The notes: generated by a model not told the origin, from the sequence alone. Positions 1-56,599 are shown, counted from the first letter of the stretch. The stretch is DNA of 56,599 nt from Bacillota bacterium (GCA_017534115.1 JAFWDD010000028.1:1-56599); one strand, 5' to 3'. Numbers and translations are program-made.

Positions 1-489
1 CACCAGAATGTCTCCCTGTCCGAAAGCAAGACGCTCATTCATGCAGAGAAAGAAAAGTCCCACGACTGCGACAGCCACGCAGATCCACTTTTTGACGGGC
101 ATTTTCCTTTTGAGGAATATCCCGATAATAGGTACAAAGAGGATGTATAAAGCTGTTATAAATCCGGCTTTTCCCACTGTTGTATACATTATTCCGTTCT
201 GCTGCAGGGCGGAAGCCGTAAAAAGGACTGCTCCGCACAGCATTCCGTATTTAATAAGTCTTTTGTATTCTTCTGCGGGAAGCTTTTCATATGTGCCGTT
301 TCTTTTCTTTTTTGAATCCGTTATTTTTATTGTAATTACAAGGACAAGAGCCCCTAAAAGAGTTCTTGTCGCCTGATATGTAAAGGGTCCTACATAGTCC
401 ATGCCGGCGCTTTGCGCCACAAAAGCGCAGCCCCATATAAGGGCTGTCAGAAGCAGGAGAAAAGGTCCTTTTCTTTTATTGCCGCTCAT
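1..489 (-). CDS. EamA/DMT-family permease, partial (C-terminus beyond the left edge)
   Basis: Read leftward from ATG at 489, 163 codons run off the window without a stop. The product begins MSGNKRKG and then shows hydrophobic helices with the pattern of the drug/metabolite transporter superfamily: a first helix containing LIWGCAFVAQ, a second TM around residues 43-56, and LQQNGIMYTTVGKAGFI, typical of EamA repeats. About the first half of a ten-TM permease is present. A second ATG lies at 492, but the AGGTG ribosome site just upstream spaces better to 489. Substrate cannot be predicted. Unrelated to its neighbours and transcribed away from the amidoligase gene. Confidence 0.8.
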   Translation of the reverse strand, partial: MSGNKRKGPFLLLLTALIWGCAFVAQSAGMDYVGPFTYQATRTLLGALVLVITIKITDSKKKRNGTYEKLPAEEYKRLIKYGMLCGAVLFTASALQQNGIMYTTVGKAGFITALYILFVPIIGIFLKRKMPVKKWICVAVAVVGLFFLCMNERLAFGQGDILV

Positions 490-873
490 CATAACACCTG
501 TAAAGATTTTGTAAATTTCGGCATTTTCCGGTTTTTTATTACGTCTTTGCCAATGCCTATATAATACCACTTAAAGAAGTCTGTGTCGAATAAAAATTTA
601 ATAAATACGGGTTCACAGGTAGAATTACAGCGGTCGGCATTGGACGTTAAGAATTTCTTTTTTGTGAATATATCAGAATTATTTATGCCATACAGATAAA
701 AATAACCATAACATATATAAATTTATTGTTAAGATTGTATGCTGATTCATATATCATATTGATTTTTTGCATTTTATATAGTAATATTACATTAGAGGTA
801 GTGTACTTAAATGGGATAATTATACTTAATATATAAAACGAGTCACATAGGGCCATGGAAAAGGGTGATTTGT
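490..873. other. Intergenic region between divergent genes
   Basis: This 384-base stretch separates the leftward permease from the rightward amidoligase gene. It is very AT-rich to the right of about 640 and holds no convincing coding frame. A plausible leftward promoter lies at 561-590 (listed separately). No clear sigma-A promoter for the rightward gene stands out among the many AT runs, and no RNA gene was recognised. Confidence 0.6.
561..590 (-). promoter_or_regulatory. Probable promoter of the EamA permease gene
   Basis: On the minus strand TTCGAC (590-585) and TATTAT (566-561) are separated by 18 bases, upstream of the permease start at 489. The -35 match is weak, so this is a tentative sigma-A type promoter. 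Confidence 0.4.
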
Positions 874-1845
874 ATGAGTAATGAAAATATAATAAGTATG
901 TTAAAATCAGATGAAATGATAAGCAAGTACAAAGATGACGAGACCTTTAAGAAAAATCTTCTTGATTTTAAAATACCTTACAGGGAAAAACTAAACCTTC
1001 CCGATTATATCACGATGGGTATGGAAATAGAAAACAATGCTATCAAGTATTGGGCGGCCCGTAAATTCAAAAAGGTTTTTCATCCATGGAAGGTAACCTT
1101 TGACGCGTCCATTCCCAACGGCTGTGAGATTATATCTCCCGTTTTGAAGGATGATGCCGAAACATGGGACGGCTTAAAAAGAGTATGCAGACTTTTGAAG
1201 GAAAAAAACACTTCGTTTGATATGAATCCCGGCGGAGGACATATTCATATAGGAGCCCAGGTTTTCAAAAACGGGTTTGAGTCCATATTAAACTTTATAA
1301 AGTTGTGGAGCATTTATGAGGATGTTCTTGTTGAATTTACAAGAGGTGTATATACAAAGGACAGGCCCAGCCAGAAACATTACGCAGGCAGCTCCCGCAA
1401 AAGAATCGATTATGTAATTGATGTTGCCGATAAATATGATGTGGGCATCGACATAATGGCATATGTTTCCAGAAAATATGCGTTGAATTTCTCAAATTTA
1501 AAGGATTTCGATTTAGGCAAAAAAAATACTGTGGAAATAAGATGCCCCAACGGTACGATAGAGGAGATTGTATGGTAGAATAACGCGAATTTTGTGGCAA
1601 AATTCGTGGATTTTCCCAACAAAGACAGGTTTGACGCTGAGGCCATAGACAGAAGATATCGTCAAAAGGATTACGCTCAGGGATTTGGAGGAGCCTGCGA
1701 GCTTGCGGACTTGATTTTTGATGATGTATTCGATAAAATCTGCTTCCTGAGACAGTATATCAAAAGCGATAATGACAGCGAGGAATTCGGCCCCAGAGAG
1801 ATTTTCTATGAAACCGATGACGATGACCTGCAGATGGTAATATAA
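874..1845 (+). pseudogene. Amidoligase-family protein interrupted by an in-frame amber codon
   Basis: Two open stretches in the same frame (874-1578 and 1579-1845) are separated only by TAG at 1576-1578. Together they would give about 323 residues. Motifs match the putative amidoligase family (Amidoligase_2, COOH-NH2 ligase fold): MGMEIE near the N-terminus, WKVTFDAS followed by GCEIISPVL, then GGGHIHIGA and VEIRCPNGT. In relatives, as I recall them, the last motif continues W-Q-N-N, so the TAG most simply replaces CAG (Gln). The start is ATG 874, 7 bases after AAGGG; an in-frame GTG at 865 is less likely. The 88 codons after the stop still look intact, suggesting recent inactivation, sequencing error or readthrough. 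No ATP-grasp or GATase partner lies nearby. Confidence 0.75.
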
Positions 1846-1858
1846 ATAAAAAACTAAT

Positions 1859-1889
1859 GACCGGAGATGTTGAATTTCCGGTCTTTTTT
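1859..1889 (+). terminator. Rho-independent terminator after the amidoligase gene
   Basis: The stem GACCGGA (1859-1865) pairs with TCCGGTC (1877-1883) and is followed by six T residues. Confidence 0.85.
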
Positions 1890-1894
1890 ACGTT

Positions 1895-2137
1895 TTAGGG
1901 ACAGACTTCTGCATAATTTCCATCCTCGTATTTATATATCTTATGAATTTTGATTCTACTGAAAAGAGAATTCCTTATGCAAAAATCCAGATCCTGTAAT
2001 TCTATTGAAATTCCGCAGGAAGACGTAATCTGCCGCGGGGTTGGACGGATGGTTATCTTTATTGACTGAGACAGTATTTTTTCAGCGCTTATAGCATCAT
2101 GAGTCGATACAAAAGTAATGAGAAACCTGTTTTCCAT
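1895..2137 (-). CDS. DUF3343 putative Se/S carrier-like protein
   Basis: An 80-residue soluble protein (MENRFLITFVSTHDAISAEK...) matching the DUF3343 / Se-S carrier-like family. Visible family marks are the N-terminal beta-alpha segment with FVSTHDAISAEKIL, a central SSCGISIEL with the conserved Cys-Gly, and a C-terminal CP. The family occurs with selenium-dependent molybdenum hydroxylase maturation genes and is thought to carry reactive selenium or sulfur on the conserved Cys; that role is inferred. Start ATG 2137 is chosen over ATG 2143 because GAGGTGA at 2150-2144 then has 6-base spacing. It is divergent from the desulfurase gene, with overlapping promoters between them. Confidence 0.8.
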   Translation of the reverse strand: MENRFLITFVSTHDAISAEKILSQSIKITIRPTPRQITSSCGISIELQDLDFCIRNSLFSRIKIHKIYKYEDGNYAEVCP

Positions 2138-2162
2138 GAACATTCACCTCATAAAAAAGTAA

Positions 2163-2192
2163 TTGCATTATACATTAATATCTGAATATTAT
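2163..2192 (+). promoter_or_regulatory. Probable promoter of the desulfurase operon
   Basis: TTGCAT (2163-2168) and TATTAT (2187-2192) are 18 bases apart. It overlaps the leftward promoter of the DUF3343 gene, so the two divergent genes may be regulated together. Confidence 0.45.
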
Positions 2193-2195
2193 CAA
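2167..2195 (-). promoter_or_regulatory. Promoter of the DUF3343 gene
   Basis: On the minus strand TTGATA (2195-2190) and TATAAT (2172-2167) are separated by 17 bases, a good sigma-A match 30 bases upstream of the start at 2137. Confidence 0.65.
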
Positions 2196-2283
2196 CAAAA
2201 AATATCTCAAAACTTTACTTTTGGGAGAAAATCTGATATTCTCAGAAAAAGAGCTTATTTCAGGCAGGAATCGAGGAAAAAAC

Positions 2284-3423
2284 ATGATATATTTTGATAA
2301 CGCGGCCACATCCTTTCCCAAAGCTCCCGGCACAGGGAAGGCGGTCTGCGATTTTCTGGAAAACGCGTCCGTAAACACAAACAGAGGTGCGTATAAAATG
2401 GCATATGACGCGGACAGGCTTGTTTTTGACACAAGGACAAAGCTTGCCCGTCTTTTGGGCTGCGGTGATTCGGAAAGAGTGATTTTCACGTCAGGAGTAA
2501 CGGCTTCCCTGAATCTTTTCCTCATGGGAGGATTTTTCGGAGAAGGGGATCATATAATCATAAGCTCAATGGAGCACCACGCTGTAACCAGACCCGTTTT
2601 GCAGCTCCAAAAGAAGGGTGTTTCCGTGTCTGTCGCATGTGCCGGCAAAAACGGTATTCTGCGGCCTGAAGAAGTTGAAAAATACATTTGTTCGCAGACA
2701 AAAGCAATCATCATAAACCATGCTTCAAATGTATGCGGACGCATTGCGCCCATAGCCGAAATAGGGGATATTGCGAAAAAAAATGACTTGATTTTTGCCG
2801 TGGATTCGGCTCAGTCCGCAGGAGTGATACCTGTCAGCGCAGAAGAAATGGGCATAGATTTCCTTGCTTTTTCAGGACATAAGGGGCTTTTGGGCCCTCA
2901 GGGAATCGGCGGCTTTGTTATTTCCGAAAGGCTGTCAAAAATTCTTCCGCCTTTTACACTGGGCGGTACGGGAAGTCTTTCTGATTCATTCGAAATGCCC
3001 GATTTTCTCCCTGACAAATACGAAGGAGGAACACTGAATCTTCCCGGAATCGCGGGACTTTCTCATTCTCTGGATTTTATAAATGAAATTGGTATTGAAA
3101 ATATCCGCCAAAAGGAAATCGCTCTTACAGATTACCTTCTGGAAGGACTGAAATCTATTCCCGAAGCCAGAGTGACCGGCGGTACGGAAGGCGAAAGACT
3201 TTCTGTAATATCTCTGGACTTTCCGGGCCGTGACAATTCGGAGATTTCCTTTCTTCTGGATAATAAATCCGGCATAATGACCAGAGTAGGACTCCACTGC
3301 GCGCCGCTGGCTCATAAAACTCTCGGCACATTTCCCAAGGGCACTCTGAGAGTTTCCTTTGGATATTTCAATACATTTGAAGAGGTAGATATTTTTTTGA
3401 AAGCGTTAAAAAAGCTTGTCTGA
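2284..3423 (+). CDS. Class V aminotransferase, cysteine desulfurase/selenocysteine lyase-like
   Basis: A 379-residue PLP enzyme. It begins MIYFDNAATSFPKAP, the NifS/Csd signature, has the PLP lysine in FSGHKGLLGPQGIGG, and carries a catalytic cysteine in RVGLHCAPLAHKTLGT near the C-terminus. The GLHCAPLAHKTLGT ending resembles the subgroup found beside selenium-dependent molybdenum hydroxylase genes (the EF2568-like family). The likely reaction is release of sulfur or selenium from (seleno)cysteine as an enzyme-bound persulfide/perselenide; preference for selenium is inferred from context. Start ATG 2284 sits 7 bases after GAGG (2273-2276); reading further upstream would place the promoter leader inside the gene. 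Divergent from DUF3343 and followed 12 bases later by the Mrr-like gene. Confidence 0.85.
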   Translation: MIYFDNAATSFPKAPGTGKAVCDFLENASVNTNRGAYKMAYDADRLVFDTRTKLARLLGCGDSERVIFTSGVTASLNLFLMGGFFGEGDHIIISSMEHHAVTRPVLQLQKKGVSVSVACAGKNGILRPEEVEKYICSQTKAIIINHASNVCGRIAPIAEIGDIAKKNDLIFAVDSAQSAGVIPVSAEEMGIDFLAFSGHKGLLGPQGIGGFVISERLSKILPPFTLGGTGSLSDSFEMPDFLPDKYEGGTLNLPGIAGLSHSLDFINEIGIENIRQKEIALTDYLLEGLKSIPEARVTGGTEGERLSVISLDFPGRDNSEISFLLDNKSGIMTRVGLHCAPLAHKTLGTFPKGTLRVSFGYFNTFEEVDIFLKALKKLV

Positions 3424-3435
3424 AAGGATAGATTT

Positions 3436-3945
3436 ATGTTGGGAAGCATATCTGATTTTTTTGCCGTATGGATGTGGCTCGTCCTGATCATACTTATAAT
3501 CGGAGCGGGTATCGCGGCGGCGGTAAAAGTTCATTCCGTCACAAAGGAAAGAATATACGAAAACTCCGTAAACAGCTATCTGAGCGGAACAAAAAAAAGA
3601 ACTCCGAAAATATCGGGGAAATATAAAAATATGGACGGTTATACCTATGAAAACCACGTTGCCAAAAGACTTCGTTCCATAGGCTACCGTGACGTTAAAA
3701 TAACGAAAAAAAGCGGTGATTTCGGCGCTGACATTCTTGCTAAGGACTGGAAGGGCTCAAAAATATGCTTCCAGTGCAAAAGATATAACGGTCCCGTAGG
3801 GGTGAAAGCCGTTCAGGAGGCTATATCCGCAAAGACATATTATAAATGCTCAAAGGCGGCCGTTATAACTCCGTCGGTTTTTACAGAAGGCGCGAAAAAG
3901 CTTGCCGAAACTTCTGATGTAAAGCTCTACGAATGCTTTAAATAA
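3436..3945 (+). CDS. Membrane-anchored Mrr-like restriction endonuclease fold protein
   Basis: A 169-residue protein with one N-terminal transmembrane helix (about residues 9-30) and a C-terminal Mrr_cat nuclease-fold domain (about 66-165). The conserved core is visible: DGYTYENHVAKRL at the domain start, then GDFGADILAKD, then ICFQCKRYNGPVG, giving the D...QxK catalytic arrangement. Such proteins are commonly annotated as restriction endonuclease-like; the cellular role of the small membrane-tethered class is unknown. It lies 12 bases after the desulfurase gene, so it is probably co-transcribed, although no selenium role is known. No methyltransferase partner is present. Confidence 0.8.
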   Translation: MLGSISDFFAVWMWLVLIILIIGAGIAAAVKVHSVTKERIYENSVNSYLSGTKKRTPKISGKYKNMDGYTYENHVAKRLRSIGYRDVKITKKSGDFGADILAKDWKGSKICFQCKRYNGPVGVKAVQEAISAKTYYKCSKAAVITPSVFTEGAKKLAETSDVKLYECFK

Positions 3946-4091
3946 CGGCATTTTCATCATATAAAGAATTATTATACATAATATCAATAATAAGTATTTT
4001 ACCCTTGCAAACGTTTCATATTATAATTTATTTGCTAATATAATGACCAAAATTTTTTATAATATTTTTAAATTGGAGAGGAGTTTTAAAA

Positions 4092-5288
4092 GTGGAAGAA
4101 AGATTGATCGGAACCGTTTCCAGAGGTGTGCGTGCTCCTATTATCCGTCAGGGAGACAACATTGTTGAAATAGTCGCAGACAGCGTTCTCAAGGCAGCTG
4201 CAAGCGAAAATATAGAGATAAGAGACAGAGACATTATTGCTGTAACAGAGGCAGTAGTGGCAAGAGCTCAGGGTAATTACGCTACGATTCATCAGATCGC
4301 AGAGGATATCAAAGCAAAATATCCCGATGGCACAATCGGAGTTATTTTCCCTATTTTAAGCCGTAACCGTTTTGCTATGTGCCTTAAGGGAATAGCATCC
4401 GGCGCAAAAAAGATTATCCTTATGCTCAGCTATCCTTCAGATGAGGTAGGAAATCACCTTGTTGATCTGGACGCACTTGATGCGGCAGGAGTAAACCCCT
4501 GGACAGATATTCTTTCTGAAGAAAAATACCGTGAGCTTTTTGGATACGGTGTTCACAGATTCACAGGCGTTGACTACATCGAATACTACAAAGAGCTTAT
4601 CACAAGCTGCGGCGCAGAGGTTCAGGTGGTTTTCGCCAACGACTGCAGAACAATCCTTGATTATACAAAGAACGTTCTTAACTGCGATATTCATACAAGA
4701 GCAAGAACAAAACGTCTTCTCAAAGCAGCAGGCGCTGAAATAGTTTTCGGACTTGACGATATTCTTACAGCATCTGTTGACGGAAGCGGATTCAATGAAA
4801 ATTACGGTCTTTTAGGCTCAAACAAAGCAACAGAGGAATCCGTAAAATTATTCCCCAGAGATTGTCAGCCCGTAGTTGAAGGCATCCAGAAGATCATCAG
4901 CGACGCTACAGGCAAAAAGGTTGAGGTTATGATTTACGGCGACGGCGCTTTCAAGGATCCCGTCGGAAAGATCTGGGAGCTTGCAGACCCCGTTGTTTCT
5001 CCCGCATACACAGCAGGTCTTGAAGGCCAGCCCAACGAAGTTAAGCTGAAATATTTAGCAGACAATGATTTTGCTCATCTTTCCGGAGAAGAGCTTAAAA
5101 TGGCTATTTCAGACTACATCAGACATAAAGACGCAGACCTTGTGGGCAATATGGTTTCCGAAGGAACAACACCCAGAAGACTTACAGACCTTATCGGTTC
5201 TTTATGTGACCTGACAAGCGGCAGCGGAGACAAAGGAACTCCTATTATCCTTATTCAGGGATATTTCGATAACTATACAAATAAATAA
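4092..5288 (+). CDS. CofE-like protein (coenzyme F420-0:L-glutamate ligase family)
   Basis: A 398-residue protein of the F420_ligase (CofE) family. The N-terminus GTVSRGVRAPIIRQGDNI is followed by the family core RDIIAVTEAVVARAQGNY, and the middle contains a nucleotide/metal-binding type region IYGDGAFKDPVGKIWELADP. CofE adds glutamate to F420-0 using GTP. Clostridia generally do not make F420 and no cofC, cofD, cofG or cofH lies here, so the real substrate of this family in such organisms is unknown. It is longer than archaeal CofE (about 250 residues). Start GTG 4092 is set by AGGAG at 4079-4083 with 8-base spacing. Monocistronic, with its own terminator. Confidence 0.8.
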   Translation: MEERLIGTVSRGVRAPIIRQGDNIVEIVADSVLKAAASENIEIRDRDIIAVTEAVVARAQGNYATIHQIAEDIKAKYPDGTIGVIFPILSRNRFAMCLKGIASGAKKIILMLSYPSDEVGNHLVDLDALDAAGVNPWTDILSEEKYRELFGYGVHRFTGVDYIEYYKELITSCGAEVQVVFANDCRTILDYTKNVLNCDIHTRARTKRLLKAAGAEIVFGLDDILTASVDGSGFNENYGLLGSNKATEESVKLFPRDCQPVVEGIQKIISDATGKKVEVMIYGDGAFKDPVGKIWELADPVVSPAYTAGLEGQPNEVKLKYLADNDFAHLSGEELKMAISDYIRHKDADLVGNMVSEGTTPRRLTDLIGSLCDLTSGSGDKGTPIILIQGYFDNYTNK

Positions 5289-5301
5289 TTGCGAATATGC
5301 G

Positions 5302-5340
5302 GCGGTGCGGAATTATTTTCTGTACCGCTTTTTTATTTTT
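5302..5340 (+). terminator. Terminator of the cofE-like gene
   Basis: A ten-base stem (5302-5311 with 5319-5328, containing two G-U pairs) is followed by a T-rich tract. Confidence 0.8.
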
Positions 5341-5393
5341 CCGTGCAGATTTTGACATTAAAGCCTAATCTGACATTTTTCATAAAAATCCAC

Positions 5394-5422
5394 TTGACAA
5401 TAGTTTGAGTTCGGTATAAAGT
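5394..5422 (+). promoter_or_regulatory. Promoter of the T-box/oxoacid oxidoreductase operon
   Basis: A perfect TTGACA lies at 5394-5399. The -10 is either TATAAA at 5415-5420 (15-base spacing) or TAAAGT at 5417-5422 (17-base spacing). Transcription would begin just before the T-box stem I. Confidence 0.7.
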
Positions 5423-5429
5423 TAAATAC

Positions 5430-5678
5430 ATAAAAAGACGTTGACGGAAACAGTAGTCTTTTCGGAAAATAAATGTCAAAGCGAGCCGGAGGCGGTGAAA
5501 GTCCGGTACATATAAGAAAAGATGAATATCATTCCCGAGTTGCAGGCTGAACCCTTAGGGCGGTAAGCTTTTGCCGGCTTTTCACCGTTAAAAGAAACTC
5601 GTATGTTAGTATGTAGTAATAGGTGGTATAACGTGTGTAGAATTGCGCTCGTCCTTTTTACGGGACGGGTTTTTTTTA
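5430..5678 (+). promoter_or_regulatory. T-box riboswitch leader, specifier AUC (isoleucine)
   Basis: The leader shows the T-box parts in order. Stem I starts near 5434, with the specifier-loop AGUA turn at 5452-5455. The distal stem I segment is AGCGAGCCGG...CCGGTAC (5472-5499). The specifier loop GAATATCATTCCCGAG contains codon ATC at 5528-5530. The conserved T-box core AGGTGGTATAACG (5621-5633) carries TGGT (5624-5627), which can pair with an ACCA acceptor end, as expected for tRNA-Ile with A73. A competing terminator hairpin with a run of eight T closes it (5648-5677). Uncharged tRNA-Ile should favour antitermination and expression of the downstream oxidoreductase. The codon assignment rests on alignment by eye with the known glyQS specifier loop. 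Confidence 0.87.
5648..5678 (+). terminator. T-box regulated terminator
   Basis: CTCGTCC (5648-5654) pairs with GGACGGG (5663-5669), followed by eight T. It is mutually exclusive with the antiterminator that contains the T-box core. Confidence 0.8.
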
Positions 5679-5722
5679 GCCCAAAATCGTGTGATGCCGC
5701 CTGAATTGAAAAGGAGAACGAA

Positions 5723-6298
5723 ATGAAGAATATTACTGAAATACGCTGGCACGGCAGAGGAGGACAGGGAGCCAAAACGGCAAGTCTCCTGTTGGCGGAC
5801 GCGGCTTTTATGGCAGGTAAATACGTGCAGTCCTTCCCGGAATACGGACCGGAGCGTTCCGGAGCGCCTATAACGGCGTATAATCGTATTTCCGACGAAC
5901 GCTGTACGGTTCATTCAAATATTTATAATCCGGATTATGTGGTTGTGGTGGACGAAACCCTTCTTGAAAGCGTGGATGTTACCGCGGGACTTAATCCTGA
6001 AGGCGCGATTATTATAAATTCGGCAAAAAACGCTTCCGAGCTGAAGCCTCTTCTTAAAGGATACACAGGAAAGGTATTCACGGTAGACGCCGGAAGCATA
6101 TCCAGAAAAAATCTTGGCGCCTATTTCCCCAATACCCCTATGCTTGCGGCGATAGTAGCTGTCAGCAAATGTGTGGAGCCGGAAACATTCATGAAGGATA
6201 TGGAAGAATCCTATAAACATAAATTCGCGTCCAAACCCTATGTAGTTCAGGGAAATCTGGACTGTCTTTCCCAGGCGATGAAGGAGGTTAAGGAGTAA
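5723..6298 (+). CDS. 2-oxoacid:ferredoxin oxidoreductase, gamma subunit
   Basis: A 191-residue subunit of the POR_N-type gamma family. The diagnostic N-terminus EIRWHGRGGQGAKTAS is present, followed by FPEYGPERSGAPITAYNRIS and VVVDETLL. It is the structural subunit of the four-subunit pyruvate/2-oxoisovalerate-type enzyme that interconverts a 2-oxoacid with acyl-CoA and CO2 using ferredoxin. First gene after the isoleucine T-box; its stop at 6298 overlaps the next start. Family members act on pyruvate, 2-oxobutyrate or branched 2-oxoacids, and the sequence alone does not decide which. Confidence 0.9.
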   Translation: MKNITEIRWHGRGGQGAKTASLLLADAAFMAGKYVQSFPEYGPERSGAPITAYNRISDERCTVHSNIYNPDYVVVVDETLLESVDVTAGLNPEGAIIINSAKNASELKPLLKGYTGKVFTVDAGSISRKNLGAYFPNTPMLAAIVAVSKCVEPETFMKDMEESYKHKFASKPYVVQGNLDCLSQAMKEVKE

Positions 6299-6600
6299 TG
6301 AGTAAAAAAGCTTCTGAAATAAACGAAAATATTCTGTGGCAGGATATGACCACAGGCTGCGAGATATATGAAGGAGGAACCTCCAGATTAACAAAAACGG
6401 GAGAATGGAGATCAAAAATACCCGTTTGGGATCCATCCAAATGCAAGCAGTGTCTTCTCTGCACGCCATTCTGTCCCGATTCGGCAATTCCCGTCAACAA
6501 GGGCCAGAGAAGCGATTTCGATTTCGATTACTGCAAGGGATGTGGAATCTGCTATAAAGTGTGTCCTTTCGGAGCTATAGACTGGAAGGAGGTAATGTAA
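6298..6600 (+). CDS. 2-oxoacid:ferredoxin oxidoreductase, delta subunit (2[4Fe-4S] ferredoxin)
   Basis: A 100-residue protein with two ferredoxin cluster motifs: CKQCLLCTPFCP near residues 48-59 and CKGCGICYKVCP near 80-91. These bind two [4Fe-4S] clusters that pass electrons between the TPP site in the beta subunit and external ferredoxin. Residues 28-45 match the usual delta-subunit leader (TSRLTKTGEWRSKIPVWD). It overlaps the gamma gene by one base and ends directly at the alpha start, indicating translational coupling. Confidence 0.92.
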   Translation: MSKKASEINENILWQDMTTGCEIYEGGTSRLTKTGEWRSKIPVWDPSKCKQCLLCTPFCPDSAIPVNKGQRSDFDFDYCKGCGICYKVCPFGAIDWKEVM

Positions 6601-7800
6601 ATGAGTATTCGCGACAGACTTTCGGGAAATGAAGCCATAGCAACAGCCATGCGCCAGATAAATCCCGATGTATTCGCTATGTTCCCCATTACGCCTTCCA
6701 CAGAGATACCCCAGTATTTTGCCCAGTACGTGGCAGACGGAAGGGTAGATACTGAATTTGTGTGCGTAGAAAGCGAGCATTCATCCATGTCAGCCTGCGT
6801 TGGAGCAGAGGCCGCGGGAGCCAGAGCCATCACAGCGACCAGCTCGGCAGGACTTGCCTTTATGAGCGAAATGCTTTTTGTAGCGGCGTCCGCAAGACTT
6901 CCAATCGTTCTTGCGGTGGCATGCAGAGCTCTTACGGGCCCCATCAATATAAACCACGACTATTCCGATTCAATGGCTGTCCGCGATTCGGGATTCATTC
7001 AGATATATGCCGAAAACAATCAGGAAGCCTATGATAATTATCTTCAGGCCCACAGGATCGGCGAAACAGCGGACGTCCGTCTTCCTGTTATGATTTGCGA
7101 GGACGGATTCATAACATCCCATGCTCTTGAGAATATAGAGCTTGAAACAGATCAGGATGTAAAGGATTTCGTAGGAGAATATACTCCCGAAAACTATCTC
7201 CTCAAGGCAGAAAATCCTCTCGCGGTAGGCCCTTACGGCGTGTCGGGATACTACATGGAAGCAAGGGTTGCCCAGGCAGAGGCAATGAAAAACGCCAAAA
7301 GAGCGATTCTTGATGTAGCCGCTGATTTCGAGAAAAAATTCGGCCGTAAATACGGCTTTTTCGAGGAATACAAAATGGAAGACGCGGAACTGGTAATGAT
7401 CCTCATGGGTTCATCGGCAGGCACAGGAAAAGCCGCAGTGGACGAGCTGAGAGAGCAGGGAATCAAAGCCGGACTTATCAAAGTCAGAGTTTTCAGACCT
7501 TTTCCCGGTGAGGAGCTTGCCGAAGCTCTGAAAAACGCCAAAGCAGTGGCGGTAATGGATAAAAGCGAAGGCTTCAGCGCCTGCGGAGGACCTCTCTTCG
7601 CGGATACTGCCGGAGCCTGCATAAATATGGAAAACAGACCTAAAATGATAGATATAGTATACGGTCTTGGCGGACGTGATTTTACAATGGACCAGGCAAA
7701 AAGAGTCTACGCGCGCCTTGCAAAAATCGTCGAAACAGGCGAGGTAGGACCTGTATACACCCATATGGGACAGAGAGATAAGAGAAAAGAGGTGCAGTGA
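6601..7800 (+). CDS. porA: 2-oxoacid:ferredoxin oxidoreductase, alpha subunit
   Basis: A 399-residue alpha subunit with the pyrimidine-binding N-terminal domain (SGNEAIATAMRQINPDVFAM, then FPITPSTEIPQYF), the core segment RALTGPININHDYSDSM, and the C-terminal transketolase-like domain with RVFRPFPGEELAEAL. It most resembles PorA of four-subunit pyruvate synthases. Begins one base after the delta stop. The isoleucine T-box upstream suggests service in branched-chain amino acid synthesis, for example reductive carboxylation of propionyl-CoA to 2-oxobutyrate; this is inference. Confidence 0.88.
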   Translation: MSIRDRLSGNEAIATAMRQINPDVFAMFPITPSTEIPQYFAQYVADGRVDTEFVCVESEHSSMSACVGAEAAGARAITATSSAGLAFMSEMLFVAASARLPIVLAVACRALTGPININHDYSDSMAVRDSGFIQIYAENNQEAYDNYLQAHRIGETADVRLPVMICEDGFITSHALENIELETDQDVKDFVGEYTPENYLLKAENPLAVGPYGVSGYYMEARVAQAEAMKNAKRAILDVAADFEKKFGRKYGFFEEYKMEDAELVMILMGSSAGTGKAAVDELREQGIKAGLIKVRVFRPFPGEELAEALKNAKAVAVMDKSEGFSACGGPLFADTAGACINMENRPKMIDIVYGLGGRDFTMDQAKRVYARLAKIVETGEVGPVYTHMGQRDKRKEVQ

Positions 7801-7802
7801 GT

Positions 7803-8732
7803 ATGTCTTATAATCTTAAAGAGCAAATGAGCAAACCAGAACGTTTCGCTCCTGGGCACCGTCTGTGCGCAGGCTGCGGAGCAGGCATCGTCTGCAGAGC
7901 CATGATGAGAGCTGTGGATCCCGAGGATAAGGCTGTTATCTGCAACGCTACTTCATGTCTTGAGGTTTCATCTTTTCAGTATCCCTATACCGCATGGGAA
8001 GATTCCTATATTCATACAGCATTTGAAAACGCGGCCGCGACGGCATCAGGCGTAGAATCGGCAATGAAAGCCATGAAGCGCAGAGGAAAGCTGAAAGGCA
8101 ATTTCAAGGTTATAGCCATCGGCGGAGACGGCGGCACATATGACATTGGTTTCCAGTCACTTTCGGGTGCGTTGGAAAGAGGCCATGATTTCACTTATTT
8201 CTGCTATGACAACGAGGCCTACATGAACACAGGAACACAGCGTTCTTCCGCAACGCCTATGTTTGCCAGCGCCACAACGACTCCCGCGGGAATCGAATCC
8301 GTCGGCAAAAAGCAGACCCAGAAGGATATTACGACAATCGCCGTTGCCCACGGAGTGCCTTATGTGGCTCAGACAACACTTTTGGGAACATTCAAAGACT
8401 TCCACCAGAAGGCAAGAAAGGCCATATACACGGAAGGTCCCGCTTTTGTAAATGTTCTTTCGCCTTGTCCCAGAGGCTGGCAGTATCCTGCGGAGCTTCT
8501 TCCGGAGATATGCAAAATGGCGGTGGAGACCTGCTTCTGGCCTATGTACGAGGTTGAAAACGGAGAATACCTTCTCACATATATGCCCAAAAAGAAACGC
8601 CCCATAGAGGACTTCATGCGTCTTCAGGGAAGATTTGCCCACTGTTTCAAGCCGGGCAACGAGTGGACCATTGAAGCCGCCCAGAAATTTGTGGACGACA
8701 GATGGGAAGCGCTTCTTAAAAAGTGCAGATAA
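7803..8732 (+). CDS. porB: 2-oxoacid:ferredoxin oxidoreductase, beta subunit (TPP-binding)
   Basis: A 309-residue beta subunit. The TPP/Mg motif is IGGDGGTYDIGFQSLSGALE, followed by YDNEAYMNTG. Cysteines in RLCAGCGAGI, NATSCLEV and SPCPRGWQ match the four ligands of the proximal [4Fe-4S] cluster of PorB. The start is ATG 7803, 8 bases after GAGGTG; an in-frame GTG at 7797 overlaps the alpha stop and is less likely. Last gene of the T-box operon, followed by a terminator. Confidence 0.92.
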   Translation: MSYNLKEQMSKPERFAPGHRLCAGCGAGIVCRAMMRAVDPEDKAVICNATSCLEVSSFQYPYTAWEDSYIHTAFENAAATASGVESAMKAMKRRGKLKGNFKVIAIGGDGGTYDIGFQSLSGALERGHDFTYFCYDNEAYMNTGTQRSSATPMFASATTTPAGIESVGKKQTQKDITTIAVAHGVPYVAQTTLLGTFKDFHQKARKAIYTEGPAFVNVLSPCPRGWQYPAELLPEICKMAVETCFWPMYEVENGEYLLTYMPKKKRPIEDFMRLQGRFAHCFKPGNEWTIEAAQKFVDDRWEALLKKCR

Positions 8733-8749
8733 AATCAGATACAAATAAA

Positions 8750-8779
8750 AAGCTTCCGATTGATTTCGGAGGCTTTTTT
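8750..8779 (+). terminator. Terminator of the oxoacid oxidoreductase operon
   Basis: AAGCTTCCGA pairs with TCGGAGGCTT (one G-U pair), followed by a T run. Confidence 0.85.
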
Positions 8780-8850
8780 GCTTTTTGGATAAAAGAACTC
8801 CCCTTCGAAACAAATCGAAAGGGAGTATTAAAGACTTAGCTGTAGTTTTC

Positions 8851-9804
8851 TTATATATTAAAGAACCCTTCAAAATCCTCTTTGATGCTTCTTGAGGTAT
8901 CGTCTCCGGCTCTTCCCGAAATGATCCAGGGCGCAGGCTGAACATCAAATGTATTTTTGGAAGAAAGATTTGCCACAGTGATTTGAATCGTGTCCACCTC
9001 GTTAAATCCGATTTCTCTGCAGAATTCGGGAGTGGAAGCCGCCGCGGTCAGGTCCAGAGTGTAAATAACGAATTCCATGTTGGGATTGAGAGTGAGAAGA
9101 AATTTCATTTCCTGCTCCATAGTGGCCGAAGCCACAAGCATTGTAACATCGGGAATAGGAAGTCCTTTCATTGTCTCCTCGTCCACATGGTCGATTATCT
9201 CAATGTTATTAAGCCCGAAATGATGAACATTGTCCTCAAGAGTTCGCCTGTCTCTTGCATTGTATTCAACGGCAATTACCGTTCCTTCGGATGCCAGAAT
9301 AGCCGATTCCACGGCAATACTTTCGCCTGAAATAACGCATATGTTTTTCTGCGGATGTATGTGCATTTTGCTTAAAAGCACCGCGCGTATTTCGGAGCCC
9401 ACATAACGAACAGAGCCAGGTGTGAAGGACTGGTTGTCCATGCCAAATTTAAATGTACTTCTGGCATGAGGATTTAAAATCAGCATTCCCGCAGAAGCAT
9501 TGATTCCTCTGTCCATCATGTCGTAGACCTTGTTCTCCTTAATAGGTCCCGAAGGGTCTGAGCCTTCGTTGTAAATAACGGTGCATTCGCCAAGGCCGGC
9601 GTTGAACATCCTGTAAAATATGTCGGGATGTCCCGCTTCTGTGAAAACAAGGACAGTACTGTGAGATTCTATTGTCGGGATGAGATTTTTGTTTTTTCTT
9701 GTAATATCTAAAATTTTTACCCTTTCCAGGTCAACCTTCGTGTTATCGGAAAAATACTGAAGCCACGAAAGAATATTGCTGTTTGTAAAAAGATTGTTTT
9801 CCAT
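8851..9804 (-). CDS. Divergent CbiE/CbiT-like (precorrin-6Y methylase-related) protein
   Basis: A 317-residue protein. The C-terminal half resembles CbiT/CobL: VRYVGSEIRAVLLSKMHIHP matches the junction where CbiE ends and CbiT begins, and GTVIAVEYNARDRRTLEDNV plus FGLNNIEIID match the Rossmann methyltransferase segment. The glycine-rich SAM loop, normally like DIGAGSGSVAIE, reads VISGESIAVE and appears shortened. The N-terminal half (VLVFTEAGHPDIFYRMF) fits a much reduced CbiE-like domain. No cobalamin synthesis genes lie nearby. It may be a repurposed or inactive paralogue; whether it binds SAM is uncertain. The start at 9804 is supported by GGAAAGGAG. Confidence 0.6.
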   Translation of the reverse strand: MENNLFTNSNILSWLQYFSDNTKVDLERVKILDITRKNKNLIPTIESHSTVLVFTEAGHPDIFYRMFNAGLGECTVIYNEGSDPSGPIKENKVYDMMDRGINASAGMLILNPHARSTFKFGMDNQSFTPGSVRYVGSEIRAVLLSKMHIHPQKNICVISGESIAVESAILASEGTVIAVEYNARDRRTLEDNVHHFGLNNIEIIDHVDEETMKGLPIPDVTMLVASATMEQEMKFLLTLNPNMEFVIYTLDLTAAASTPEFCREIGFNEVDTIQITVANLSSKNTFDVQPAPWIISGRAGDDTSRSIKEDFEGFFNI

Positions 9805-9912
9805 AAAAAATGCTCCTTTCCGTAAAACGCATTTATATTATATATAATAGCATATTCAGCATCATATTGCATTATAAAATTGAAATAATAGTAATGGAAG
9901 AAGCCGGAATTA

Positions 9913-10794
9913 TCAAACCGTTTTCCAGTATAATTTTGAGTCGGAGATCTGGAATGTCAGTATGCCCTCATCCTTCAGATAGGACAGATAGGAGCGGATG
10001 GTGCTTCCCACAAGCACATACTGATTTACATCCATAACCAAATCAAAATGCTGGAAAATTTTTTGTAATATATCCTCAAAAATAATGGGTTCCGCACAGA
10101 TATCCTTTATTTTTTTAATGATTTCCATAATCTTGTTCCTGTTTATTTCTGCCAGAGGAGAAATATCCTCTGTTGCCTCTGCATGGGAAGGAACGAAAAT
10201 ATCGGCCTTCATCTCTTTTATTTTATCCAGAGTATTCAGATATTCCCGCACGTCGTAAATAAAGAATATGTGATATTTTTTGACTATATTTTCACCGAAA
10301 AGGCAGTCTGCTAAAAATACAACATTGTCGGGAGTGCGTACTCCGACCATGTCGAAGAAATGCCCGGGCAGGGGAATTATCTCAAATCCTTCGGGGAATT
10401 CAGGGTCTTCAAAATCAGAGCATTTGCTGGGAACGGCCATGAGGAACTTGTTCCTAAGCTCTTTGAAGGGGTATCCGCCGTACAAAAACGAAGGCTCCAT
10501 AATGGGTTTTTCGGTGAAAAGCTTTTCAACGCCCGCAGAAAACACCTTGCATTCAGTGCGTTTCTGAACAAATTCGTTGCCGCCTATATGGTCCGCGTTG
10601 GAGTGGGTGTTTATGATATATTTCACATTCCATCCCAGAGGCTTCAGTGTCTTGTTAAGGACCTTTCTTCCCGCGTCTTTGTCGTTTCCCGTATCTATTA
10701 AAACCACGTCGGTTTCATTAAGTTTATAAAGCCCGATTTTCGCGGGACTGTCTATATAATATGTATTGTTTTTAATCTGTATAAGCTCGTACAT
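9913..10794 (-). CDS. MBL-fold metallohydrolase with helical C-terminal domain
   Basis: A 293-residue metallo-beta-lactamase fold protein. Metal-site motifs are visible: VVLIDTGN, then NTHSNADHIGGNEF (HxNxDH instead of the usual HxHxDH), then PLPGHFFDMVG, FLADCLFGE and VPSHAEATED. The C-terminal 75 residues look like a winged-helix dimerisation segment (DVNQYVLVGSTIRSYLSYLKDEG) as in some MBL hydrolases. The Asn for His change is, as I recall, shared by a clostridial subfamily rather than being a local mutation. Substrate unknown. Start ATG 10794 follows AAGGAGGAG. Confidence 0.85.
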   Translation of the reverse strand: MYELIQIKNNTYYIDSPAKIGLYKLNETDVVLIDTGNDKDAGRKVLNKTLKPLGWNVKYIINTHSNADHIGGNEFVQKRTECKVFSAGVEKLFTEKPIMEPSFLYGGYPFKELRNKFLMAVPSKCSDFEDPEFPEGFEIIPLPGHFFDMVGVRTPDNVVFLADCLFGENIVKKYHIFFIYDVREYLNTLDKIKEMKADIFVPSHAEATEDISPLAEINRNKIMEIIKKIKDICAEPIIFEDILQKIFQHFDLVMDVNQYVLVGSTIRSYLSYLKDEGILTFQISDSKLYWKTV

Positions 10795-10818
10795 AAAAAC
10801 TCCTCCTTGTACTCATTA

Positions 10819-10847
10819 ATTATACATTTTCAAAGAATACTTTTCAA
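10819..10847 (-). promoter_or_regulatory. Promoter of the MBL gene
   Basis: On the minus strand TTGAAA (10847-10842) and TATAAT (10824-10819) have 17-base spacing, a strong sigma-A match. Confidence 0.75.
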
Positions 10848-10859
10848 TACATTTCAGGT

Positions 10860-10888
10860 TTGACAAAAGGTAATGTATTTGTTATCTT
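10860..10888 (+). promoter_or_regulatory. Promoter of yedF
   Basis: TTGACA (10860-10865) and TATCTT (10883-10888) have 17-base spacing. It is followed by GGAGG ahead of the ATG at 10921. Confidence 0.75.
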
Positions 10889-10920
10889 TTCATTAGGAAA
10901 TACATACGGAGGTAACAGCT

Positions 10921-11523
10921 ATGAGATACATAAACGCTCTTGGAAAGCAATGTCCAATGCCTGTGGTAATGGCAAAAAAGGAGATTGATACGGGTTTAAA
11001 GGAGTTTGTTATTGCGGTGGATAACGAGACCGCGGTAGAAAATCTGAAGCGTCTTGCCGCAAATTCAGGTATGAGCGCAGAGGTTTTGGAAAATGAAGGG
11101 CACTATAAGGTGCATTTTAAGGAAATGGCGGAATCCGAAAAAGAGCAGGCGTGCGTCCTGATGCCGGAATTAATGGAAAGACCCAAGGATTATGTAATGT
11201 TTTTCGGCAAAAATTATGTTGGAGAAGGGGCTCTTGAGCTGGGATTCAGTCTCATCAAAATGATGCTCTATACTCTTGCGGAAAGCGAAAACTTTCCTTC
11301 TGCGGTGCTTTTCATGAACAGCGGAGTTAAGATTCCTTCCGGTGATGACGAACAGTCCATAGAAAGTCTTAAAACTTTGGAGTCCAAAGGCTGTCAGATC
11401 CTTGTGTGCGGAACTTGTCTCAATTATTACGGAATAATGGAAAAACTGAAAGTAGGCCAGGTCAGCAATATGTACGATATACTGGGGAAAATGCAGGAAG
11501 CTGGCAAGGTGATTACCGTTTAA
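10921..11523 (+). CDS. yedF: YedF-type selenium metabolism protein (TusA + DsrE-like domains)
   Basis: A 200-residue two-domain protein. The N-terminal TusA/SirA domain (1-75) has the sulfur-carrier motif GKQCPMPVVMAKKE with its reactive Cys. The C-terminal DsrE/F-like domain (about 92-200) has VMFFGKNYVGEGALELG and the cysteine pair in ILVCGTCLNYYGI. This fused architecture defines the YedF family tied to selenium-dependent molybdenum hydroxylases. A carrier role for sulfur or selenium is inferred from the TusA fold. It converges on the selD-yqeB-yqeC operon and has its own promoter and terminator. Confidence 0.9.
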   Translation: MRYINALGKQCPMPVVMAKKEIDTGLKEFVIAVDNETAVENLKRLAANSGMSAEVLENEGHYKVHFKEMAESEKEQACVLMPELMERPKDYVMFFGKNYVGEGALELGFSLIKMMLYTLAESENFPSAVLFMNSGVKIPSGDDEQSIESLKTLESKGCQILVCGTCLNYYGIMEKLKVGQVSNMYDILGKMQEAGKVITV

Positions 11524-11539
11524 AAGCGAATACAAAAAA

Positions 11540-11572
11540 GGGAAGACTGTATGTCTTCCCATTTTATATTTT
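11540..11572 (+). terminator. Terminator of yedF
   Basis: GGGAAGAC (11540-11547) pairs with GTCTTCCC (11553-11560) around a five-base loop, followed by an AT-rich T tract. Confidence 0.8.
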
Positions 11573-11573
11573 T

Positions 11574-11625
11574 GAGCCCGAAGGGTGTGCGGTGGTCAAG
11601 GGCGAAGCATAAATCGCCAGTGGGT
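11574..11625. repeat. Intergenic hairpin repeat, copy 1 (degenerate)
   Basis: Contains GGTCAAGGGCGAAG, matching the core GGTCAAGGGGCGAAG of the better copy at 35162-35287, plus a preceding CCGAAGGG hairpin-like unit. The similarity to the other copies is partial. It lies between the convergent genes yedF and selD. Confidence 0.45.
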
Positions 11626-11695
11626 TGCATAATGAAAATGGCTGTTAAAATAGATTAATTTCCCGTGAGGCGTCAGCAAATACAAAAAGCCCTTT

Positions 11696-12730
11696 TTAAA
11701 TGAGTTTGATAAGCTTATCGCCTTGGATTTCAGTTATTTTTCCTATGATCCTTGCGCCCGGCAAGGCCTCGTAAAGCTCCGCAAAAAGCTTGTTGGCGTC
11801 TTCAGGCGCCGCTGCCATGAGAAGTCCTCCGGATGTCTGAGGGTCGAATAAAATATCCTGAAAATACAGGCTTTTATCTCCGGCATCCACATATTTTTCG
11901 GCAAATTCCCGGTTTCTGTACATTCCTTCGGGAATGATGCCGATTTTCGCAAATGACACTGTCTCCGGCAGTATATTTAAGTTTTTGGTATAGATTTCGG
12001 CTCCTTTTTCCGAGCCCAGACACATTTCGGAAAGATGCCCCATAAGCCCGAACCCTGTAACATCCGTGCAGGCGTGAACATTGTATTTCACCATTATATC
12101 TCTTGCTGTTTTGTTCAGACTCGTCATGTTTTTTATCAGAGCCTTCAGCGTGTTTTCCGAAATCAGTTCCGCTTTTACAGCCGATGTAAGTATTCCGGAA
12201 CCGAGAGGTTTCGTCAGAATCAGTACATCTCCGGTCTCAGCTCCCGCGTTGGTCAGAATCTTATTGGGATTAACGAATCCCGTAACAGTAAGCCCGTATT
12301 TGGGTTCTTCGTCAAATATGCTGTGTCCGCCGCAAATTACGGCTCCCGCTTCAAAAACCTTGTCATATCCGCCTCTTAAGATCTCGTTCACCGTTTCCCT
12401 GGGCATATCCTTTGGAATACACATAACGTTGAGCGCGATCTTCGGCTCTCCGCCCATGGCGTATATGTCCGAAAGTGCGTTGGCCGCGGCAATCTGCCCG
12501 AAAACATAGGGATCGTCGGCTATAGGCGGGAAAAAGTCGATTGTCTGCACGATTGCCAGCTCATCGCTTATTTTATAGACCGCCGCGTCATCGCTTTTGT
12601 CAAATCCAACAATAAGATTTTCGTCATATTTTATTTTCAGTCCGGTAAGAATTTCCGAAAGCTCCTTGGCGCCCACCTTTGCGCCGCATCCGGAACAGCT
12701 GGAAAGCTTGGTAAGTTTAATAGAATCCAT
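11696..12730 (-). CDS. selD: Selenide, water dikinase
   Basis: A 344-residue SelD, which makes selenophosphate from selenide and ATP. The active-site segment SSCSGCGAKVGAKELSEIL aligns with the E. coli motif around Cys17 and Lys20; the catalytic position is Cys15, encoded by TGC, so this is not a selenoprotein. Further motifs are SDDAAVYKI, TIDFFPPIADDPYVFG, ANALSDIYAMGG, TDVTGFGLMGH and FDPQTSGGLL. It overlaps yqeB by one base in a selD-yqeB-yqeC operon (transcribed yqeC first). With no selA or selB in view, the selenophosphate probably serves labile selenium for a molybdenum hydroxylase, as in organisms with orphan selD; the rest of the genome must be checked. Confidence 0.95.
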   Translation of the reverse strand: MDSIKLTKLSSCSGCGAKVGAKELSEILTGLKIKYDENLIVGFDKSDDAAVYKISDELAIVQTIDFFPPIADDPYVFGQIAAANALSDIYAMGGEPKIALNVMCIPKDMPRETVNEILRGGYDKVFEAGAVICGGHSIFDEEPKYGLTVTGFVNPNKILTNAGAETGDVLILTKPLGSGILTSAVKAELISENTLKALIKNMTSLNKTARDIMVKYNVHACTDVTGFGLMGHLSEMCLGSEKGAEIYTKNLNILPETVSFAKIGIIPEGMYRNREFAEKYVDAGDKSLYFQDILFDPQTSGGLLMAAAPEDANKLFAELYEALPGARIIGKITEIQGDKLIKLI

Positions 12731-13506
12731 TATTTTTTCCTCAAAATCGCCTCTAATACACCGCCGGCTACGCTCAGAGCCTTGTCAGATACGGTGTAAC
12801 AGTTTTCAATATTTCCTCTGGGGTCCACGTCTCCGCTTTTCATACCTTTATAAACGCGGGTTCCTGTCGGCAGAATTCCCCGCAGAACCCCGTCAATAAG
12901 AGCGAAAACGGGCTCACCATCCACATGCCCGACAATATCGCCTTTTTTCACAATATCTCCGATTTCGGCCTTCTGGACAAAAATGCCGTCCTTTGACGCC
13001 CGAATCAGCCTTTCCCATGTGAATCCTTCAATATTTCCGGGAATTCCCGTGTTTGGGATAGCGGAACCATTGTCAATAACTCTCCCCAGAGTATGGCCTC
13101 TTTTCGTCTCAACCACAAAATGGCAGTCCTTTCCGGCGGTGAATCCAGGACCGACACCGATTACAGCAGGAGCGTCTGCAATGTTTGTTCCTGTGTTTTT
13201 TTTCGCCAGAATCGCGTCCACCAGTACATCGGGTTTTATGCTTTTCAGGATCTCGCATTTCTCATCCGCCACAACGGCAATATTGCCTTTTTCAACAATA
13301 TCAAGTGCTTTTTCGGGATTTTCGGCATATTCAGCCGTTACATCCTCAACAGTGATTTTCTTATCTATGATTGACTGGGAAAAGCAAACCGTCCGCCTTA
13401 TGGAAGTGGGGTTAGGCAGATCCGTCATTATTATTTTATATCCGCAGTGAAAAAGCCTCAGGGCAATTCCCGACGCAATGTCTCCTGCGCCCTTTATTAT
13501 AACCAT
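12730..13506 (-). CDS. yqeB: YqeB, selenium-dependent molybdenum hydroxylase maturation protein
   Basis: A 258-residue protein of the EF2563/YqeB family. It starts MVIIKGAGDIASGIALRLF, a Rossmann-type dinucleotide motif related to XdhC, and continues with VDAILAKKNTGTNI, VIGVGPGFTAGKDCHFVVET and RGHTLGRVI, then a C-terminal lipoyl-like segment (GDIVKKGDIVGHVDGEPV). The family is a marker for selenium-dependent molybdenum hydroxylases; its chemistry is not settled. It overlaps yqeC by 10 bases and selD by one base, so the three genes are translationally coupled. Confidence 0.92.
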   Translation of the reverse strand: MVIIKGAGDIASGIALRLFHCGYKIIMTDLPNPTSIRRTVCFSQSIIDKKITVEDVTAEYAENPEKALDIVEKGNIAVVADEKCEILKSIKPDVLVDAILAKKNTGTNIADAPAVIGVGPGFTAGKDCHFVVETKRGHTLGRVIDNGSAIPNTGIPGNIEGFTWERLIRASKDGIFVQKAEIGDIVKKGDIVGHVDGEPVFALIDGVLRGILPTGTRVYKGMKSGDVDPRGNIENCYTVSDKALSVAGGVLEAILRKK

Positions 13507-14159
13507 TTAAACCAGCCTTCCTTCAAAGAACCCGCAATAACAGGTGCTTTTATGAGCCGGGCCAGAACTTTTGCAAATTCAAAAGCCTCTTCCGACTCAA
13601 CCTGATTTATAAAAACGATGTCATGAAGATTTTCCGTGTTTATTATCTGCGCCGCGTCAGAAACAGAAAAGATTTCCGAAGGGGATTTGCCGAGGATTTC
13701 GCAGGCGGTTTCAGCCCTGTGGCAGACGGTTTCTATTGGTTTTCCTATGGCGTTGATCCCCATTACCAAAATTACCTTATCGGCTTCTTCCGAAATTGGC
13801 GGTTCTCCTTCTCCGTGAGCCTTAAAGGGCAGATGTTTCGATCCGTCGGCTTCCGCAAGTACATAATCGCAAAGCTCTTTCAGACGTGAAAAAGGAATCT
13901 CAGGAGCAGATAGTTTTTCATCCGAAAATAAGCTTCCAACACATATAGTGTTTGATTTTTCAAAAGCTTCGGCAATTTCATTCTCGGAACCCGCAACAGG
14001 GATATGCTCCGGAATCAGAATCTTTGCCGATGTGCACACAATAACACGGCCTTTTCCGGAAAGCTCTTTCGCCAGTTTATACATGAAAGAGGTCTTTCCT
14101 CCGCCTCCGATTATGGCCGTAATACCCTTATTTATATGGAAAATCTCCGATATACTCAT
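13497..14159 (-). CDS. yqeC: YqeC, selenium-dependent hydroxylase accessory protein
   Basis: A 220-residue P-loop protein: ITAIIGGGGKTSFMYKLAKEL carries the Walker A-like GGGGKTS, with VLAEADGSKHLPFKAH and VILVMGINAIGKPI as further family marks. It belongs to the accessory set of selenium-dependent molybdenum hydroxylases together with YqeB and SelD. The start is ATG 14159, preceded by AGGTG; an apparent extension to 14204 would run through the promoter. First gene of the yqeC-yqeB-selD operon. Confidence 0.9.
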   Translation of the reverse strand: MSISEIFHINKGITAIIGGGGKTSFMYKLAKELSGKGRVIVCTSAKILIPEHIPVAGSENEIAEAFEKSNTICVGSLFSDEKLSAPEIPFSRLKELCDYVLAEADGSKHLPFKAHGEGEPPISEEADKVILVMGINAIGKPIETVCHRAETACEILGKSPSEIFSVSDAAQIINTENLHDIVFINQVESEEAFEFAKVLARLIKAPVIAGSLKEGWFKWL

Positions 14160-14175
14160 TTTATCACCTGATTGA

Positions 14176-14204
14176 AGAATAACATTAATCAAAACCACTG
14201 TCAA
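14176..14204 (-). promoter_or_regulatory. Promoter of the yqeC-yqeB-selD operon
   Basis: On the minus strand TTGACA (14204-14199) and TATTCT (14181-14176) have 17-base spacing. Its -35 lies only 7 bases from the -35 of the divergent coaBC promoter. Confidence 0.8.
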
Positions 14205-14211
14205 TTTTTGT

Positions 14212-14240
14212 TTGACATGGGTGTTTTTATCTGTTATTAT
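14212..14240 (+). promoter_or_regulatory. Promoter of coaBC
   Basis: TTGACA (14212-14217) and TATTAT (14235-14240) have 17-base spacing, close to consensus. Confidence 0.85.
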
Positions 14241-14281
14241 GTACCCGACTTGTTGTTATATTAGAAATCAGAGGTGTTTTT

Positions 14282-15472
14282 ATGCTTACAGGAAAAACCG
14301 TTGTTTTAGGAGTTACGGGCAGTATTGCGGCGTATAAAATGGCGAATCTTGCCAGTATGCTTATTAAGCTGAACTGCGACGTTCATGTTTTAATGACAAA
14401 AAACGCTACGAATTTTATCAATCCCATAACTTTTGAGACTCTTACAAGAAATAAATGTATAGTAGATACTTTTGACAGAGAATTTGAATTTGACGTGAAG
14501 CACATAAGCCTTGCGCAGAAGGCGGATGTATTCATGATAGCTCCCGCTTCGGCGAATATAATCGGCAAAATGGCAAACGGCATTGCGGACGATATGCTTA
14601 GCACAACAGTCCTTGCGGCCGAGTGCCCCAAAATCGTGTCTCCCGCCATGAATACGCATATGTTTGATAACAGGATCGTGCAGGACAACATGAAAAAGCT
14701 GGAGGATTACGGATTTATTATAATTCCTCCCGACAGCGGCGTTCTTGCCTGCAGAGACGTGGGAAGAGGCAAGCTTCCTTCGGAAAATGTCCTTTTGGAG
14801 TACATTCTGAAGGAGATCCAGTGTGAAAAAGATCTTGTAGGAAAGAAAATACTTGTTACTGCAGGTCCCACAAGGGAATCCATCGACCCTGTAAGATATA
14901 TAACCAACCATTCCACGGGAAAAATGGGATATGCCATAGCAAAAATGGCCATGAGAAGAGGAGCGGATGTTACTCTTGTTTCCGGTCCTGCGGATCTGGA
15001 GCCGCCCATGTTCATGGAATTTGTTCCCATTGAGTCCGCTGAGGATATGTTCCGGGAGGTTACAAAAAGGTCCGATTCCTGCGATATTATAATTAAAGCC
15101 GCCGCGGTTGCCGATTTCACGCCGGAGACTGTAAGCGATGAGAAAATCAAGAAAAAAGAAGTCGGTATGACAATTCCTCTCAAGCGCACAAAGGATATAC
15201 TCAAATATCTTGGCGAGCACAAGAAGGAAGGACAGCTTCTCTGCGGATTCGCAATGGAAACATCCAATCTGGTTGAAAACGCGCGGAAAAAACTGGATTC
15301 CAAAAATGTTGACATGATTGCGGGAAATTCCCTGAGAGACACAGGCGCCGGATTCGGCACAGATACCAATAAAATCACCCTTGTAACCAGGGACGGATTA
15401 ACAGAGCTTCCTCTCATATCCAAAGAAGAGGTTGCGAATGTGATTCTGGACAAACTGATTGAAATGCTGTAA
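14282..15472 (+). CDS. coaBC: Bifunctional phosphopantothenoylcysteine decarboxylase / phosphopantothenate-cysteine ligase
   Basis: A 396-residue CoaBC for coenzyme A synthesis. The N-terminal flavoprotein (CoaC, about 1-180) shows LGVTGSIAAYKMANL, the active-site His in VKHISLA, APASANIIGKMANGIADDML and the substrate motif SPAMNTHM. The C-terminal CoaB domain (about 185-396) begins KILVTAGPTRESIDPVRYI, followed by NHSTGKMGYAIAK. It conjugates CTP-activated phosphopantothenate with Cys and then decarboxylates the product. Monocistronic, with its own promoter and strong terminator. Confidence 0.95.
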   Translation: MLTGKTVVLGVTGSIAAYKMANLASMLIKLNCDVHVLMTKNATNFINPITFETLTRNKCIVDTFDREFEFDVKHISLAQKADVFMIAPASANIIGKMANGIADDMLSTTVLAAECPKIVSPAMNTHMFDNRIVQDNMKKLEDYGFIIIPPDSGVLACRDVGRGKLPSENVLLEYILKEIQCEKDLVGKKILVTAGPTRESIDPVRYITNHSTGKMGYAIAKMAMRRGADVTLVSGPADLEPPMFMEFVPIESAEDMFREVTKRSDSCDIIIKAAAVADFTPETVSDEKIKKKEVGMTIPLKRTKDILKYLGEHKKEGQLLCGFAMETSNLVENARKKLDSKNVDMIAGNSLRDTGAGFGTDTNKITLVTRDGLTELPLISKEEVANVILDKLIEML

Positions 15473-15485
15473 ATTTGGAATTTAG

Positions 15486-15537
15486 CCCCCATTTGTTTTA
15501 ATGTATGATATACTTAAACAAATGGGGGTTTTTTATT
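15486..15537 (+). terminator. Strong terminator of coaBC
   Basis: A long stem of CCCCCATTTGTTTTA (15486-15500) with TTAAACAAATGGGGG (15514-15528), followed by a T tract. Confidence 0.9.
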
Positions 15538-15575
15538 TTTCATTTTGTTTTTTGTAATTCTCGGAGAGTGAGTTT

Positions 15576-16889
15576 ATGGCGGATACGCGCAGAAAAACAC
15601 TATTTAAATATGTAACTCCGGCAGTGCTGGCCCAGGTCTGTTTTTTCGTGTTCACGATTGTGGACGGAATATTCGTGGGCAACGGAGTAGGGGAAAACGG
15701 CCTGGGAGCCGTAAACCTTGTTATGCCTTTTCTGATGGTTGTTTACGCCCTTTTCATGCTTATATCCGTGGGCGGTTCCACAATAACGGCCATCCGTTTC
15801 GGCAGAGGCGATAAAGCCGGAGCAAATCAGGCGTTTATGAGCTCATTTATGGCCATATTAATAGTGGCTGCGGTGCTGACTGTAATCGGAGTATTTTTTT
15901 CTGTTCCGCTGGGTCATTTTTTAGGCGCCAATGAAACCTATATACAGTATGTTTCCGATTATCTTGTCGGGTATTCCATATTTCTTATACCATCCGCGTT
16001 TGACGCCCTTTTCCAGTTTTTCGGAAGGAACGACGGTTCTCCGGAACTGGCCATGAAGGCCACGGTGATCAGTTCCGGTATTAATATTTTTCTGGACTGG
16101 CTGTTCATTTTCCCCTTGGGACTTGGCGTAAAGGGAGCAGCAGTGGCTACGGGCATTTCACAGACCATAGCGTTTTTCATCATGCTCAGTCATTTTACAT
16201 CGAAAAAAGGAGACCTCAGATTTGCGAAATTCAGATTCGATAGAATTCTTATGCAGAAAATATTCATAAGAGGAGTTCCGGAGGCCATATCGCAGTTTTC
16301 CGTTTCCGTATCTGTTATATGCATGAATTACGCCGCTCTGGAAAGATTTGGCGAAATCGGGGTAAATTCTTATTCCGTCATAGCCTATATAGCGTCATTT
16401 TCGGTAGCGATCTTCGCTGGCGTCGCCGAAGGAATGCAGCCCGTAATCGGCCAGTCCTATGGCGCGAAAAACACCGAAAATCTGAAATATTATTACCGGC
16501 TAAGCGTGTTCATCAGCTTTATAGGAAGCCTGGCCGTCTGTGTGGGAATACTGTTTTTCGGCGGATACATATGCAGGCTCTTCGGTATTGACTCGCAGAC
16601 TCTCGCGTTTGCCACTAAAGCGATGCCGAAATATTCTCTGGGATTTCTGGCCATGTCCGTAACAACCATAATGTCGGCATATCTCTATTCCACAAAAAGT
16701 TCCAAAGAGACCATAATATTGAACATTTTCCGGGGTATAATCCTCAATTCGGCCATAATATATTTCTTCCCCCGGATTTTCGGCTCCGAGATATTGTGGT
16801 ACGCTTTTGTTTTTTACGAAGGAATCGGACTTTTAATAGGTCTTGGGCTTATCAGGGCATCGGAGAAAAACGGGATAATTTACAGGTAA
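15576..16889 (+). CDS. MATE-family multidrug/toxin exporter
   Basis: A 437-residue integral membrane protein with about 12 predicted helices and MatE-repeat features: ADTRRKTLFKYVTPAVLAQVC at the start, GIFVGNGVGENGLGAVNLVMP in the first repeat, and GVPEAISQFSVSVSVICMNY opening the second. MATE proteins export cationic drugs or metabolites using Na+ or H+. It resembles the clostridial group often annotated as putative MATE efflux protein. Substrate unknown. Start ATG 15576 follows GGAGAGTGAG. Confidence 0.92.
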   Translation: MADTRRKTLFKYVTPAVLAQVCFFVFTIVDGIFVGNGVGENGLGAVNLVMPFLMVVYALFMLISVGGSTITAIRFGRGDKAGANQAFMSSFMAILIVAAVLTVIGVFFSVPLGHFLGANETYIQYVSDYLVGYSIFLIPSAFDALFQFFGRNDGSPELAMKATVISSGINIFLDWLFIFPLGLGVKGAAVATGISQTIAFFIMLSHFTSKKGDLRFAKFRFDRILMQKIFIRGVPEAISQFSVSVSVICMNYAALERFGEIGVNSYSVIAYIASFSVAIFAGVAEGMQPVIGQSYGAKNTENLKYYYRLSVFISFIGSLAVCVGILFFGGYICRLFGIDSQTLAFATKAMPKYSLGFLAMSVTTIMSAYLYSTKSSKETIILNIFRGIILNSAIIYFFPRIFGSEILWYAFVFYEGIGLLIGLGLIRASEKNGIIYR

Positions 16890-17005
16890 AAAAGGTTTCG
16901 GGCAAAGTTCCGAGTCCTCTGAGTGATATTGCGGTATTTCATCTTGAAGAGATTTGAATAGTGTATTAAAATGGGAATGTACAGATGTTTTAAGGAGGAA
17001 TTTAT

Positions 17006-18172
17006 ATGAATTTTCAGTTTTACTCGCCAACAAAAATATTTTTCGGCAAAGGCGAAGAGAATAACGCAGGCAAAATCATTTCGGAGTACGGATATAAGAA
17101 AATACTTCTTCATTACGGTAAAAACTCAATAAAAGCCTCCGGACTATACGATAAGGTTGTAAAATCCCTCAAGGATAACAATATAGATTTCGTTGAGCTG
17201 GGAGGAGTAGAGGCCAACCCTAAAATCAGTCTTGTACGTGAGGGCGTCAAGCTCTGCAAAGCGGAAAATGTGGAGATGGTGCTTTCAGTAGGCGGCGGCT
17301 CGGTAATAGACTCAGGAAAGGCTATAGCCTGCGGAACAAAGGTGGATTTTGACCCATGGCAGTTTTCGATGGGCGCGGAGAAGCCTGAAGAAGCGCTTCC
17401 CGTAGGAGTGATTCTTACCATTTCCGCGGCAGGCAGTGAAATGAGTCCTTCCTGCGTAATTTCAAATCCCGAAACAAAAGTCAAAAACGGATTTACCTCC
17501 GATTTGGTTCGTCCTCGTTTCGCAATAGAAAATCCGGAGCTCACATATTCTGTATCAAAATTCCAGACAGCATGCGGAGTAGTGGACATTATGATGCACA
17601 CTTTGGAAAGATATCTTTCTGATGAAACGGATCTGGATCTCACAGCCGAATTCTGCGAAGGCCTTCTCAGAAATGTGATTAAATACGGAAAAATCGCGGT
17701 AGATGATCCCACAAATTACAAAGCCCGTTCAGAGCTTATGATTTCTGCCGGATTTTCTCATAACAACATGATGGAAATGGGCTCAAAGCACTATTTCACG
17801 GTCCATAAACTGGAGCATCAGCTCAGCGGCCTTTATGACGAGGTTGCTCACGGCGCGGGACTTTCGGTGCTGTTTTTCGGCTGGGCAAAATATGTATACA
17901 AAAGTCTTCCGGAGAAATTCGCGTCTTTGGCAAGGAATGTTATGGGAGTAGACGAGCCTGACGACCTTAAAGCCGCAGAAGCCGGACTTGACCGCCTGAA
18001 GGAATACTTTGTTTCTCTTGGAATGCCTGTTACTTTGAAGGAATTGAGAGTTGGGGAAATCAACATCGAGGAAATCGCGGACAGAATAACCAAATCCGAC
18101 ACAGCAAAGGTAATCGGCTTTGTCCCTCTGGATAAAAAAGCGGTATTTGAGATATATAAAAGCGTGGAATGA
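17006..18172 (+). CDS. Iron-containing alcohol dehydrogenase (butanol dehydrogenase-like)
   Basis: A 388-residue type III alcohol dehydrogenase. The N-terminus FQFYSPTKIFFGKGEENNAG is typical of the BdhA/YqhD branch. The nucleotide motif is SVGGGSVIDSGKAIA. Metal ligands are expected at the Asp and His of VVDIMMHTLERYL, at VHKLEHQLSGLYD, and at the His of EVAHGAGLSVL. It probably reduces aldehydes to alcohols with NADPH. Start ATG 17006 follows AAGGAGGAA. Monocistronic, followed by a terminator and an intergenic repeat. Confidence 0.93.
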   Translation: MNFQFYSPTKIFFGKGEENNAGKIISEYGYKKILLHYGKNSIKASGLYDKVVKSLKDNNIDFVELGGVEANPKISLVREGVKLCKAENVEMVLSVGGGSVIDSGKAIACGTKVDFDPWQFSMGAEKPEEALPVGVILTISAAGSEMSPSCVISNPETKVKNGFTSDLVRPRFAIENPELTYSVSKFQTACGVVDIMMHTLERYLSDETDLDLTAEFCEGLLRNVIKYGKIAVDDPTNYKARSELMISAGFSHNNMMEMGSKHYFTVHKLEHQLSGLYDEVAHGAGLSVLFFGWAKYVYKSLPEKFASLARNVMGVDEPDDLKAAEAGLDRLKEYFVSLGMPVTLKELRVGEINIEEIADRITKSDTAKVIGFVPLDKKAVFEIYKSVE

Positions 18173-18197
18173 TTGAATTTTAATATAAAAAACAAGT

Positions 18198-18232
18198 AAG
18201 ACAGTATCTTTTTGGTACTGTCTTATACTTTG
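18198..18232 (+). terminator. Terminator-like hairpin after the alcohol dehydrogenase gene
   Basis: AAGACAGTA (18198-18206) pairs with TACTGTCTT (18216-18224). The same stem recurs at 18348-18375. Confidence 0.7.
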
Positions 18233-18244
18233 TGAAAATCTCGG

Positions 18245-18344
18245 TTTTAGCCGAAAACATTATATTACACAGGGTCAATAGGCGAAGACTTACCCGGATT
18301 ATTTTGCGGGGTTCTCAGAGGCAGAGCCCTGAGCCCTTGGAGAA
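18245..18344. repeat. Intergenic hairpin repeat, copy 2
   Basis: Shares with copy 3 (35162-35287), in the same order: TTTAGCCGAAA, GGGTCAA with GGCGAAG, CGGATT, and GGCAGAGCCCTGAGCCCT followed by GGAGA. The first hairpins have decayed. It lies between convergent genes and between two terminators. Confidence 0.7.
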
Positions 18345-18376
18345 AAAAGACAGTACCATTTTTCAGATACTGTCTG
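18343..18376 (-). terminator. Terminator of the helicase-nuclease gene
   Basis: Read on the minus strand, AGACAGTA (18375-18368) pairs with TACTGTCT (18355-18348), followed by a run of T. Confidence 0.85.
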
Positions 18377-18384
18377 TTTTTTTA

Positions 18385-21300
18385 TCAGCTGTTAATTGAG
18401 ATTTTATCTCTGTCCTCCGATATATTAATATACCCTCTGGAAAGAGCTTTCTCGATTCCGTTTTCCACGGAAGCCTCTATAACATTGCCAAGCCTTGTGA
18501 AACCGAAGACTTTGGCTGTTTCCTTAATCAAATCCGTTCTGGGCATACTAAGCTGATTTTCCAGAATAGACCTGATTGCGGAAGCTACTTCCTCCGGAGG
18601 TATGTCGTCCATAGTTCTCTTGGAGGCCTCGTCAGCGGGAATCCTGAACTCCTCGTATCCGGCAGGCTCCTGACCCTTTTTCCAGAAGAATGCCGTGTTG
18701 TTTGCCTGGGTTTTCTCGCAGGGCAGGATCTCCGAAATCTGAGTGAGAAGATTTTCAGCTTTCTGTGAGCTTCTCATGCCCCATGACGACAGGGTTTTCT
18801 TGAACAGAATCTTCCGGCTTACAGGCGCTTCTGCTTCAATTATCTCTTCCATACGTTTTTTGATTTTGGGCAGAGTCTTTTCCATGTAAAACTCATCGGC
18901 TTTGCCTAAAACTGTCACTTCGGATGACTTGTAAACACTTTCTCCGGAATTCTGGACAGGAGCGGTTTTTTCTGCGGGGATTTCAACCTTTTCTGGCTCT
19001 TTTGCCGGCTCTTCCGAAGGAATGTTTTCAACAGGAGCTTCATCCGCAGCAGATTCTTCTTCCGCAGGAGCCTCCTCAATAATCTCTTCGGGCTCTTCTG
19101 TCTCTTCCTGAGCTTTTCTTGCCGCTTCTTTCCGTTTTTCTTCTTCTTTCTTTATGGCGTCCTCAATGGCGGCCTTCAGCTTTTCTGTTTCCTTTTCGGG
19201 GCTGTCCAGCCAGTCAAGGATCCACATTCTGTATAAATTCCAGCCCAATCCCTTGAGTACGCTTGGCTGAAGAATATTTCTGTCTCTGGCCGATTTCGCG
19301 TCTCTGTACGTGTTTCCGTCAAGGAGGATTCCCAGAACATATCTGTCGGGGTCAACGGGATCAATAACGCCGATGTCGACTTTGTATTTGGATGTTCCGA
19401 TTTTAGCTTTATAGGAATATCCCATTTTTTCGATTTCACTGCAGATGATGTTTTCCATCTGGATAATTGCGGTATCGGATTTTTCGCCGTATGACAGGGA
19501 GTTTTCTCCTTTCTGGGCAAACTCCAGGAATCCCTTCAAACCTTCAATGCCTTCCGATGACGTGCGGGAAAGATTGATCTGTTCCGGACGCAGTGTGGAG
19601 AATACGATCATGCTCTTTTTCGCCCTTGTTATGGCAACATTAAGTCTTCTCCATCCGCCTGTCTGGTTGAGAGGACCGAAATTCAGCGTAATATTTCCGT
19701 TTTTGTCCGGACCGTAGCAGATTGAGAACATAATAACGTCTCTTTCATCGCCCTGAACATTTTCCAGATTCTTGACGAATAAAGGTTCCTCTCCGCCGAA
19801 CGCGTATTTTTCCAGCAGAGGATGCTCTCTAAGCTTATCCATAAGCAGATCTTCTATGAGGTTCTGCTGATTTATGTTGAATGTAACTATACCTATGCTG
19901 TCTTTGCGGAGATTCCTGTCTTTCAGTCTGCGGATTACCTCGTTTACGATTGCCTCGGCCTCCGCGCGGTTCTGCTTTGTTCCGCCTCTGTCATAAACAC
20001 CGCCGGGAACGGGTATGAATTTTACCTCAGACACAAGGTCGTTGGGCGAAGGGAATGTATAAAGCTGATTTCCGTAGTATTTCATGTTGCTGTATGCAAT
20101 AAGGCTTTCATGCCTTGAACGGTAATGCCACAGAAGGTGTGACTGAGGCATTGAGATTGCTATACAGTCATCCAGAATGCTTTCCAGGTCCTCTTTGTCG
20201 TAGTTTTCCTCGTCCACTCTGTTTGTGGCGAAGAATGATGTGGGCGGAAGCTGTTTGGGGTCGCCGGCGATAACTGCGCAGTTTCCTCTTGAGATAGCTC
20301 CGACTGCCTCGCTGGTAGGAAGCTGGGAAGCCTCGTCAAACATAACAATGTCGAATTTAGGATACGCCGGGTCAATGTACTGAGCCGCGGAAATAGGGCT
20401 CATGAGCATGCAGGGCGCGATCCTGTGGAGCAGAGTAGGTATCTTGTCGAAAAGACTTCTTATGGACATCATTCTGCCGTTATTTTTGATTGCTTTCAGA
20501 AGTATTCCCACTTCTGAAGAAGAGGTTGTTCCTTTTGTAATATCGGGAAGCCTTGCCATAAGCCTTGCCTTGATTTCCTGTTTGGTAAGGTTCTCGAATT
20601 TATTCATTTCCTCGGTAAATTTCTTGATTGTGTTTTCAAACTGCACTCCGTGGAACCTTGAAAGCGCCGAGGATGAGTTTATCGTATTTACGGCGCAGGC
20701 AAAGGATATGCAGCAGTCGTAAGCGGGAATCAGGTCTATATCGGAGATTTTTCCGCTTAAGTATGTGTCGACCACCTGTTCCAGACCCTTTTCCCTTGCC
20801 TCATCGCAAAGCCTTGTGAGTGTGGTCCATGCCTTCAGGCTGCTGAGATTGTTCTTTGCCGATATGATTTTATTATGCGCTGTTGAAAGCATATCGTCCG
20901 GTTCTCTGAGCTTTTCAAAATCCACGCCCAAAGCTGAAAGGTTCTTTTCGTAGGAATCCAGCTGAGGAACGATTGCCATGAAATTCGTCACATTTGAGTT
21001 GTTCGCGAATGCATTTTTATTCTTTATGACATACAGACAGTTGGAAACCAGCTCCTCCGCACGACCGCTGTCTGCGGCGAAAGCCTTTGAAGAATCCAGA
21101 ATGTTAAGGCAGTCCAGATATGTTTTCCTGAGAGCCTCGGGATTGGAATCCGCGCCATGCCAGAGATTCTTGAATACCATTTTTCCGTCTGTATCCAAAA
21201 GGCTTATGTCGTGCTCCTTCTGTGAATATGTCAGAAGCATCTGATAATAATCCTTTATGTTTTCCTTGGTTATAATCTGTGTGGATGTATGTTCCTTCAG

Positions 21301-24249
21301 TTCAGCCACAAGTTTTTTCTGCTTTCCGGAGCGGGTGAGAGAAAATCCTTTTTCCGCTTCCAGCCAGCGTTCGTACGCATCCAGATAATTGTATCTGAAT
21401 ACTGAAGGATTGAATACGCCTAAAACCTTGTGCCGCAGCTCCTGAAATTCGTAAAGGGACTGGGTCATATTTTGCGCTTTTTCAGAATACTGCCATATGT
21501 TGGGGTCCGCTATAAGCTCTTGGGGAACCTCTCCGGACCTTTCCAGAACGCCTATGAGCTTTTCCATTTCGCGTACATTTGTAAATGTTGCGTCAGTATC
21601 CAATCCAAGGAGCTTTTCGGCGTTTTTATAAAGATATTCGGTCTCGTTCAGCCTGTCGGCGTATTCGGGCAGAAGCTCCATGAGATTTACCTTGTCCTGC
21701 ACGGAATAATCTCTGGATTCGAATATCTGCAGAGGGTGATTCATAAGCTCGCCGTACTCCGCGCCGGCGGCTTTTATTTTGTAAAGCAGGTCTCTCCACT
21801 CGAAATAAGTGTCCTTGTTCATGTTTCTGACCATGCGGCCCAAAAATTTGAATTTTCCCGCGTAAGCAGAAGTGTTTTCATACATTACGATTGCGTCGTA
21901 AAGGGAAAATCCGAATTCACGCTCTTTGTGAAGCTCTTCCATAACTTCGTTCAGAGAAGAACGGAGCTTGTAAATTTCATCCGCCTTTTTCTCAAAGTCA
22001 GCGGAAGATGTATCGCCTTTGGCGTTGAGGGTTTTCTCAAGCTGGGACAATATGTTTTTCTTGTTTGCCTTGTTTGAGTGAATTTCTAAGCAGAAATCGC
22101 CTAATCCTAAAGAATTAAGCCTGTTTTCAACAACGGAGAGAGCCGCCATTTTTTCAGCTACGAAAAGCACTGTTTTTCCGTTATATAAAGCATTTGAAAT
22201 TATATTCGAGATTGTCTGGGACTTTCCTGTGCCGGGAGGTCCGTGAAGTACGAAGCTCTGACCCTGACTTGCGGCGTATACAGCTTTCAGCTGGGATGAG
22301 TCCGCGCTTAAAGGCACTGCCATTTCCGACGGCAGAACCTCTTTATCTATATTGTCATTATCGAAAATCTCCACATCGGGAGTCCATTCCATTTTTCCGG
22401 AAATAAGGCTTGCCACAACGGGATTTTTCTCAATATCCGACATTCTGTTTTTGATGTCGTTCCACATAATGTACTGGCTGAAGGAGAAAAGTCCGATAAA
22501 TGAAAGCTCTTCGACCTGCCAGCGTCTTTTTACGGAAATGGCGTCGGAAACGATCCTGAATACCTTGTTCAGGTCGACTCCGTGCTCATCCAGAGGAAGC
22601 TCGTCAAGACCGTTTATATTGATCTGATATTCCTGACGAAGGTATTCCAGAAGTGTTATGTTCATCTGAGGATCCTCGTCCCGCATTTTTACGGAATAGG
22701 ACTTGTTCAGTATTTTTCTTGTAAGGTCAACAGGAATCAGCACAAGGGGTGCGTATCTTGCTTTTTCACTGGTGTCCGTTTCATACCATTTCAGGAAGCC
22801 CAGAGCAAGATAAAGTGTGTTTGAGCCGTTTTCCTCAATGGAAAGCTTTGCCTGTCTTGCGAGATATTTCATTCTGTTTTCCAATTCATATGCGTTCTCA
22901 AAGGTAAGAAGCTTTGACGCGTTGAATTCCCGCAGAACGATCTCCGAAGCGTCGGGATCTTCCGAATTGCTGGAATATATTTTTCCGTCCAGTATATTTG
23001 TCTGCCAGTTATTAGGCACGGGAGCAATTTTAAATTCCTTATCCTCAGCGATTGCGTCTTCCAGATCGGAAAGCACAGGGGAAATTATCTGTATTGAATT
23101 CCGCATTACCCTGAAATTCAGAAGCATATTTCGGAGACTCAGGTCCAGAAGCTTTCTCTCCCACATCTGCTGTTTGGTAAGCTTCGCGGAAGCAAACTCA
23201 TCGGCGATGCTGGAATCGGGGACTCTTTCCTCAACCAGGATCTGATCATCGGTAAATGTCAGCGGAAGAGGTGTAAATCCCGTAAGATTTCCTCTTTTTA
23301 CATCAATAGCGATAAGAAAATCGTCTTCCTTTTCCAGAAGCTTTTCCGCTGAGGTTTCCGCGTCCTCAAAGCTTCCTTCATCGGCATATATGACAGAGCA
23401 GTCCACAAGGCGGATTTCCTCGTTTTCGCCCTGTATACGGTTTTTAATTGAATATATGTTTTCCTGAATGCATTCAGAGAAATTCTCTTTTTCAAGCCAG
23501 CAGCCCACAATAACCTTTTCCCTGAAGAATATAAGAATAGGGTGGAGTCCGATTTTTTCAAGGCAGGCCGAATAAAGGAGAGACATATCCAGTATATTTC
23601 CTGCTCCATGTTTCAGAACCTCCGTAGGGAAGCGGATTGTTATGCCCATATCTTCATAATTTGGCTCATTTTCATCAAAAGCAATGTGATTATGGAAAAG
23701 TGTATTGAAAATGGCCTTCATCTGGGATTTTACATATTCCGGATTATCTGTGTCGTAACCTCTGAAATAAGGTGATCCGCTTATCTGGTTCAGCTCCATG
23801 CCGGAGTTCATAATTACGCTTTCGATTTCCATGCCCGTGGATACAATATACGCGCATATAAGCTCGGGAAGCATATAAACTCCGGTCCACTGTCTGAATG
23901 AAAGGATGGTTAATTCTTCAGAACTTTCGAAAATGACCTCATCGTTTTCGAGTACAGTGAACGAAATTTTCCCCTCGATTTTTTCCTTTATGGAAAGCAG
24001 CTTCTGCAAATCCATTTTTATGGCCACAGGCGATACTTCTATGGAGGAATCGGCGCTTATGTAATTTATGGGCGCGGAAAAATCCTCTGATATAACAGGG
24101 TCTGTTTTTATAACCAGAGTTAAATTTTCCAGATTCTCGTAGGTCAGATTTGAAATCCTCACTCTTTTTACCAGAGGTATATTGGTCTGGGAAACAGGAA
24201 AGTTTATGCAATTCTGTATCTCCGCGTTTAAAGATATCTTATTGTTCAT
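18385..24249 (-). CDS. Giant DUF4011/SF1 helicase with C-terminal nuclease and DUF3320 domains
   Basis: A 1954-residue multidomain protein. From the N-terminus: a beta-rich region (1-125); a transglutaminase-like segment with HGAGNILDMSLLYSACLEKIG (about 215-265); DUF4011 starting at KQQMWERKLLDLSLRNMLLN (about 358); a superfamily I helicase core with Walker A LHGPPGTGKSQTISNI (about 670), Walker B MFDEASQLP (about 1305), GDPKQLPPTSFF (about 1330) and motif VI-like RRLNVAITRAKKSM (about 1538); a Vsr/MTES_1575-like nuclease domain with YKVDIGVID and GILLDGNTYRDAKSARDRN (about 1600-1685); an acidic Pro/Glu-rich linker (1700-1770); and DUF3320 at the end. Such single-gene helicase-nucleases are linked to anti-phage defence in other bacteria; a role here is inferred. 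No other defence gene adjoins it. Confidence 0.88.
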   Translation of the reverse strand: MNNKISLNAEIQNCINFPVSQTNIPLVKRVRISNLTYENLENLTLVIKTDPVISEDFSAPINYISADSSIEVSPVAIKMDLQKLLSIKEKIEGKISFTVLENDEVIFESSEELTILSFRQWTGVYMLPELICAYIVSTGMEIESVIMNSGMELNQISGSPYFRGYDTDNPEYVKSQMKAIFNTLFHNHIAFDENEPNYEDMGITIRFPTEVLKHGAGNILDMSLLYSACLEKIGLHPILIFFREKVIVGCWLEKENFSECIQENIYSIKNRIQGENEEIRLVDCSVIYADEGSFEDAETSAEKLLEKEDDFLIAIDVKRGNLTGFTPLPLTFTDDQILVEERVPDSSIADEFASAKLTKQQMWERKLLDLSLRNMLLNFRVMRNSIQIISPVLSDLEDAIAEDKEFKIAPVPNNWQTNILDGKIYSSNSEDPDASEIVLREFNASKLLTFENAYELENRMKYLARQAKLSIEENGSNTLYLALGFLKWYETDTSEKARYAPLVLIPVDLTRKILNKSYSVKMRDEDPQMNITLLEYLRQEYQININGLDELPLDEHGVDLNKVFRIVSDAISVKRRWQVEELSFIGLFSFSQYIMWNDIKNRMSDIEKNPVVASLISGKMEWTPDVEIFDNDNIDKEVLPSEMAVPLSADSSQLKAVYAASQGQSFVLHGPPGTGKSQTISNIISNALYNGKTVLFVAEKMAALSVVENRLNSLGLGDFCLEIHSNKANKKNILSQLEKTLNAKGDTSSADFEKKADEIYKLRSSLNEVMEELHKEREFGFSLYDAIVMYENTSAYAGKFKFLGRMVRNMNKDTYFEWRDLLYKIKAAGAEYGELMNHPLQIFESRDYSVQDKVNLMELLPEYADRLNETEYLYKNAEKLLGLDTDATFTNVREMEKLIGVLERSGEVPQELIADPNIWQYSEKAQNMTQSLYEFQELRHKVLGVFNPSVFRYNYLDAYERWLEAEKGFSLTRSGKQKKLVAELKEHTSTQIITKENIKDYYQMLLTYSQKEHDISLLDTDGKMVFKNLWHGADSNPEALRKTYLDCLNILDSSKAFAADSGRAEELVSNCLYVIKNKNAFANNSNVTNFMAIVPQLDSYEKNLSALGVDFEKLREPDDMLSTAHNKIISAKNNLSSLKAWTTLTRLCDEAREKGLEQVVDTYLSGKISDIDLIPAYDCCISFACAVNTINSSSALSRFHGVQFENTIKKFTEEMNKFENLTKQEIKARLMARLPDITKGTTSSSEVGILLKAIKNNGRMMSIRSLFDKIPTLLHRIAPCMLMSPISAAQYIDPAYPKFDIVMFDEASQLPTSEAVGAISRGNCAVIAGDPKQLPPTSFFATNRVDEENYDKEDLESILDDCIAISMPQSHLLWHYRSRHESLIAYSNMKYYGNQLYTFPSPNDLVSEVKFIPVPGGVYDRGGTKQNRAEAEAIVNEVIRRLKDRNLRKDSIGIVTFNINQQNLIEDLLMDKLREHPLLEKYAFGGEEPLFVKNLENVQGDERDVIMFSICYGPDKNGNITLNFGPLNQTGGWRRLNVAITRAKKSMIVFSTLRPEQINLSRTSSEGIEGLKGFLEFAQKGENSLSYGEKSDTAIIQMENIICSEIEKMGYSYKAKIGTSKYKVDIGVIDPVDPDRYVLGILLDGNTYRDAKSARDRNILQPSVLKGLGWNLYRMWILDWLDSPEKETEKLKAAIEDAIKKEEEKRKEAARKAQEETEEPEEIIEEAPAEEESAADEAPVENIPSEEPAKEPEKVEIPAEKTAPVQNSGESVYKSSEVTVLGKADEFYMEKTLPKIKKRMEEIIEAEAPVSRKILFKKTLSSWGMRSSQKAENLLTQISEILPCEKTQANNTAFFWKKGQEPAGYEEFRIPADEASKRTMDDIPPEEVASAIRSILENQLSMPRTDLIKETAKVFGFTRLGNVIEASVENGIEKALSRGYINISEDRDKISINS

Positions 24250-24345
24250 ATTTTTACCTCCAAATATTTATGGAAAGTTTATATCCGTTAATAAAAGTAT
24301 ACAACATAAACAAAGCTCATACAATAAATGCTTTTAATTTTTTTG

Positions 24346-24374
24346 TTGATAATTTTCCTGTTTAGTAGTAAATT
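24346..24374 (+). promoter_or_regulatory. Possible promoter of the MBL/Mrp genes
   Basis: TTGATA (24346-24351) and TAAATT (24369-24374) have 17-base spacing. The -10 is a moderate match, ahead of the GTG start at 24396. Confidence 0.45.
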
Positions 24375-24395
24375 AGGCTAAAGGGAGGTGACTGC

Positions 24396-25214
24396 GTGAA
24401 AATAAGCGTACTTATGGAAAATACGGCGGCTGATGAATGTTATTTCAAAAAGCACGGACTTTCCTTTTTCATAGAATCGAATAAAAATATACTTTTCGAT
24501 ATGGGACCCGATGACAAATTTATTGAAAATGCGGCTCTTATGGGAATAGATTTAGGGAAGACCGATTTCGGGGTCCTCTCCCACGGCCATTACGACCACG
24601 GCGGCGGACTTCCCGAATTTATAAGAAGATTTCCTGATAAAAAAGTATATCTCAGCAAATACGCCCTTGGAGATTTCTTTGTGCAAAAAGGCGACAAAAC
24701 GGGATATATAGGCATAGACAAGGATATAAAAAATGCGGAAAACCTTGTGCTCACGGAAGGTATTACAGAAATAGACGAGAATATGTTTATCTTTTCCGAT
24801 GTAACGGAAAGAAAGTTTTTTTCTTCGGCCAACAAGGCGCTTTTGAAAATAGAAGGAGATACTCTTTCCGAGGATGATTTCCGCCATGAGCAGAATCTGC
24901 TTGTGAAAGAAGGCGGAAAGATAGTTCTTTTTTCCGGATGTGCTCATTCGGGAGTCATAAATATTGTGGAAAAAGCAAAAAGTATTCTGGGCAGGTATCC
25001 TGATTATGTATTTTCCGGATTTCACCTCTATAACCCATCGAGCGGAGTTTATGAATCAGAGACTCTTATAAAAGACATTGGCAATTACCTGAAAGGCACA
25101 AACATAAAGTTTTTTACCTGCCACTGCACCGGACCGGAGGCGTATAAGACTCTGAAAAGTGTTTTAGGCGATAATATAGACTATGTGTCAGCCGGAAGGA
25201 TTGTTGAAATATAA
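24396..25214 (+). CDS. MBL-fold metallohydrolase (dihydropterin-type subfamily)
   Basis: A 272-residue MBL protein with the complete HxHxDH site in LSHGHYDHGGGLPEF. N-terminal NILFDMGPDDKFIENA resembles the subfamily named after the archaeal 7,8-dihydropterin-6-methyl synthase homologue, and further family marks are LFSGCAHSGVINI, GFHLYN and FFTCHCTGPEAYK. Members are usually annotated as MBL-fold hydrolases of unknown substrate. Start GTG 24396 is set by GGGAGGTG 7 bases upstream. Followed after 58 bases by the Mrp/NBP35 gene with no terminator seen between, so probably co-transcribed; this subfamily is often a neighbour of Fe-S or Mo proteins in anaerobes. Confidence 0.85.
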   Translation: MKISVLMENTAADECYFKKHGLSFFIESNKNILFDMGPDDKFIENAALMGIDLGKTDFGVLSHGHYDHGGGLPEFIRRFPDKKVYLSKYALGDFFVQKGDKTGYIGIDKDIKNAENLVLTEGITEIDENMFIFSDVTERKFFSSANKALLKIEGDTLSEDDFRHEQNLLVKEGGKIVLFSGCAHSGVINIVEKAKSILGRYPDYVFSGFHLYNPSSGVYESETLIKDIGNYLKGTNIKFFTCHCTGPEAYKTLKSVLGDNIDYVSAGRIVEI

Positions 25215-25272
25215 AAAACAAAAACATATATAGTTTTAAAAAATACAGATACAAAACGAAAGGAGAAAAATC

Positions 25273-26106
25273 ATGAGCGGATGTTCTCATAACTGCGGAA
25301 GTTGTTCGCCGGAAGACAAAGCCTCCTGCGGAAGCCAGGATTTCAGTGTACTTCCCAACGAAATGACAAGCATAAAGAAAATAATAGGAGTAGTCAGCGG
25401 AAAAGGAGGAGTAGGAAAGTCCATGGTAACATCTCTTCTTGCCGTAACAATGAGCAGAAGAAACCACAGGACAGCAATCCTCGACGCGGACGTAACAGGT
25501 CCTTCAATCCCCAAAATATTCGGAGTATCGGGTAATCCCGTAGGGACAAAATACGGTATTCATCCAATGAAAAGCAAGTACGGCGTGGAGATAATGTCCA
25601 CAAACCTTCTTCTTGAAAACGAGACGGATCCCGTTGTATGGAGAGGTCCTGTAATCGCTAATATGGTAAAGCAGTTCTGGTCAGAGGTTATCTGGGCGGA
25701 AGAGGATTTCATGTTTATAGATATGCCTCCCGGAACAGGCGATGTGCCTCTTACGGTTTTCCAGTCCATTCCCGTAGACGGAATTATCATAGTTACATCA
25801 CCTCAGGAGCTGGTTTCCATGATAGTGGAAAAGGCAGTCAAAATGGCCGATGCCATGAATATTCCCATTCTGGGCATGGTTGAGAATATGTCATATTTCG
25901 AATGTCCCGACTGCGGAAACAAATACAATATTTTTGGAGAAAGCAAAGCGGACGAAATCGCAAAAAAACTCAATATTCCCATGGTAGCTAAAATTCCTAT
26001 GAATATGAGCCTTTCTGCGGCTTCCGACAAGGGTGAGATAGAAGAATTCGAAGGCGACTGGCTGAACGAAATGGCCGATGCTTTGGAAAAAACTCTGGAA
26101 GAATAA
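25273..26106 (+). CDS. Mrp/NBP35-family Fe-S carrier ATPase
   Basis: A 277-residue P-loop ATPase. The deviant Walker A is GVVSGKGGVGKSMVTSLLA, followed by LDADVTGPSIPKIFGV, VVWRGP, DMPPGTGDVPLTVFQ and SPQELVSMIVEKAV. An N-terminal cysteine cluster (Cys4, Cys8, Cys11, Cys19) resembles the extra cluster of NBP35-type proteins, and ECPDCG near residue 216 gives the bridging-cluster CxxC at the dimer interface. The expected role is delivery of [4Fe-4S] clusters to apoproteins. The gene has a good AAAGGAG site and ends at a strong terminator. Confidence 0.92.
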   Translation: MSGCSHNCGSCSPEDKASCGSQDFSVLPNEMTSIKKIIGVVSGKGGVGKSMVTSLLAVTMSRRNHRTAILDADVTGPSIPKIFGVSGNPVGTKYGIHPMKSKYGVEIMSTNLLLENETDPVVWRGPVIANMVKQFWSEVIWAEEDFMFIDMPPGTGDVPLTVFQSIPVDGIIIVTSPQELVSMIVEKAVKMADAMNIPILGMVENMSYFECPDCGNKYNIFGESKADEIAKKLNIPMVAKIPMNMSLSAASDKGEIEEFEGDWLNEMADALEKTLEE

Positions 26107-26119
26107 TAATATAAATAAT

Positions 26120-26163
26120 AAGCTTTTATTTGAGACAGCGTGTCTTAAGTAAAAGCTTTTTTA
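26120..26163 (+). terminator. Terminator of the Mrp/NBP35 gene
   Basis: A long stem of AAGCTTTTA...GAGACA with TGTCTTAAGTAAAAGCTT, followed by T residues. Confidence 0.85.
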
Positions 26164-26254
26164 TTGCATTTTTCGGAATAAAAGAGGAAAGACCTCGAAA
26201 ACGCAAAAAAATAAAGAGTGCCGATATAATCAGCACTCAATTTTTTACATATTC

Positions 26255-26815
26255 TTAAAATACTCCAAGTGCATGTATAAGAATGGGAATAGCTGAAACG
26301 CCTACAGCAATGTTTGCGGCGCCTGCTATCTTCGTAACGATCTTGCTTCCCGTATACCATGCTATCGGTAATGCTACAAGAAGAATGTCGATCAGGATAA
26401 GTACAAGCTGGAATGTGGTGTCGGGCAGTACTAATCCAAGCTGTCCTGCTCTTATTGTAAAGAGTATTATCAGAAATAGACCGACTATGAAGAAGTGGGC
26501 AAACATCTTCTTGTCTCCTCCGGAAAGGAAGAATGTTCCTACCATGATCCAGAAAAGTCCGAAGAAACCGAAAACACATCCTAAGAAAATGCTTGTTTCG
26601 GGACTTCCTGTCTGTGTGAAAAGGTACATATGCAGTGATGTATAAGCCTGACAGATTCCGCCGAAGAATATTGCGATGAAAGCCAGAGATTTTGAAATCT
26701 GTCTGGGATCTCCGCCTTTTGTACCTACGCCAACCTGTTCGAGGCCGAAACATATAGTGGTTACAACAAGTCCGAAAACACCAATCGCTTCGGGATTTAC
26801 AGGGGTTCCTAACAT
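26255..26815 (-). CDS. GPR1/FUN34/SatP-type acetate transporter
   Basis: A 186-residue protein with six predicted helices. The N-terminus NPEAIGVFGLVVTTICFG matches the AceTr (GPR1/FUN34/YaaH) signature, followed by FFGGICQAYTSLHMYLF and a motif FGFFGLFWIMVG similar to the family's FAAFGAFWL-type stretch. Homologues move acetate or succinate with protons. Start ATG 26815 follows AAAGGAG. Monocistronic and divergent from the thioesterase operon. Confidence 0.8.
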   Translation of the reverse strand: MLGTPVNPEAIGVFGLVVTTICFGLEQVGVGTKGGDPRQISKSLAFIAIFFGGICQAYTSLHMYLFTQTGSPETSIFLGCVFGFFGLFWIMVGTFFLSGGDKKMFAHFFIVGLFLIILFTIRAGQLGLVLPDTTFQLVLILIDILLVALPIAWYTGSKIVTKIAGAANIAVGVSAIPILIHALGVF

Positions 26816-26848
26816 AAGCTTTGCTCCTTTCTATGTATTTGATTCAAC

Positions 26849-26875
26849 TTTATAATAATTTTGTACTAATGTCAA
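26849..26875 (-). promoter_or_regulatory. Promoter of the acetate-type transporter gene
   Basis: On the minus strand TTGACA (26875-26870) is followed by TATAAA (26854-26849, 15-base spacing) or TAAAGT (26852-26847, 17-base spacing). This layout resembles the T-box operon promoter. Confidence 0.65.
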
Positions 26876-27164
26876 TACACGATTTTTCGGGTATTACGAG
26901 GAAAAATCAGTGCGCGCGTATATAAATTGCGGAATAATGGCTGTAAAACTGATGGAATAATCGGATTTTTATGAATTGTTTTGTAGAATTATCACAATAT
27001 ACAAAAATTATGTGAATATTTTATTACATTGGATTTGGCGTATATTGACATAAAACAACAGGCGGATTTGGCCGTGATTTAATGATATGGTAATAATAAT
27101 TTGACTGTAAAAGCTGATTTTTAAAGATATGTTTCATGCCGCGTAAAATAAATGAAACAATTTT

Positions 27165-27186
27165 TGTGTATTGTATGTGTATTGTA
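27165..27186. repeat. 11-base perfect tandem repeat upstream of the thioesterase operon
   Basis: TGTGTATTGTA occurs at 27165-27175 and again at 27176-27186, one helical turn apart, 22 bases upstream of the -35. It is a candidate regulator site. Confidence 0.6.
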
Positions 27187-27207
27187 ATATAACATTCAGG
27201 ATTAAAA

Positions 27208-27237
27208 TTGGAAAAATCACCATATTTCTGATATAAT
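27208..27237 (+). promoter_or_regulatory. Promoter of the thioesterase-dehydratase operon
   Basis: TTGGAA (27208-27213) and a perfect TATAAT (27232-27237) have 18-base spacing, 40 bases ahead of the start at 27278. Confidence 0.7.
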
Positions 27238-27277
27238 ATTTTACAGTTGGATTTTTTTACAGAAAGGTTAGATATAT

Positions 27278-27991
27278 ATGTTTACATTAAACAGAAAAGT
27301 CGGATACAGCGCCACATATAATAACGGAAAGATGAAACTGGGAGCTTTTCTGGACTATATGCAGGACTGCGAATGGTTTCAGATAGACAGCGAAAAAACA
27401 TTCAGAGAGTATCTGGATGCCCATAATTACGGCGTTTTTCTGCTTTACAGGCAGGTTGATATAATAAGGATTCCGGAGTATGCGGAAAATATAAGCGTAA
27501 AGACATGGATACATGAGCTTTCCAAGGTGCACGGAGTCAGAAACACAAATATTTATGATGAAGAGGGAAATCCCTGTATTGTAAGCTTCGGATACGGCCC
27601 TTTTGTGAATCTGGAAAAGGGACGGCCCGTAAAGCTTCCGGAAGAGGTTATGAATACTGTGCTGGTTGAGGAAAAATATCCCATGGAGTATTTATCCAGG
27701 AAGATTTCCATACCCAAAGACAGAGAAGGAATTATCTGCGGCGAAGCTGTGGTAGGAAAAAGCTATATAGACAGTTTCAATCATATGAATAACGCAAGAT
27801 ATCCTGAGCTTGCTCTGGAATATATACCGGAAGATTTTGATTTTAACAGAGTAAGAATGGATTATAAAAAGCCTTCTGTTTATGGGGAGAAACTCATTAT
27901 AGTAAAATATGATGAGGAAAACAGCATTAAGATTGTAATTAAAGGCGAGGATGACTCCGTAAAGGGCATTTTCGAGTTTTCTAAATTTTAA
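27278..27991 (+). CDS. Acyl-ACP thioesterase (double hotdog)
   Basis: A 237-residue FatA/FatB-type bacterial acyl-ACP thioesterase. The first hotdog begins GYSATYNNGKMKLGAFLDYMQD; VLLYRQVDI-type and VKTWIHELSKVHGVRNTNIYDEEG strands follow; the second hotdog contains SYIDSFNHMNNARYPELALE, where Asp, Asn and His correspond to the catalytic region. It releases free fatty acids from acyl carrier protein. The 37-base gap to the next gene without a terminator suggests co-transcription with the dehydratase-like genes, an unusual partner. Confidence 0.85.
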   Translation: MFTLNRKVGYSATYNNGKMKLGAFLDYMQDCEWFQIDSEKTFREYLDAHNYGVFLLYRQVDIIRIPEYAENISVKTWIHELSKVHGVRNTNIYDEEGNPCIVSFGYGPFVNLEKGRPVKLPEEVMNTVLVEEKYPMEYLSRKISIPKDREGIICGEAVVGKSYIDSFNHMNNARYPELALEYIPEDFDFNRVRMDYKKPSVYGEKLIIVKYDEENSIKIVIKGEDDSVKGIFEFSKF

Positions 27992-28028
27992 AAGACTGTA
28001 AAAGTTTTGAATTACGAGGATCTGGCAT

Positions 28029-29300
28029 ATGGGAAAAATAGCTGAAAAATTCGGGAAATACGTATCTGATACGGTTCCCAAAAACCCGAAAAAAATAAGA
28101 AAGCTGTTAGGAACGGCGTATTCTTTAAATGGATTTTATATAAAGCATTTTCCGGATAAAACTCTGCTTCCCCATCAGCAGTACAGCTGGGCTGCCTGCA
28201 ACGATTATATGGTGCAGCCATTCAAACATCCTGAAAATTCCGCTCTTGTGAACATTTTCATGCCCTGCGAGCTTTTCCATGCCATAGGTATGAATTTTAT
28301 GTTTGCGGAAGGCCTGGCGGGCTACCTCAACGGCACTCACGCCGAAGGTGTTTTTATCGATGCAGCAGAGGATTACGGAGTTCCCAAAACATTCTGCTCT
28401 TACCACAAAGCCATGATAGGCGCCGCTTTAACCCAGGTTCTGCCCAAACTGAAGCTGGTGGTGAACACAACCCTCATGTGCGATGCCAATAACCTTACAT
28501 TCCGCGCAATAGCCAAAGAATGGGATGTTCCCCATATAACCATAGATGTTCCCTATGGCGAAACGGATTCCAATATAAAATATGTCGCGGATCAGTTAAG
28601 AGATTTCGGAAAAGAGCTGGAAAAAATAACAGGCAGAAAAATCGAGGACTCCAAACTGAAAGAGGCTATGGAGCATGAAAAACGTTCTATGGAAAATCTC
28701 AGGAAGTTTTATGAGATTCTGCCCGAAAAATCACTAATAAATGCCCTTACGCCTGAAATGTTCAAGCTTTTCCTCAGCCATGTTATGATGGGCTCAAAGG
28801 AAGCTGACAGGTATTTTGAAATGCTTGTGAAGGATACAGAGGACGCGCCTCCCAGAGGAAATGAGATCCGTCTTATGTGGGGTCAGGTAATGCCCAACTG
28901 GCAGAAGCCTCTGCGGGATATTTTCAACAGCAGTGAAAAATATCATCTTCTGGCAAGCAGTATGAACTTTGACGCGATAATAGATGTAGATGTGGATAGA
29001 CCCTACGAGACCATGGCGAAGAGGCTTATAGCCAATATGGGCGGAATGCGGGGTACTGACAGACTGAAAAAAATTCTTGAAATGTCCAAAAAGCTCCATG
29101 CGGACGGAGTTATTTACTTCAACCACTGGGGATGCAAAAAAACCTCCGGCATATCTACTCTTGCCAAGAATATGTTTGAGAAAAACGGGCTTCCTACACT
29201 TATCCTTGACGGAGACGGCTGTGACCGGAGAAATGTAAGCGATGAGCAGGTAAAAACGAGAGTTCAGGCGTTTCTGGAGATTTTGGAGGCGGCGAAATGA
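28029..29300 (+). CDS. 2-hydroxyacyl-CoA dehydratase / double-cubane type subunit (HGD-D family)
   Basis: A 423-residue protein of the HgdB/BcrB/FldB superfamily. It has exactly six cysteines (57, 80, 123, 151, 369, 398) within family motifs SWAACNDY, FMPCELFHAIGM, TFCSYHKA, TLMCDANNLTFR, FNHWGCKKTSG and DGDGCDRRN. Classical dehydratase subunits use three Cys for one [4Fe-4S] cluster; six conserved Cys would fit a double-cubane cluster protein, an ATP-driven small-molecule reductase class. Which applies is undecided. Start ATG 28029 follows CGAGGA. Its stop overlaps the next gene, which carries the ATPase activator. Confidence 0.85.
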   Translation: MGKIAEKFGKYVSDTVPKNPKKIRKLLGTAYSLNGFYIKHFPDKTLLPHQQYSWAACNDYMVQPFKHPENSALVNIFMPCELFHAIGMNFMFAEGLAGYLNGTHAEGVFIDAAEDYGVPKTFCSYHKAMIGAALTQVLPKLKLVVNTTLMCDANNLTFRAIAKEWDVPHITIDVPYGETDSNIKYVADQLRDFGKELEKITGRKIEDSKLKEAMEHEKRSMENLRKFYEILPEKSLINALTPEMFKLFLSHVMMGSKEADRYFEMLVKDTEDAPPRGNEIRLMWGQVMPNWQKPLRDIFNSSEKYHLLASSMNFDAIIDVDVDRPYETMAKRLIANMGGMRGTDRLKKILEMSKKLHADGVIYFNHWGCKKTSGISTLAKNMFEKNGLPTLILDGDGCDRRNVSDEQVKTRVQAFLEILEAAK

Positions 29301-30922
29301 TAGATTATATTTGCAAATATTCCCCCATAGAGATTTTTGCCGGCTTCGGCGAAGACGCAAACCTTTTGAATCCCGTTTCCGTGAATTTCGAGAAGGCGGA
29401 TACAATTACCCATAGAAATATATGCAGTTTTTCCAGAGCGGTCATAGAAAAAAGGTTTTCGGAGATGAAAAATCCGGTGATTTTCAGCAAATGCTGCGAC
29501 TCATTAACAGATACGGCGGATGTTCTGGAAAATCTTGGCCAGAAGGTTTTCATATTGGAGCTTCCCCATACAAATACCCATTGCAGTATAAATATATATG
29601 CGGACGAGCTGAAAAGACTTGTCGCGGAGTTAGAGGAGTATTATGGCAGGAAATTCGATGCCGCGAAATTCAGGGGAGCATTTAAAAGTGAGAACAACAG
29701 TGTTCCCGGAGAGCATATAGCGCTGATGGGAGCGCGCATGAGTCCGGAAATTGTTGAATATATAGAAAAAAAGTCTCCGTATCCCATCAGGAACAATTCC
29801 TGTACGAACCTCAGAAGCCTGCCGGAATGTCCAGATACAGAGGACTTTGACGAGCTAATGAACTGGTATGCGAGAGCTCTCATGAACCAGACGCCCTGTA
29901 TGCGAATGGCGGATATTTCCGACAGAAAGAAAATAATAGAAAGCCCTGATTTAAAGGGAATTATATACAGTACAGTAAGCTTTTGCGATTATTACGGCTT
30001 CGAGTATGCGGCGCTTAAGAATCTGGACGTGCCCATGCTGAAGATAGAAACGGATTACACTTTGAATACAGAAGGGCAGATGCTTACAAGACTTGAGGCA
30101 TTTTTTGAGAGTATGAAAGTTGATGAAAAAATGGAAGCAGTTAAAAAAGAAGGCTACACAGCGGGAGTGGACAGCGGTTCCACATCCACAAACGCAGTGA
30201 TTCTGGATAAGGACAAGAATATAGTTTCGTTTTCCGTTGTGCCGACAGGTGTGAAGGTTTCCGACAGTGCGGAAAGAGCTTTGAATGAGGCCATTAAAAA
30301 AGCAGGACTTAATCGAGAGGATATAACGGCTATGGTTTCAACAGGCTATGGCAGAGGCAAAATTGAGGACAGACAGAAGGATGTCACGGAAATTACCTGC
30401 CACGCGAAGGGAGCATATTTCCTCAACAACAATATCCGCACCGTAATAGATATAGGAGGTCAGGACAGCAAGGTCATCCGTATGGATGAAAACGGAAATG
30501 TAATCGACTTTGCCATGAATGACAAATGCGCCGCCGGAACTGGAAGATTCATAGAGATGATGGCCCAGTCTCTCGGCCTTGATATGGACGAAATGAGTAC
30601 AAAAGGTTTTGAATGGAACGAAAATATTGTGATTTCAAGTATGTGTTCCGTTTTTGCCCAGTCCGAGGTGGTTTCCCTTATTGCGTCCGATAAAAAACTG
30701 GAGGACATCGTCCACGGACTCAACAGGTCCGTTGCGGCAAAGGTTCTCGCTCTGGGCAACAGAAACAAGATGCAGACCGAATACATGATGTCCGGCGGAG
30801 TCGCCAAAAACAAGGGCGTAGTAAAGGAAATCGAAAATATGCTGGGCGTTAAGCTCAATGTTCCCGATGAGCCGGAGATTCTTGGCGCACTGGGAGCGGC
30901 TCTTATCGCTGCTGAAATGTGA
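29297..30922 (+). CDS. Fused dehydratase-like subunit and BadF/HgdC-type ATPase activator
   Basis: A 541-residue fusion. Residues 1 to about 278 resemble an HGD-D subunit (THRNICSFSRAVIEKRF, SKCCDSLTDTADVLE, ELPHTNTH, FCDYYGFEYAALKN). Residues about 287-541 are a BcrAD_BadFG/HgdC ATPase: AGVDSGSTSTNAVILD, VSTGYGRGKI, VIDIGGQDSKVI, then Cys411 in NDKCAAGTGRF and Cys450 in SSMCSVFAQSEV. The 39-residue spacing of these cysteines equals that of Cys127 and Cys166 in HgdC, which hold the [4Fe-4S] cluster between two activator protomers. The activator hydrolyses ATP to fire electrons at the partner; here it is tethered to a partner-like domain. The start overlaps the preceding stop (ATGATAG), so translation is coupled. 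Confidence 0.85.
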   Translation: MIDYICKYSPIEIFAGFGEDANLLNPVSVNFEKADTITHRNICSFSRAVIEKRFSEMKNPVIFSKCCDSLTDTADVLENLGQKVFILELPHTNTHCSINIYADELKRLVAELEEYYGRKFDAAKFRGAFKSENNSVPGEHIALMGARMSPEIVEYIEKKSPYPIRNNSCTNLRSLPECPDTEDFDELMNWYARALMNQTPCMRMADISDRKKIIESPDLKGIIYSTVSFCDYYGFEYAALKNLDVPMLKIETDYTLNTEGQMLTRLEAFFESMKVDEKMEAVKKEGYTAGVDSGSTSTNAVILDKDKNIVSFSVVPTGVKVSDSAERALNEAIKKAGLNREDITAMVSTGYGRGKIEDRQKDVTEITCHAKGAYFLNNNIRTVIDIGGQDSKVIRMDENGNVIDFAMNDKCAAGTGRFIEMMAQSLGLDMDEMSTKGFEWNENIVISSMCSVFAQSEVVSLIASDKKLEDIVHGLNRSVAAKVLALGNRNKMQTEYMMSGGVAKNKGVVKEIENMLGVKLNVPDEPEILGALGAALIAAEM

Positions 30923-30946
30923 AAAACAGAATAGATATTAAATTAT

Positions 30947-30979
30947 GCCGGCTCGGATTGGTTTTCGGGCCGGTTTTTG
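30947..30979 (+). terminator. Terminator of the thioesterase-dehydratase operon
   Basis: A GCCGGCTCG / CGGGCCGG-type stem (about 30947-30973) followed by a run of T. Confidence 0.75.
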
Positions 30980-31071
30980 TATTTGAAAGCGGTTTATCAG
31001 GCATTTTGTTTTTGCAGGTAATTAAATCTGAATGAAACTTGATTCACATTTCGTATTTTCCGCTCAAAACC

Positions 31072-31100
31072 TTGCTTGAGAGCCAAAACAATGGTATAAT
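31072..31100 (+). promoter_or_regulatory. Promoter of the metF-metH operon
   Basis: TTGCTT (31072-31077) and a perfect TATAAT (31095-31100) have 17-base spacing. The leader to the metF start at 31129 is short, so there is no room for a SAM riboswitch. Confidence 0.8.
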
Positions 31101-31128
31101 TTTAAAAAATATTTTAGAAGGTTTTATT

Positions 31129-32007
31129 ATGAAAATCAGTGAATTATTAAAAAAAGACACATTATCCCTTTCCTTTGAGGTCTTTCCGCCCAAAACGGAA
31201 TATGCTTTTGAAAGCGTAAAGCACGCCACAGAGGAAATCGCCAAGCTGAAACCTCTTTTCATGAGCGTTACATACGGAGCCGGCGGAGGCACCAGCCAGT
31301 ATACACTTGATATAGCCAAAAATATCAAGGAGCGCTATGGAGTTCCTTCCCTTGCTCATCTGACCTGTGTTTCATCAACAAAGGAAACGGTGCGGGGAAA
31401 AATTACCGATATGAAGGATGCAGGGATCCTCAATGTTATGGCGCTCAGAGGCGATATTCCTGCGGGAATGGAAAACGCGGACCGCAGCAAATGGGACTAC
31501 CGGTACGCTATTCAGCTTGTGAAGGATATTAAGCATTCCGGCGCGGATTTCTGCATTGGCGGAGCCTGCTATCCCGAGATTCATCCCGAAAGTCCCGACC
31601 AGAAATCGGACATCAAATATTTGAAGGAAAAAGTTGACGCGGGCTGTGAATTCCTCACGACCCAGATGTTTTTTGATAACAATCTGCTCTATAATTTCCT
31701 TTACAAGATCCGTGAAGCAGGCATTACGGTTCCTGTTATTCCGGGTATAATGCCCATTACAAACGCTAAACAGGTTGAGCGCGCCGTAAGTCTTTCCGGT
31801 TCATTCATGCCTCAGCGGTTCAAAAGCCTTGTGGATAAATTCGGACATGATCCGTCGGCTATGAAGCAGGCAGGCATTGCATATGCCACAGACCAGATTA
31901 TAGACCTCTACGCCAACGGCATAACAAATGTTCATGTATATTCAATGAACAACCCCGATGTTGCCGCAAAGATACAGAATAATTTATCGGATATACTGGG
32001 CAAATGA
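31129..32007 (+). CDS. metF: Methylenetetrahydrofolate reductase
   Basis: A 292-residue TIM-barrel flavoenzyme. Motifs: LSFEVFPPKTEYAFE, with the catalytic Glu; FMSVTYGAGGGTS; LAHLTCVSST; NVMALRGDIPAG; and EFLTTQMFFDN. It reduces 5,10-methylene-THF to 5-methyl-THF for the downstream methionine synthase. The start is ATG 31129, 7 bases after AGAAGG and downstream of the promoter; an upstream in-frame reading would overlap the promoter. The stop overlaps the next start (ATGA). No fused zinc-domain MetV is visible beside it. Confidence 0.94.
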   Translation: MKISELLKKDTLSLSFEVFPPKTEYAFESVKHATEEIAKLKPLFMSVTYGAGGGTSQYTLDIAKNIKERYGVPSLAHLTCVSSTKETVRGKITDMKDAGILNVMALRGDIPAGMENADRSKWDYRYAIQLVKDIKHSGADFCIGGACYPEIHPESPDQKSDIKYLKEKVDAGCEFLTTQMFFDNNLLYNFLYKIREAGITVPVIPGIMPITNAKQVERAVSLSGSFMPQRFKSLVDKFGHDPSAMKQAGIAYATDQIIDLYANGITNVHVYSMNNPDVAAKIQNNLSDILGK

Positions 32008-32606
32008 GCGGAATAACAGTAAAAATACTGAAAAGGCCGTCTTTTCACGAAAGAGAAGCGCTCCGGTACGCCGGATGTACGGATGCATTGGAGGATATGC
32101 TTGAGCTTTTGGCGAAAACCCTTGAAGAGGCGGACAAAAAACTTGTATATAAGGTGTGTTTCGGTGAGTTTCCCATAAATACAGACGGGGATGTATGTGA
32201 TTTCGGAAGCTTTAAGGTCCGTTCGGGGAATCTTTCCAAAAATCTGGAAGGATGTTCCGCTGTGCTTCTTTTCGCGGCCACAGTAGGTGTGGAAATAGAC
32301 CGTCTTATTGCCAGATACGGCAGGATTTCGCCGTCAAGGGCGGTAATGCTTCAGGCCATAGGAGCGGAGCGCATAGAGGCTCTTTGCGATACGTTCTGCA
32401 GGGAGTACGAAAAGGAAAATTCCGTAAAACTCAAGCCTCGGTTCAGTCCGGGATACGGAGACCTTCCGCTTGAAACACAAAAAGATATATTTGCAGTTCT
32501 GGAATGTCCGTTGAGGATAGGGCTTTCCCTGAACGACAGTCTCCTGATGTCGCCCTCGAAGTCCGTAACGGCTTTCGCGGGAATTATTGATTCTCGGGAG
32601 AAATGA
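32004..32606 (+). CDS. Stand-alone MetH reactivation-domain protein
   Basis: A 200-residue protein related to the C-terminal S-adenosylmethionine-binding activation domain of cobalamin-dependent methionine synthase. The key segment is RFSPGYGDLPLETQKDIF followed by LNDSLLMSPSKSVTAFAG, matching the AdoMet-binding RxSPGY region and the MxPxxSVxG-type end. It sits between metF and a metH that lacks this domain, so it very likely reactivates oxidised cob(II)alamin in trans. Start ATG 32004 overlaps the metF stop. Confidence 0.87.
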   Translation: MSGITVKILKRPSFHEREALRYAGCTDALEDMLELLAKTLEEADKKLVYKVCFGEFPINTDGDVCDFGSFKVRSGNLSKNLEGCSAVLLFAATVGVEIDRLIARYGRISPSRAVMLQAIGAERIEALCDTFCREYEKENSVKLKPRFSPGYGDLPLETQKDIFAVLECPLRIGLSLNDSLLMSPSKSVTAFAGIIDSREK

Positions 32607-32642
32607 ACAATTGATAAAAACATGATGAATTAGGAGTATATT

Positions 32643-35051
32643 ATGGATTTCAGAGAGTATTTAAAAAACAATATTGTTTATCTGGACGGCGGAATGGGGA
32701 CTCTTCTTCAGGAGCGGGGCATTGCGCCCGGCGAGTATCCCGAAAGATGGAATATTACCCACAGCGACGTTATCGTGGATATCCAGAGTTCCTATTATAA
32801 TGCGGGAAGCAATGTTATATGCTGCAACACATTCGGCGCCAATTCTCTGAAATTTGACGATAATGAGCTGGATGCCGTAATAAAGGCGGCTGTTGAAAAC
32901 GCCAAAAAAGCGAGAGAAATAAGTGTCGGAGAGCAGGAAAAATTTATAGCTCTTGATATCGGTCCCACAGGAAAGCTTCTGAAGCCTCTTGGTGATCTGG
33001 GTTTTGAGGACGCGGTGAAGATTTTTGCGCAAATGGTAAAAACCGGCGTGAAATACGGCGTGGACCTGATTATAATCGAAACCATGAACGATGCCTATGA
33101 GACAAAAGCGGCTCTTTTAGCGGCAAAAGAAAACAGTGATTTGCCTGTAATTGTCACCAACGCTTACGGCGAGGATGGAAAACTCATGACAGGAGCGTCT
33201 CCTGCAGCGATGGTGGCTCTTTTGGAAGGAATGGGCGTTGACGCCATGGGAGCAAACTGTTCTCTGGGTCCCAAACAGCTGAGACCTGTTGCTGAGGAAT
33301 TCATAAAATACGCGTCTGTTCCCGTTGTTCTGAAGCCCAACGCAGGACTTCCCAAATCCGTTTGCTGTCAAACGGTATATGATGTAACTCCAGATGAATT
33401 TGTGGAGGAAATGACGGACCTTATAAAGAAAGGCGTTCGTGTGGCCGGAGGATGCTGCGGTACCACGCCCGAATATATAAAGAAGCTTACAGACAGCACA
33501 AAAAGCTTTGCGCCTGTGCCTTTGACGGATAAAAACATTACGATGGCTTCATCATATACAAATGCCGTGATTTTCGGAGATTCTCCCGTGCTTATAGGCG
33601 AGAGAATAAATCCCACAGGCAAAAAGCGTTTCAAACAGGCTCTTATAGAAAATGATATGGACTATATTCTTGCGGAAGGCGTAAACCAGCAGGAAAAAGG
33701 CGTTCATATCCTTGATGTCAATGTTGGAATTCCCGATATTGACGAAGTGAAGATGCTGAAAAACACAGTTTACGAACTGCAGTCAATTATAGATCTGCCT
33801 CTGCAGATAGACACATCCGATGTTTCGGCCATGGAAGCGGCTCTCCGCGTATATAACGGAAAGGCAATGATAAATTCCGTTAACGGAAAAGCCGAAAGTA
33901 TGAATGCGATCTTCCCGTTGGTGAAAAAATACGGCGGACTTGTAGTAGCTCTCACTCTTGACGAAAAGGGTATTCCCGAAACAGCCCAAGGCAGGATCGG
34001 GATTGCGGAAAAGATCCTCAAAAAAGCGGAAGAATACGGTATTTCCAAAAAGGACATAGTGTTCGATACCCTTGCCATGACCATAAGCGCGGACACATCT
34101 GCGGCAAAAACCACGCTGGATTCCCTGAGCTTTATTAAAAATGAACTGGGATGCCACACATCTCTGGGTGTTTCCAATATTTCATTTGGACTGCCCAACA
34201 GAGATGCCGTGAACGGTACATTTTTCGCAATCGCTCTTACAAGAGGTCTTTCTGCGGCGATTATGAATCCCTATTCCGCTGATATGATGAAGACCTACTA
34301 CACATACAGGGCTTTGAACGGTTTGGACGAAAACTGTTCGGACTATATTGGTGCGGCGGACAGCTTTACAGTGACCGTTTCTGCGGCAAGCGCGCCGGCC
34401 GCAAAGAACGCAGAGGAATTCAAATCCGAGCTTCAGCGAGCCGTAATTAAGGGTTTTAAGGATAAAGCCGGAGAGCTTGCCAATGAGCTTCTTAAGACGA
34501 CAGACCCCCTTGAAATCGTGAATAATGAGATAATTCCCGCGCTGAACAAAGTAGGCGAGGGATTTGAGAATAAAACAGTATACCTGCCTCAGCTCCTTAT
34601 GAGCGCGGAGGCGGCAAAAAGCGCGTTTGAAAGCATAAAGTCCCATGCGGCCGCGTCGGGAGACAAGACTTCCGATAAAGGAATATTCGTTCTGGCCACG
34701 GTTCATGGAGACATTCACGATATTGGCAAGAACATCGTGAAGCTTTTGCTTGAAAATTACGGTTTCAATGTGGTGGATATGGGCAAGGATGTACCCATGG
34801 AGGATATTGTGGATAAGGTGGTAAGCCTTCATGCTCCCTTTGTGGGTCTTTCGGCTCTCATGACCACAACGGTTCCTGCCATGGAGAAAAGCATAAAAGC
34901 CCTCAAGGAAAAAGCGCCATGGTGCAAAGTCGTAGTAGGCGGAGCGGTACTCACCCAGGAGTATGCCGATCAGATCGGAGCAGATAAATACGCGAAGGAC
35001 GCAATGGAATCCGTGCGTTACGCAGAAGGAATCATTGCGGAGAATAATTAA
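32643..35051 (+). CDS. metH: Cobalamin-dependent methionine synthase lacking the reactivation domain
   Basis: An 802-residue MetH. Homocysteine domain (1-290) with YLDGGMGTLLQERG, the zinc Cys in GANCSLGP and the GGCCGTTPEY pair. Pterin domain (about 310-570) with LIGERINPTGKKRFKQ, LDVNVGIPDIDE and LPLQIDTSD. B12 cap domain (about 590-670), then the B12-binding domain (about 675-802) with the DxHxxG motif in TVHGDIHDIGKNIVKLL. The activation domain found in E. coli MetH (about 1230 residues) is absent and supplied by the preceding gene. It moves the methyl from 5-methyl-THF to homocysteine. Last gene of the operon. Confidence 0.95.
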   Translation: MDFREYLKNNIVYLDGGMGTLLQERGIAPGEYPERWNITHSDVIVDIQSSYYNAGSNVICCNTFGANSLKFDDNELDAVIKAAVENAKKAREISVGEQEKFIALDIGPTGKLLKPLGDLGFEDAVKIFAQMVKTGVKYGVDLIIIETMNDAYETKAALLAAKENSDLPVIVTNAYGEDGKLMTGASPAAMVALLEGMGVDAMGANCSLGPKQLRPVAEEFIKYASVPVVLKPNAGLPKSVCCQTVYDVTPDEFVEEMTDLIKKGVRVAGGCCGTTPEYIKKLTDSTKSFAPVPLTDKNITMASSYTNAVIFGDSPVLIGERINPTGKKRFKQALIENDMDYILAEGVNQQEKGVHILDVNVGIPDIDEVKMLKNTVYELQSIIDLPLQIDTSDVSAMEAALRVYNGKAMINSVNGKAESMNAIFPLVKKYGGLVVALTLDEKGIPETAQGRIGIAEKILKKAEEYGISKKDIVFDTLAMTISADTSAAKTTLDSLSFIKNELGCHTSLGVSNISFGLPNRDAVNGTFFAIALTRGLSAAIMNPYSADMMKTYYTYRALNGLDENCSDYIGAADSFTVTVSAASAPAAKNAEEFKSELQRAVIKGFKDKAGELANELLKTTDPLEIVNNEIIPALNKVGEGFENKTVYLPQLLMSAEAAKSAFESIKSHAAASGDKTSDKGIFVLATVHGDIHDIGKNIVKLLLENYGFNVVDMGKDVPMEDIVDKVVSLHAPFVGLSALMTTTVPAMEKSIKALKEKAPWCKVVVGGAVLTQEYADQIGADKYAKDAMESVRYAEGIIAENN

Positions 35052-35063
35052 ATAGAAAAACTC

Positions 35064-35099
35064 GGACTTCCGGAGATATAAATCCGGAGGTCCTTTTTA
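35064..35099 (+). terminator. Terminator of the metF-metH operon
   Basis: GGACTTCCGG (35064-35073) pairs with CCGGAGGTCC (35084-35093), followed by T residues. Confidence 0.85.
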
Positions 35100-35161
35100 T
35101 TGTATTTAAGGGTAAAACAAACGACTTTTTGGGATGAGTAGCAGACTATAAAAAATCTAAA

Positions 35162-35287
35162 TTTAGCCGAAATTTTGTGATTTAAGGTGCGAAGCACATG
35201 CTGGGTCAAGGGGCGAAGTCCCTTGCGGATTCTTAAGGCGGAGCCTTAAGCGGGTTCTTAGGGCAGAGCCCTAAGCCCTCGGAGAGA
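35162..35287. repeat. Intergenic hairpin repeat, copy 3 (best preserved)
   Basis: Four successive small hairpins with purine triloops: GTGC-GAA-GCAC (35187-35197), AAGGGGC-GAA-GTCCCTT (35208-35224), CTTAAGGC-GGA-GCCTTAAG (35232-35250), CTTAGGGC-AGA-GCCCTAAG (35257-35275). It lies between convergent metH and apgM, bounded by their terminators. Related copies lie at 18245-18344 and, degenerately, at 11574-11625. Confidence 0.8.
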
Positions 35288-35314
35288 AAAAACAGCCGTC
35301 TTTTCAGACGGCTG
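35286..35314 (-). terminator. Terminator of apgM
   Basis: On the minus strand AGCCGTCT and AGACGGCT form a stem with a four-base loop, followed by T residues. It lies just downstream of the apgM stop. Confidence 0.85.
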
Positions 35315-35335
35315 AATACTTTCAAATATGCAATT

Positions 35336-36544
35336 TTATTTTCTTCCCAGAAGCATGCTCATAACCTCGAATCCTTTGTCCAGATAAAGTCCTGTTGCTT
35401 TAGCTGCGGATTCGCAGTAACAGTCAACTCCGGAATCCTTTTCGTCTGTTGAATTATAGTAAACGAAAGGAACAGGCTCAGCAACGTGAGTCATAAGCTC
35501 AACGGGAGTAGGATGGTCGGGCAGAATGAGAATTGAGAAATCCTCGCCTTTTGCGCGCAGTCCGTCTGTGAGGGGACCAACGATTTCCTTGTCTATAAGC
35601 TCAATGGATTTAATCTTTCCGGGCAGGTCGGCCTGATGTCCGCACTCGTCGGGAGCCTCAACATGAATATAAACGAAATCCGCGCCGTTTTCAGTAAGCT
35701 CCTTCAGAGCGGCCTCGCCTTTGCCTTTGAAATTCGTCTTAAGATTGCCCGTCGCGCCTTCCACGTCAATGGAATTCATTCCAGCACTGATACCGATGCC
35801 CTTAATCAGGTCAACGGCGGAAATAACGGAACCCTTAACACCGAATTTCTCGTAGAAATTCTCAACAGCGGGTCTTGTGCCTTCACCCCAGAGCCAGATT
35901 GAGTTTGCAGGGTTAAGTCCTCTTTTGATTCTGTCCAGATTTACGGGATGGTCCTTCAGAATATCATAGCTTTTTTCCATCATCTCGCGAAGCTCTTTCT
36001 GTTTGGGCAGATGCTCCGTAATTTTTCTCTTGGAAATATCATGAGGAGGAGTAAGGTCCAGATCGATCTTTCCGTTGTGCCAGATAAGGCAGTGTCTGTA
36101 ACTTATTCCATTGTAGTAATGGAAAATATCCGTTCCCAGCTTTTCCTGAACGGTTTCAATTATCTTTTTGGATTCTTCGCTTGTGATTTCTCCCGAGCTG
36201 TAATCAACCATTGTCTTGTCGGCGTAATTGGGCTCGTCGGAAAGAGTAACAAGATTGCATCTGATGGCAACGTCCGTATCGGACATTTTTATTCCCATGC
36301 TGACAGCTTCCAGGGGAGAACGTCCCGTGTAGCATGTGAAAGGATCATATCCCATGGCGCCGAGGTTTGCCACGTCGCTTCCCGGCTTCATTCCGTCAGG
36401 AACAGTCTTTACTATACCAACAACGCCTTTTTTAGCGAAATTATCTATATAAGGCTTAACAGCCACATCAAGAGGAGTCTTTCCTCCGATTTCCTTCAAG
36501 GGATGGTCTGCCATACCGTCTCCGAGCATTACAATATATTTCAT
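35336..36544 (-). CDS. apgM: Cofactor-independent phosphoglycerate mutase (archaeal ApgM type)
   Basis: A 402-residue member of the aPGAM branch of the alkaline phosphatase superfamily. The start MKYIVMLGDGMADHPLKEIGG carries the metal-binding DGMAD; the phosphorylated Ser is in KPGSDVANLGAMGYDP; further metal ligands lie in HVEAPDECGHQAD and LILPDHPTPV. It interconverts 3- and 2-phosphoglycerate in glycolysis/gluconeogenesis. Some relatives have been proposed as homoserine kinases, so that alternative is open. Start ATG 36544 follows GAGGTG. Monocistronic. Confidence 0.88.
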   Translation of the reverse strand: MKYIVMLGDGMADHPLKEIGGKTPLDVAVKPYIDNFAKKGVVGIVKTVPDGMKPGSDVANLGAMGYDPFTCYTGRSPLEAVSMGIKMSDTDVAIRCNLVTLSDEPNYADKTMVDYSSGEITSEESKKIIETVQEKLGTDIFHYYNGISYRHCLIWHNGKIDLDLTPPHDISKRKITEHLPKQKELREMMEKSYDILKDHPVNLDRIKRGLNPANSIWLWGEGTRPAVENFYEKFGVKGSVISAVDLIKGIGISAGMNSIDVEGATGNLKTNFKGKGEAALKELTENGADFVYIHVEAPDECGHQADLPGKIKSIELIDKEIVGPLTDGLRAKGEDFSILILPDHPTPVELMTHVAEPVPFVYYNSTDEKDSGVDCYCESAAKATGLYLDKGFEVMSMLLGRK

Positions 36545-36896
36545 AAAAACACCTCTTCTCGAAAAATTTAATGGTAGTTACATTATAATACAAATATTTC
36601 TGAAATGAAATTAAAAAAATAGGGGAATTTCGAATATTCGCAATAAATTTTTTGGGAATTTTGCATAATGGGAGAAATAAAGATGCCCCATATGTATTTT
36701 GTGTGATGGAAATATGTCTTTTTGCCGCGGAACGCACAAAAGTCCGGCGAAAAATTTTCGGCAGGAAGATAACGTAAATTTCCCCTGAATCCTGCTGAAA
36801 ACAAACAAAAAATCAGCCCTCGAAAGATATTGATCTTCGAGGGCTAAGATTTGATTGGTAAACGTAAATTTTTATGTGAATAATCTAATGGAGTTT
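36545..36896. other. Intergenic region between apgM and gdhA
   Basis: 352 bases between two leftward genes. The left end carries the apgM ribosome site and a TATAAT (minus strand, about 36585-36590) with only a weak -35. The right end carries the gdhA terminator at 36806-36845. No convincing coding frame or RNA was recognised between them. Confidence 0.6.
36806..36845 (-). terminator. Terminator of gdhA
   Basis: AGCCCTCGAAAGAT (36815-36828) pairs almost perfectly with ATCTTCGAGGGCT (36833-36845); a T run follows on the minus strand. Confidence 0.88.
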
Positions 36897-38249
<1,353 letters not shown>

Positions 38250-38272
38250 TTAAATTAAAAATTGTTATTAAC

Positions 38273-38302
38273 ATTATAATCATAAAATACCGCATAAAAC
38301 AA
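38273..38302 (-). promoter_or_regulatory. Promoter of gdhA
   Basis: On the minus strand TTGTTT (38302-38297) and TATAAT (38278-38273) have 18-base spacing. The -35 is overlapped by one copy of the CCGCATAAAA direct repeat. Confidence 0.65.
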
Positions 38303-38329
38303 GAAAAAATATATATTAGCCGCATAAAA
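38290..38329. repeat. Direct repeats CCGCATAAAA, possible gdhA operator
   Basis: CCGCATAAAA at 38290-38299 and again at 38320-38329, exactly 30 bases apart (about three helical turns). The first copy overlaps the gdhA -35. Confidence 0.55.
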
Positions 38330-38467
38330 GATTTTTATAATGGGTATAGGATTTTTTATGCCTTTTGTAAAAACGTTGTATTTTCAGGCAAAATCATTTG
38401 TCCTTGACAAAGAGACGGGCTTTTATTTTTTATCGTTTAATTATATAATGTACCCGGAGGGATTTTT

Positions 38468-39388
38468 ATGAACTGGGATTTTAAGCCTTACTATTCTCTG
38501 GACTATTTTCTGAAAAAGAAGTTCGGAGTAAAGGTCGCGAAAATATCTGTGGATGCCGGATTCACTTGTCCCAACAGGGATGGACGCTTAAGCTTCAGCG
38601 GATGCAGTTTCTGCTCCGGCAGAGGTTCGGGAGATTTTGCGCTTTACAAAGGGGAAAGTGTAATTTCGCAGCTGGAAAAAGGAAAACAGAATATGAAAAA
38701 GTGGAAAGCCGGCGGATTTGTGGCATATTTTCAGGCATATACAAATACATACGCTCCGCCTGATGTACTGCGGGATATTTATTTTCAGGCTCTTGAGCTG
38801 AAGGATTTAAAGGGCGTTGCCATAGCCACAAGGCCTGACTGCATAGATGAAGATGTCATTTCTGTACTGAAGGAACTGGCTCAAAAGACTTACGTATGGG
38901 TGGAGCTGGGATTCCAGACATCCAATGAAAACACCGCCCGGGCAATCAACAGAGGATACAAAAACGAAGTTTTTTCAAAAGCCGTTGAAACATTAACGGA
39001 AAACGGATTCGATACGGTGGCTCATGTCATATTCGGCCTTCCGGGAGAAACGGAAGAGGATATGATGAACACCATAGATTTTCTGAATAAAACTAAAATA
39101 AAAGGCATAAAAATACAATCTCTGCATATTCTTAAAAACACTCCTCTTGCGCGGGAATTTGAGGAAACCGGATTCAGAATTCTCGAAAAGGAAGAATATA
39201 TAAATCTCGTATGCAAAGCACTGGAAAGGCTCTCGCCGGATATAGTGGTCCACAGACTGACGGGAGACGGCAAAAAATCCGATGTTATAGCGCCGAAATG
39301 GGCTTTCGACAAGAAAAGCGTTTTGAATGGCGTTTATAAAACTTTGACGGCAAAAAACAGTTGGCAAGGCAGGGAATTTGTTTTATAA
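38468..39388 (+). CDS. TIGR01212-family radical SAM protein (YtqA-like)
   Basis: A 306-residue radical SAM protein. It starts with the family signature YSLDYFLKKKFGVKVAKISV and carries the cluster motif CPNRDGRLSFSGCSFC, the long-spaced CxxxxxxxxxxCxxC of YtqA/YhcC proteins. GGFVAYFQAYTNTYAPPDVL, VWVELGFQTSNENTARAINRG and HVIFGLPGETEEDMMNT are further family segments. The function of the family is not established; it resembles tRNA-modifying radical SAM enzymes. It is divergent from gdhA. A TTGACA at 38403 lies upstream but without a clear -10. Confidence 0.92.
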   Translation: MNWDFKPYYSLDYFLKKKFGVKVAKISVDAGFTCPNRDGRLSFSGCSFCSGRGSGDFALYKGESVISQLEKGKQNMKKWKAGGFVAYFQAYTNTYAPPDVLRDIYFQALELKDLKGVAIATRPDCIDEDVISVLKELAQKTYVWVELGFQTSNENTARAINRGYKNEVFSKAVETLTENGFDTVAHVIFGLPGETEEDMMNTIDFLNKTKIKGIKIQSLHILKNTPLAREFEETGFRILEKEEYINLVCKALERLSPDIVVHRLTGDGKKSDVIAPKWAFDKKSVLNGVYKTLTAKNSWQGREFVL

Positions 39389-39463
39389 TTTAATTGATAA
39401 TATTAAGAAAAATCTGGAAGGCATTGTATAAATAAATTATTTTGCATAAACGGAGGTTTTGAA

Positions 39464-40003
39464 ATGTTTGAAACAAGCGAAGAAATCGCGCAAAATAAAC
39501 TTATACTTCTTTATCTTTTGAAAAATATAAATATTGCCATGACAAATTCGGAAATCTGCCAGTTTGCGCTGGAAAAGCGTATAATGGACTATTTTGCGGT
39601 CCAAAGCTGTATGGAAGAGCTTTTTGAAACCAGTCTTCTTGAAAAATACAAGGAAAACAATCTCACATGGTATAAAACTACGGAAGACGGAGACAGGATC
39701 CTTGCTCTTTTCGAGGAGAAAATCCCCAAGTGGATGAGGAAGGACGCGCTGGAATATATAGAAAACAACGGTGACAGGCTCAGGACTGAGTATGAGATAA
39801 ATGCGTCAGTCGAAAAAAGAGGTTCGGAGGATTATTTTGTCTCATGCAGGATTTACGGCGAGTCCAGAAATATCGTGATGGACATAGGCGTTTCTGTGCC
39901 CGATGAAAATATTGCGGAAGAGATCCGTGACAACTGGAAAAAGAATTCGAATGATATTTATCTCAAAATTCTCGGCGTTTTGACAGAGAATGATAAAACC
40001 TAA
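39464..40003 (+). CDS. DUF4364 family protein
   Basis: A 179-residue soluble protein of the clostridial DUF4364 family. The N-terminal 80 residues look like a winged helix (NKLILLYLLKNINIAMTNSEICQF, then VQSCMEELFETSLLEKY and TTEDGDRIL); the C-terminal part is a beta domain (RLRTEYEINASVEKRGSEDYFVSCRIY). A DNA-binding regulatory role is inferred from the fold. It follows the radical SAM gene by 75 bases with GGAGG before the ATG, and ends at a terminator. Confidence 0.8.
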   Translation: MFETSEEIAQNKLILLYLLKNINIAMTNSEICQFALEKRIMDYFAVQSCMEELFETSLLEKYKENNLTWYKTTEDGDRILALFEEKIPKWMRKDALEYIENNGDRLRTEYEINASVEKRGSEDYFVSCRIYGESRNIVMDIGVSVPDENIAEEIRDNWKKNSNDIYLKILGVLTENDKT

Positions 40004-40029
40004 ATGAAGTTTTCAGACGCTTTGAAATG

Positions 40030-40058
40030 AAGCGGCATTTTTGCCGCTTTGTTTTTTT
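40030..40058 (+). terminator. Terminator of the DUF4364 gene
   Basis: AAGCGGCA (40030-40037) pairs with TGCCGCTT (40042-40049), followed by TGTTTTTTT. Confidence 0.88.
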
Positions 40059-40093
40059 AGATATTGGGAAATGCGAATTTAAAGGAGGATAAT

Positions 40094-41038
40094 ATGCAGT
40101 ATATAAATGAAATGAGAGAGGGAGACAATGTCCTGGGACATTACCTCTGCAAGGACAAACAGCAATTTAAATCAAAAGCGGGAAAACCTTATATTTCCCT
40201 TAAAATACAGGATAAAACCGGCGTTGCCGATGCCAAGATATGGGATGTGAACAGTCCTGATATAAAGGATTTCCAGACCAATACATTTATAAAAATTATG
40301 GGCAACGTTGTGATTTTCAACAACAATATCCAGATCAACATAAGAAAACTGCGTCCCAGCGAAGAAGGAGAGTATTTCCCTATGGACTATATTCCGACTA
40401 CCGAGCGAGACGTAAACGAAATGTATGACGAGCTGGATAAGTTTATTGATTCGGTTAAAAACGCATATCTGAACAAGCTCCTGAAGGAGATTTTCTACAA
40501 CAATGAGGATGTTAAGAAGTCTTTCTCCACACATTCAGCGGCAAAGAACATACATCACAACTATCTGGGTGGACTTATGGAGCATACTCTGAATGTGGCG
40601 GAAATCTGTGAGTTTATGAGTGGTAGGTTCAAGAATGTCAACAGGGATCTCCTCATAACGGCGGCGCTTCTTCATGATATTGGAAAGGTTCGTGAGCTTT
40701 CGGACTTTCCTGTAAACGATTATACAGAAGAGGGACAGCTTCTGGGGCATATTTATATGGGCGCGGAAATGGTTGCGGAGACAGCGGCAAAAATCGACGG
40801 TTTTCCCAAGGATATGGAGCTTCTTCTGAAGCACTGCATACTGGCGCATCACGGTTCCTATGAGTTCGGCTCGCCCAAGCTTCCCAGACTTATAGAAGCG
40901 TATATACTCCATTGTGTTGACAGTATGGACGCTCTTACGAAAGTATTTGACGAAATTCTTGAAAATAATGAAAATTCCGGTCTCTGGACCAGCTACAGCA
41001 GGCTTTTCCAGGGCACTTTGCGGAAATCGGAATTTTAA
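40094..41038 (+). CDS. yhaM: 3'-5' exoribonuclease YhaM family (OB fold + HD domain)
   Basis: A 314-residue YhaM-type nuclease. The N-terminal OB-fold (about 10-90, with YISLKIQDKTGVADAKIWD) precedes an HD domain with NIHHNYLGGLMEHTLNVAEI, LLHDIGKVREL, a GHI segment, LAHHGSYEFGSPKLP and VDSMDALTKVF. It degrades RNA from the 3' end using a metal pair bound by the HD residues. Start ATG 40094 follows a full AAAGGAGG site; an apparent upstream extension to 40064 overlaps the terminator tract. Followed 12 bases later by the rRNA methyltransferase gene, so the two are probably co-transcribed. Confidence 0.9.
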   Translation: MQYINEMREGDNVLGHYLCKDKQQFKSKAGKPYISLKIQDKTGVADAKIWDVNSPDIKDFQTNTFIKIMGNVVIFNNNIQINIRKLRPSEEGEYFPMDYIPTTERDVNEMYDELDKFIDSVKNAYLNKLLKEIFYNNEDVKKSFSTHSAAKNIHHNYLGGLMEHTLNVAEICEFMSGRFKNVNRDLLITAALLHDIGKVRELSDFPVNDYTEEGQLLGHIYMGAEMVAETAAKIDGFPKDMELLLKHCILAHHGSYEFGSPKLPRLIEAYILHCVDSMDALTKVFDEILENNENSGLWTSYSRLFQGTLRKSEF

Positions 41039-41050
41039 AAGAGGATTCTT

Positions 41051-42436
41051 ATGAAAGAAAAACAACCCGTTTCGAAAAATGAAAAATATAATATAAAGAT
41101 TACTGATCTGGGCTCTGAAGGCGAAGGCATAGGCAGGGTCAACGGCTTCACCGTTTTTGTTCCGGGACTTATTGTGGGCGAAGAAGCGGAAATAATTATT
41201 GTAAAGGTGAAAAAATCCTTCGCTTATGGCAAGGCTCTGAACATTATCGCTCCTTCGGAAGACCGCAATACTCCCGAGTGCAGATACTATAAAACCTGCG
41301 GCGGATGCAGTCTTATGCACATGAAATATGATGCCGAGCTGAAATTCAAGCAGAAGCGTATAAAGGACTGTCTTGAGAGGATCGGCGGTTTGGAGGATAT
41401 TGAAACTCCTGCCATAAATGGAATGGAGGAGCCGTATTTTTACCGTAATAAAGGCCAGTTCCCTTTGTCATACGATGAGAAAAACGGACTGAAAATCGGG
41501 TTTTACGCGCCCAGAAGCCACAGAATAACCGACCTTGACGAGTGTCTTATACAGCACAAGGCAACTAAGGATATTATCGCTGTTTTCAGACAATTTATAG
41601 CTGAATACGGCATAAGCATATACGATGAGAACACCCATAAGGGTCTGATGAGAACGATTCTGACGAAAACGGCTGTAAATACGGACGATATAATGGTTTG
41701 CGCCGTAATAAACGGGAAAAATCTTCCCAATTCGGACAAGCTTGTGGAAATGCTTCGGAAAATTCCGGGAATGCGCTCAATTCTAATAAATATCAACACA
41801 AAAAACACCAATGTGGTACTCGGCGGCGAGACAAAGCTTTTGTGGGGAGATGACTATATCATTGAAAAAATAGGGGATATTTCCTATAAGATCTCAGCTC
41901 TTTCATTTTTCCAGGTGAACACGAAACAGACGGAAGTCATCTGCCGGAAGATCCTCGATTTCGGCAATTTTTCAAAGGATGATACAGTTTTGGATCTTTA
42001 CTGCGGAATCGGGACCCTTTCTCTTTGGGCGGCAAAGAAAGCGGGAAGGGTTTTCGGAGTGGAAATCGTCCCTCAGGCTATTGAGGACGCAAGGGAAAAC
42101 GCCGGAATGAACGGAATAGAAAACGCGGAATTTATGATTTCTTCAGCAGAAGACGCTGCACCCATGCTTCTGGAAAAAGGCTTCAGGCCTGCGGTAGTTA
42201 TGGTCGATCCGCCTCGAAAGGGCTGTGATGAGACTGTTCTTAACGCAATCGTGAAAATGAATCCAAACAGGATAGTATATGTTTCCTGCAATCCTTCCAC
42301 CCTTGCGAGAGATCTGAAAAAGCTGGGCGAGGAAGGGTTTAAGCTTGAAAAAATAGAGGGAGTGGACCAGTTCGGACGAACGGGACATGTGGAGTGCGTA
42401 GTTTCGTTATATAAAAACAAACAAAACAAATATTAA
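41051..42436 (+). CDS. rlmCD: 23S rRNA (uracil-C5)-methyltransferase, RlmD/RlmCD family
   Basis: A 461-residue RumA-type enzyme. An N-terminal TRAM domain (10-70), then the [4Fe-4S] cysteines in ECRYYKTCGGCSLMHM with a fourth Cys in DECLIQH, and a C-terminal SAM methyltransferase domain with LDLYCGIGTLSLWAA, VMVDPPRKGCDE, and the catalytic Cys in RIVYVSCNPSTLARDL. It methylates uracils in 23S rRNA with SAM; whether U747, U1939 or both is not decidable here. Translationally close to yhaM. Confidence 0.93.
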   Translation: MKEKQPVSKNEKYNIKITDLGSEGEGIGRVNGFTVFVPGLIVGEEAEIIIVKVKKSFAYGKALNIIAPSEDRNTPECRYYKTCGGCSLMHMKYDAELKFKQKRIKDCLERIGGLEDIETPAINGMEEPYFYRNKGQFPLSYDEKNGLKIGFYAPRSHRITDLDECLIQHKATKDIIAVFRQFIAEYGISIYDENTHKGLMRTILTKTAVNTDDIMVCAVINGKNLPNSDKLVEMLRKIPGMRSILININTKNTNVVLGGETKLLWGDDYIIEKIGDISYKISALSFFQVNTKQTEVICRKILDFGNFSKDDTVLDLYCGIGTLSLWAAKKAGRVFGVEIVPQAIEDARENAGMNGIENAEFMISSAEDAAPMLLEKGFRPAVVMVDPPRKGCDETVLNAIVKMNPNRIVYVSCNPSTLARDLKKLGEEGFKLEKIEGVDQFGRTGHVECVVSLYKNKQNKY

Positions 42437-42485
42437 TTCCGAAGTACTAACTCTGATAAATTCTGCAATAGCGAGGCAAAAAAGT

Positions 42486-43016
42486 ATGAAAGGAACAATA
42501 CGTATTAAAACCGAGAGGTTCATTCTGAGGGAACACAAAATTGAAGATGCGGAACATTTATACAATCATTTGGGAACAGATGAAAGGATGATTGAATTTT
42601 CCGGATGGAATCCATATGCGACACCTGAATCAGCCCGCGAAACGGTGCAGGATTTTATTGACAGAGGTGATGATGAAAACTTTTATGGGTGGGCTGTTGA
42701 ACATAATAGCGAAATTATTGGAACCGTCGGGGCTTATGATTATGATCCTGAAGAAAGCTCAGCGGAAGTCGGAATAAGCATATTTCGTACCCACTGGGGA
42801 AAAGGCTGTGCTTCCGAGGTCTTGCGGACCGTACTTCGCTATTTAACGGAGCAGAGAAATGTAAAGATCGTCAGAGCATGGTGCGCCAAGGATAATATTG
42901 GTTCCCGAAAAGCAATGGAGAAATGCAGGATGAAATTGGTGAGTATTGAAAAAGATGCTCTTTCCATAAACGGACATATATTTGACAGACTTAATTATGA
43001 ATACAGAGGTATATAA
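42486..43016 (+). CDS. GNAT-family N-acetyltransferase (RimJ/RimL type)
   Basis: A 176-residue acetyltransferase. TERFILREHKIEDAEHLYNH is the usual RimL-type start; the acetyl-CoA loop is in FRTHWGKGCASEVLRTVLRYL, close to the Q/RxxGxG/A motif; NIGSRKAMEKCRM is the C-terminal signature. The acceptor could be a ribosomal protein N-terminus or a small molecule. It lies 49 bases after rlmCD without a clear terminator. Base composition is slightly more AT-rich than upstream genes. Confidence 0.88.
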   Translation: MKGTIRIKTERFILREHKIEDAEHLYNHLGTDERMIEFSGWNPYATPESARETVQDFIDRGDDENFYGWAVEHNSEIIGTVGAYDYDPEESSAEVGISIFRTHWGKGCASEVLRTVLRYLTEQRNVKIVRAWCAKDNIGSRKAMEKCRMKLVSIEKDALSINGHIFDRLNYEYRGI

Positions 43017-43087
43017 AATCCGGATTATGGATCGGAATATATATTTATTTAAAACGGTATAGAGCTTTAAATAACAGGAGATTACCT

Positions 43088-43366
43088 ATGAACAGAAAAA
43101 ACATCGCGCTTATACTTGAATGGATACCAATAATTTCGGCGCCTGTATCCTACATATTAGTCATGGCGGCTTCTGACTCGGATCTGGTCAGGAGGATAAT
43201 ATCCATAACCATGGTACTGGCGTTCTTTGGATTTGTGTTTGCCATAATAGGCCGCAAGCTTGACAGGGAAGACAGAACAGTGCGGATTTTGAGTATATTG
43301 GACAGGCTGGCGACTGTATATGTGATTGTGTTTTATGCAATCGCGATATTCAGTTTCGGATTATGA
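43088..43366 (+). CDS. Small hypothetical membrane protein
   Basis: A 92-residue protein with three predicted helices (about 7-27, 36-54, 70-90) and charged connecting loops (RKLDREDRTVR). No recognised domain. An AACAGGAG site precedes ATG 43088. The next gene begins 32 bases later, so the two may be expressed together. Confidence 0.65.
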   Translation: MNRKNIALILEWIPIISAPVSYILVMAASDSDLVRRIISITMVLAFFGFVFAIIGRKLDREDRTVRILSILDRLATVYVIVFYAIAIFSFGL

Positions 43367-43398
43367 AGCCGATATAACGCCTGCGGAGGAGAGACAAT

Positions 43399-43890
43399 AT
43401 GGCAAATATAATAACAATAATCAGAATAATACTGAGCGGAGCGCTGCTTTTCTGTCCGGTGTTGTCTCCGGCATTTTATGCGCTTTATTTATCGGCCGGA
43501 TTTTCCGATATGATAGATGGAACAGTAGCAAGAAAAACCGGTACGGTCAGCGAATTCGGCTCAAGGCTGGATACTGCGGCCGATATTGTGTTTGTGGCAG
43601 TATGCCTTATAAAACTTCTTCCGATATTGAACATTCCCATATGGATTTGCCTTTGGATTGCCGGAATTGCTGCAATTAAGCTGAGCAGTATAGCTGTGGG
43701 ACATATGAGACTTAAAAAATTTGTCGCGGTGCATTCCTTTATGAACAAACTGACAGGAGCTGTCTTATTTATCTTTCCTCTGACATTGAGGTTTGCTGAT
43801 GTGAAATACAGCGCGGCGGCGGTATGCGCTGTAGCGACAGCGGCGGCAATTCAGGAAGGATATACTGTTTTGCTGATGTCTGCCGGATGA
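43399..43890 (+). CDS. CDP-alcohol phosphatidyltransferase family protein
   Basis: A 163-residue membrane enzyme with about five helices. It carries the complete family motif D(x2)DG(x2)AR(x8)G(x3)D(x3)D in SDMIDGTVARKTGTV (residues about 36-50) continuing EFGSRLDTAAD. Such enzymes transfer a CDP-linked phosphatidyl or alcohol group, for example in phosphatidylglycerol, cardiolipin or inositol lipid synthesis. It is shorter than typical PgsA (about 180), and the acceptor is unknown. Start ATG 43399 follows GGAGGAGAG. Confidence 0.9.
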   Translation: MANIITIIRIILSGALLFCPVLSPAFYALYLSAGFSDMIDGTVARKTGTVSEFGSRLDTAADIVFVAVCLIKLLPILNIPIWICLWIAGIAAIKLSSIAVGHMRLKKFVAVHSFMNKLTGAVLFIFPLTLRFADVKYSAAAVCAVATAAAIQEGYTVLLMSAG

Positions 43891-43969
43891 TGGTTTGGAA
43901 ACGAAAAAACAATTTTGAAAATATCAGACAAACTTATGGATTGTATAGGTAAAAACGGAGGATTTTTTC

Positions 43970-44299
43970 ATGCTTATAAACTTTAATGCCATAAACGAAA
44001 TGACAATGCCGGGAATGAATAACGGCACAGGCGAAATGACCGTCCGTATGTTCAATGACGATAAATACAGAATGATCCACACTGTGATCCATCCCGGAGG
44101 TTCTATAGGACCTCACGTTCAGGAATCGGGAGACGATATAAATTATGTGATTTCCGGAGAGGGGAAAGCCTTTTGTGATGGTATCGAAGAGACGCTTGCT
44201 CCCGGAATGTGCCATATTTGCCCTAAGGGCTCGGAGCACAGTATTATAAATACAGGTGATGAAAATCTTGTGATTTTCACAATAGTAGCGAAGAAATAA
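43970..44299 (+). CDS. Single-domain cupin protein
   Basis: A 109-residue cupin. The fold is marked by MIHTVIHPGGSIGPHVQESGDDINYVISGEG and GMCHICPKGSEHSIINTGDENLVIF. Metal ligands of motif 1 are reduced (GPHVQESGDD rather than two close His), while motif 2 keeps a His in SEHS. The role could be sugar or small-molecule binding, or isomerase-like. Preceded by GGAGG. No neighbour suggests a pathway. Confidence 0.82.
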   Translation: MLINFNAINEMTMPGMNNGTGEMTVRMFNDDKYRMIHTVIHPGGSIGPHVQESGDDINYVISGEGKAFCDGIEETLAPGMCHICPKGSEHSIINTGDENLVIFTIVAKK

Positions 44300-44421
44300 C
44301 TGCAGACTATTAAATAACCATATGAATAATAAATAAGAAAAAACAGAGCAAACAGCTTTTGATTGCAGAGTTTGACATCTGCCGGAAAATCAGAATGAGT
44401 ATAGTATGAGGGGGAATTATT

Positions 44422-44850
44422 ATGTTTAGTTATGTTTGGCCTATTGCGCTGGTTGTTGCCTCGAATGTAGTGTATCAGATCTGCGCTAATTCCGTGCCGA
44501 AGGGAATGGATACCATGGCGGCTCTGACTGTTACATATCTGGTAAGCGCCGGTGCAACAGCGATTCTTTATATTGTACTCAATCGTGGAGGCAGTCTGAT
44601 AAAAGAATACGGCAAGCTGAACTGGTCGCCCTTTGTGTTTGGAATAGTGCTTGTGGGATTGGAGACCGGATGGATATATGCATACAAAGCCGGATGGCAG
44701 GTCAGTACGGCATCAATTGTTCAAAGCGCTTTTCTTGCGGCAGCTCTTATGTTCGTTGGCTACTGGCTTTACCGCGAGGCTCTTACATGGAACAAGATTT
44801 TAGGTGTTGCTATATGTATGGTTGGGCTTGTATTCATTAATTACAAATAA
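44422..44850 (+). CDS. Half-size EamA-like transporter (single DMT unit)
   Basis: A 142-residue protein with about five helices forming a single EamA unit rather than the usual pair: PIALVVASNVVYQICANSVP, ALTVTYLVSAGATAILY, PFVFGIVLVGLETGWIYAYKAGW and LTWNKILGVAICMVGLVFIN. Single-unit DMT proteins probably act as dimers. Start ATG 44422 has GAGGGGG upstream. Unlike the full-length EamA pair at 52.3-54.2 kb. Substrate unknown. Confidence 0.82.
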   Translation: MFSYVWPIALVVASNVVYQICANSVPKGMDTMAALTVTYLVSAGATAILYIVLNRGGSLIKEYGKLNWSPFVFGIVLVGLETGWIYAYKAGWQVSTASIVQSAFLAAALMFVGYWLYREALTWNKILGVAICMVGLVFINYK

Positions 44851-44939
44851 GTTATGCAGATTTGCTGAAAATGTATGTAAATAACTATATTTTCGATAAA
44901 AACGATATATTATGACAAAAGCTTGAGGGAGTGAGCAAA

Positions 44940-46670
44940 ATGAAATTATATAAGAGATTTACGATGGTAGCTATGGCGTTTTTGTTTGTGCTTTCGGCGT
45001 CGGCATGCGGAGCTCCAAAAGAAGCTGATAATCAGAATTCGGGAGATGTGTCAGTTGCCCAAACAGAGACAGCGGAACAAGCCGTCGAAAAAAACGGCAG
45101 CGTTATGATTCTTTTTACAAGCGACGTTCACTGCGGCGTGGACCAGGGCTTCGGATACGCCGGACTTGCCCAGATAAGGCAGTCTTATGAAAACCAGGGG
45201 TATACGACTATTCTTGTGGATGACGGAGATTCTATACAGGGCGAAGCTCTTGGTACATTGACAAAAGGTGAGGCGATGATTGAGCTTATGAATGCCGTTA
45301 AGTATGATGCGGCAATCCCCGGAAACCATGAATTTGATTATGGAACGGACAGGTTCATAGAACTGTCCGAAAAGGCGGAATTTCCTTACATAAGCTGTAA
45401 CTTCAATAAAGAAGGAGAGCTTGTTTTCGACCCTTATACAATAATAGAGGCTGAAGGCATGAGGATCGCTTTTGTGGGAGTTACAACACCGACTACAATA
45501 GTAACCACTTCATCCAGTAAATCTTTTATGAATGAAAGCGGGGAATATGTTTACGGTTTTATGCAGGAAGATAACGGACAGGCTCTTTATGAAGCGGTTC
45601 AGAATGCCGTGGATGATGCCAGAGCCGAAGGCGTGGATTATGTTTACGTACTTGGGCATATGGGAATGGAAGCAAACGCAGGCCCGTGGACTTACGCGGA
45701 TGTAATATCCAATACAAATGGAATAGATGTATTTCTGGACGGACACAGTCATGATACGGAGCAGGTCGTAATGAAAAATAAGGACGGAGAAGATGTTGTG
45801 CGGTCAGCCTGCGGCACAAAGCTTAATTGTATAGGATACAGCTTGATTTCCCCGGATAACGGGATTGAAGAAACAAATATACTGATATGGCCTAATAAAA
45901 ACAACGCTCCGGAAATCTTCGGAATTGAAAATGAAATAAGCGGGAAAATAGATGAAAAGATGACAGTGCTGAAAGAGACTTTGAATAAAGTTGTCTCTAA
46001 GTCAGATGTATACCTCACAATAAATGAACCCAATCAGCTGGATTCAAACGGAAACCCTATCCGCATGGTCCGCAGAGCCGAAACAAATCTGGGCGATTTC
46101 TGCGCTGACGCAATAAGAAACCAGTCCGGAGCGGATATAGGATTTGCCAACGGAGGCGGAATAAGAGCGGAAATTACCGCGGGCGACATTACATATGAGA
46201 ATGTAATAAATATATATCCTTATGGAAATGAGATCTGCCTTATAGAATTGACGGGACAGCAGATATTGGACGCCCTGGAATGGGGCAGCAGGCTGGTTCC
46301 CGAAGAGTCTGGAGCATTCCTTCAGGTTTCGGGTCTCAGCTATGAAATAGACCTTTCGGTAGAAAGCGGCTGCGTTGCGGACGGCTCTATGATGGCGGGA
46401 ATAGAAGGAGAACGCAGGGTTAAAAATGTCATGGTCGGAGACGAGCCCATTGACCCTGATAAAACATACACTCTGGCCAGCAGTGACTTTCTGCTTCTCA
46501 ATGATGGAGACGGAAATACCGCATTTCGGGGCGCAAAGGTTCTCTCAGACAGTATAAAACTGGATAATCAGGTGCTTATAGACTATATTGAGGAAACTCT
46601 TGGCGGCACTATCGGTGAGGAATATTCCGACCCTTATGGTCAGGGGAGAATTGTTGTTATAGATGAATGA
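44940..46670 (+). CDS. 5'-nucleotidase/metallophosphatase lipoprotein
   Basis: A 576-residue secreted lipoprotein. The signal peptide ends in lipobox LSASAC (Cys about 24), predicting membrane anchoring outside the cell. The N-terminal metallophosphoesterase domain has ILFTSDVHCG, DDGDSIQGE, PGNHEFDYG, VLGHMGME and LDGHSHDT, giving the two-metal site. The C-terminal 5'-nucleotidase domain has NLGDFCADAIR, FANGGGIRAEI and YPYGNEICLIELTG. It probably dephosphorylates external nucleotides for salvage. Start ATG 44940 lies 7-8 bases after GAGGGAG; an in-frame GTG at 44931 lies within the ribosome site. Confidence 0.93.
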   Translation: MKLYKRFTMVAMAFLFVLSASACGAPKEADNQNSGDVSVAQTETAEQAVEKNGSVMILFTSDVHCGVDQGFGYAGLAQIRQSYENQGYTTILVDDGDSIQGEALGTLTKGEAMIELMNAVKYDAAIPGNHEFDYGTDRFIELSEKAEFPYISCNFNKEGELVFDPYTIIEAEGMRIAFVGVTTPTTIVTTSSSKSFMNESGEYVYGFMQEDNGQALYEAVQNAVDDARAEGVDYVYVLGHMGMEANAGPWTYADVISNTNGIDVFLDGHSHDTEQVVMKNKDGEDVVRSACGTKLNCIGYSLISPDNGIEETNILIWPNKNNAPEIFGIENEISGKIDEKMTVLKETLNKVVSKSDVYLTINEPNQLDSNGNPIRMVRRAETNLGDFCADAIRNQSGADIGFANGGGIRAEITAGDITYENVINIYPYGNEICLIELTGQQILDALEWGSRLVPEESGAFLQVSGLSYEIDLSVESGCVADGSMMAGIEGERRVKNVMVGDEPIDPDKTYTLASSDFLLLNDGDGNTAFRGAKVLSDSIKLDNQVLIDYIEETLGGTIGEEYSDPYGQGRIVVIDE

Positions 46671-46689
46671 GATCAAAGGAGGCAGCCCA

Positions 46690-47166
46690 ATGTTCAGAAA
46701 AATGCTTCGTTTCAAACAGCAAATTACTAATGATGAATGTATAGAAATATTGAAAACCGAGCTCAGGGGCGTTTTGTCTGTCCTTGGCGATGATGATTAC
46801 CCTTACGGCCTGCCCATAAACCATTTCTATTGCGAGGCGGACGGAAAGCTCTATTTCCACAGCGGAAAAATCGGGCACAAAATAGACGCGGTGAAAAGGC
46901 ATGACAAAGCTTCCTTCTGCGTTTATGACAAAGGCTTCCGCAAGGAAGGCGACTGGGCTCTGCAGATAAAAAGCGTAATCGTGTTCGGTAGAATCGAAAT
47001 TATTGAGGACAGGGAAAAAATATATGAAATTTCCCGTCAGCTTAGCTATAAATTTACAAAAGACGAGGAATACATAAAAAAGGAAATAGAAAATTCAGGT
47101 CCGGCCACATTCATGTTTGCCCTGAAGCCTGAACACATAACAGGAAAACTGGTAAACGAGGCATAA
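46690..47166 (+). CDS. Pyridoxamine 5'-phosphate oxidase-fold flavoprotein (NimA-like)
   Basis: A 158-residue split-barrel protein resembling the FMN-binding NimA/PPOX group: GVLSVLGDDDYPYGLPINHF, KLYFHSGKIGHKIDAVKRHDKASFCV and VIVFGRIEIIED. The family includes nitroimidazole resistance proteins and heme- or F420-binding relatives; no Nim-specific residue check was possible. The start is ATG 46690, 7 bases after AGGAGG (46677-46682); ATG 46663 would overlap the nucleotidase gene and lacks a site. Confidence 0.87.
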   Translation: MFRKMLRFKQQITNDECIEILKTELRGVLSVLGDDDYPYGLPINHFYCEADGKLYFHSGKIGHKIDAVKRHDKASFCVYDKGFRKEGDWALQIKSVIVFGRIEIIEDREKIYEISRQLSYKFTKDEEYIKKEIENSGPATFMFALKPEHITGKLVNEA

Positions 47167-47176
47167 ACATTTTGTG

Positions 47177-47205
47177 TTGAAAACTACTATAAGTCAGGTT
47201 AGAAT
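47177..47205 (+). promoter_or_regulatory. Promoter of the small redox operon
   Basis: TTGAAA (47177-47182) and TAGAAT (47200-47205) have 17-base spacing, ahead of GGAG and the ATG at 47231. Confidence 0.65.
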
Positions 47206-47230
47206 AGAGTTATAAAAAGGAGTTGATTTT

Positions 47231-47413
47231 ATGGATGAAAAAGCATTAATCCTTGAAACAATGAAAAAGGCCGGCGAGCCTTTAAACGCTGGAAAGGTAG
47301 CGGAGCTCACAGGTCTTGACAGAAAGGTTGTAGACAAAGCATTTGCGGCAATGAAAAAGGAAGGCTCTATCGTATCTCCCGTGAGATGCAAATGGGAGCC
47401 TGCGGAAAAATAA
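47231..47413 (+). CDS. Small winged-helix-like regulator
   Basis: A 60-residue basic protein. PLNAGKVAELTGLDRKVVDKAFAAMKKEGSI reads as a helix-turn-helix with recognition helix and wing, ending at VSPVRCKWEPA with one Cys. It is the size of a minimal winged helix. It leads a three-gene unit with a flavodoxin and an MBL-rubredoxin protein, so redox-linked regulation is a reasonable guess but unproven. Confidence 0.7.
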   Translation: MDEKALILETMKKAGEPLNAGKVAELTGLDRKVVDKAFAAMKKEGSIVSPVRCKWEPAEK

Positions 47414-47416
47414 CAA

Positions 47417-47821
47417 ATGAGCAGAATTATGAACATAGCGGTTAGATATTATTCAAGAAAAGGCCATACAAAAGCAGTTGCAGACGCCATAGCGAAAGCG
47501 GCCGGAGTTTCTGCGGTTTCCGTTGACAGCGCAGGAGCGGATATAAATGAGCCTGTGGATTTTCTTTTCATCGGCGGAGCCCTTTATGCTCACAGGCTGG
47601 ACAAGCATTTAAAAGAGTATTTGAGCGGCATTAAGGGCGAAAATGTAAAAAAAGCGGCAGTATTTTCCACAGCGGCATTTTCAAAGCATGCTGTTGACCT
47701 GATAAAAAAAGGTCTTGCGGAAAAGGGAATTGACGTTGAGGAAGAATTCTTTTACGCAAAAAGCATGCCCAGCGAGGCACAGCTGAAGGATGCGGAAGCC
47801 TTCGCGGAAAAGTTTTTGTAA
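47417..47821 (+). CDS. Flavodoxin-like protein
   Basis: A 134-residue flavodoxin-fold protein. The phosphate-binding loop is [20 protein letters not shown], and [21 protein letters not shown] corresponds to the isoalloxazine-contact region of the short flavodoxin domain group. It probably binds FMN and shuttles electrons. It begins 3 bases after the regulator gene and ends 35 bases before the MBL-rubredoxin gene. A second ATG at 47429 is a possible start; neither has a strong ribosome site, which fits translational coupling. Confidence 0.85.
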
Positions 47822-47856
47822 TTTTCGATAAAACATTATGTATGGAGGAAAAAACT

Positions 47857-48792
47857 ATGATAATTAAAGCGGTAAAGCTTTATGATAACGGATTTATGAC
47901 TCAGCCCTTTGCATTTGGCGGAGAAGAGGGCATGGATAAATTTGACGCATCTGTAAGATATCGTTCCAGTCTCCAAAATTATGTAATAGACACAGGCAGT
48001 GAGATAATTCTTGTGGATACTGGTATGCCTTCTGAGGTTCCCGAGCAGGTTCCGGAAGACAGCACGATGATTTATATGGGAACGAAGGTAAAGAATTATG
48101 TTTCTGCTCTTGCCGAAGCAGGCTACAAACCGGAGCAGGTAAGTAAAATCCTCATAACCCATAAGCATGCAGACCACACAGGAGAGCTGAGGGCTTTCCC
48201 CAACGCGCAGATATTTGCTTCCCGTGAGGAGGCGAAAGCGGACGAACTGCAGTATCCCAATGTTGTTCCCGTTGATTTTGCTGACGGGCCATACAAGAAT
48301 TTCCCTGAATCCAAAAAAATAGCCGACGGCATTTATTATATCAGGGCAGTCGGACATACAACAGGAAACAGTATTGTAATTGCAGAATCTGACGGACTTT
48401 ATTACATGATGCACGGTGATGTAACATATACAGATGAGGCTTTGTACGAAAACAAGCTCTCCATAGTCTTTGAGGATCCCGCGGCAGCGAGAAAGACCCT
48501 TGACGCGGTTCGCGAATTCATCAGAAACAACCCTACGGTTTATCTGTCGACACACACGCCTTTGGGATATGAGAATCTTGAAAATAAGAAGGTTGTTGAT
48601 CTTGACAATCCTCCGGAGCCCATTCCCGTAGGCGAGATTGAAAAGAAGGAAGCTACCGGAAAATATATCTGCTCGGTTTGCGGGTATATTTATGATCCTG
48701 CAGAACACGACGGAGTAGCATTTGAGGACCTTCCCGATGACTGGCGCTGTCCCAGATGCAAACAGCCCAAGGAAAAATTCAATAAAGCATAA
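47857..48792 (+). CDS. MBL-fold hydrolase fused to rubredoxin
   Basis: A 311-residue fusion. The N-terminal MBL domain (about 1-250) has a full HxHxDH site in [12 protein letters not shown], plus [19 protein letters not shown] and [11 protein letters not shown], and resembles lactonase-type hydrolases. The C-terminal 55 residues are a rubredoxin: [17 protein letters not shown] and [14 protein letters not shown], with all four iron-binding Cys. The ligand set is hydrolase-like, not the HxExDH of flavodiiron oxygen reductases, yet the partner domains are the same as in those enzymes. The start is ATG 47857, 8 bases after GGAGG; the ATG at 47842 overlaps that site. Confidence 0.92.
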
Positions 48793-48810
48793 TCGTTCTG
48801 AATTTATAAG

Positions 48811-48848
48811 CAGTCGATTTACCATAAAGGTATTTCGGCTGTTTTTTT
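48811..48848 (+). terminator. Terminator of the redox operon
   Basis: CAGTCGATTTACC pairs with GGTATTTCGGCTG (one G-U pair), followed by a T run. Confidence 0.85.
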
Positions 48849-48952
48849 ATTTGGCATAAAAATCCGGAGATGAATTTGAGCGGCAAATAATTTTGATTTT
48901 TGAGCACAAACACCTTTTTGATGCGTTATACATACAGAGGAGGCAAATATCC

Positions 48953-49402
48953 ATGGATTTAAAAGAACAATACGACCGACTCCTCCGGTACTGCTATATG
49001 AAAACAAAAGATCCGTATCTGGCAGAGGATATAGTTCAGGAAACATTTCTGAAATTCTGGCAGAGCCGATCCTATAAAGATACCGGAAAGGAGATGGCAT
49101 ACCTGTATACCATAGCCAGAAATCTGTGTATAGACGGATTCAGAAAACCGAAGACCGAAAATATTGATGATTACGCCTCTTCTGCGGTATATGTCATGTC
49201 TGAACAGGAAAAGGCGGTCACACAGCTTGCGTTAGAGGAAGCGCTTAATAAACTGCCGGATGATTTAAGAGAAATTGTAACGCTGCGGTATGTCAGCGGG
49301 ATTTCTGTTGCAGATATCGGCAGGATCGTAGGTATGTCGAGATTTTCGGTATACAGGAGGCTTAAGGAAAGCTTGCGGATTTTAAAAAAGTATCTGGAGT
49401 GA
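48953..49402 (+). CDS. ECF-type sigma-70 family sigma factor
   Basis: A 149-residue ECF sigma. Region 2 contains YMKTKDPYLAEDIVQETFLKFWQ and EMAYLYTIARNLCIDGFRK; region 4 contains LNKLPDDLREIVTLRYVSGISVADIGRIVGMSRFSVYRRLKES, the helix-turn-helix for the -35. Start ATG 48953 follows GAGGAGG with 9-base spacing. It heads an operon with a membrane protein and an ABC-2 transporter, so it probably controls that transporter and perhaps itself. Confidence 0.92.
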   Translation: MDLKEQYDRLLRYCYMKTKDPYLAEDIVQETFLKFWQSRSYKDTGKEMAYLYTIARNLCIDGFRKPKTENIDDYASSAVYVMSEQEKAVTQLALEEALNKLPDDLREIVTLRYVSGISVADIGRIVGMSRFSVYRRLKESLRILKKYLE

Positions 49403-49412
49403 GGTGAGTTTT

Positions 49413-50126
49413 ATGACAGAAAAAGATTTAAAAGAACAACTGAAAATGGCATATAGTCTGCCGGAATCCGATTCCCGGAAGAGGTTTATCCGTGCGTATC
49501 AGAAGCGCTCTCTTCAGCTGGGGACCATTCTCAGGATTGAGCTTGAGTTTATGGGTATAAGAAGCGTTTTTGCGGGAATTTTTCTGTTCATAATTCTGTA
49601 TGCCGGATACCGGTCGCACAATCCGGATTTCACGTGGCATTTATCATGTGTAATACCGGCGGCGGCGCTGATGCCAATGACAGCTTTGGGGAGGTCTGAG
49701 CGGTACAAAATGTCGGAGCTTGAAGCCGCAAGCAGATTTTCCGCCTGTTTTGTGCGTCTTGTAAGACTGATGATTCTGGGAATATTCAGTTTGATTGTAC
49801 TTATTTGCGTATGTTTCTGGCAGGCAGGCGTGCTTCAGGCGGGAACAGGAGAAATACTCCTTACCATAGCGATTCCTTACCTGATTAATGTATACGGCGG
49901 AGTTGCAATTTCCAGAAAATGGCACGGAAGAGAAAGTATTTTCGGTATTATTGCTGTTTGTATGATTTCTTGCGTTTTGCCAGCTGTTATCAGAAATATA
50001 CGTCTGCAGGAAGTAATGCCTGCGGCGGCAGTTGTTGTGATTACCATTGCGGTGGTATTGGGAATCGCCAAAGAATGTATGATATATGTGAAAGAGAGTG
50101 AGAAAACGATATGGAACTTGTGTTAG
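49413..50126 (+). CDS. Membrane protein of the ECF-sigma/ABC operon, possible anti-sigma or permease partner
   Basis: A 237-residue protein: a charged cytoplasmic N-terminus of about 45 residues (MTEKDLKEQLKMAYSLPESDSRKRF) followed by about six predicted helices. The position directly after the sigma gene and the soluble N-terminal segment fit a membrane-bound anti-sigma factor, but no zinc-binding ZAS motif (HxxxCxxC) is seen. It could equally be a transporter component. Start ATG 49413 follows GAGGTGAG; the stop overlaps the ABC ATPase gene by 16 bases. Confidence 0.75.
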   Translation: MTEKDLKEQLKMAYSLPESDSRKRFIRAYQKRSLQLGTILRIELEFMGIRSVFAGIFLFIILYAGYRSHNPDFTWHLSCVIPAAALMPMTALGRSERYKMSELEAASRFSACFVRLVRLMILGIFSLIVLICVCFWQAGVLQAGTGEILLTIAIPYLINVYGGVAISRKWHGRESIFGIIAVCMISCVLPAVIRNIRLQEVMPAAAVVVITIAVVLGIAKECMIYVKESEKTIWNLC

Positions 50127-50818
50127 ACAGACTGACAAAGCAATACAGCAATAAAATCGCAGTGGACAGAGTGTCTGCCAGATTAAAACCGGGAGTTATC
50201 GGCCTTATTGGAGCAAATGGAGCAGGAAAAACCACACTTATGCGGATGATTTGCGGGATACTGAAACCTACAGGCGGAACAGTGACATTCAAAAATGGCT
50301 CTCAGCTTGATGTTTCTGAAGAAATGTATAGGGATATATTGGGATATCTGCCGCAGGACTTTGGGTATTACCCTGATTTCAGAGGAAGAGATTTCCTGAT
50401 GTATATGGCGGCTCTGAAAGGTCTGGACAAGAAAACGGCAAAAAGAAAATGCGATGAGCTTCTGAAAATCGTAAATCTGGAAAATGCCGCGGATAAAAAA
50501 ATCAAAACCTATTCAGGAGGCATGAAGCAAAGGCTTGGCATAGCCCAGGCGGTGCTCAATGACCCGAAAATACTTATTCTGGATGAACCAACAGCCGGAC
50601 TGGACCTGAAGGAAAGAGTGAGATTCCGAAATCTTATTGCAGAGCTTGGAAAAGACAGCATTGTTATATTATCCACACATATAGTATCGGATGTGGAGCA
50701 TATTGCCGACCGTATACTTATGATGAAGGACGGACAGTTCATATATGACGGCGAATGTGACGAGATCGGCATGGATTTGGAAGAATTCTATCTCAGGGAA
50801 TTCGACAGGGAGGTTTAG
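50111..50818 (+). CDS. ABC transporter ATP-binding protein
   Basis: A 235-residue ATPase with all motifs: Walker A GLIGANGAGKTTLMRM, Q-loop GYLPQDFGYYP, signature TYSGGMKQRLGIAQ, Walker B KILILDEPTAGLD and the switch His in ILSTHIVSD. It belongs to the CcmA/ABC-2 group, where it would pair with the permease encoded next (3-base gap). Substrate could be a peptide, antibiotic or lipid; not determinable here. Confidence 0.95.
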   Translation: MELVLDRLTKQYSNKIAVDRVSARLKPGVIGLIGANGAGKTTLMRMICGILKPTGGTVTFKNGSQLDVSEEMYRDILGYLPQDFGYYPDFRGRDFLMYMAALKGLDKKTAKRKCDELLKIVNLENAADKKIKTYSGGMKQRLGIAQAVLNDPKILILDEPTAGLDLKERVRFRNLIAELGKDSIVILSTHIVSDVEHIADRILMMKDGQFIYDGECDEIGMDLEEFYLREFDREV

Positions 50819-50820
50819 AA

Positions 50821-52062
50821 ATGAGCAACACAGGAACACTTTATAAAATGGAGCTTAAGAAAATCCTGATGAAAAAAATTGTCTGGATTATGCTGGCAAT
50901 CGGCATAGTCATGTTTATCTCAAATGTTTTGCCGATTATCGGAGAAAATAATATAGTTTTTCCTGATGGAACATCAATGTCCGTATATGAAGCGATTCGG
51001 ATACAGAAAAATACAAGCGAAAGTATTTCAGGAAAAAAGATAGATGATTCTCTTCTGAACAAAATGAGAAATGATATTAGGGCTTTTCTTGCGGATAAGG
51101 AAGATTTGCCTTATAAAGGACGAAATAAATCGGATACCTATCCGGGGATATGGTTTGCGGCCCGAAAGCTGGGATATGAGGATTTTATGACAAAGCTTTA
51201 CAATCAGTTCGGAGACGCAGACGATCCCAATAAAAAAATAATGGAATGCACAGCCGGTGAGTATTATCGGATGGTAAGGGATAATTTGGATTATACATTT
51301 GAAAATGAAGGAGTTACAGAGGAAGAAAAGGCGTTCTGGATTCAGAAGTTTAGCGGTTCGGGTTCGGATATAACTTATGAATATGCCGCAGGATGGAATG
51401 AGTTTGCGGATCCCTTCGTAATATATATCTGGTTTGCGTTTCTGCTTATAAGCGTAAGTCTTGCCGGTACATTCAGCGAAGAGAACGCATTTCGTACAGA
51501 TGCCGTGATTCTCAGCGCGAAAAATGGCAGAACCCCGGTATGTCTTGCGAAGCTGTGGGCCGGAATCACAGTGGCTGCTGTGGAAATGGTTCTTATTATC
51601 GGAATTAATATGGCGGTTTGTCTGGGTACTTATGGAATCGGCGGGTGGAATGCTCCTCTGATTATGATAGCTCCGTATACGGCATGGAATATTACTGTAG
51701 GGCAGGCATTTACATTGCTCATATGGCTGTCTCTGGTAATGTCAGTTGTTTTTGCCGTGTTTACTATGTTCTTGTCTCGTTTGTCAGGCAAAAGCATGGC
51801 AGTTATAGCTGTTCAATTCGCAATATTTTTTATATGTCTGTTCAGTATTCCCAATAATCAGGGGTTGATTTCCAGACTCTGGGAAATTCGCCCGACAGGA
51901 TTTCTTAATATCTATACATTTATGGAATACAGGCTGTTCAAAATAAGAGGGAGTTATTTAGATGTATTTCAAATGGGAACGGTTATATATATTATTATCA
52001 TTGCGGCGCTGATACCTGTAATTTGCCATACTTATAAGCATATGCAGATTAAAAGCCGCTAA
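50821..52062 (+). CDS. ABC-2 type permease
   Basis: A 413-residue membrane protein with about six helices: one near 17-36, then a long extracytoplasmic domain of about 165 residues (37-200), followed by helices near 200-220, 245-265, 285-310, 318-338 and 385-403. This TM-large loop-5TM layout is typical of ABC-2 exporters next to a CcmA-like ATPase. SLAGTFSEENAFRTDAVILSAKNGRTPV in the cytoplasmic loop resembles the coupling region of this group. Last gene of the sigma-factor operon. Confidence 0.88.
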   Translation: MSNTGTLYKMELKKILMKKIVWIMLAIGIVMFISNVLPIIGENNIVFPDGTSMSVYEAIRIQKNTSESISGKKIDDSLLNKMRNDIRAFLADKEDLPYKGRNKSDTYPGIWFAARKLGYEDFMTKLYNQFGDADDPNKKIMECTAGEYYRMVRDNLDYTFENEGVTEEEKAFWIQKFSGSGSDITYEYAAGWNEFADPFVIYIWFAFLLISVSLAGTFSEENAFRTDAVILSAKNGRTPVCLAKLWAGITVAAVEMVLIIGINMAVCLGTYGIGGWNAPLIMIAPYTAWNITVGQAFTLLIWLSLVMSVVFAVFTMFLSRLSGKSMAVIAVQFAIFFICLFSIPNNQGLISRLWEIRPTGFLNIYTFMEYRLFKIRGSYLDVFQMGTVIYIIIIAALIPVICHTYKHMQIKSR

Positions 52063-52087
52063 ATTATGCCTGTGTTTTTACAAGGAG

Positions 52088-52122
52088 CAGCCGATTTGCC
52101 AAAAGGCATTCGGCTGTTTTTG
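52088..52122 (+). terminator. Terminator of the ECF sigma/ABC operon
   Basis: CAGCCGATTTGCC pairs with GGCATTCGGCTG, followed by five T. The sequence closely resembles the terminator at 48811-48848, so the operon is bracketed by similar hairpins. Confidence 0.87.
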
Positions 52123-52335
52123 TGTGAAATCAACATACTTCCCGAATATTCTTGCATTTTTCCTTTTTAAGGTTTAATATTTTTTATATATTTGCTTTAA
52201 AAGTTGGTATGATGTTAATTTCTCGGGAGAATTTCAAATGAATTTCTATGGGATTTTTTATAAAAAAACATATATGTGTTCCGGCTTAATGGAAAAAATC
52301 GTTTTATCTGAGCCCAATGCCGGAGGTGAAGCCTT

Positions 52336-53265
52336 ATGAACCGTTTCCAGGCTAATATATGTCTGATTCTGGTGACCTTCTGCTGGTCCGCGGAGGTAAT
52401 AATTACCGCGTGCGTGCCTGAAGATGTTGTGCCTTTTGCATTGACAAGCATTACATCTTTAATAGGTGGCTGTCTTTTATGGTTCCTGTTTCGCGGAAGG
52501 ATTAAAAAGTGCATTGAGGCGCAGTCCAAAAAGCAGATTTTATACTGTTTTGGTCTGAGCGCGCTTAACTGTGTCTATAACGTTCTTTTTATGACCGGCT
52601 GGAAGTATTTTGATGTGTCATCAGGCGCGTTTTTGATATGTTTTACAGCTGTAGTAATGCCATTTGTATTAATCGTCAGGAGAGAATCGGTGGATAAAAA
52701 GACATGGCTTTCATCGGCGCTGATTTTCTGCGGGGTTCTCTGCGCAATTGCGGGAGTGGTCATCAGAGGACAGATGCCGGGGCTTATACTCATTATAATA
52801 GGATGCGCCATGAGAGTTGTATTTACGTGTATGCTCAATAAATATGTAAAAGAGTATGATCCCGTTGTAATTTCCACATTTATATCATTGTTTGTAGGCG
52901 TTATAGCTTTCGTCCTCTGGTCTGTTATTCAGCACAATACATTCGGCGCGATAGAATGGGAAGGAACAACTATAGCCAGTCTTGCGGTCTACTCATATTT
53001 TATTATCGCTTTTGCCCAGACCGTCAACATTTTTGCGCAGCGCAGAACAACGGTTTCCAATGCTACTGTCATTTATTCGGTTGAAATCGTATTTTCAATC
53101 ATCCTCGGAGCGGTTGTGCCGTCAATGCTGATAGATCCTGTAAAGGTGACGCCCAGAATAATACTGGGTCTTATATTTGTTGTTGTGGGAAATCTTGTTG
53201 AAATCGCGGATTTTGGGAAAAAGAAAAGATTATCCGAGCCCAGTACCGGAGGTGAAGCTGTATGA
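52336..53265 (+). CDS. EamA/DMT-family permease, tandem copy 1
   Basis: A 309-residue ten-TM permease: MNRFQANICLILVTFCWSAEVIIT at the N-terminus, two EamA repeats, and KYFDVSSGAFLICFTAVVMPFVL in the middle. It is a clear paralogue of the next gene, with long identical stretches such as KYFDVSSGAFLIC, LLNKY-type and EYDPVVIST. Its last ten residues (SEPSTGGEAV) are translated from a duplicated copy of the upstream leader. The start is set by GCCGGAGGTGAAGCC 8 bases before ATG. Substrate unknown. Confidence 0.88.
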   Translation: MNRFQANICLILVTFCWSAEVIITACVPEDVVPFALTSITSLIGGCLLWFLFRGRIKKCIEAQSKKQILYCFGLSALNCVYNVLFMTGWKYFDVSSGAFLICFTAVVMPFVLIVRRESVDKKTWLSSALIFCGVLCAIAGVVIRGQMPGLILIIIGCAMRVVFTCMLNKYVKEYDPVVISTFISLFVGVIAFVLWSVIQHNTFGAIEWEGTTIASLAVYSYFIIAFAQTVNIFAQRRTTVSNATVIYSVEIVFSIILGAVVPSMLIDPVKVTPRIILGLIFVVVGNLVEIADFGKKKRLSEPSTGGEAV

Positions 53266-54179
53266 ATCGTTTTCAGGCGAATTTATGCCTGCTTCTGGTA
53301 ACGTTCTGCTGGTCAGCAGAAGTAATAATGGCCGCGTGCGTACCGGGCGATGTCGTGCCCTTTGCAATGACCTGCGTTACCTCGTTAATAGGAGGCGGCT
53401 TCCTGTGGTTTCTGTTTTCCAAACGAATTAAAAAGGGCTTTAGTGCGCAATCTAAGAAACTGATTCTTCTTTGTTTCGGCCTGAGCGGTCTGAACTGTGG
53501 CTATAATGTGCTTTTTAAGATCGGCTGGAAGTATTTTGATGTATCTTCCGGAGCGTTTTTGATATGTCTTACATCTGTAGTGCTGCCATTTGTGCTGATT
53601 GCGAGGAAAGAGACGGTTGAGAAGAAGACGTGGATTTCTTCCGGATTGATTTTCTGCGGTATTCTTTTTGCAATAACCGGATTAATAGGAAGAGGTCAGA
53701 TTCCGGGTTTTATTATTATAATAATAGGCTGTACTCTCAGGGTTTTATTTATATGTCTGCTCAATAAATATGCCAAAGAGTATGATCCCGTTGTAATTTC
53801 AACATTAATATCTTTATTTGTCGGTATTATAAGCTTTGGTATCTGGTTTGGCATTCAGCACAATACATTCGGAGCGATACAGTGGACAGGAATAACCATA
53901 GCCAGTCTGGCTATATATGCATATTTCATTATAACATTTGCTCAGACTGTCAATATTTTTGCTCAGAAAAGGACTACTGCGGCCAATGCTACAATAATCT
54001 ATTCTCTGCAGGTTGTATTTTCGGTTGTTCTCGGGGCGATCGTGCCGGCAACGCTCATAGATCCGGTAGATATTACCCCCAAAGTAATTATAGGTCTTGT
54101 GCTTATTGTTGTGGGTACTATGGTGGAGGTTCTTGTATTCAGAAAACGGCAGGAAGGAAATATTCCGGTGTCGGAATAG
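53262..54179 (+). CDS. EamA/DMT-family permease, tandem copy 2
   Basis: A 305-residue permease closely similar to the preceding product over its whole length (MNRFQANLCLLLVTFCWSAEVIMA, KYFDVSSGAFLICLTSVVLPFVL, NKYAKEYDPVVISTLISLFVG). It overlaps the first gene by four bases (ATGA) and uses a ribosome site, CCGGAGGTGAAGC, that lies inside the end of copy 1. A recent tandem duplication is inferred; the two may act as a heterodimer or have split specificities. Confidence 0.88.
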   Translation: MNRFQANLCLLLVTFCWSAEVIMAACVPGDVVPFAMTCVTSLIGGGFLWFLFSKRIKKGFSAQSKKLILLCFGLSGLNCGYNVLFKIGWKYFDVSSGAFLICLTSVVLPFVLIARKETVEKKTWISSGLIFCGILFAITGLIGRGQIPGFIIIIIGCTLRVLFICLLNKYAKEYDPVVISTLISLFVGIISFGIWFGIQHNTFGAIQWTGITIASLAIYAYFIITFAQTVNIFAQKRTTAANATIIYSLQVVFSVVLGAIVPATLIDPVDITPKVIIGLVLIVVGTMVEVLVFRKRQEGNIPVSE

Positions 54180-54189
54180 AGGTGTCATT

Positions 54190-54744
54190 ATGAAACGGAA
54201 AAAAACGGTTATAATGTTAATAATTATATATTTAATTCTGGCATTTCCTTTTAAGGCGCTGGAAATCATTCCAGGATTTACGGATGTTCGTCCGGTTAAT
54301 ATGCTGGTTCCGGTATTTGGTATTTTTTTCGGGATTCCGGGATGCCTTGTATTTGCGTTCGGGAATTTGTTCATGGATTTTGTAAGCGACAGTATCCGCT
54401 GGTCCTCAATAGCAGGTCTGATCGCGAATTTTGTCGGACCGTATTTTATATATAAATATTATAATAAAATATCGAAAAAGCCGTTTAGTCTTAGGAAGGG
54501 CAGGGAAATACTCACATTTTTAGTGATTTCGTTTATCGCTGCCGTATTGGAAGCGGCTATAATAACTCCTTCTGTGGCGATTATATATCCGGAAGTGGAT
54601 GCTAAGCTTTTTGCGTTAACTGTGGTGGCAAATACATTTATTTTCCCTGTTTTGTTCGGTATGCCCATCATTATGCTTATGCACAATGAACTGGGATTTA
54701 AAATCTTCAAGGACAGGGAGAAGGATAAACAGGAAGTGTCATGA
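54190..54744 (+). CDS. Multispanning membrane protein, possibly ECF-transporter S-component-like
   Basis: A 184-residue protein with five to six helices: VIMLIIIYLILAFPFKALEII, a segment VNMLVPVFGIFFGIPGCLVFAFGNLFMDFVS, and further helices near 75-90, 112-132 and 145-170. Size and the conserved small-residue GIFFGIPGCLVFAFGNL loop are reminiscent of substrate-capture components of energy-coupling-factor transporters, but this is tentative. Start ATG 54190 follows GAGGTG and lies 10 bases after the second permease gene, so it is probably in the same operon. Confidence 0.72.
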   Translation: MKRKKTVIMLIIIYLILAFPFKALEIIPGFTDVRPVNMLVPVFGIFFGIPGCLVFAFGNLFMDFVSDSIRWSSIAGLIANFVGPYFIYKYYNKISKKPFSLRKGREILTFLVISFIAAVLEAAIITPSVAIIYPEVDAKLFALTVVANTFIFPVLFGMPIIMLMHNELGFKIFKDREKDKQEVS

Positions 54745-54884
54745 ATTTGTAAGATTTTTAAAAGAAATGCCGGTTAAAATTAAATATTTTTAAGGTTTAT
54801 AATAATAAATAAAAAGTCTCTTTCTGATACAATATATGTATGGATTGAGGCTTTATTATTTTGCCGGAAAGAAGGGTTCTTAAA

Positions 54885-55553
54885 ATGAGAAAAAGAAACA
54901 TATCGGCAGTTTTGTTTGTTCTTGTCCTTGCCATATTGATTTTCGGGGTTAAGTTTTACGGATACTCCAAGCCGAGAGAAATGATTTCGGTAAACAACAG
55001 TGAACTTGCCTGGAATCTTATACTTGTAAACAGAGCGAACAAAATCCCGAAAGATTATGAGGTTAATTTAATAACTCTTTCCAACGGCGAGCAGGTGGAT
55101 GAAAGGATTTATCCGGAGCTTCAGGCCATGTTTGATGACGCAAGGGCTGCCGGACTGGGACTTTTTGTCGCTGCCGGATACAGAACCGATGAAACACAGC
55201 GGACGCTTCTCAATGAGAAGATCGAAGAATACCGCAAAGACGGATATTCGGATGAAAAGGCTGAAGAACTTGCGGGCGAATGGGTCGCAGTCCCCGGAAC
55301 AAGCGAGCACCAGCTGGGGATTGCCGTTGATATAAATGCTGACACACAGATTTCCTCAAAATACGAAGTTTATGAATGGCTTGCGGAAAATTCATACAAA
55401 TATGGTTTTATAAACAGATACCCAAGGGACAAAGTCAAAATAACCGGTATAGAAAATGAACCTTGGCACTACCGCTATGTGGGAAGGGAAGCGGCTGAGG
55501 AAATGTACGCAAATGGATTTTGTCTTGAGGAATATATTGAACAGCTTCAGTAA
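54885..55553 (+). CDS. D-alanyl-D-alanine carboxypeptidase, M15 family (VanY-like)
   Basis: A 222-residue protein with an N-terminal membrane anchor (about residues 6-24) and an M15B peptidase domain. Zinc and catalytic motifs are present: GLGLFVAAGYRTDETQ, then SEHQLGIAVDIN (SxHxxGxAxD) and NEPWHYRYVGREAA with the second zinc His and catalytic Glu. It trims the terminal D-Ala of peptidoglycan stem peptides outside the membrane. Start ATG 54885 follows GAAGGG with 8-base spacing; an upstream TTG at 54861 is less likely. No vanHAX genes nearby, so resistance is not implied. Confidence 0.92.
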   Translation: MRKRNISAVLFVLVLAILIFGVKFYGYSKPREMISVNNSELAWNLILVNRANKIPKDYEVNLITLSNGEQVDERIYPELQAMFDDARAAGLGLFVAAGYRTDETQRTLLNEKIEEYRKDGYSDEKAEELAGEWVAVPGTSEHQLGIAVDINADTQISSKYEVYEWLAENSYKYGFINRYPRDKVKITGIENEPWHYRYVGREAAEEMYANGFCLEEYIEQLQ

Positions 55554-55719
55554 ATATCTGGAGCTGTTTTTTAAATTGAAATTATGGCTGGCAAGATTTG
55601 GTTTTTGGTTGAAAAATATGAAGTATAAGGATATAATTATTCTTAAGTACTGCTTCGCAATAAATATACAGCAGAAGCAGGATTCGGACGGTTTTGCAGA
55701 CATAAAAAAGAGTGAAGTT

Positions 55720-56202
55720 ATGGGTATTCATGAAATAAAACTGAAAATTCAATCTGAAGCCGATTTATATAATCCTTTTGATGTGGATGAGACTGTAATC
55801 AGCGATGATGTGGCTTCATACATAAATCAGAGGTACAGAGAAAAGCACTGGAAGGACAAACTGGTGCTGAATATTATTTCCGGCGAGGATATCGATTTGG
55901 ATAAGCTTAATGCCGCTTTAAGGCATTACATAGACGGTGAGTTTATGGTGCTCCTCAATGAAAGGCAGAAAAACTTGATTAAGCAGATATGGATGTTTTT
56001 CGTAGGAGCGGTGTTGATAGGAATAAGAATATACGCGCCGCCTGAGCTTCCGGTTTTTGCCAAAGAATTGATCTCTACTGTCGGAGCGTTTTCTCTTTGG
56101 GAAGCGTCCAGTATCTGGATAGTAAAAAGTCCTGCGGGAATTTTTAAAAGAAAGTGGCTTGAGGCTGTTTCCAAGACAGAGATAAAATTGACTAAAATAT
56201 AG
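55720..56202 (+). CDS. Hypothetical membrane protein
   Basis: About 160 residues: a soluble N-terminal part (GIHEIKLKIQSEADLYNPFDVDETVISDDVASYINQ) that reads as an alpha/beta domain, then two helices (about residues 90-108 and 118-135) and a short cytoplasmic tail. No family was recognised. The start is uncertain: ATG 55720 has only a weak AGAGTGA site; ATG 55618 is in frame and would add 34 residues with a hydrophobic segment. Confidence 0.6.
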   Translation: MGIHEIKLKIQSEADLYNPFDVDETVISDDVASYINQRYREKHWKDKLVLNIISGEDIDLDKLNAALRHYIDGEFMVLLNERQKNLIKQIWMFFVGAVLIGIRIYAPPELPVFAKELISTVGAFSLWEASSIWIVKSPAGIFKRKWLEAVSKTEIKLTKI

Positions 56203-56252
56203 ATTTGATATATTATATTATGCGTAATTTAGTGTGTTATGGGGGAAGTGCT

Positions 56253-56599
56253 ATGAATTGGAAAAAAATATTTGCGTTTATAATGAGCGCGCTTATCGCC
56301 CTTGGAAGTGTTTGTGCAGCCGCTGCGGCTGAAAATGAGGGAGAAGATGCGTATATAGTTATCCTGAAGGACGGAGCCGAGCCCATAGAAGGTCTTTCGC
56401 CTATACCTTATGCGGAAAACTATTATACCGCGGATGATCTGGACTTTGTTGCGGATTCCCGGGATGTGGAAGGAATCTTTGAAAACAGCCGTCTGGAGCT
56501 CGGAGTAAATCTTCAGCACGAAGACCTTGTAGGAGCGTATATAACAGGAAGAAACTTCCTTGGAGAAGAAGGCCATCAGGATACATCGGATTTTGTCGA
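56253..56599 (+). CDS. Secreted protein with subtilase-like N-terminus, partial
   Basis: 115 codons reach the right edge without a stop. A clear signal peptide (KKIFAFIMSALIALGSVCAAAAA) is followed by EDAYIVILKDGA, as in inhibitor I9-like propeptides of S8 peptidases, and then LELGVNLQHEDLVGAYITGRNF, which resembles the start of an S8 catalytic domain (DSGVNxxHEDL). The catalytic Asp appears replaced: LELG instead of xDSG. The spacing between propeptide and domain is also shorter than usual. Start ATG 56253 follows GGGGGAAG. Assignment as a subtilase relative is tentative because the remainder is missing. Confidence 0.6.
   Translation, partial: MNWKKIFAFIMSALIALGSVCAAAAAENEGEDAYIVILKDGAEPIEGLSPIPYAENYYTADDLDFVADSRDVEGIFENSRLELGVNLQHEDLVGAYITGRNFLGEEGHQDTSDFV

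Follow-up and report, generated by a model that had tools for sequence, protein, structure and literature searches.

Which iron-sulfur clusters, and what kind of enzyme, do two adjoining genes in the 56,599-nt stretch of DNA analysed here (the window) encode? We call their 423-aa and 541-aa products P423 and P541; P423 resembles the alpha subunits of the superfamily that unites class I benzoyl-CoA reductase with 2-hydroxyacyl-CoA dehydratase, and P541 is a beta subunit fused to an activator. The original prediction placed a double-cubane [8Fe-9S] cluster in P423 and proposed a tethered ATP-driven reductase or dehydratase, possibly tied to fatty acid release by a thioesterase encoded next to it. 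To our knowledge, only a handful of proteins contain double-cubane clusters, and what the double-cubane cluster protein (DCCP) does in the cell is, as far as we know, unclear.

Genes and boundaries of the locus

All three open reading frames, including their spacing and their close or overlapping arrangement, were found where they had been predicted (Table 1). The thioesterase gene is on the same strand as the P423 gene and ends 37 bases 5' of it, while the P423 and P541 frames share an ATGA overlap. The locus had also been described as having one promoter and one terminator. The terminator stands, with a strong stem and a T-run after it. The candidate promoter at 27208–27237 matches the consensus at only 10 of 12 positions and is one of 19 such matches in a region where 11.5 are expected, and thus the claim of a single promoter is without support. 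Immediately 3' of the pair, the window contains MetF-like, MetH-activation-like and MetH-like genes (31039–35051).

Table 1. Positions in the window of the genes, predicted domains and residues discussed in the text
Feature	Position	Strand	Details and basis
Acyl-ACP thioesterase ORF	27278..27991	+	237 aa; PF01643 38.4 bits
P423, alpha subunit, HadB/BzdO-type HGD-D, predicted catalytic [4Fe-4S]-OH2 subunit	28029..29300	+	423 aa; PF06050 245 bits; AF2 pLDDT 91.8; fold comparison
P423 Glu94, counterpart of BzdO acid/base Glu65	28308..28310	+	51/51; aligned to FPE motif of HadB/MbdO
P423 Cys123, predicted [4Fe-4S] ligand (BzdO Cys95)	28395..28397	+	Cys in 50/51, remaining row a gap; alignment
P423 Cys151, predicted [4Fe-4S] ligand (BzdO Cys128)	28479..28481	+	51/51; alignment
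P423 Cys369, predicted [4Fe-4S] ligand (BzdO Cys380), in HWGCK motif	29133..29135	+	51/51; alignment
P541, beta subunit fused to activator	29297..30922	+	541 aa; PF06050, PF01869 and TIGR00241; AF2 pLDDT 85.5
P541 short HGD-D domain, residues 1–273, without middle helical domain	29297..30115	+	fold matches; C67–C169 spacing
P541 Cys6, predicted distal double-cubane ligand (BzdN Cys36)	29312..29314	+	51/51; alignment
P541 Cys43, predicted proximal double-cubane ligand (BzdN Cys73)	29423..29425	+	51/51; alignment
P541 Cys66–Cys67	29492..29497	+	Cys67 predicted ligand (BzdN Cys100), Cys66 extra Cys; both 51/51
P541 Cys169, predicted distal double-cubane ligand (BzdN Cys263)	29801..29803	+	51/51; alignment
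P541 Cys201, predicted distal double-cubane ligand (BzdN Cys293), PCxRM motif	29897..29899	+	51/51; alignment
P541 Cys230, predicted proximal double-cubane ligand (BzdN Cys327), FCD motif	29984..29986	+	51/51; alignment
P541 flexible tether, residues ~274–286	30116..30154	+	pLDDT <50 at 276–281; C230–C411 distance varies
P541 activator (ASKHA ATPase) domain, residues 287–541	30155..30919	+	fold matches MbdQ (Z 37.2), HgdC (36.1), HadI (35.0)
P541 Cys411, intersubunit [4Fe-4S] ligand (HgdC Cys127)	30527..30529	+	51/51; alignment with HgdC
P541 Cys450, intersubunit [4Fe-4S] ligand (HgdC Cys166)	30644..30646	+	51/51; alignment with HgdC
Operon intrinsic terminator	30947..30974	+	strong; 11-pair stem, 6-base loop, T-run after

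Conservation of the pair and its neighbours

A contig scan of genomes with the P541 N-domain as query yielded 18 loci, from Syntrophaceticus schinkii, Syntrophomonadaceae, Peptococcaceae, Lachnospiraceae, Anaerotignum, Clostridium fessum, Blautia, Coriobacteriaceae, Eggerthellaceae, Atopobiaceae and Treponema, and in each of the 18 the gene immediately 5' of the P541 homologue encodes a P423 homologue. When whole genomes were searched, the family turned up in 23 of 392 from the host's order and, counting strong matches alone, in ~28 of 398 genomes of its phylum. The pair occurs in ~6–7% of the phylum genomes sampled and is also present in Coriobacteriia and Treponema. It is common in anaerobes, including groups of the animal gut. 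The pair is real and widespread and, as far as the literature covered shows, a variant of the benzoyl-CoA reductase/DCCP type that seems not to have been described before; our search found no description of a fused beta-activator form, which may have been mentioned earlier in the DCCP literature.

For all conservation counts we aligned 51 intact adjacent P423-P541 pairs, taken from the regions around the hits. The alpha and beta-activator genes adjoin in every intact locus, with an in-frame ATGA overlap in about half of the 51, and the finding of 51 such pairs is far beyond chance. The two proteins also co-diverge, their distances correlating at 0.92 (shuffled-label maximum 0.13). The fused form described in the original prediction is conserved across many genomes. 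Two loci carry unfused forms, indicating that tethering is not essential everywhere. One (L179, Bacillota) has three separate genes in the order beta-alpha-activator, with a beta that is already short, and the other (L165) encodes beta and activator in separate overlapping frames, while a similar protein (L168) is fused. From these loci we infer a direction of change, in which the fusion looks derived from a three-gene set.

Across 61 loci, we found no recurrent neighbour besides the pair itself; the exceptions reflect synteny of close relatives or generic families such as ABC ATPases. The conserved unit is therefore the pair alone. No CoA-pathway gene recurs near the pair in this survey, which leaves a CoA-ester substrate without contextual support. 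The thioesterase adjoins the pair in the window alone and is absent near it in ~60 other loci. A single fatty-acid-linked pathway of thioesterase, P423 and P541 is suggested by the shared strand and tight spacing in the window, but given this absence, and the just 22–29% identity between the window thioesterase and the copies in the host's bacterial family, such a pathway is almost certainly not what the locus encodes. We rejected the coupling, and the fatty-acid idea falls with it. In four of five regions examined from the host's family, a thioesterase is linked to the unrelated 1400-aa activase, a link seen in none of the seven regions read outside that family.

The genes downstream raise another alternative, in which the pair reductively activates or repairs a second cofactor, for example the corrinoid of the neighbouring MetH, rather than acting on a free metabolite. 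MetF-like, MetH-activation-like and MetH-like genes adjoin the pair in one genome besides the window (L045/L183), but the met-gene link appears in no other of ~60 loci and we took it as chance or local synteny. A role in cofactor repair is accordingly very improbable.

Predicted cluster sites in P423 and P541

P423 has exactly six cysteines, at the predicted positions 57, 80, 123, 151, 369 and 398. Conservation of all six had been set beforehand as the check on a double cubane in this subunit, and three of the six proved to be conserved. Positions 57, 80 and 398 hold cysteine in just 37%, 57% and 43% of orthologues. The only invariant cysteines across the 51 pairs, C123, C151 and C369, make up an ordinary [4Fe-4S] set. 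On this ground we ruled out a double cubane in P423. In class I benzoyl-CoA reductase, BzdO binds the catalytic [4Fe-4S]-OH2 cluster through Cys95, Cys128 and Cys380 (PMC11971306). A profile built from 17 P423 proteins aligns C123, C151 and C369 with these ligands and scores highest against BzdO and HadB. The AF2 model of P423 matches HadB (Z 38.3), BzdO (35.8) and MbdO (34.0), with DCCP lower at 29.

The alignment also maps several active-site residues of BzdO onto P423. In addition to the Glu65 counterpart (Table 1), the predicted equivalent of Tyr97, which binds the thioester oxygen, is the conserved Tyr125, and D152 and N154 are conserved as well. Two BzdO residues appear to be replaced in all 51 proteins: the acid/base His131 by Asn154, and Trp46 by Asn or Ser at position 75. 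P423 chemistry thus need not resemble the benzoyl-CoA type. Because of these replacements and the HWGCK motif around C369 (H366 in 46/51, W367 in 42/51), the lining of the pocket, which is the space left by the missing sub-cluster, probably differs from that of benzoyl-CoA reductase.

A six-cysteine set is present in P541, where the original prediction had overlooked it. BzdN holds its double cubane [8Fe-9S] on Cys36, Cys73, Cys100, Cys263, Cys293 and Cys327 (PMC11971306). In a profile from 16 P541 N-domains, C6, C43, C67, C169, C201 and C230 align with these six ligands, and the best match is DCCP (92.7 bits for the P541 N-domain). The fused protein thus carries a predicted double-cubane signature that matches every [8Fe-9S] ligand position of BzdN, plus a seventh invariant cysteine, Cys66. 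At the Cys66–Cys67 position DCCP has TC and BzdN has SC; the three-gene locus described above has Ser at the extra position.

The PF06050 match to P541 residues 1–273 falls in two stretches. C67 and C169 are 102–122 aa apart in all 51 P541 proteins compared with 163 in BzdN, indicating that this beta lacks the middle helical domain of BzdN and DCCP. The AF2 fold of residues 1–274 matches DCCP (Z 24.4), BzdN (23.8) and HadC (23.6). Both proteins score far under the 350-bit curated cut-off of the DCCP model NF040772 (P541 88 bits, P423 83).

The nearness of the N-domain to DCCP in sequence and fold allows P541 alone to be the enzyme, with a DCCP-like N-domain homodimer that reduces a small molecule using its own activator dimer, and with P423 separate or regulatory. 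Such a homodimer would suit the two-fold symmetry of the activator homodimer. However, every intact locus has P423 next to P541, the two proteins co-diverge, and P423 is an alpha-type catalytic homologue from a superfamily in which the alpha and beta types known so far assemble as heterodimers. We regard an enzyme of P541 alone as quite unlikely.

The description of P541 as an HGD-D-like domain joined to a full activator, with Cys411 and Cys450 placed as in HgdC, proved correct. The activator scores 261 bits against TIGR00241 (cut-off 125) and 203 bits against PF01869, is 42–44% identical to HgdC, HadI and MbdQ, and keeps both cysteines in 51/51 proteins; C368 is likewise invariant (51 pairs). 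Its fold was compared using residues 285–541 of the AF2 model. The distance from C230 to C411 ranges from 181 to 238 aa among P541 proteins, and the length of the tether differs between species. A search of the host genome found no stand-alone activator and no further HGD-D gene; its sole other activator protein is ~1420 aa long and has two activator domains. Since a stand-alone activator is missing, self-pairing of the fused activator is the simplest arrangement.

A proposed tethered reductase and its relatives

Our preferred reading, which we consider probable, is that P423 and the P541 N-domain form a heterodimer with the cluster layout of class I benzoyl-CoA reductase, supplied by its own tethered activator and acting as a net reductase. 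Alpha would carry, at its substrate pocket, a [4Fe-4S] cluster bound by three cysteines and with one free (water) site, and beta an [8Fe-9S] double cubane that serves as electron store. The C-terminal activators of two P541 chains would pair and share a [4Fe-4S] cluster between them. ATP hydrolysis at this activator dimer would then drive electrons of low potential into the double cubane, from which they would pass to alpha to reduce the substrate. Because the host genome has no other HGD-D gene or stand-alone activator, the simplest source of the activator dimer would be two P541 chains, which would make the assembly (alpha-beta)2.

In the superfamily, dehydratase activators act once and then leave, while those of benzoyl-CoA reductase are permanent subunits. 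The tether would make the P541 activator a permanent subunit, as expected where a net reductase needs ATP-driven electrons at every turnover. The double cubane has been retained in benzoyl-CoA reductase, where it stores electrons, and dehydratases are argued to have lost the second (distal) sub-cluster, retaining a [4Fe-5S] cluster in beta (PMC11971306). The retention of six ligands in beta, together with the fused activator, therefore suggests a net reductase rather than a dehydratase. The self-contained, tethered ATP-driven system of the original prediction is supported by the conserved fusion and the predicted double-cubane site in P541, and its "reductase or dehydratase" narrows towards the former.

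The less favoured half of that choice is a 2-hydroxyacyl-CoA dehydratase that carries its own activator, in which a single ATP-driven electron primes many dehydration turnovers. HadB is the best structural match of alpha (Z 38.3), and the Pfam and NCBIfam matches fall in the dehydratase family. Yet beta retains all three distal double-cubane ligands reported lost in dehydratases (PMC11971306), a stoichiometric tethered activator gains little for a primed reaction, and no CoA-transferase or acyl-CoA dehydrogenase recurs as a neighbour, making a dehydratase unlikely.

Among known systems, BzdNOPQ and MbdONQP share with the pair the three-cysteine [4Fe-4S] site in alpha, the six double-cubane ligands in beta, the activator as a permanent part and the counterparts of Glu65 and Tyr97. 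The pair differs in having one activator type fused to beta, where the known enzyme has two separate activator subunits, in lacking the middle helical domain of beta, BzdO His131 and Trp46, and in that neither aromatic nor CoA genes recur around it. DCCP with DCCP-R (6ENO, 7YYL) likewise uses an ATP-driven activator and, judging from the BzdN ligand positions in the P541 N-domain, has in common with it six double-cubane cysteines in one HGD-D chain. However, DCCP is a homodimer encoded by one gene and DCCP-R is a protein apart, whereas P541 has its activator fused and is accompanied in every intact pair by a second, alpha-type subunit with only three conserved cysteines. HadBC/HadI and HgdAB/HgdC resemble the pair in alpha fold and three cysteines, in the HGD-D fold of both subunits and in activator sequence; unlike HadBC and HgdAB, the pair keeps the distal ligands in beta (C6, C169 and C201 invariant) and has its activator fused.

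We tentatively suggest, at somewhat less than even chance, that the pair forms a third class of its own within the superfamily, a double-cubane reductase with a tethered activator that never leaves, a beta that lacks the helical domain, a seventh invariant cysteine beside the double cubane, and a new substrate that is perhaps not a CoA ester. The pair points to a low-potential reduction, yet to be assigned, in fermenting bacteria. Two genes suffice for expression, and with an ATP-driven electron injector tied to the predicted double-cubane subunit, the electron path is accessible to direct study.

The 1400-aa proteins related to acyl-CoA dehydratase activases also carry activator domains on a single chain. 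In those proteins the activators come first, two activator domains are joined to further sequence, and identity to P541 in the activator domain is ~33%. A protein of this type is additionally present in the host genome.

Cys66 and gene fusion

Cys66 of P541, the fused beta-activator protein, is a seventh invariant cysteine immediately N-terminal to the predicted double-cubane ligand Cys67, and it is without counterpart in the double-cubane proteins DCCP and BzdN. Serine occupies this position in the beta protein of L179, a surveyed locus whose three-gene set is likely a relic of the state before fusion. In L165, from a single-contig genome, the split frames could reflect gene fission, a frameshift error or recoding; its relative L168 has the beta-activator fusion.

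Coordinates of features
Locus	Positions	Feature
Window	29492-29494	P541 Cys66
Window	31039-35051	MetF-like, MetH-activation-like and MetH-like genes, immediately 3' of the P423-P541 pair
L165	7822-9446	Beta and activator encoded separately in two overlapping frames
L178	6718-7656	Fused gene split by transposase-like ORF
L179	7431-10498	Separate, unfused genes for beta (320 aa), alpha (421 aa) and activator
L196 (own genome, C61)	6270-12108	Second acyl-ACP thioesterase adjoining 1400-aa double-activator protein

Neighbouring genes and broken copies

The same Met genes adjoin the pair in L045/L183 and in none of the other loci read. The thioesterase and double-activator neighbourhood was found again within the same bacterial family, and was not found in seven regions read outside it. 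Besides L178, broken copies of the fused gene occur in L177 and L152.
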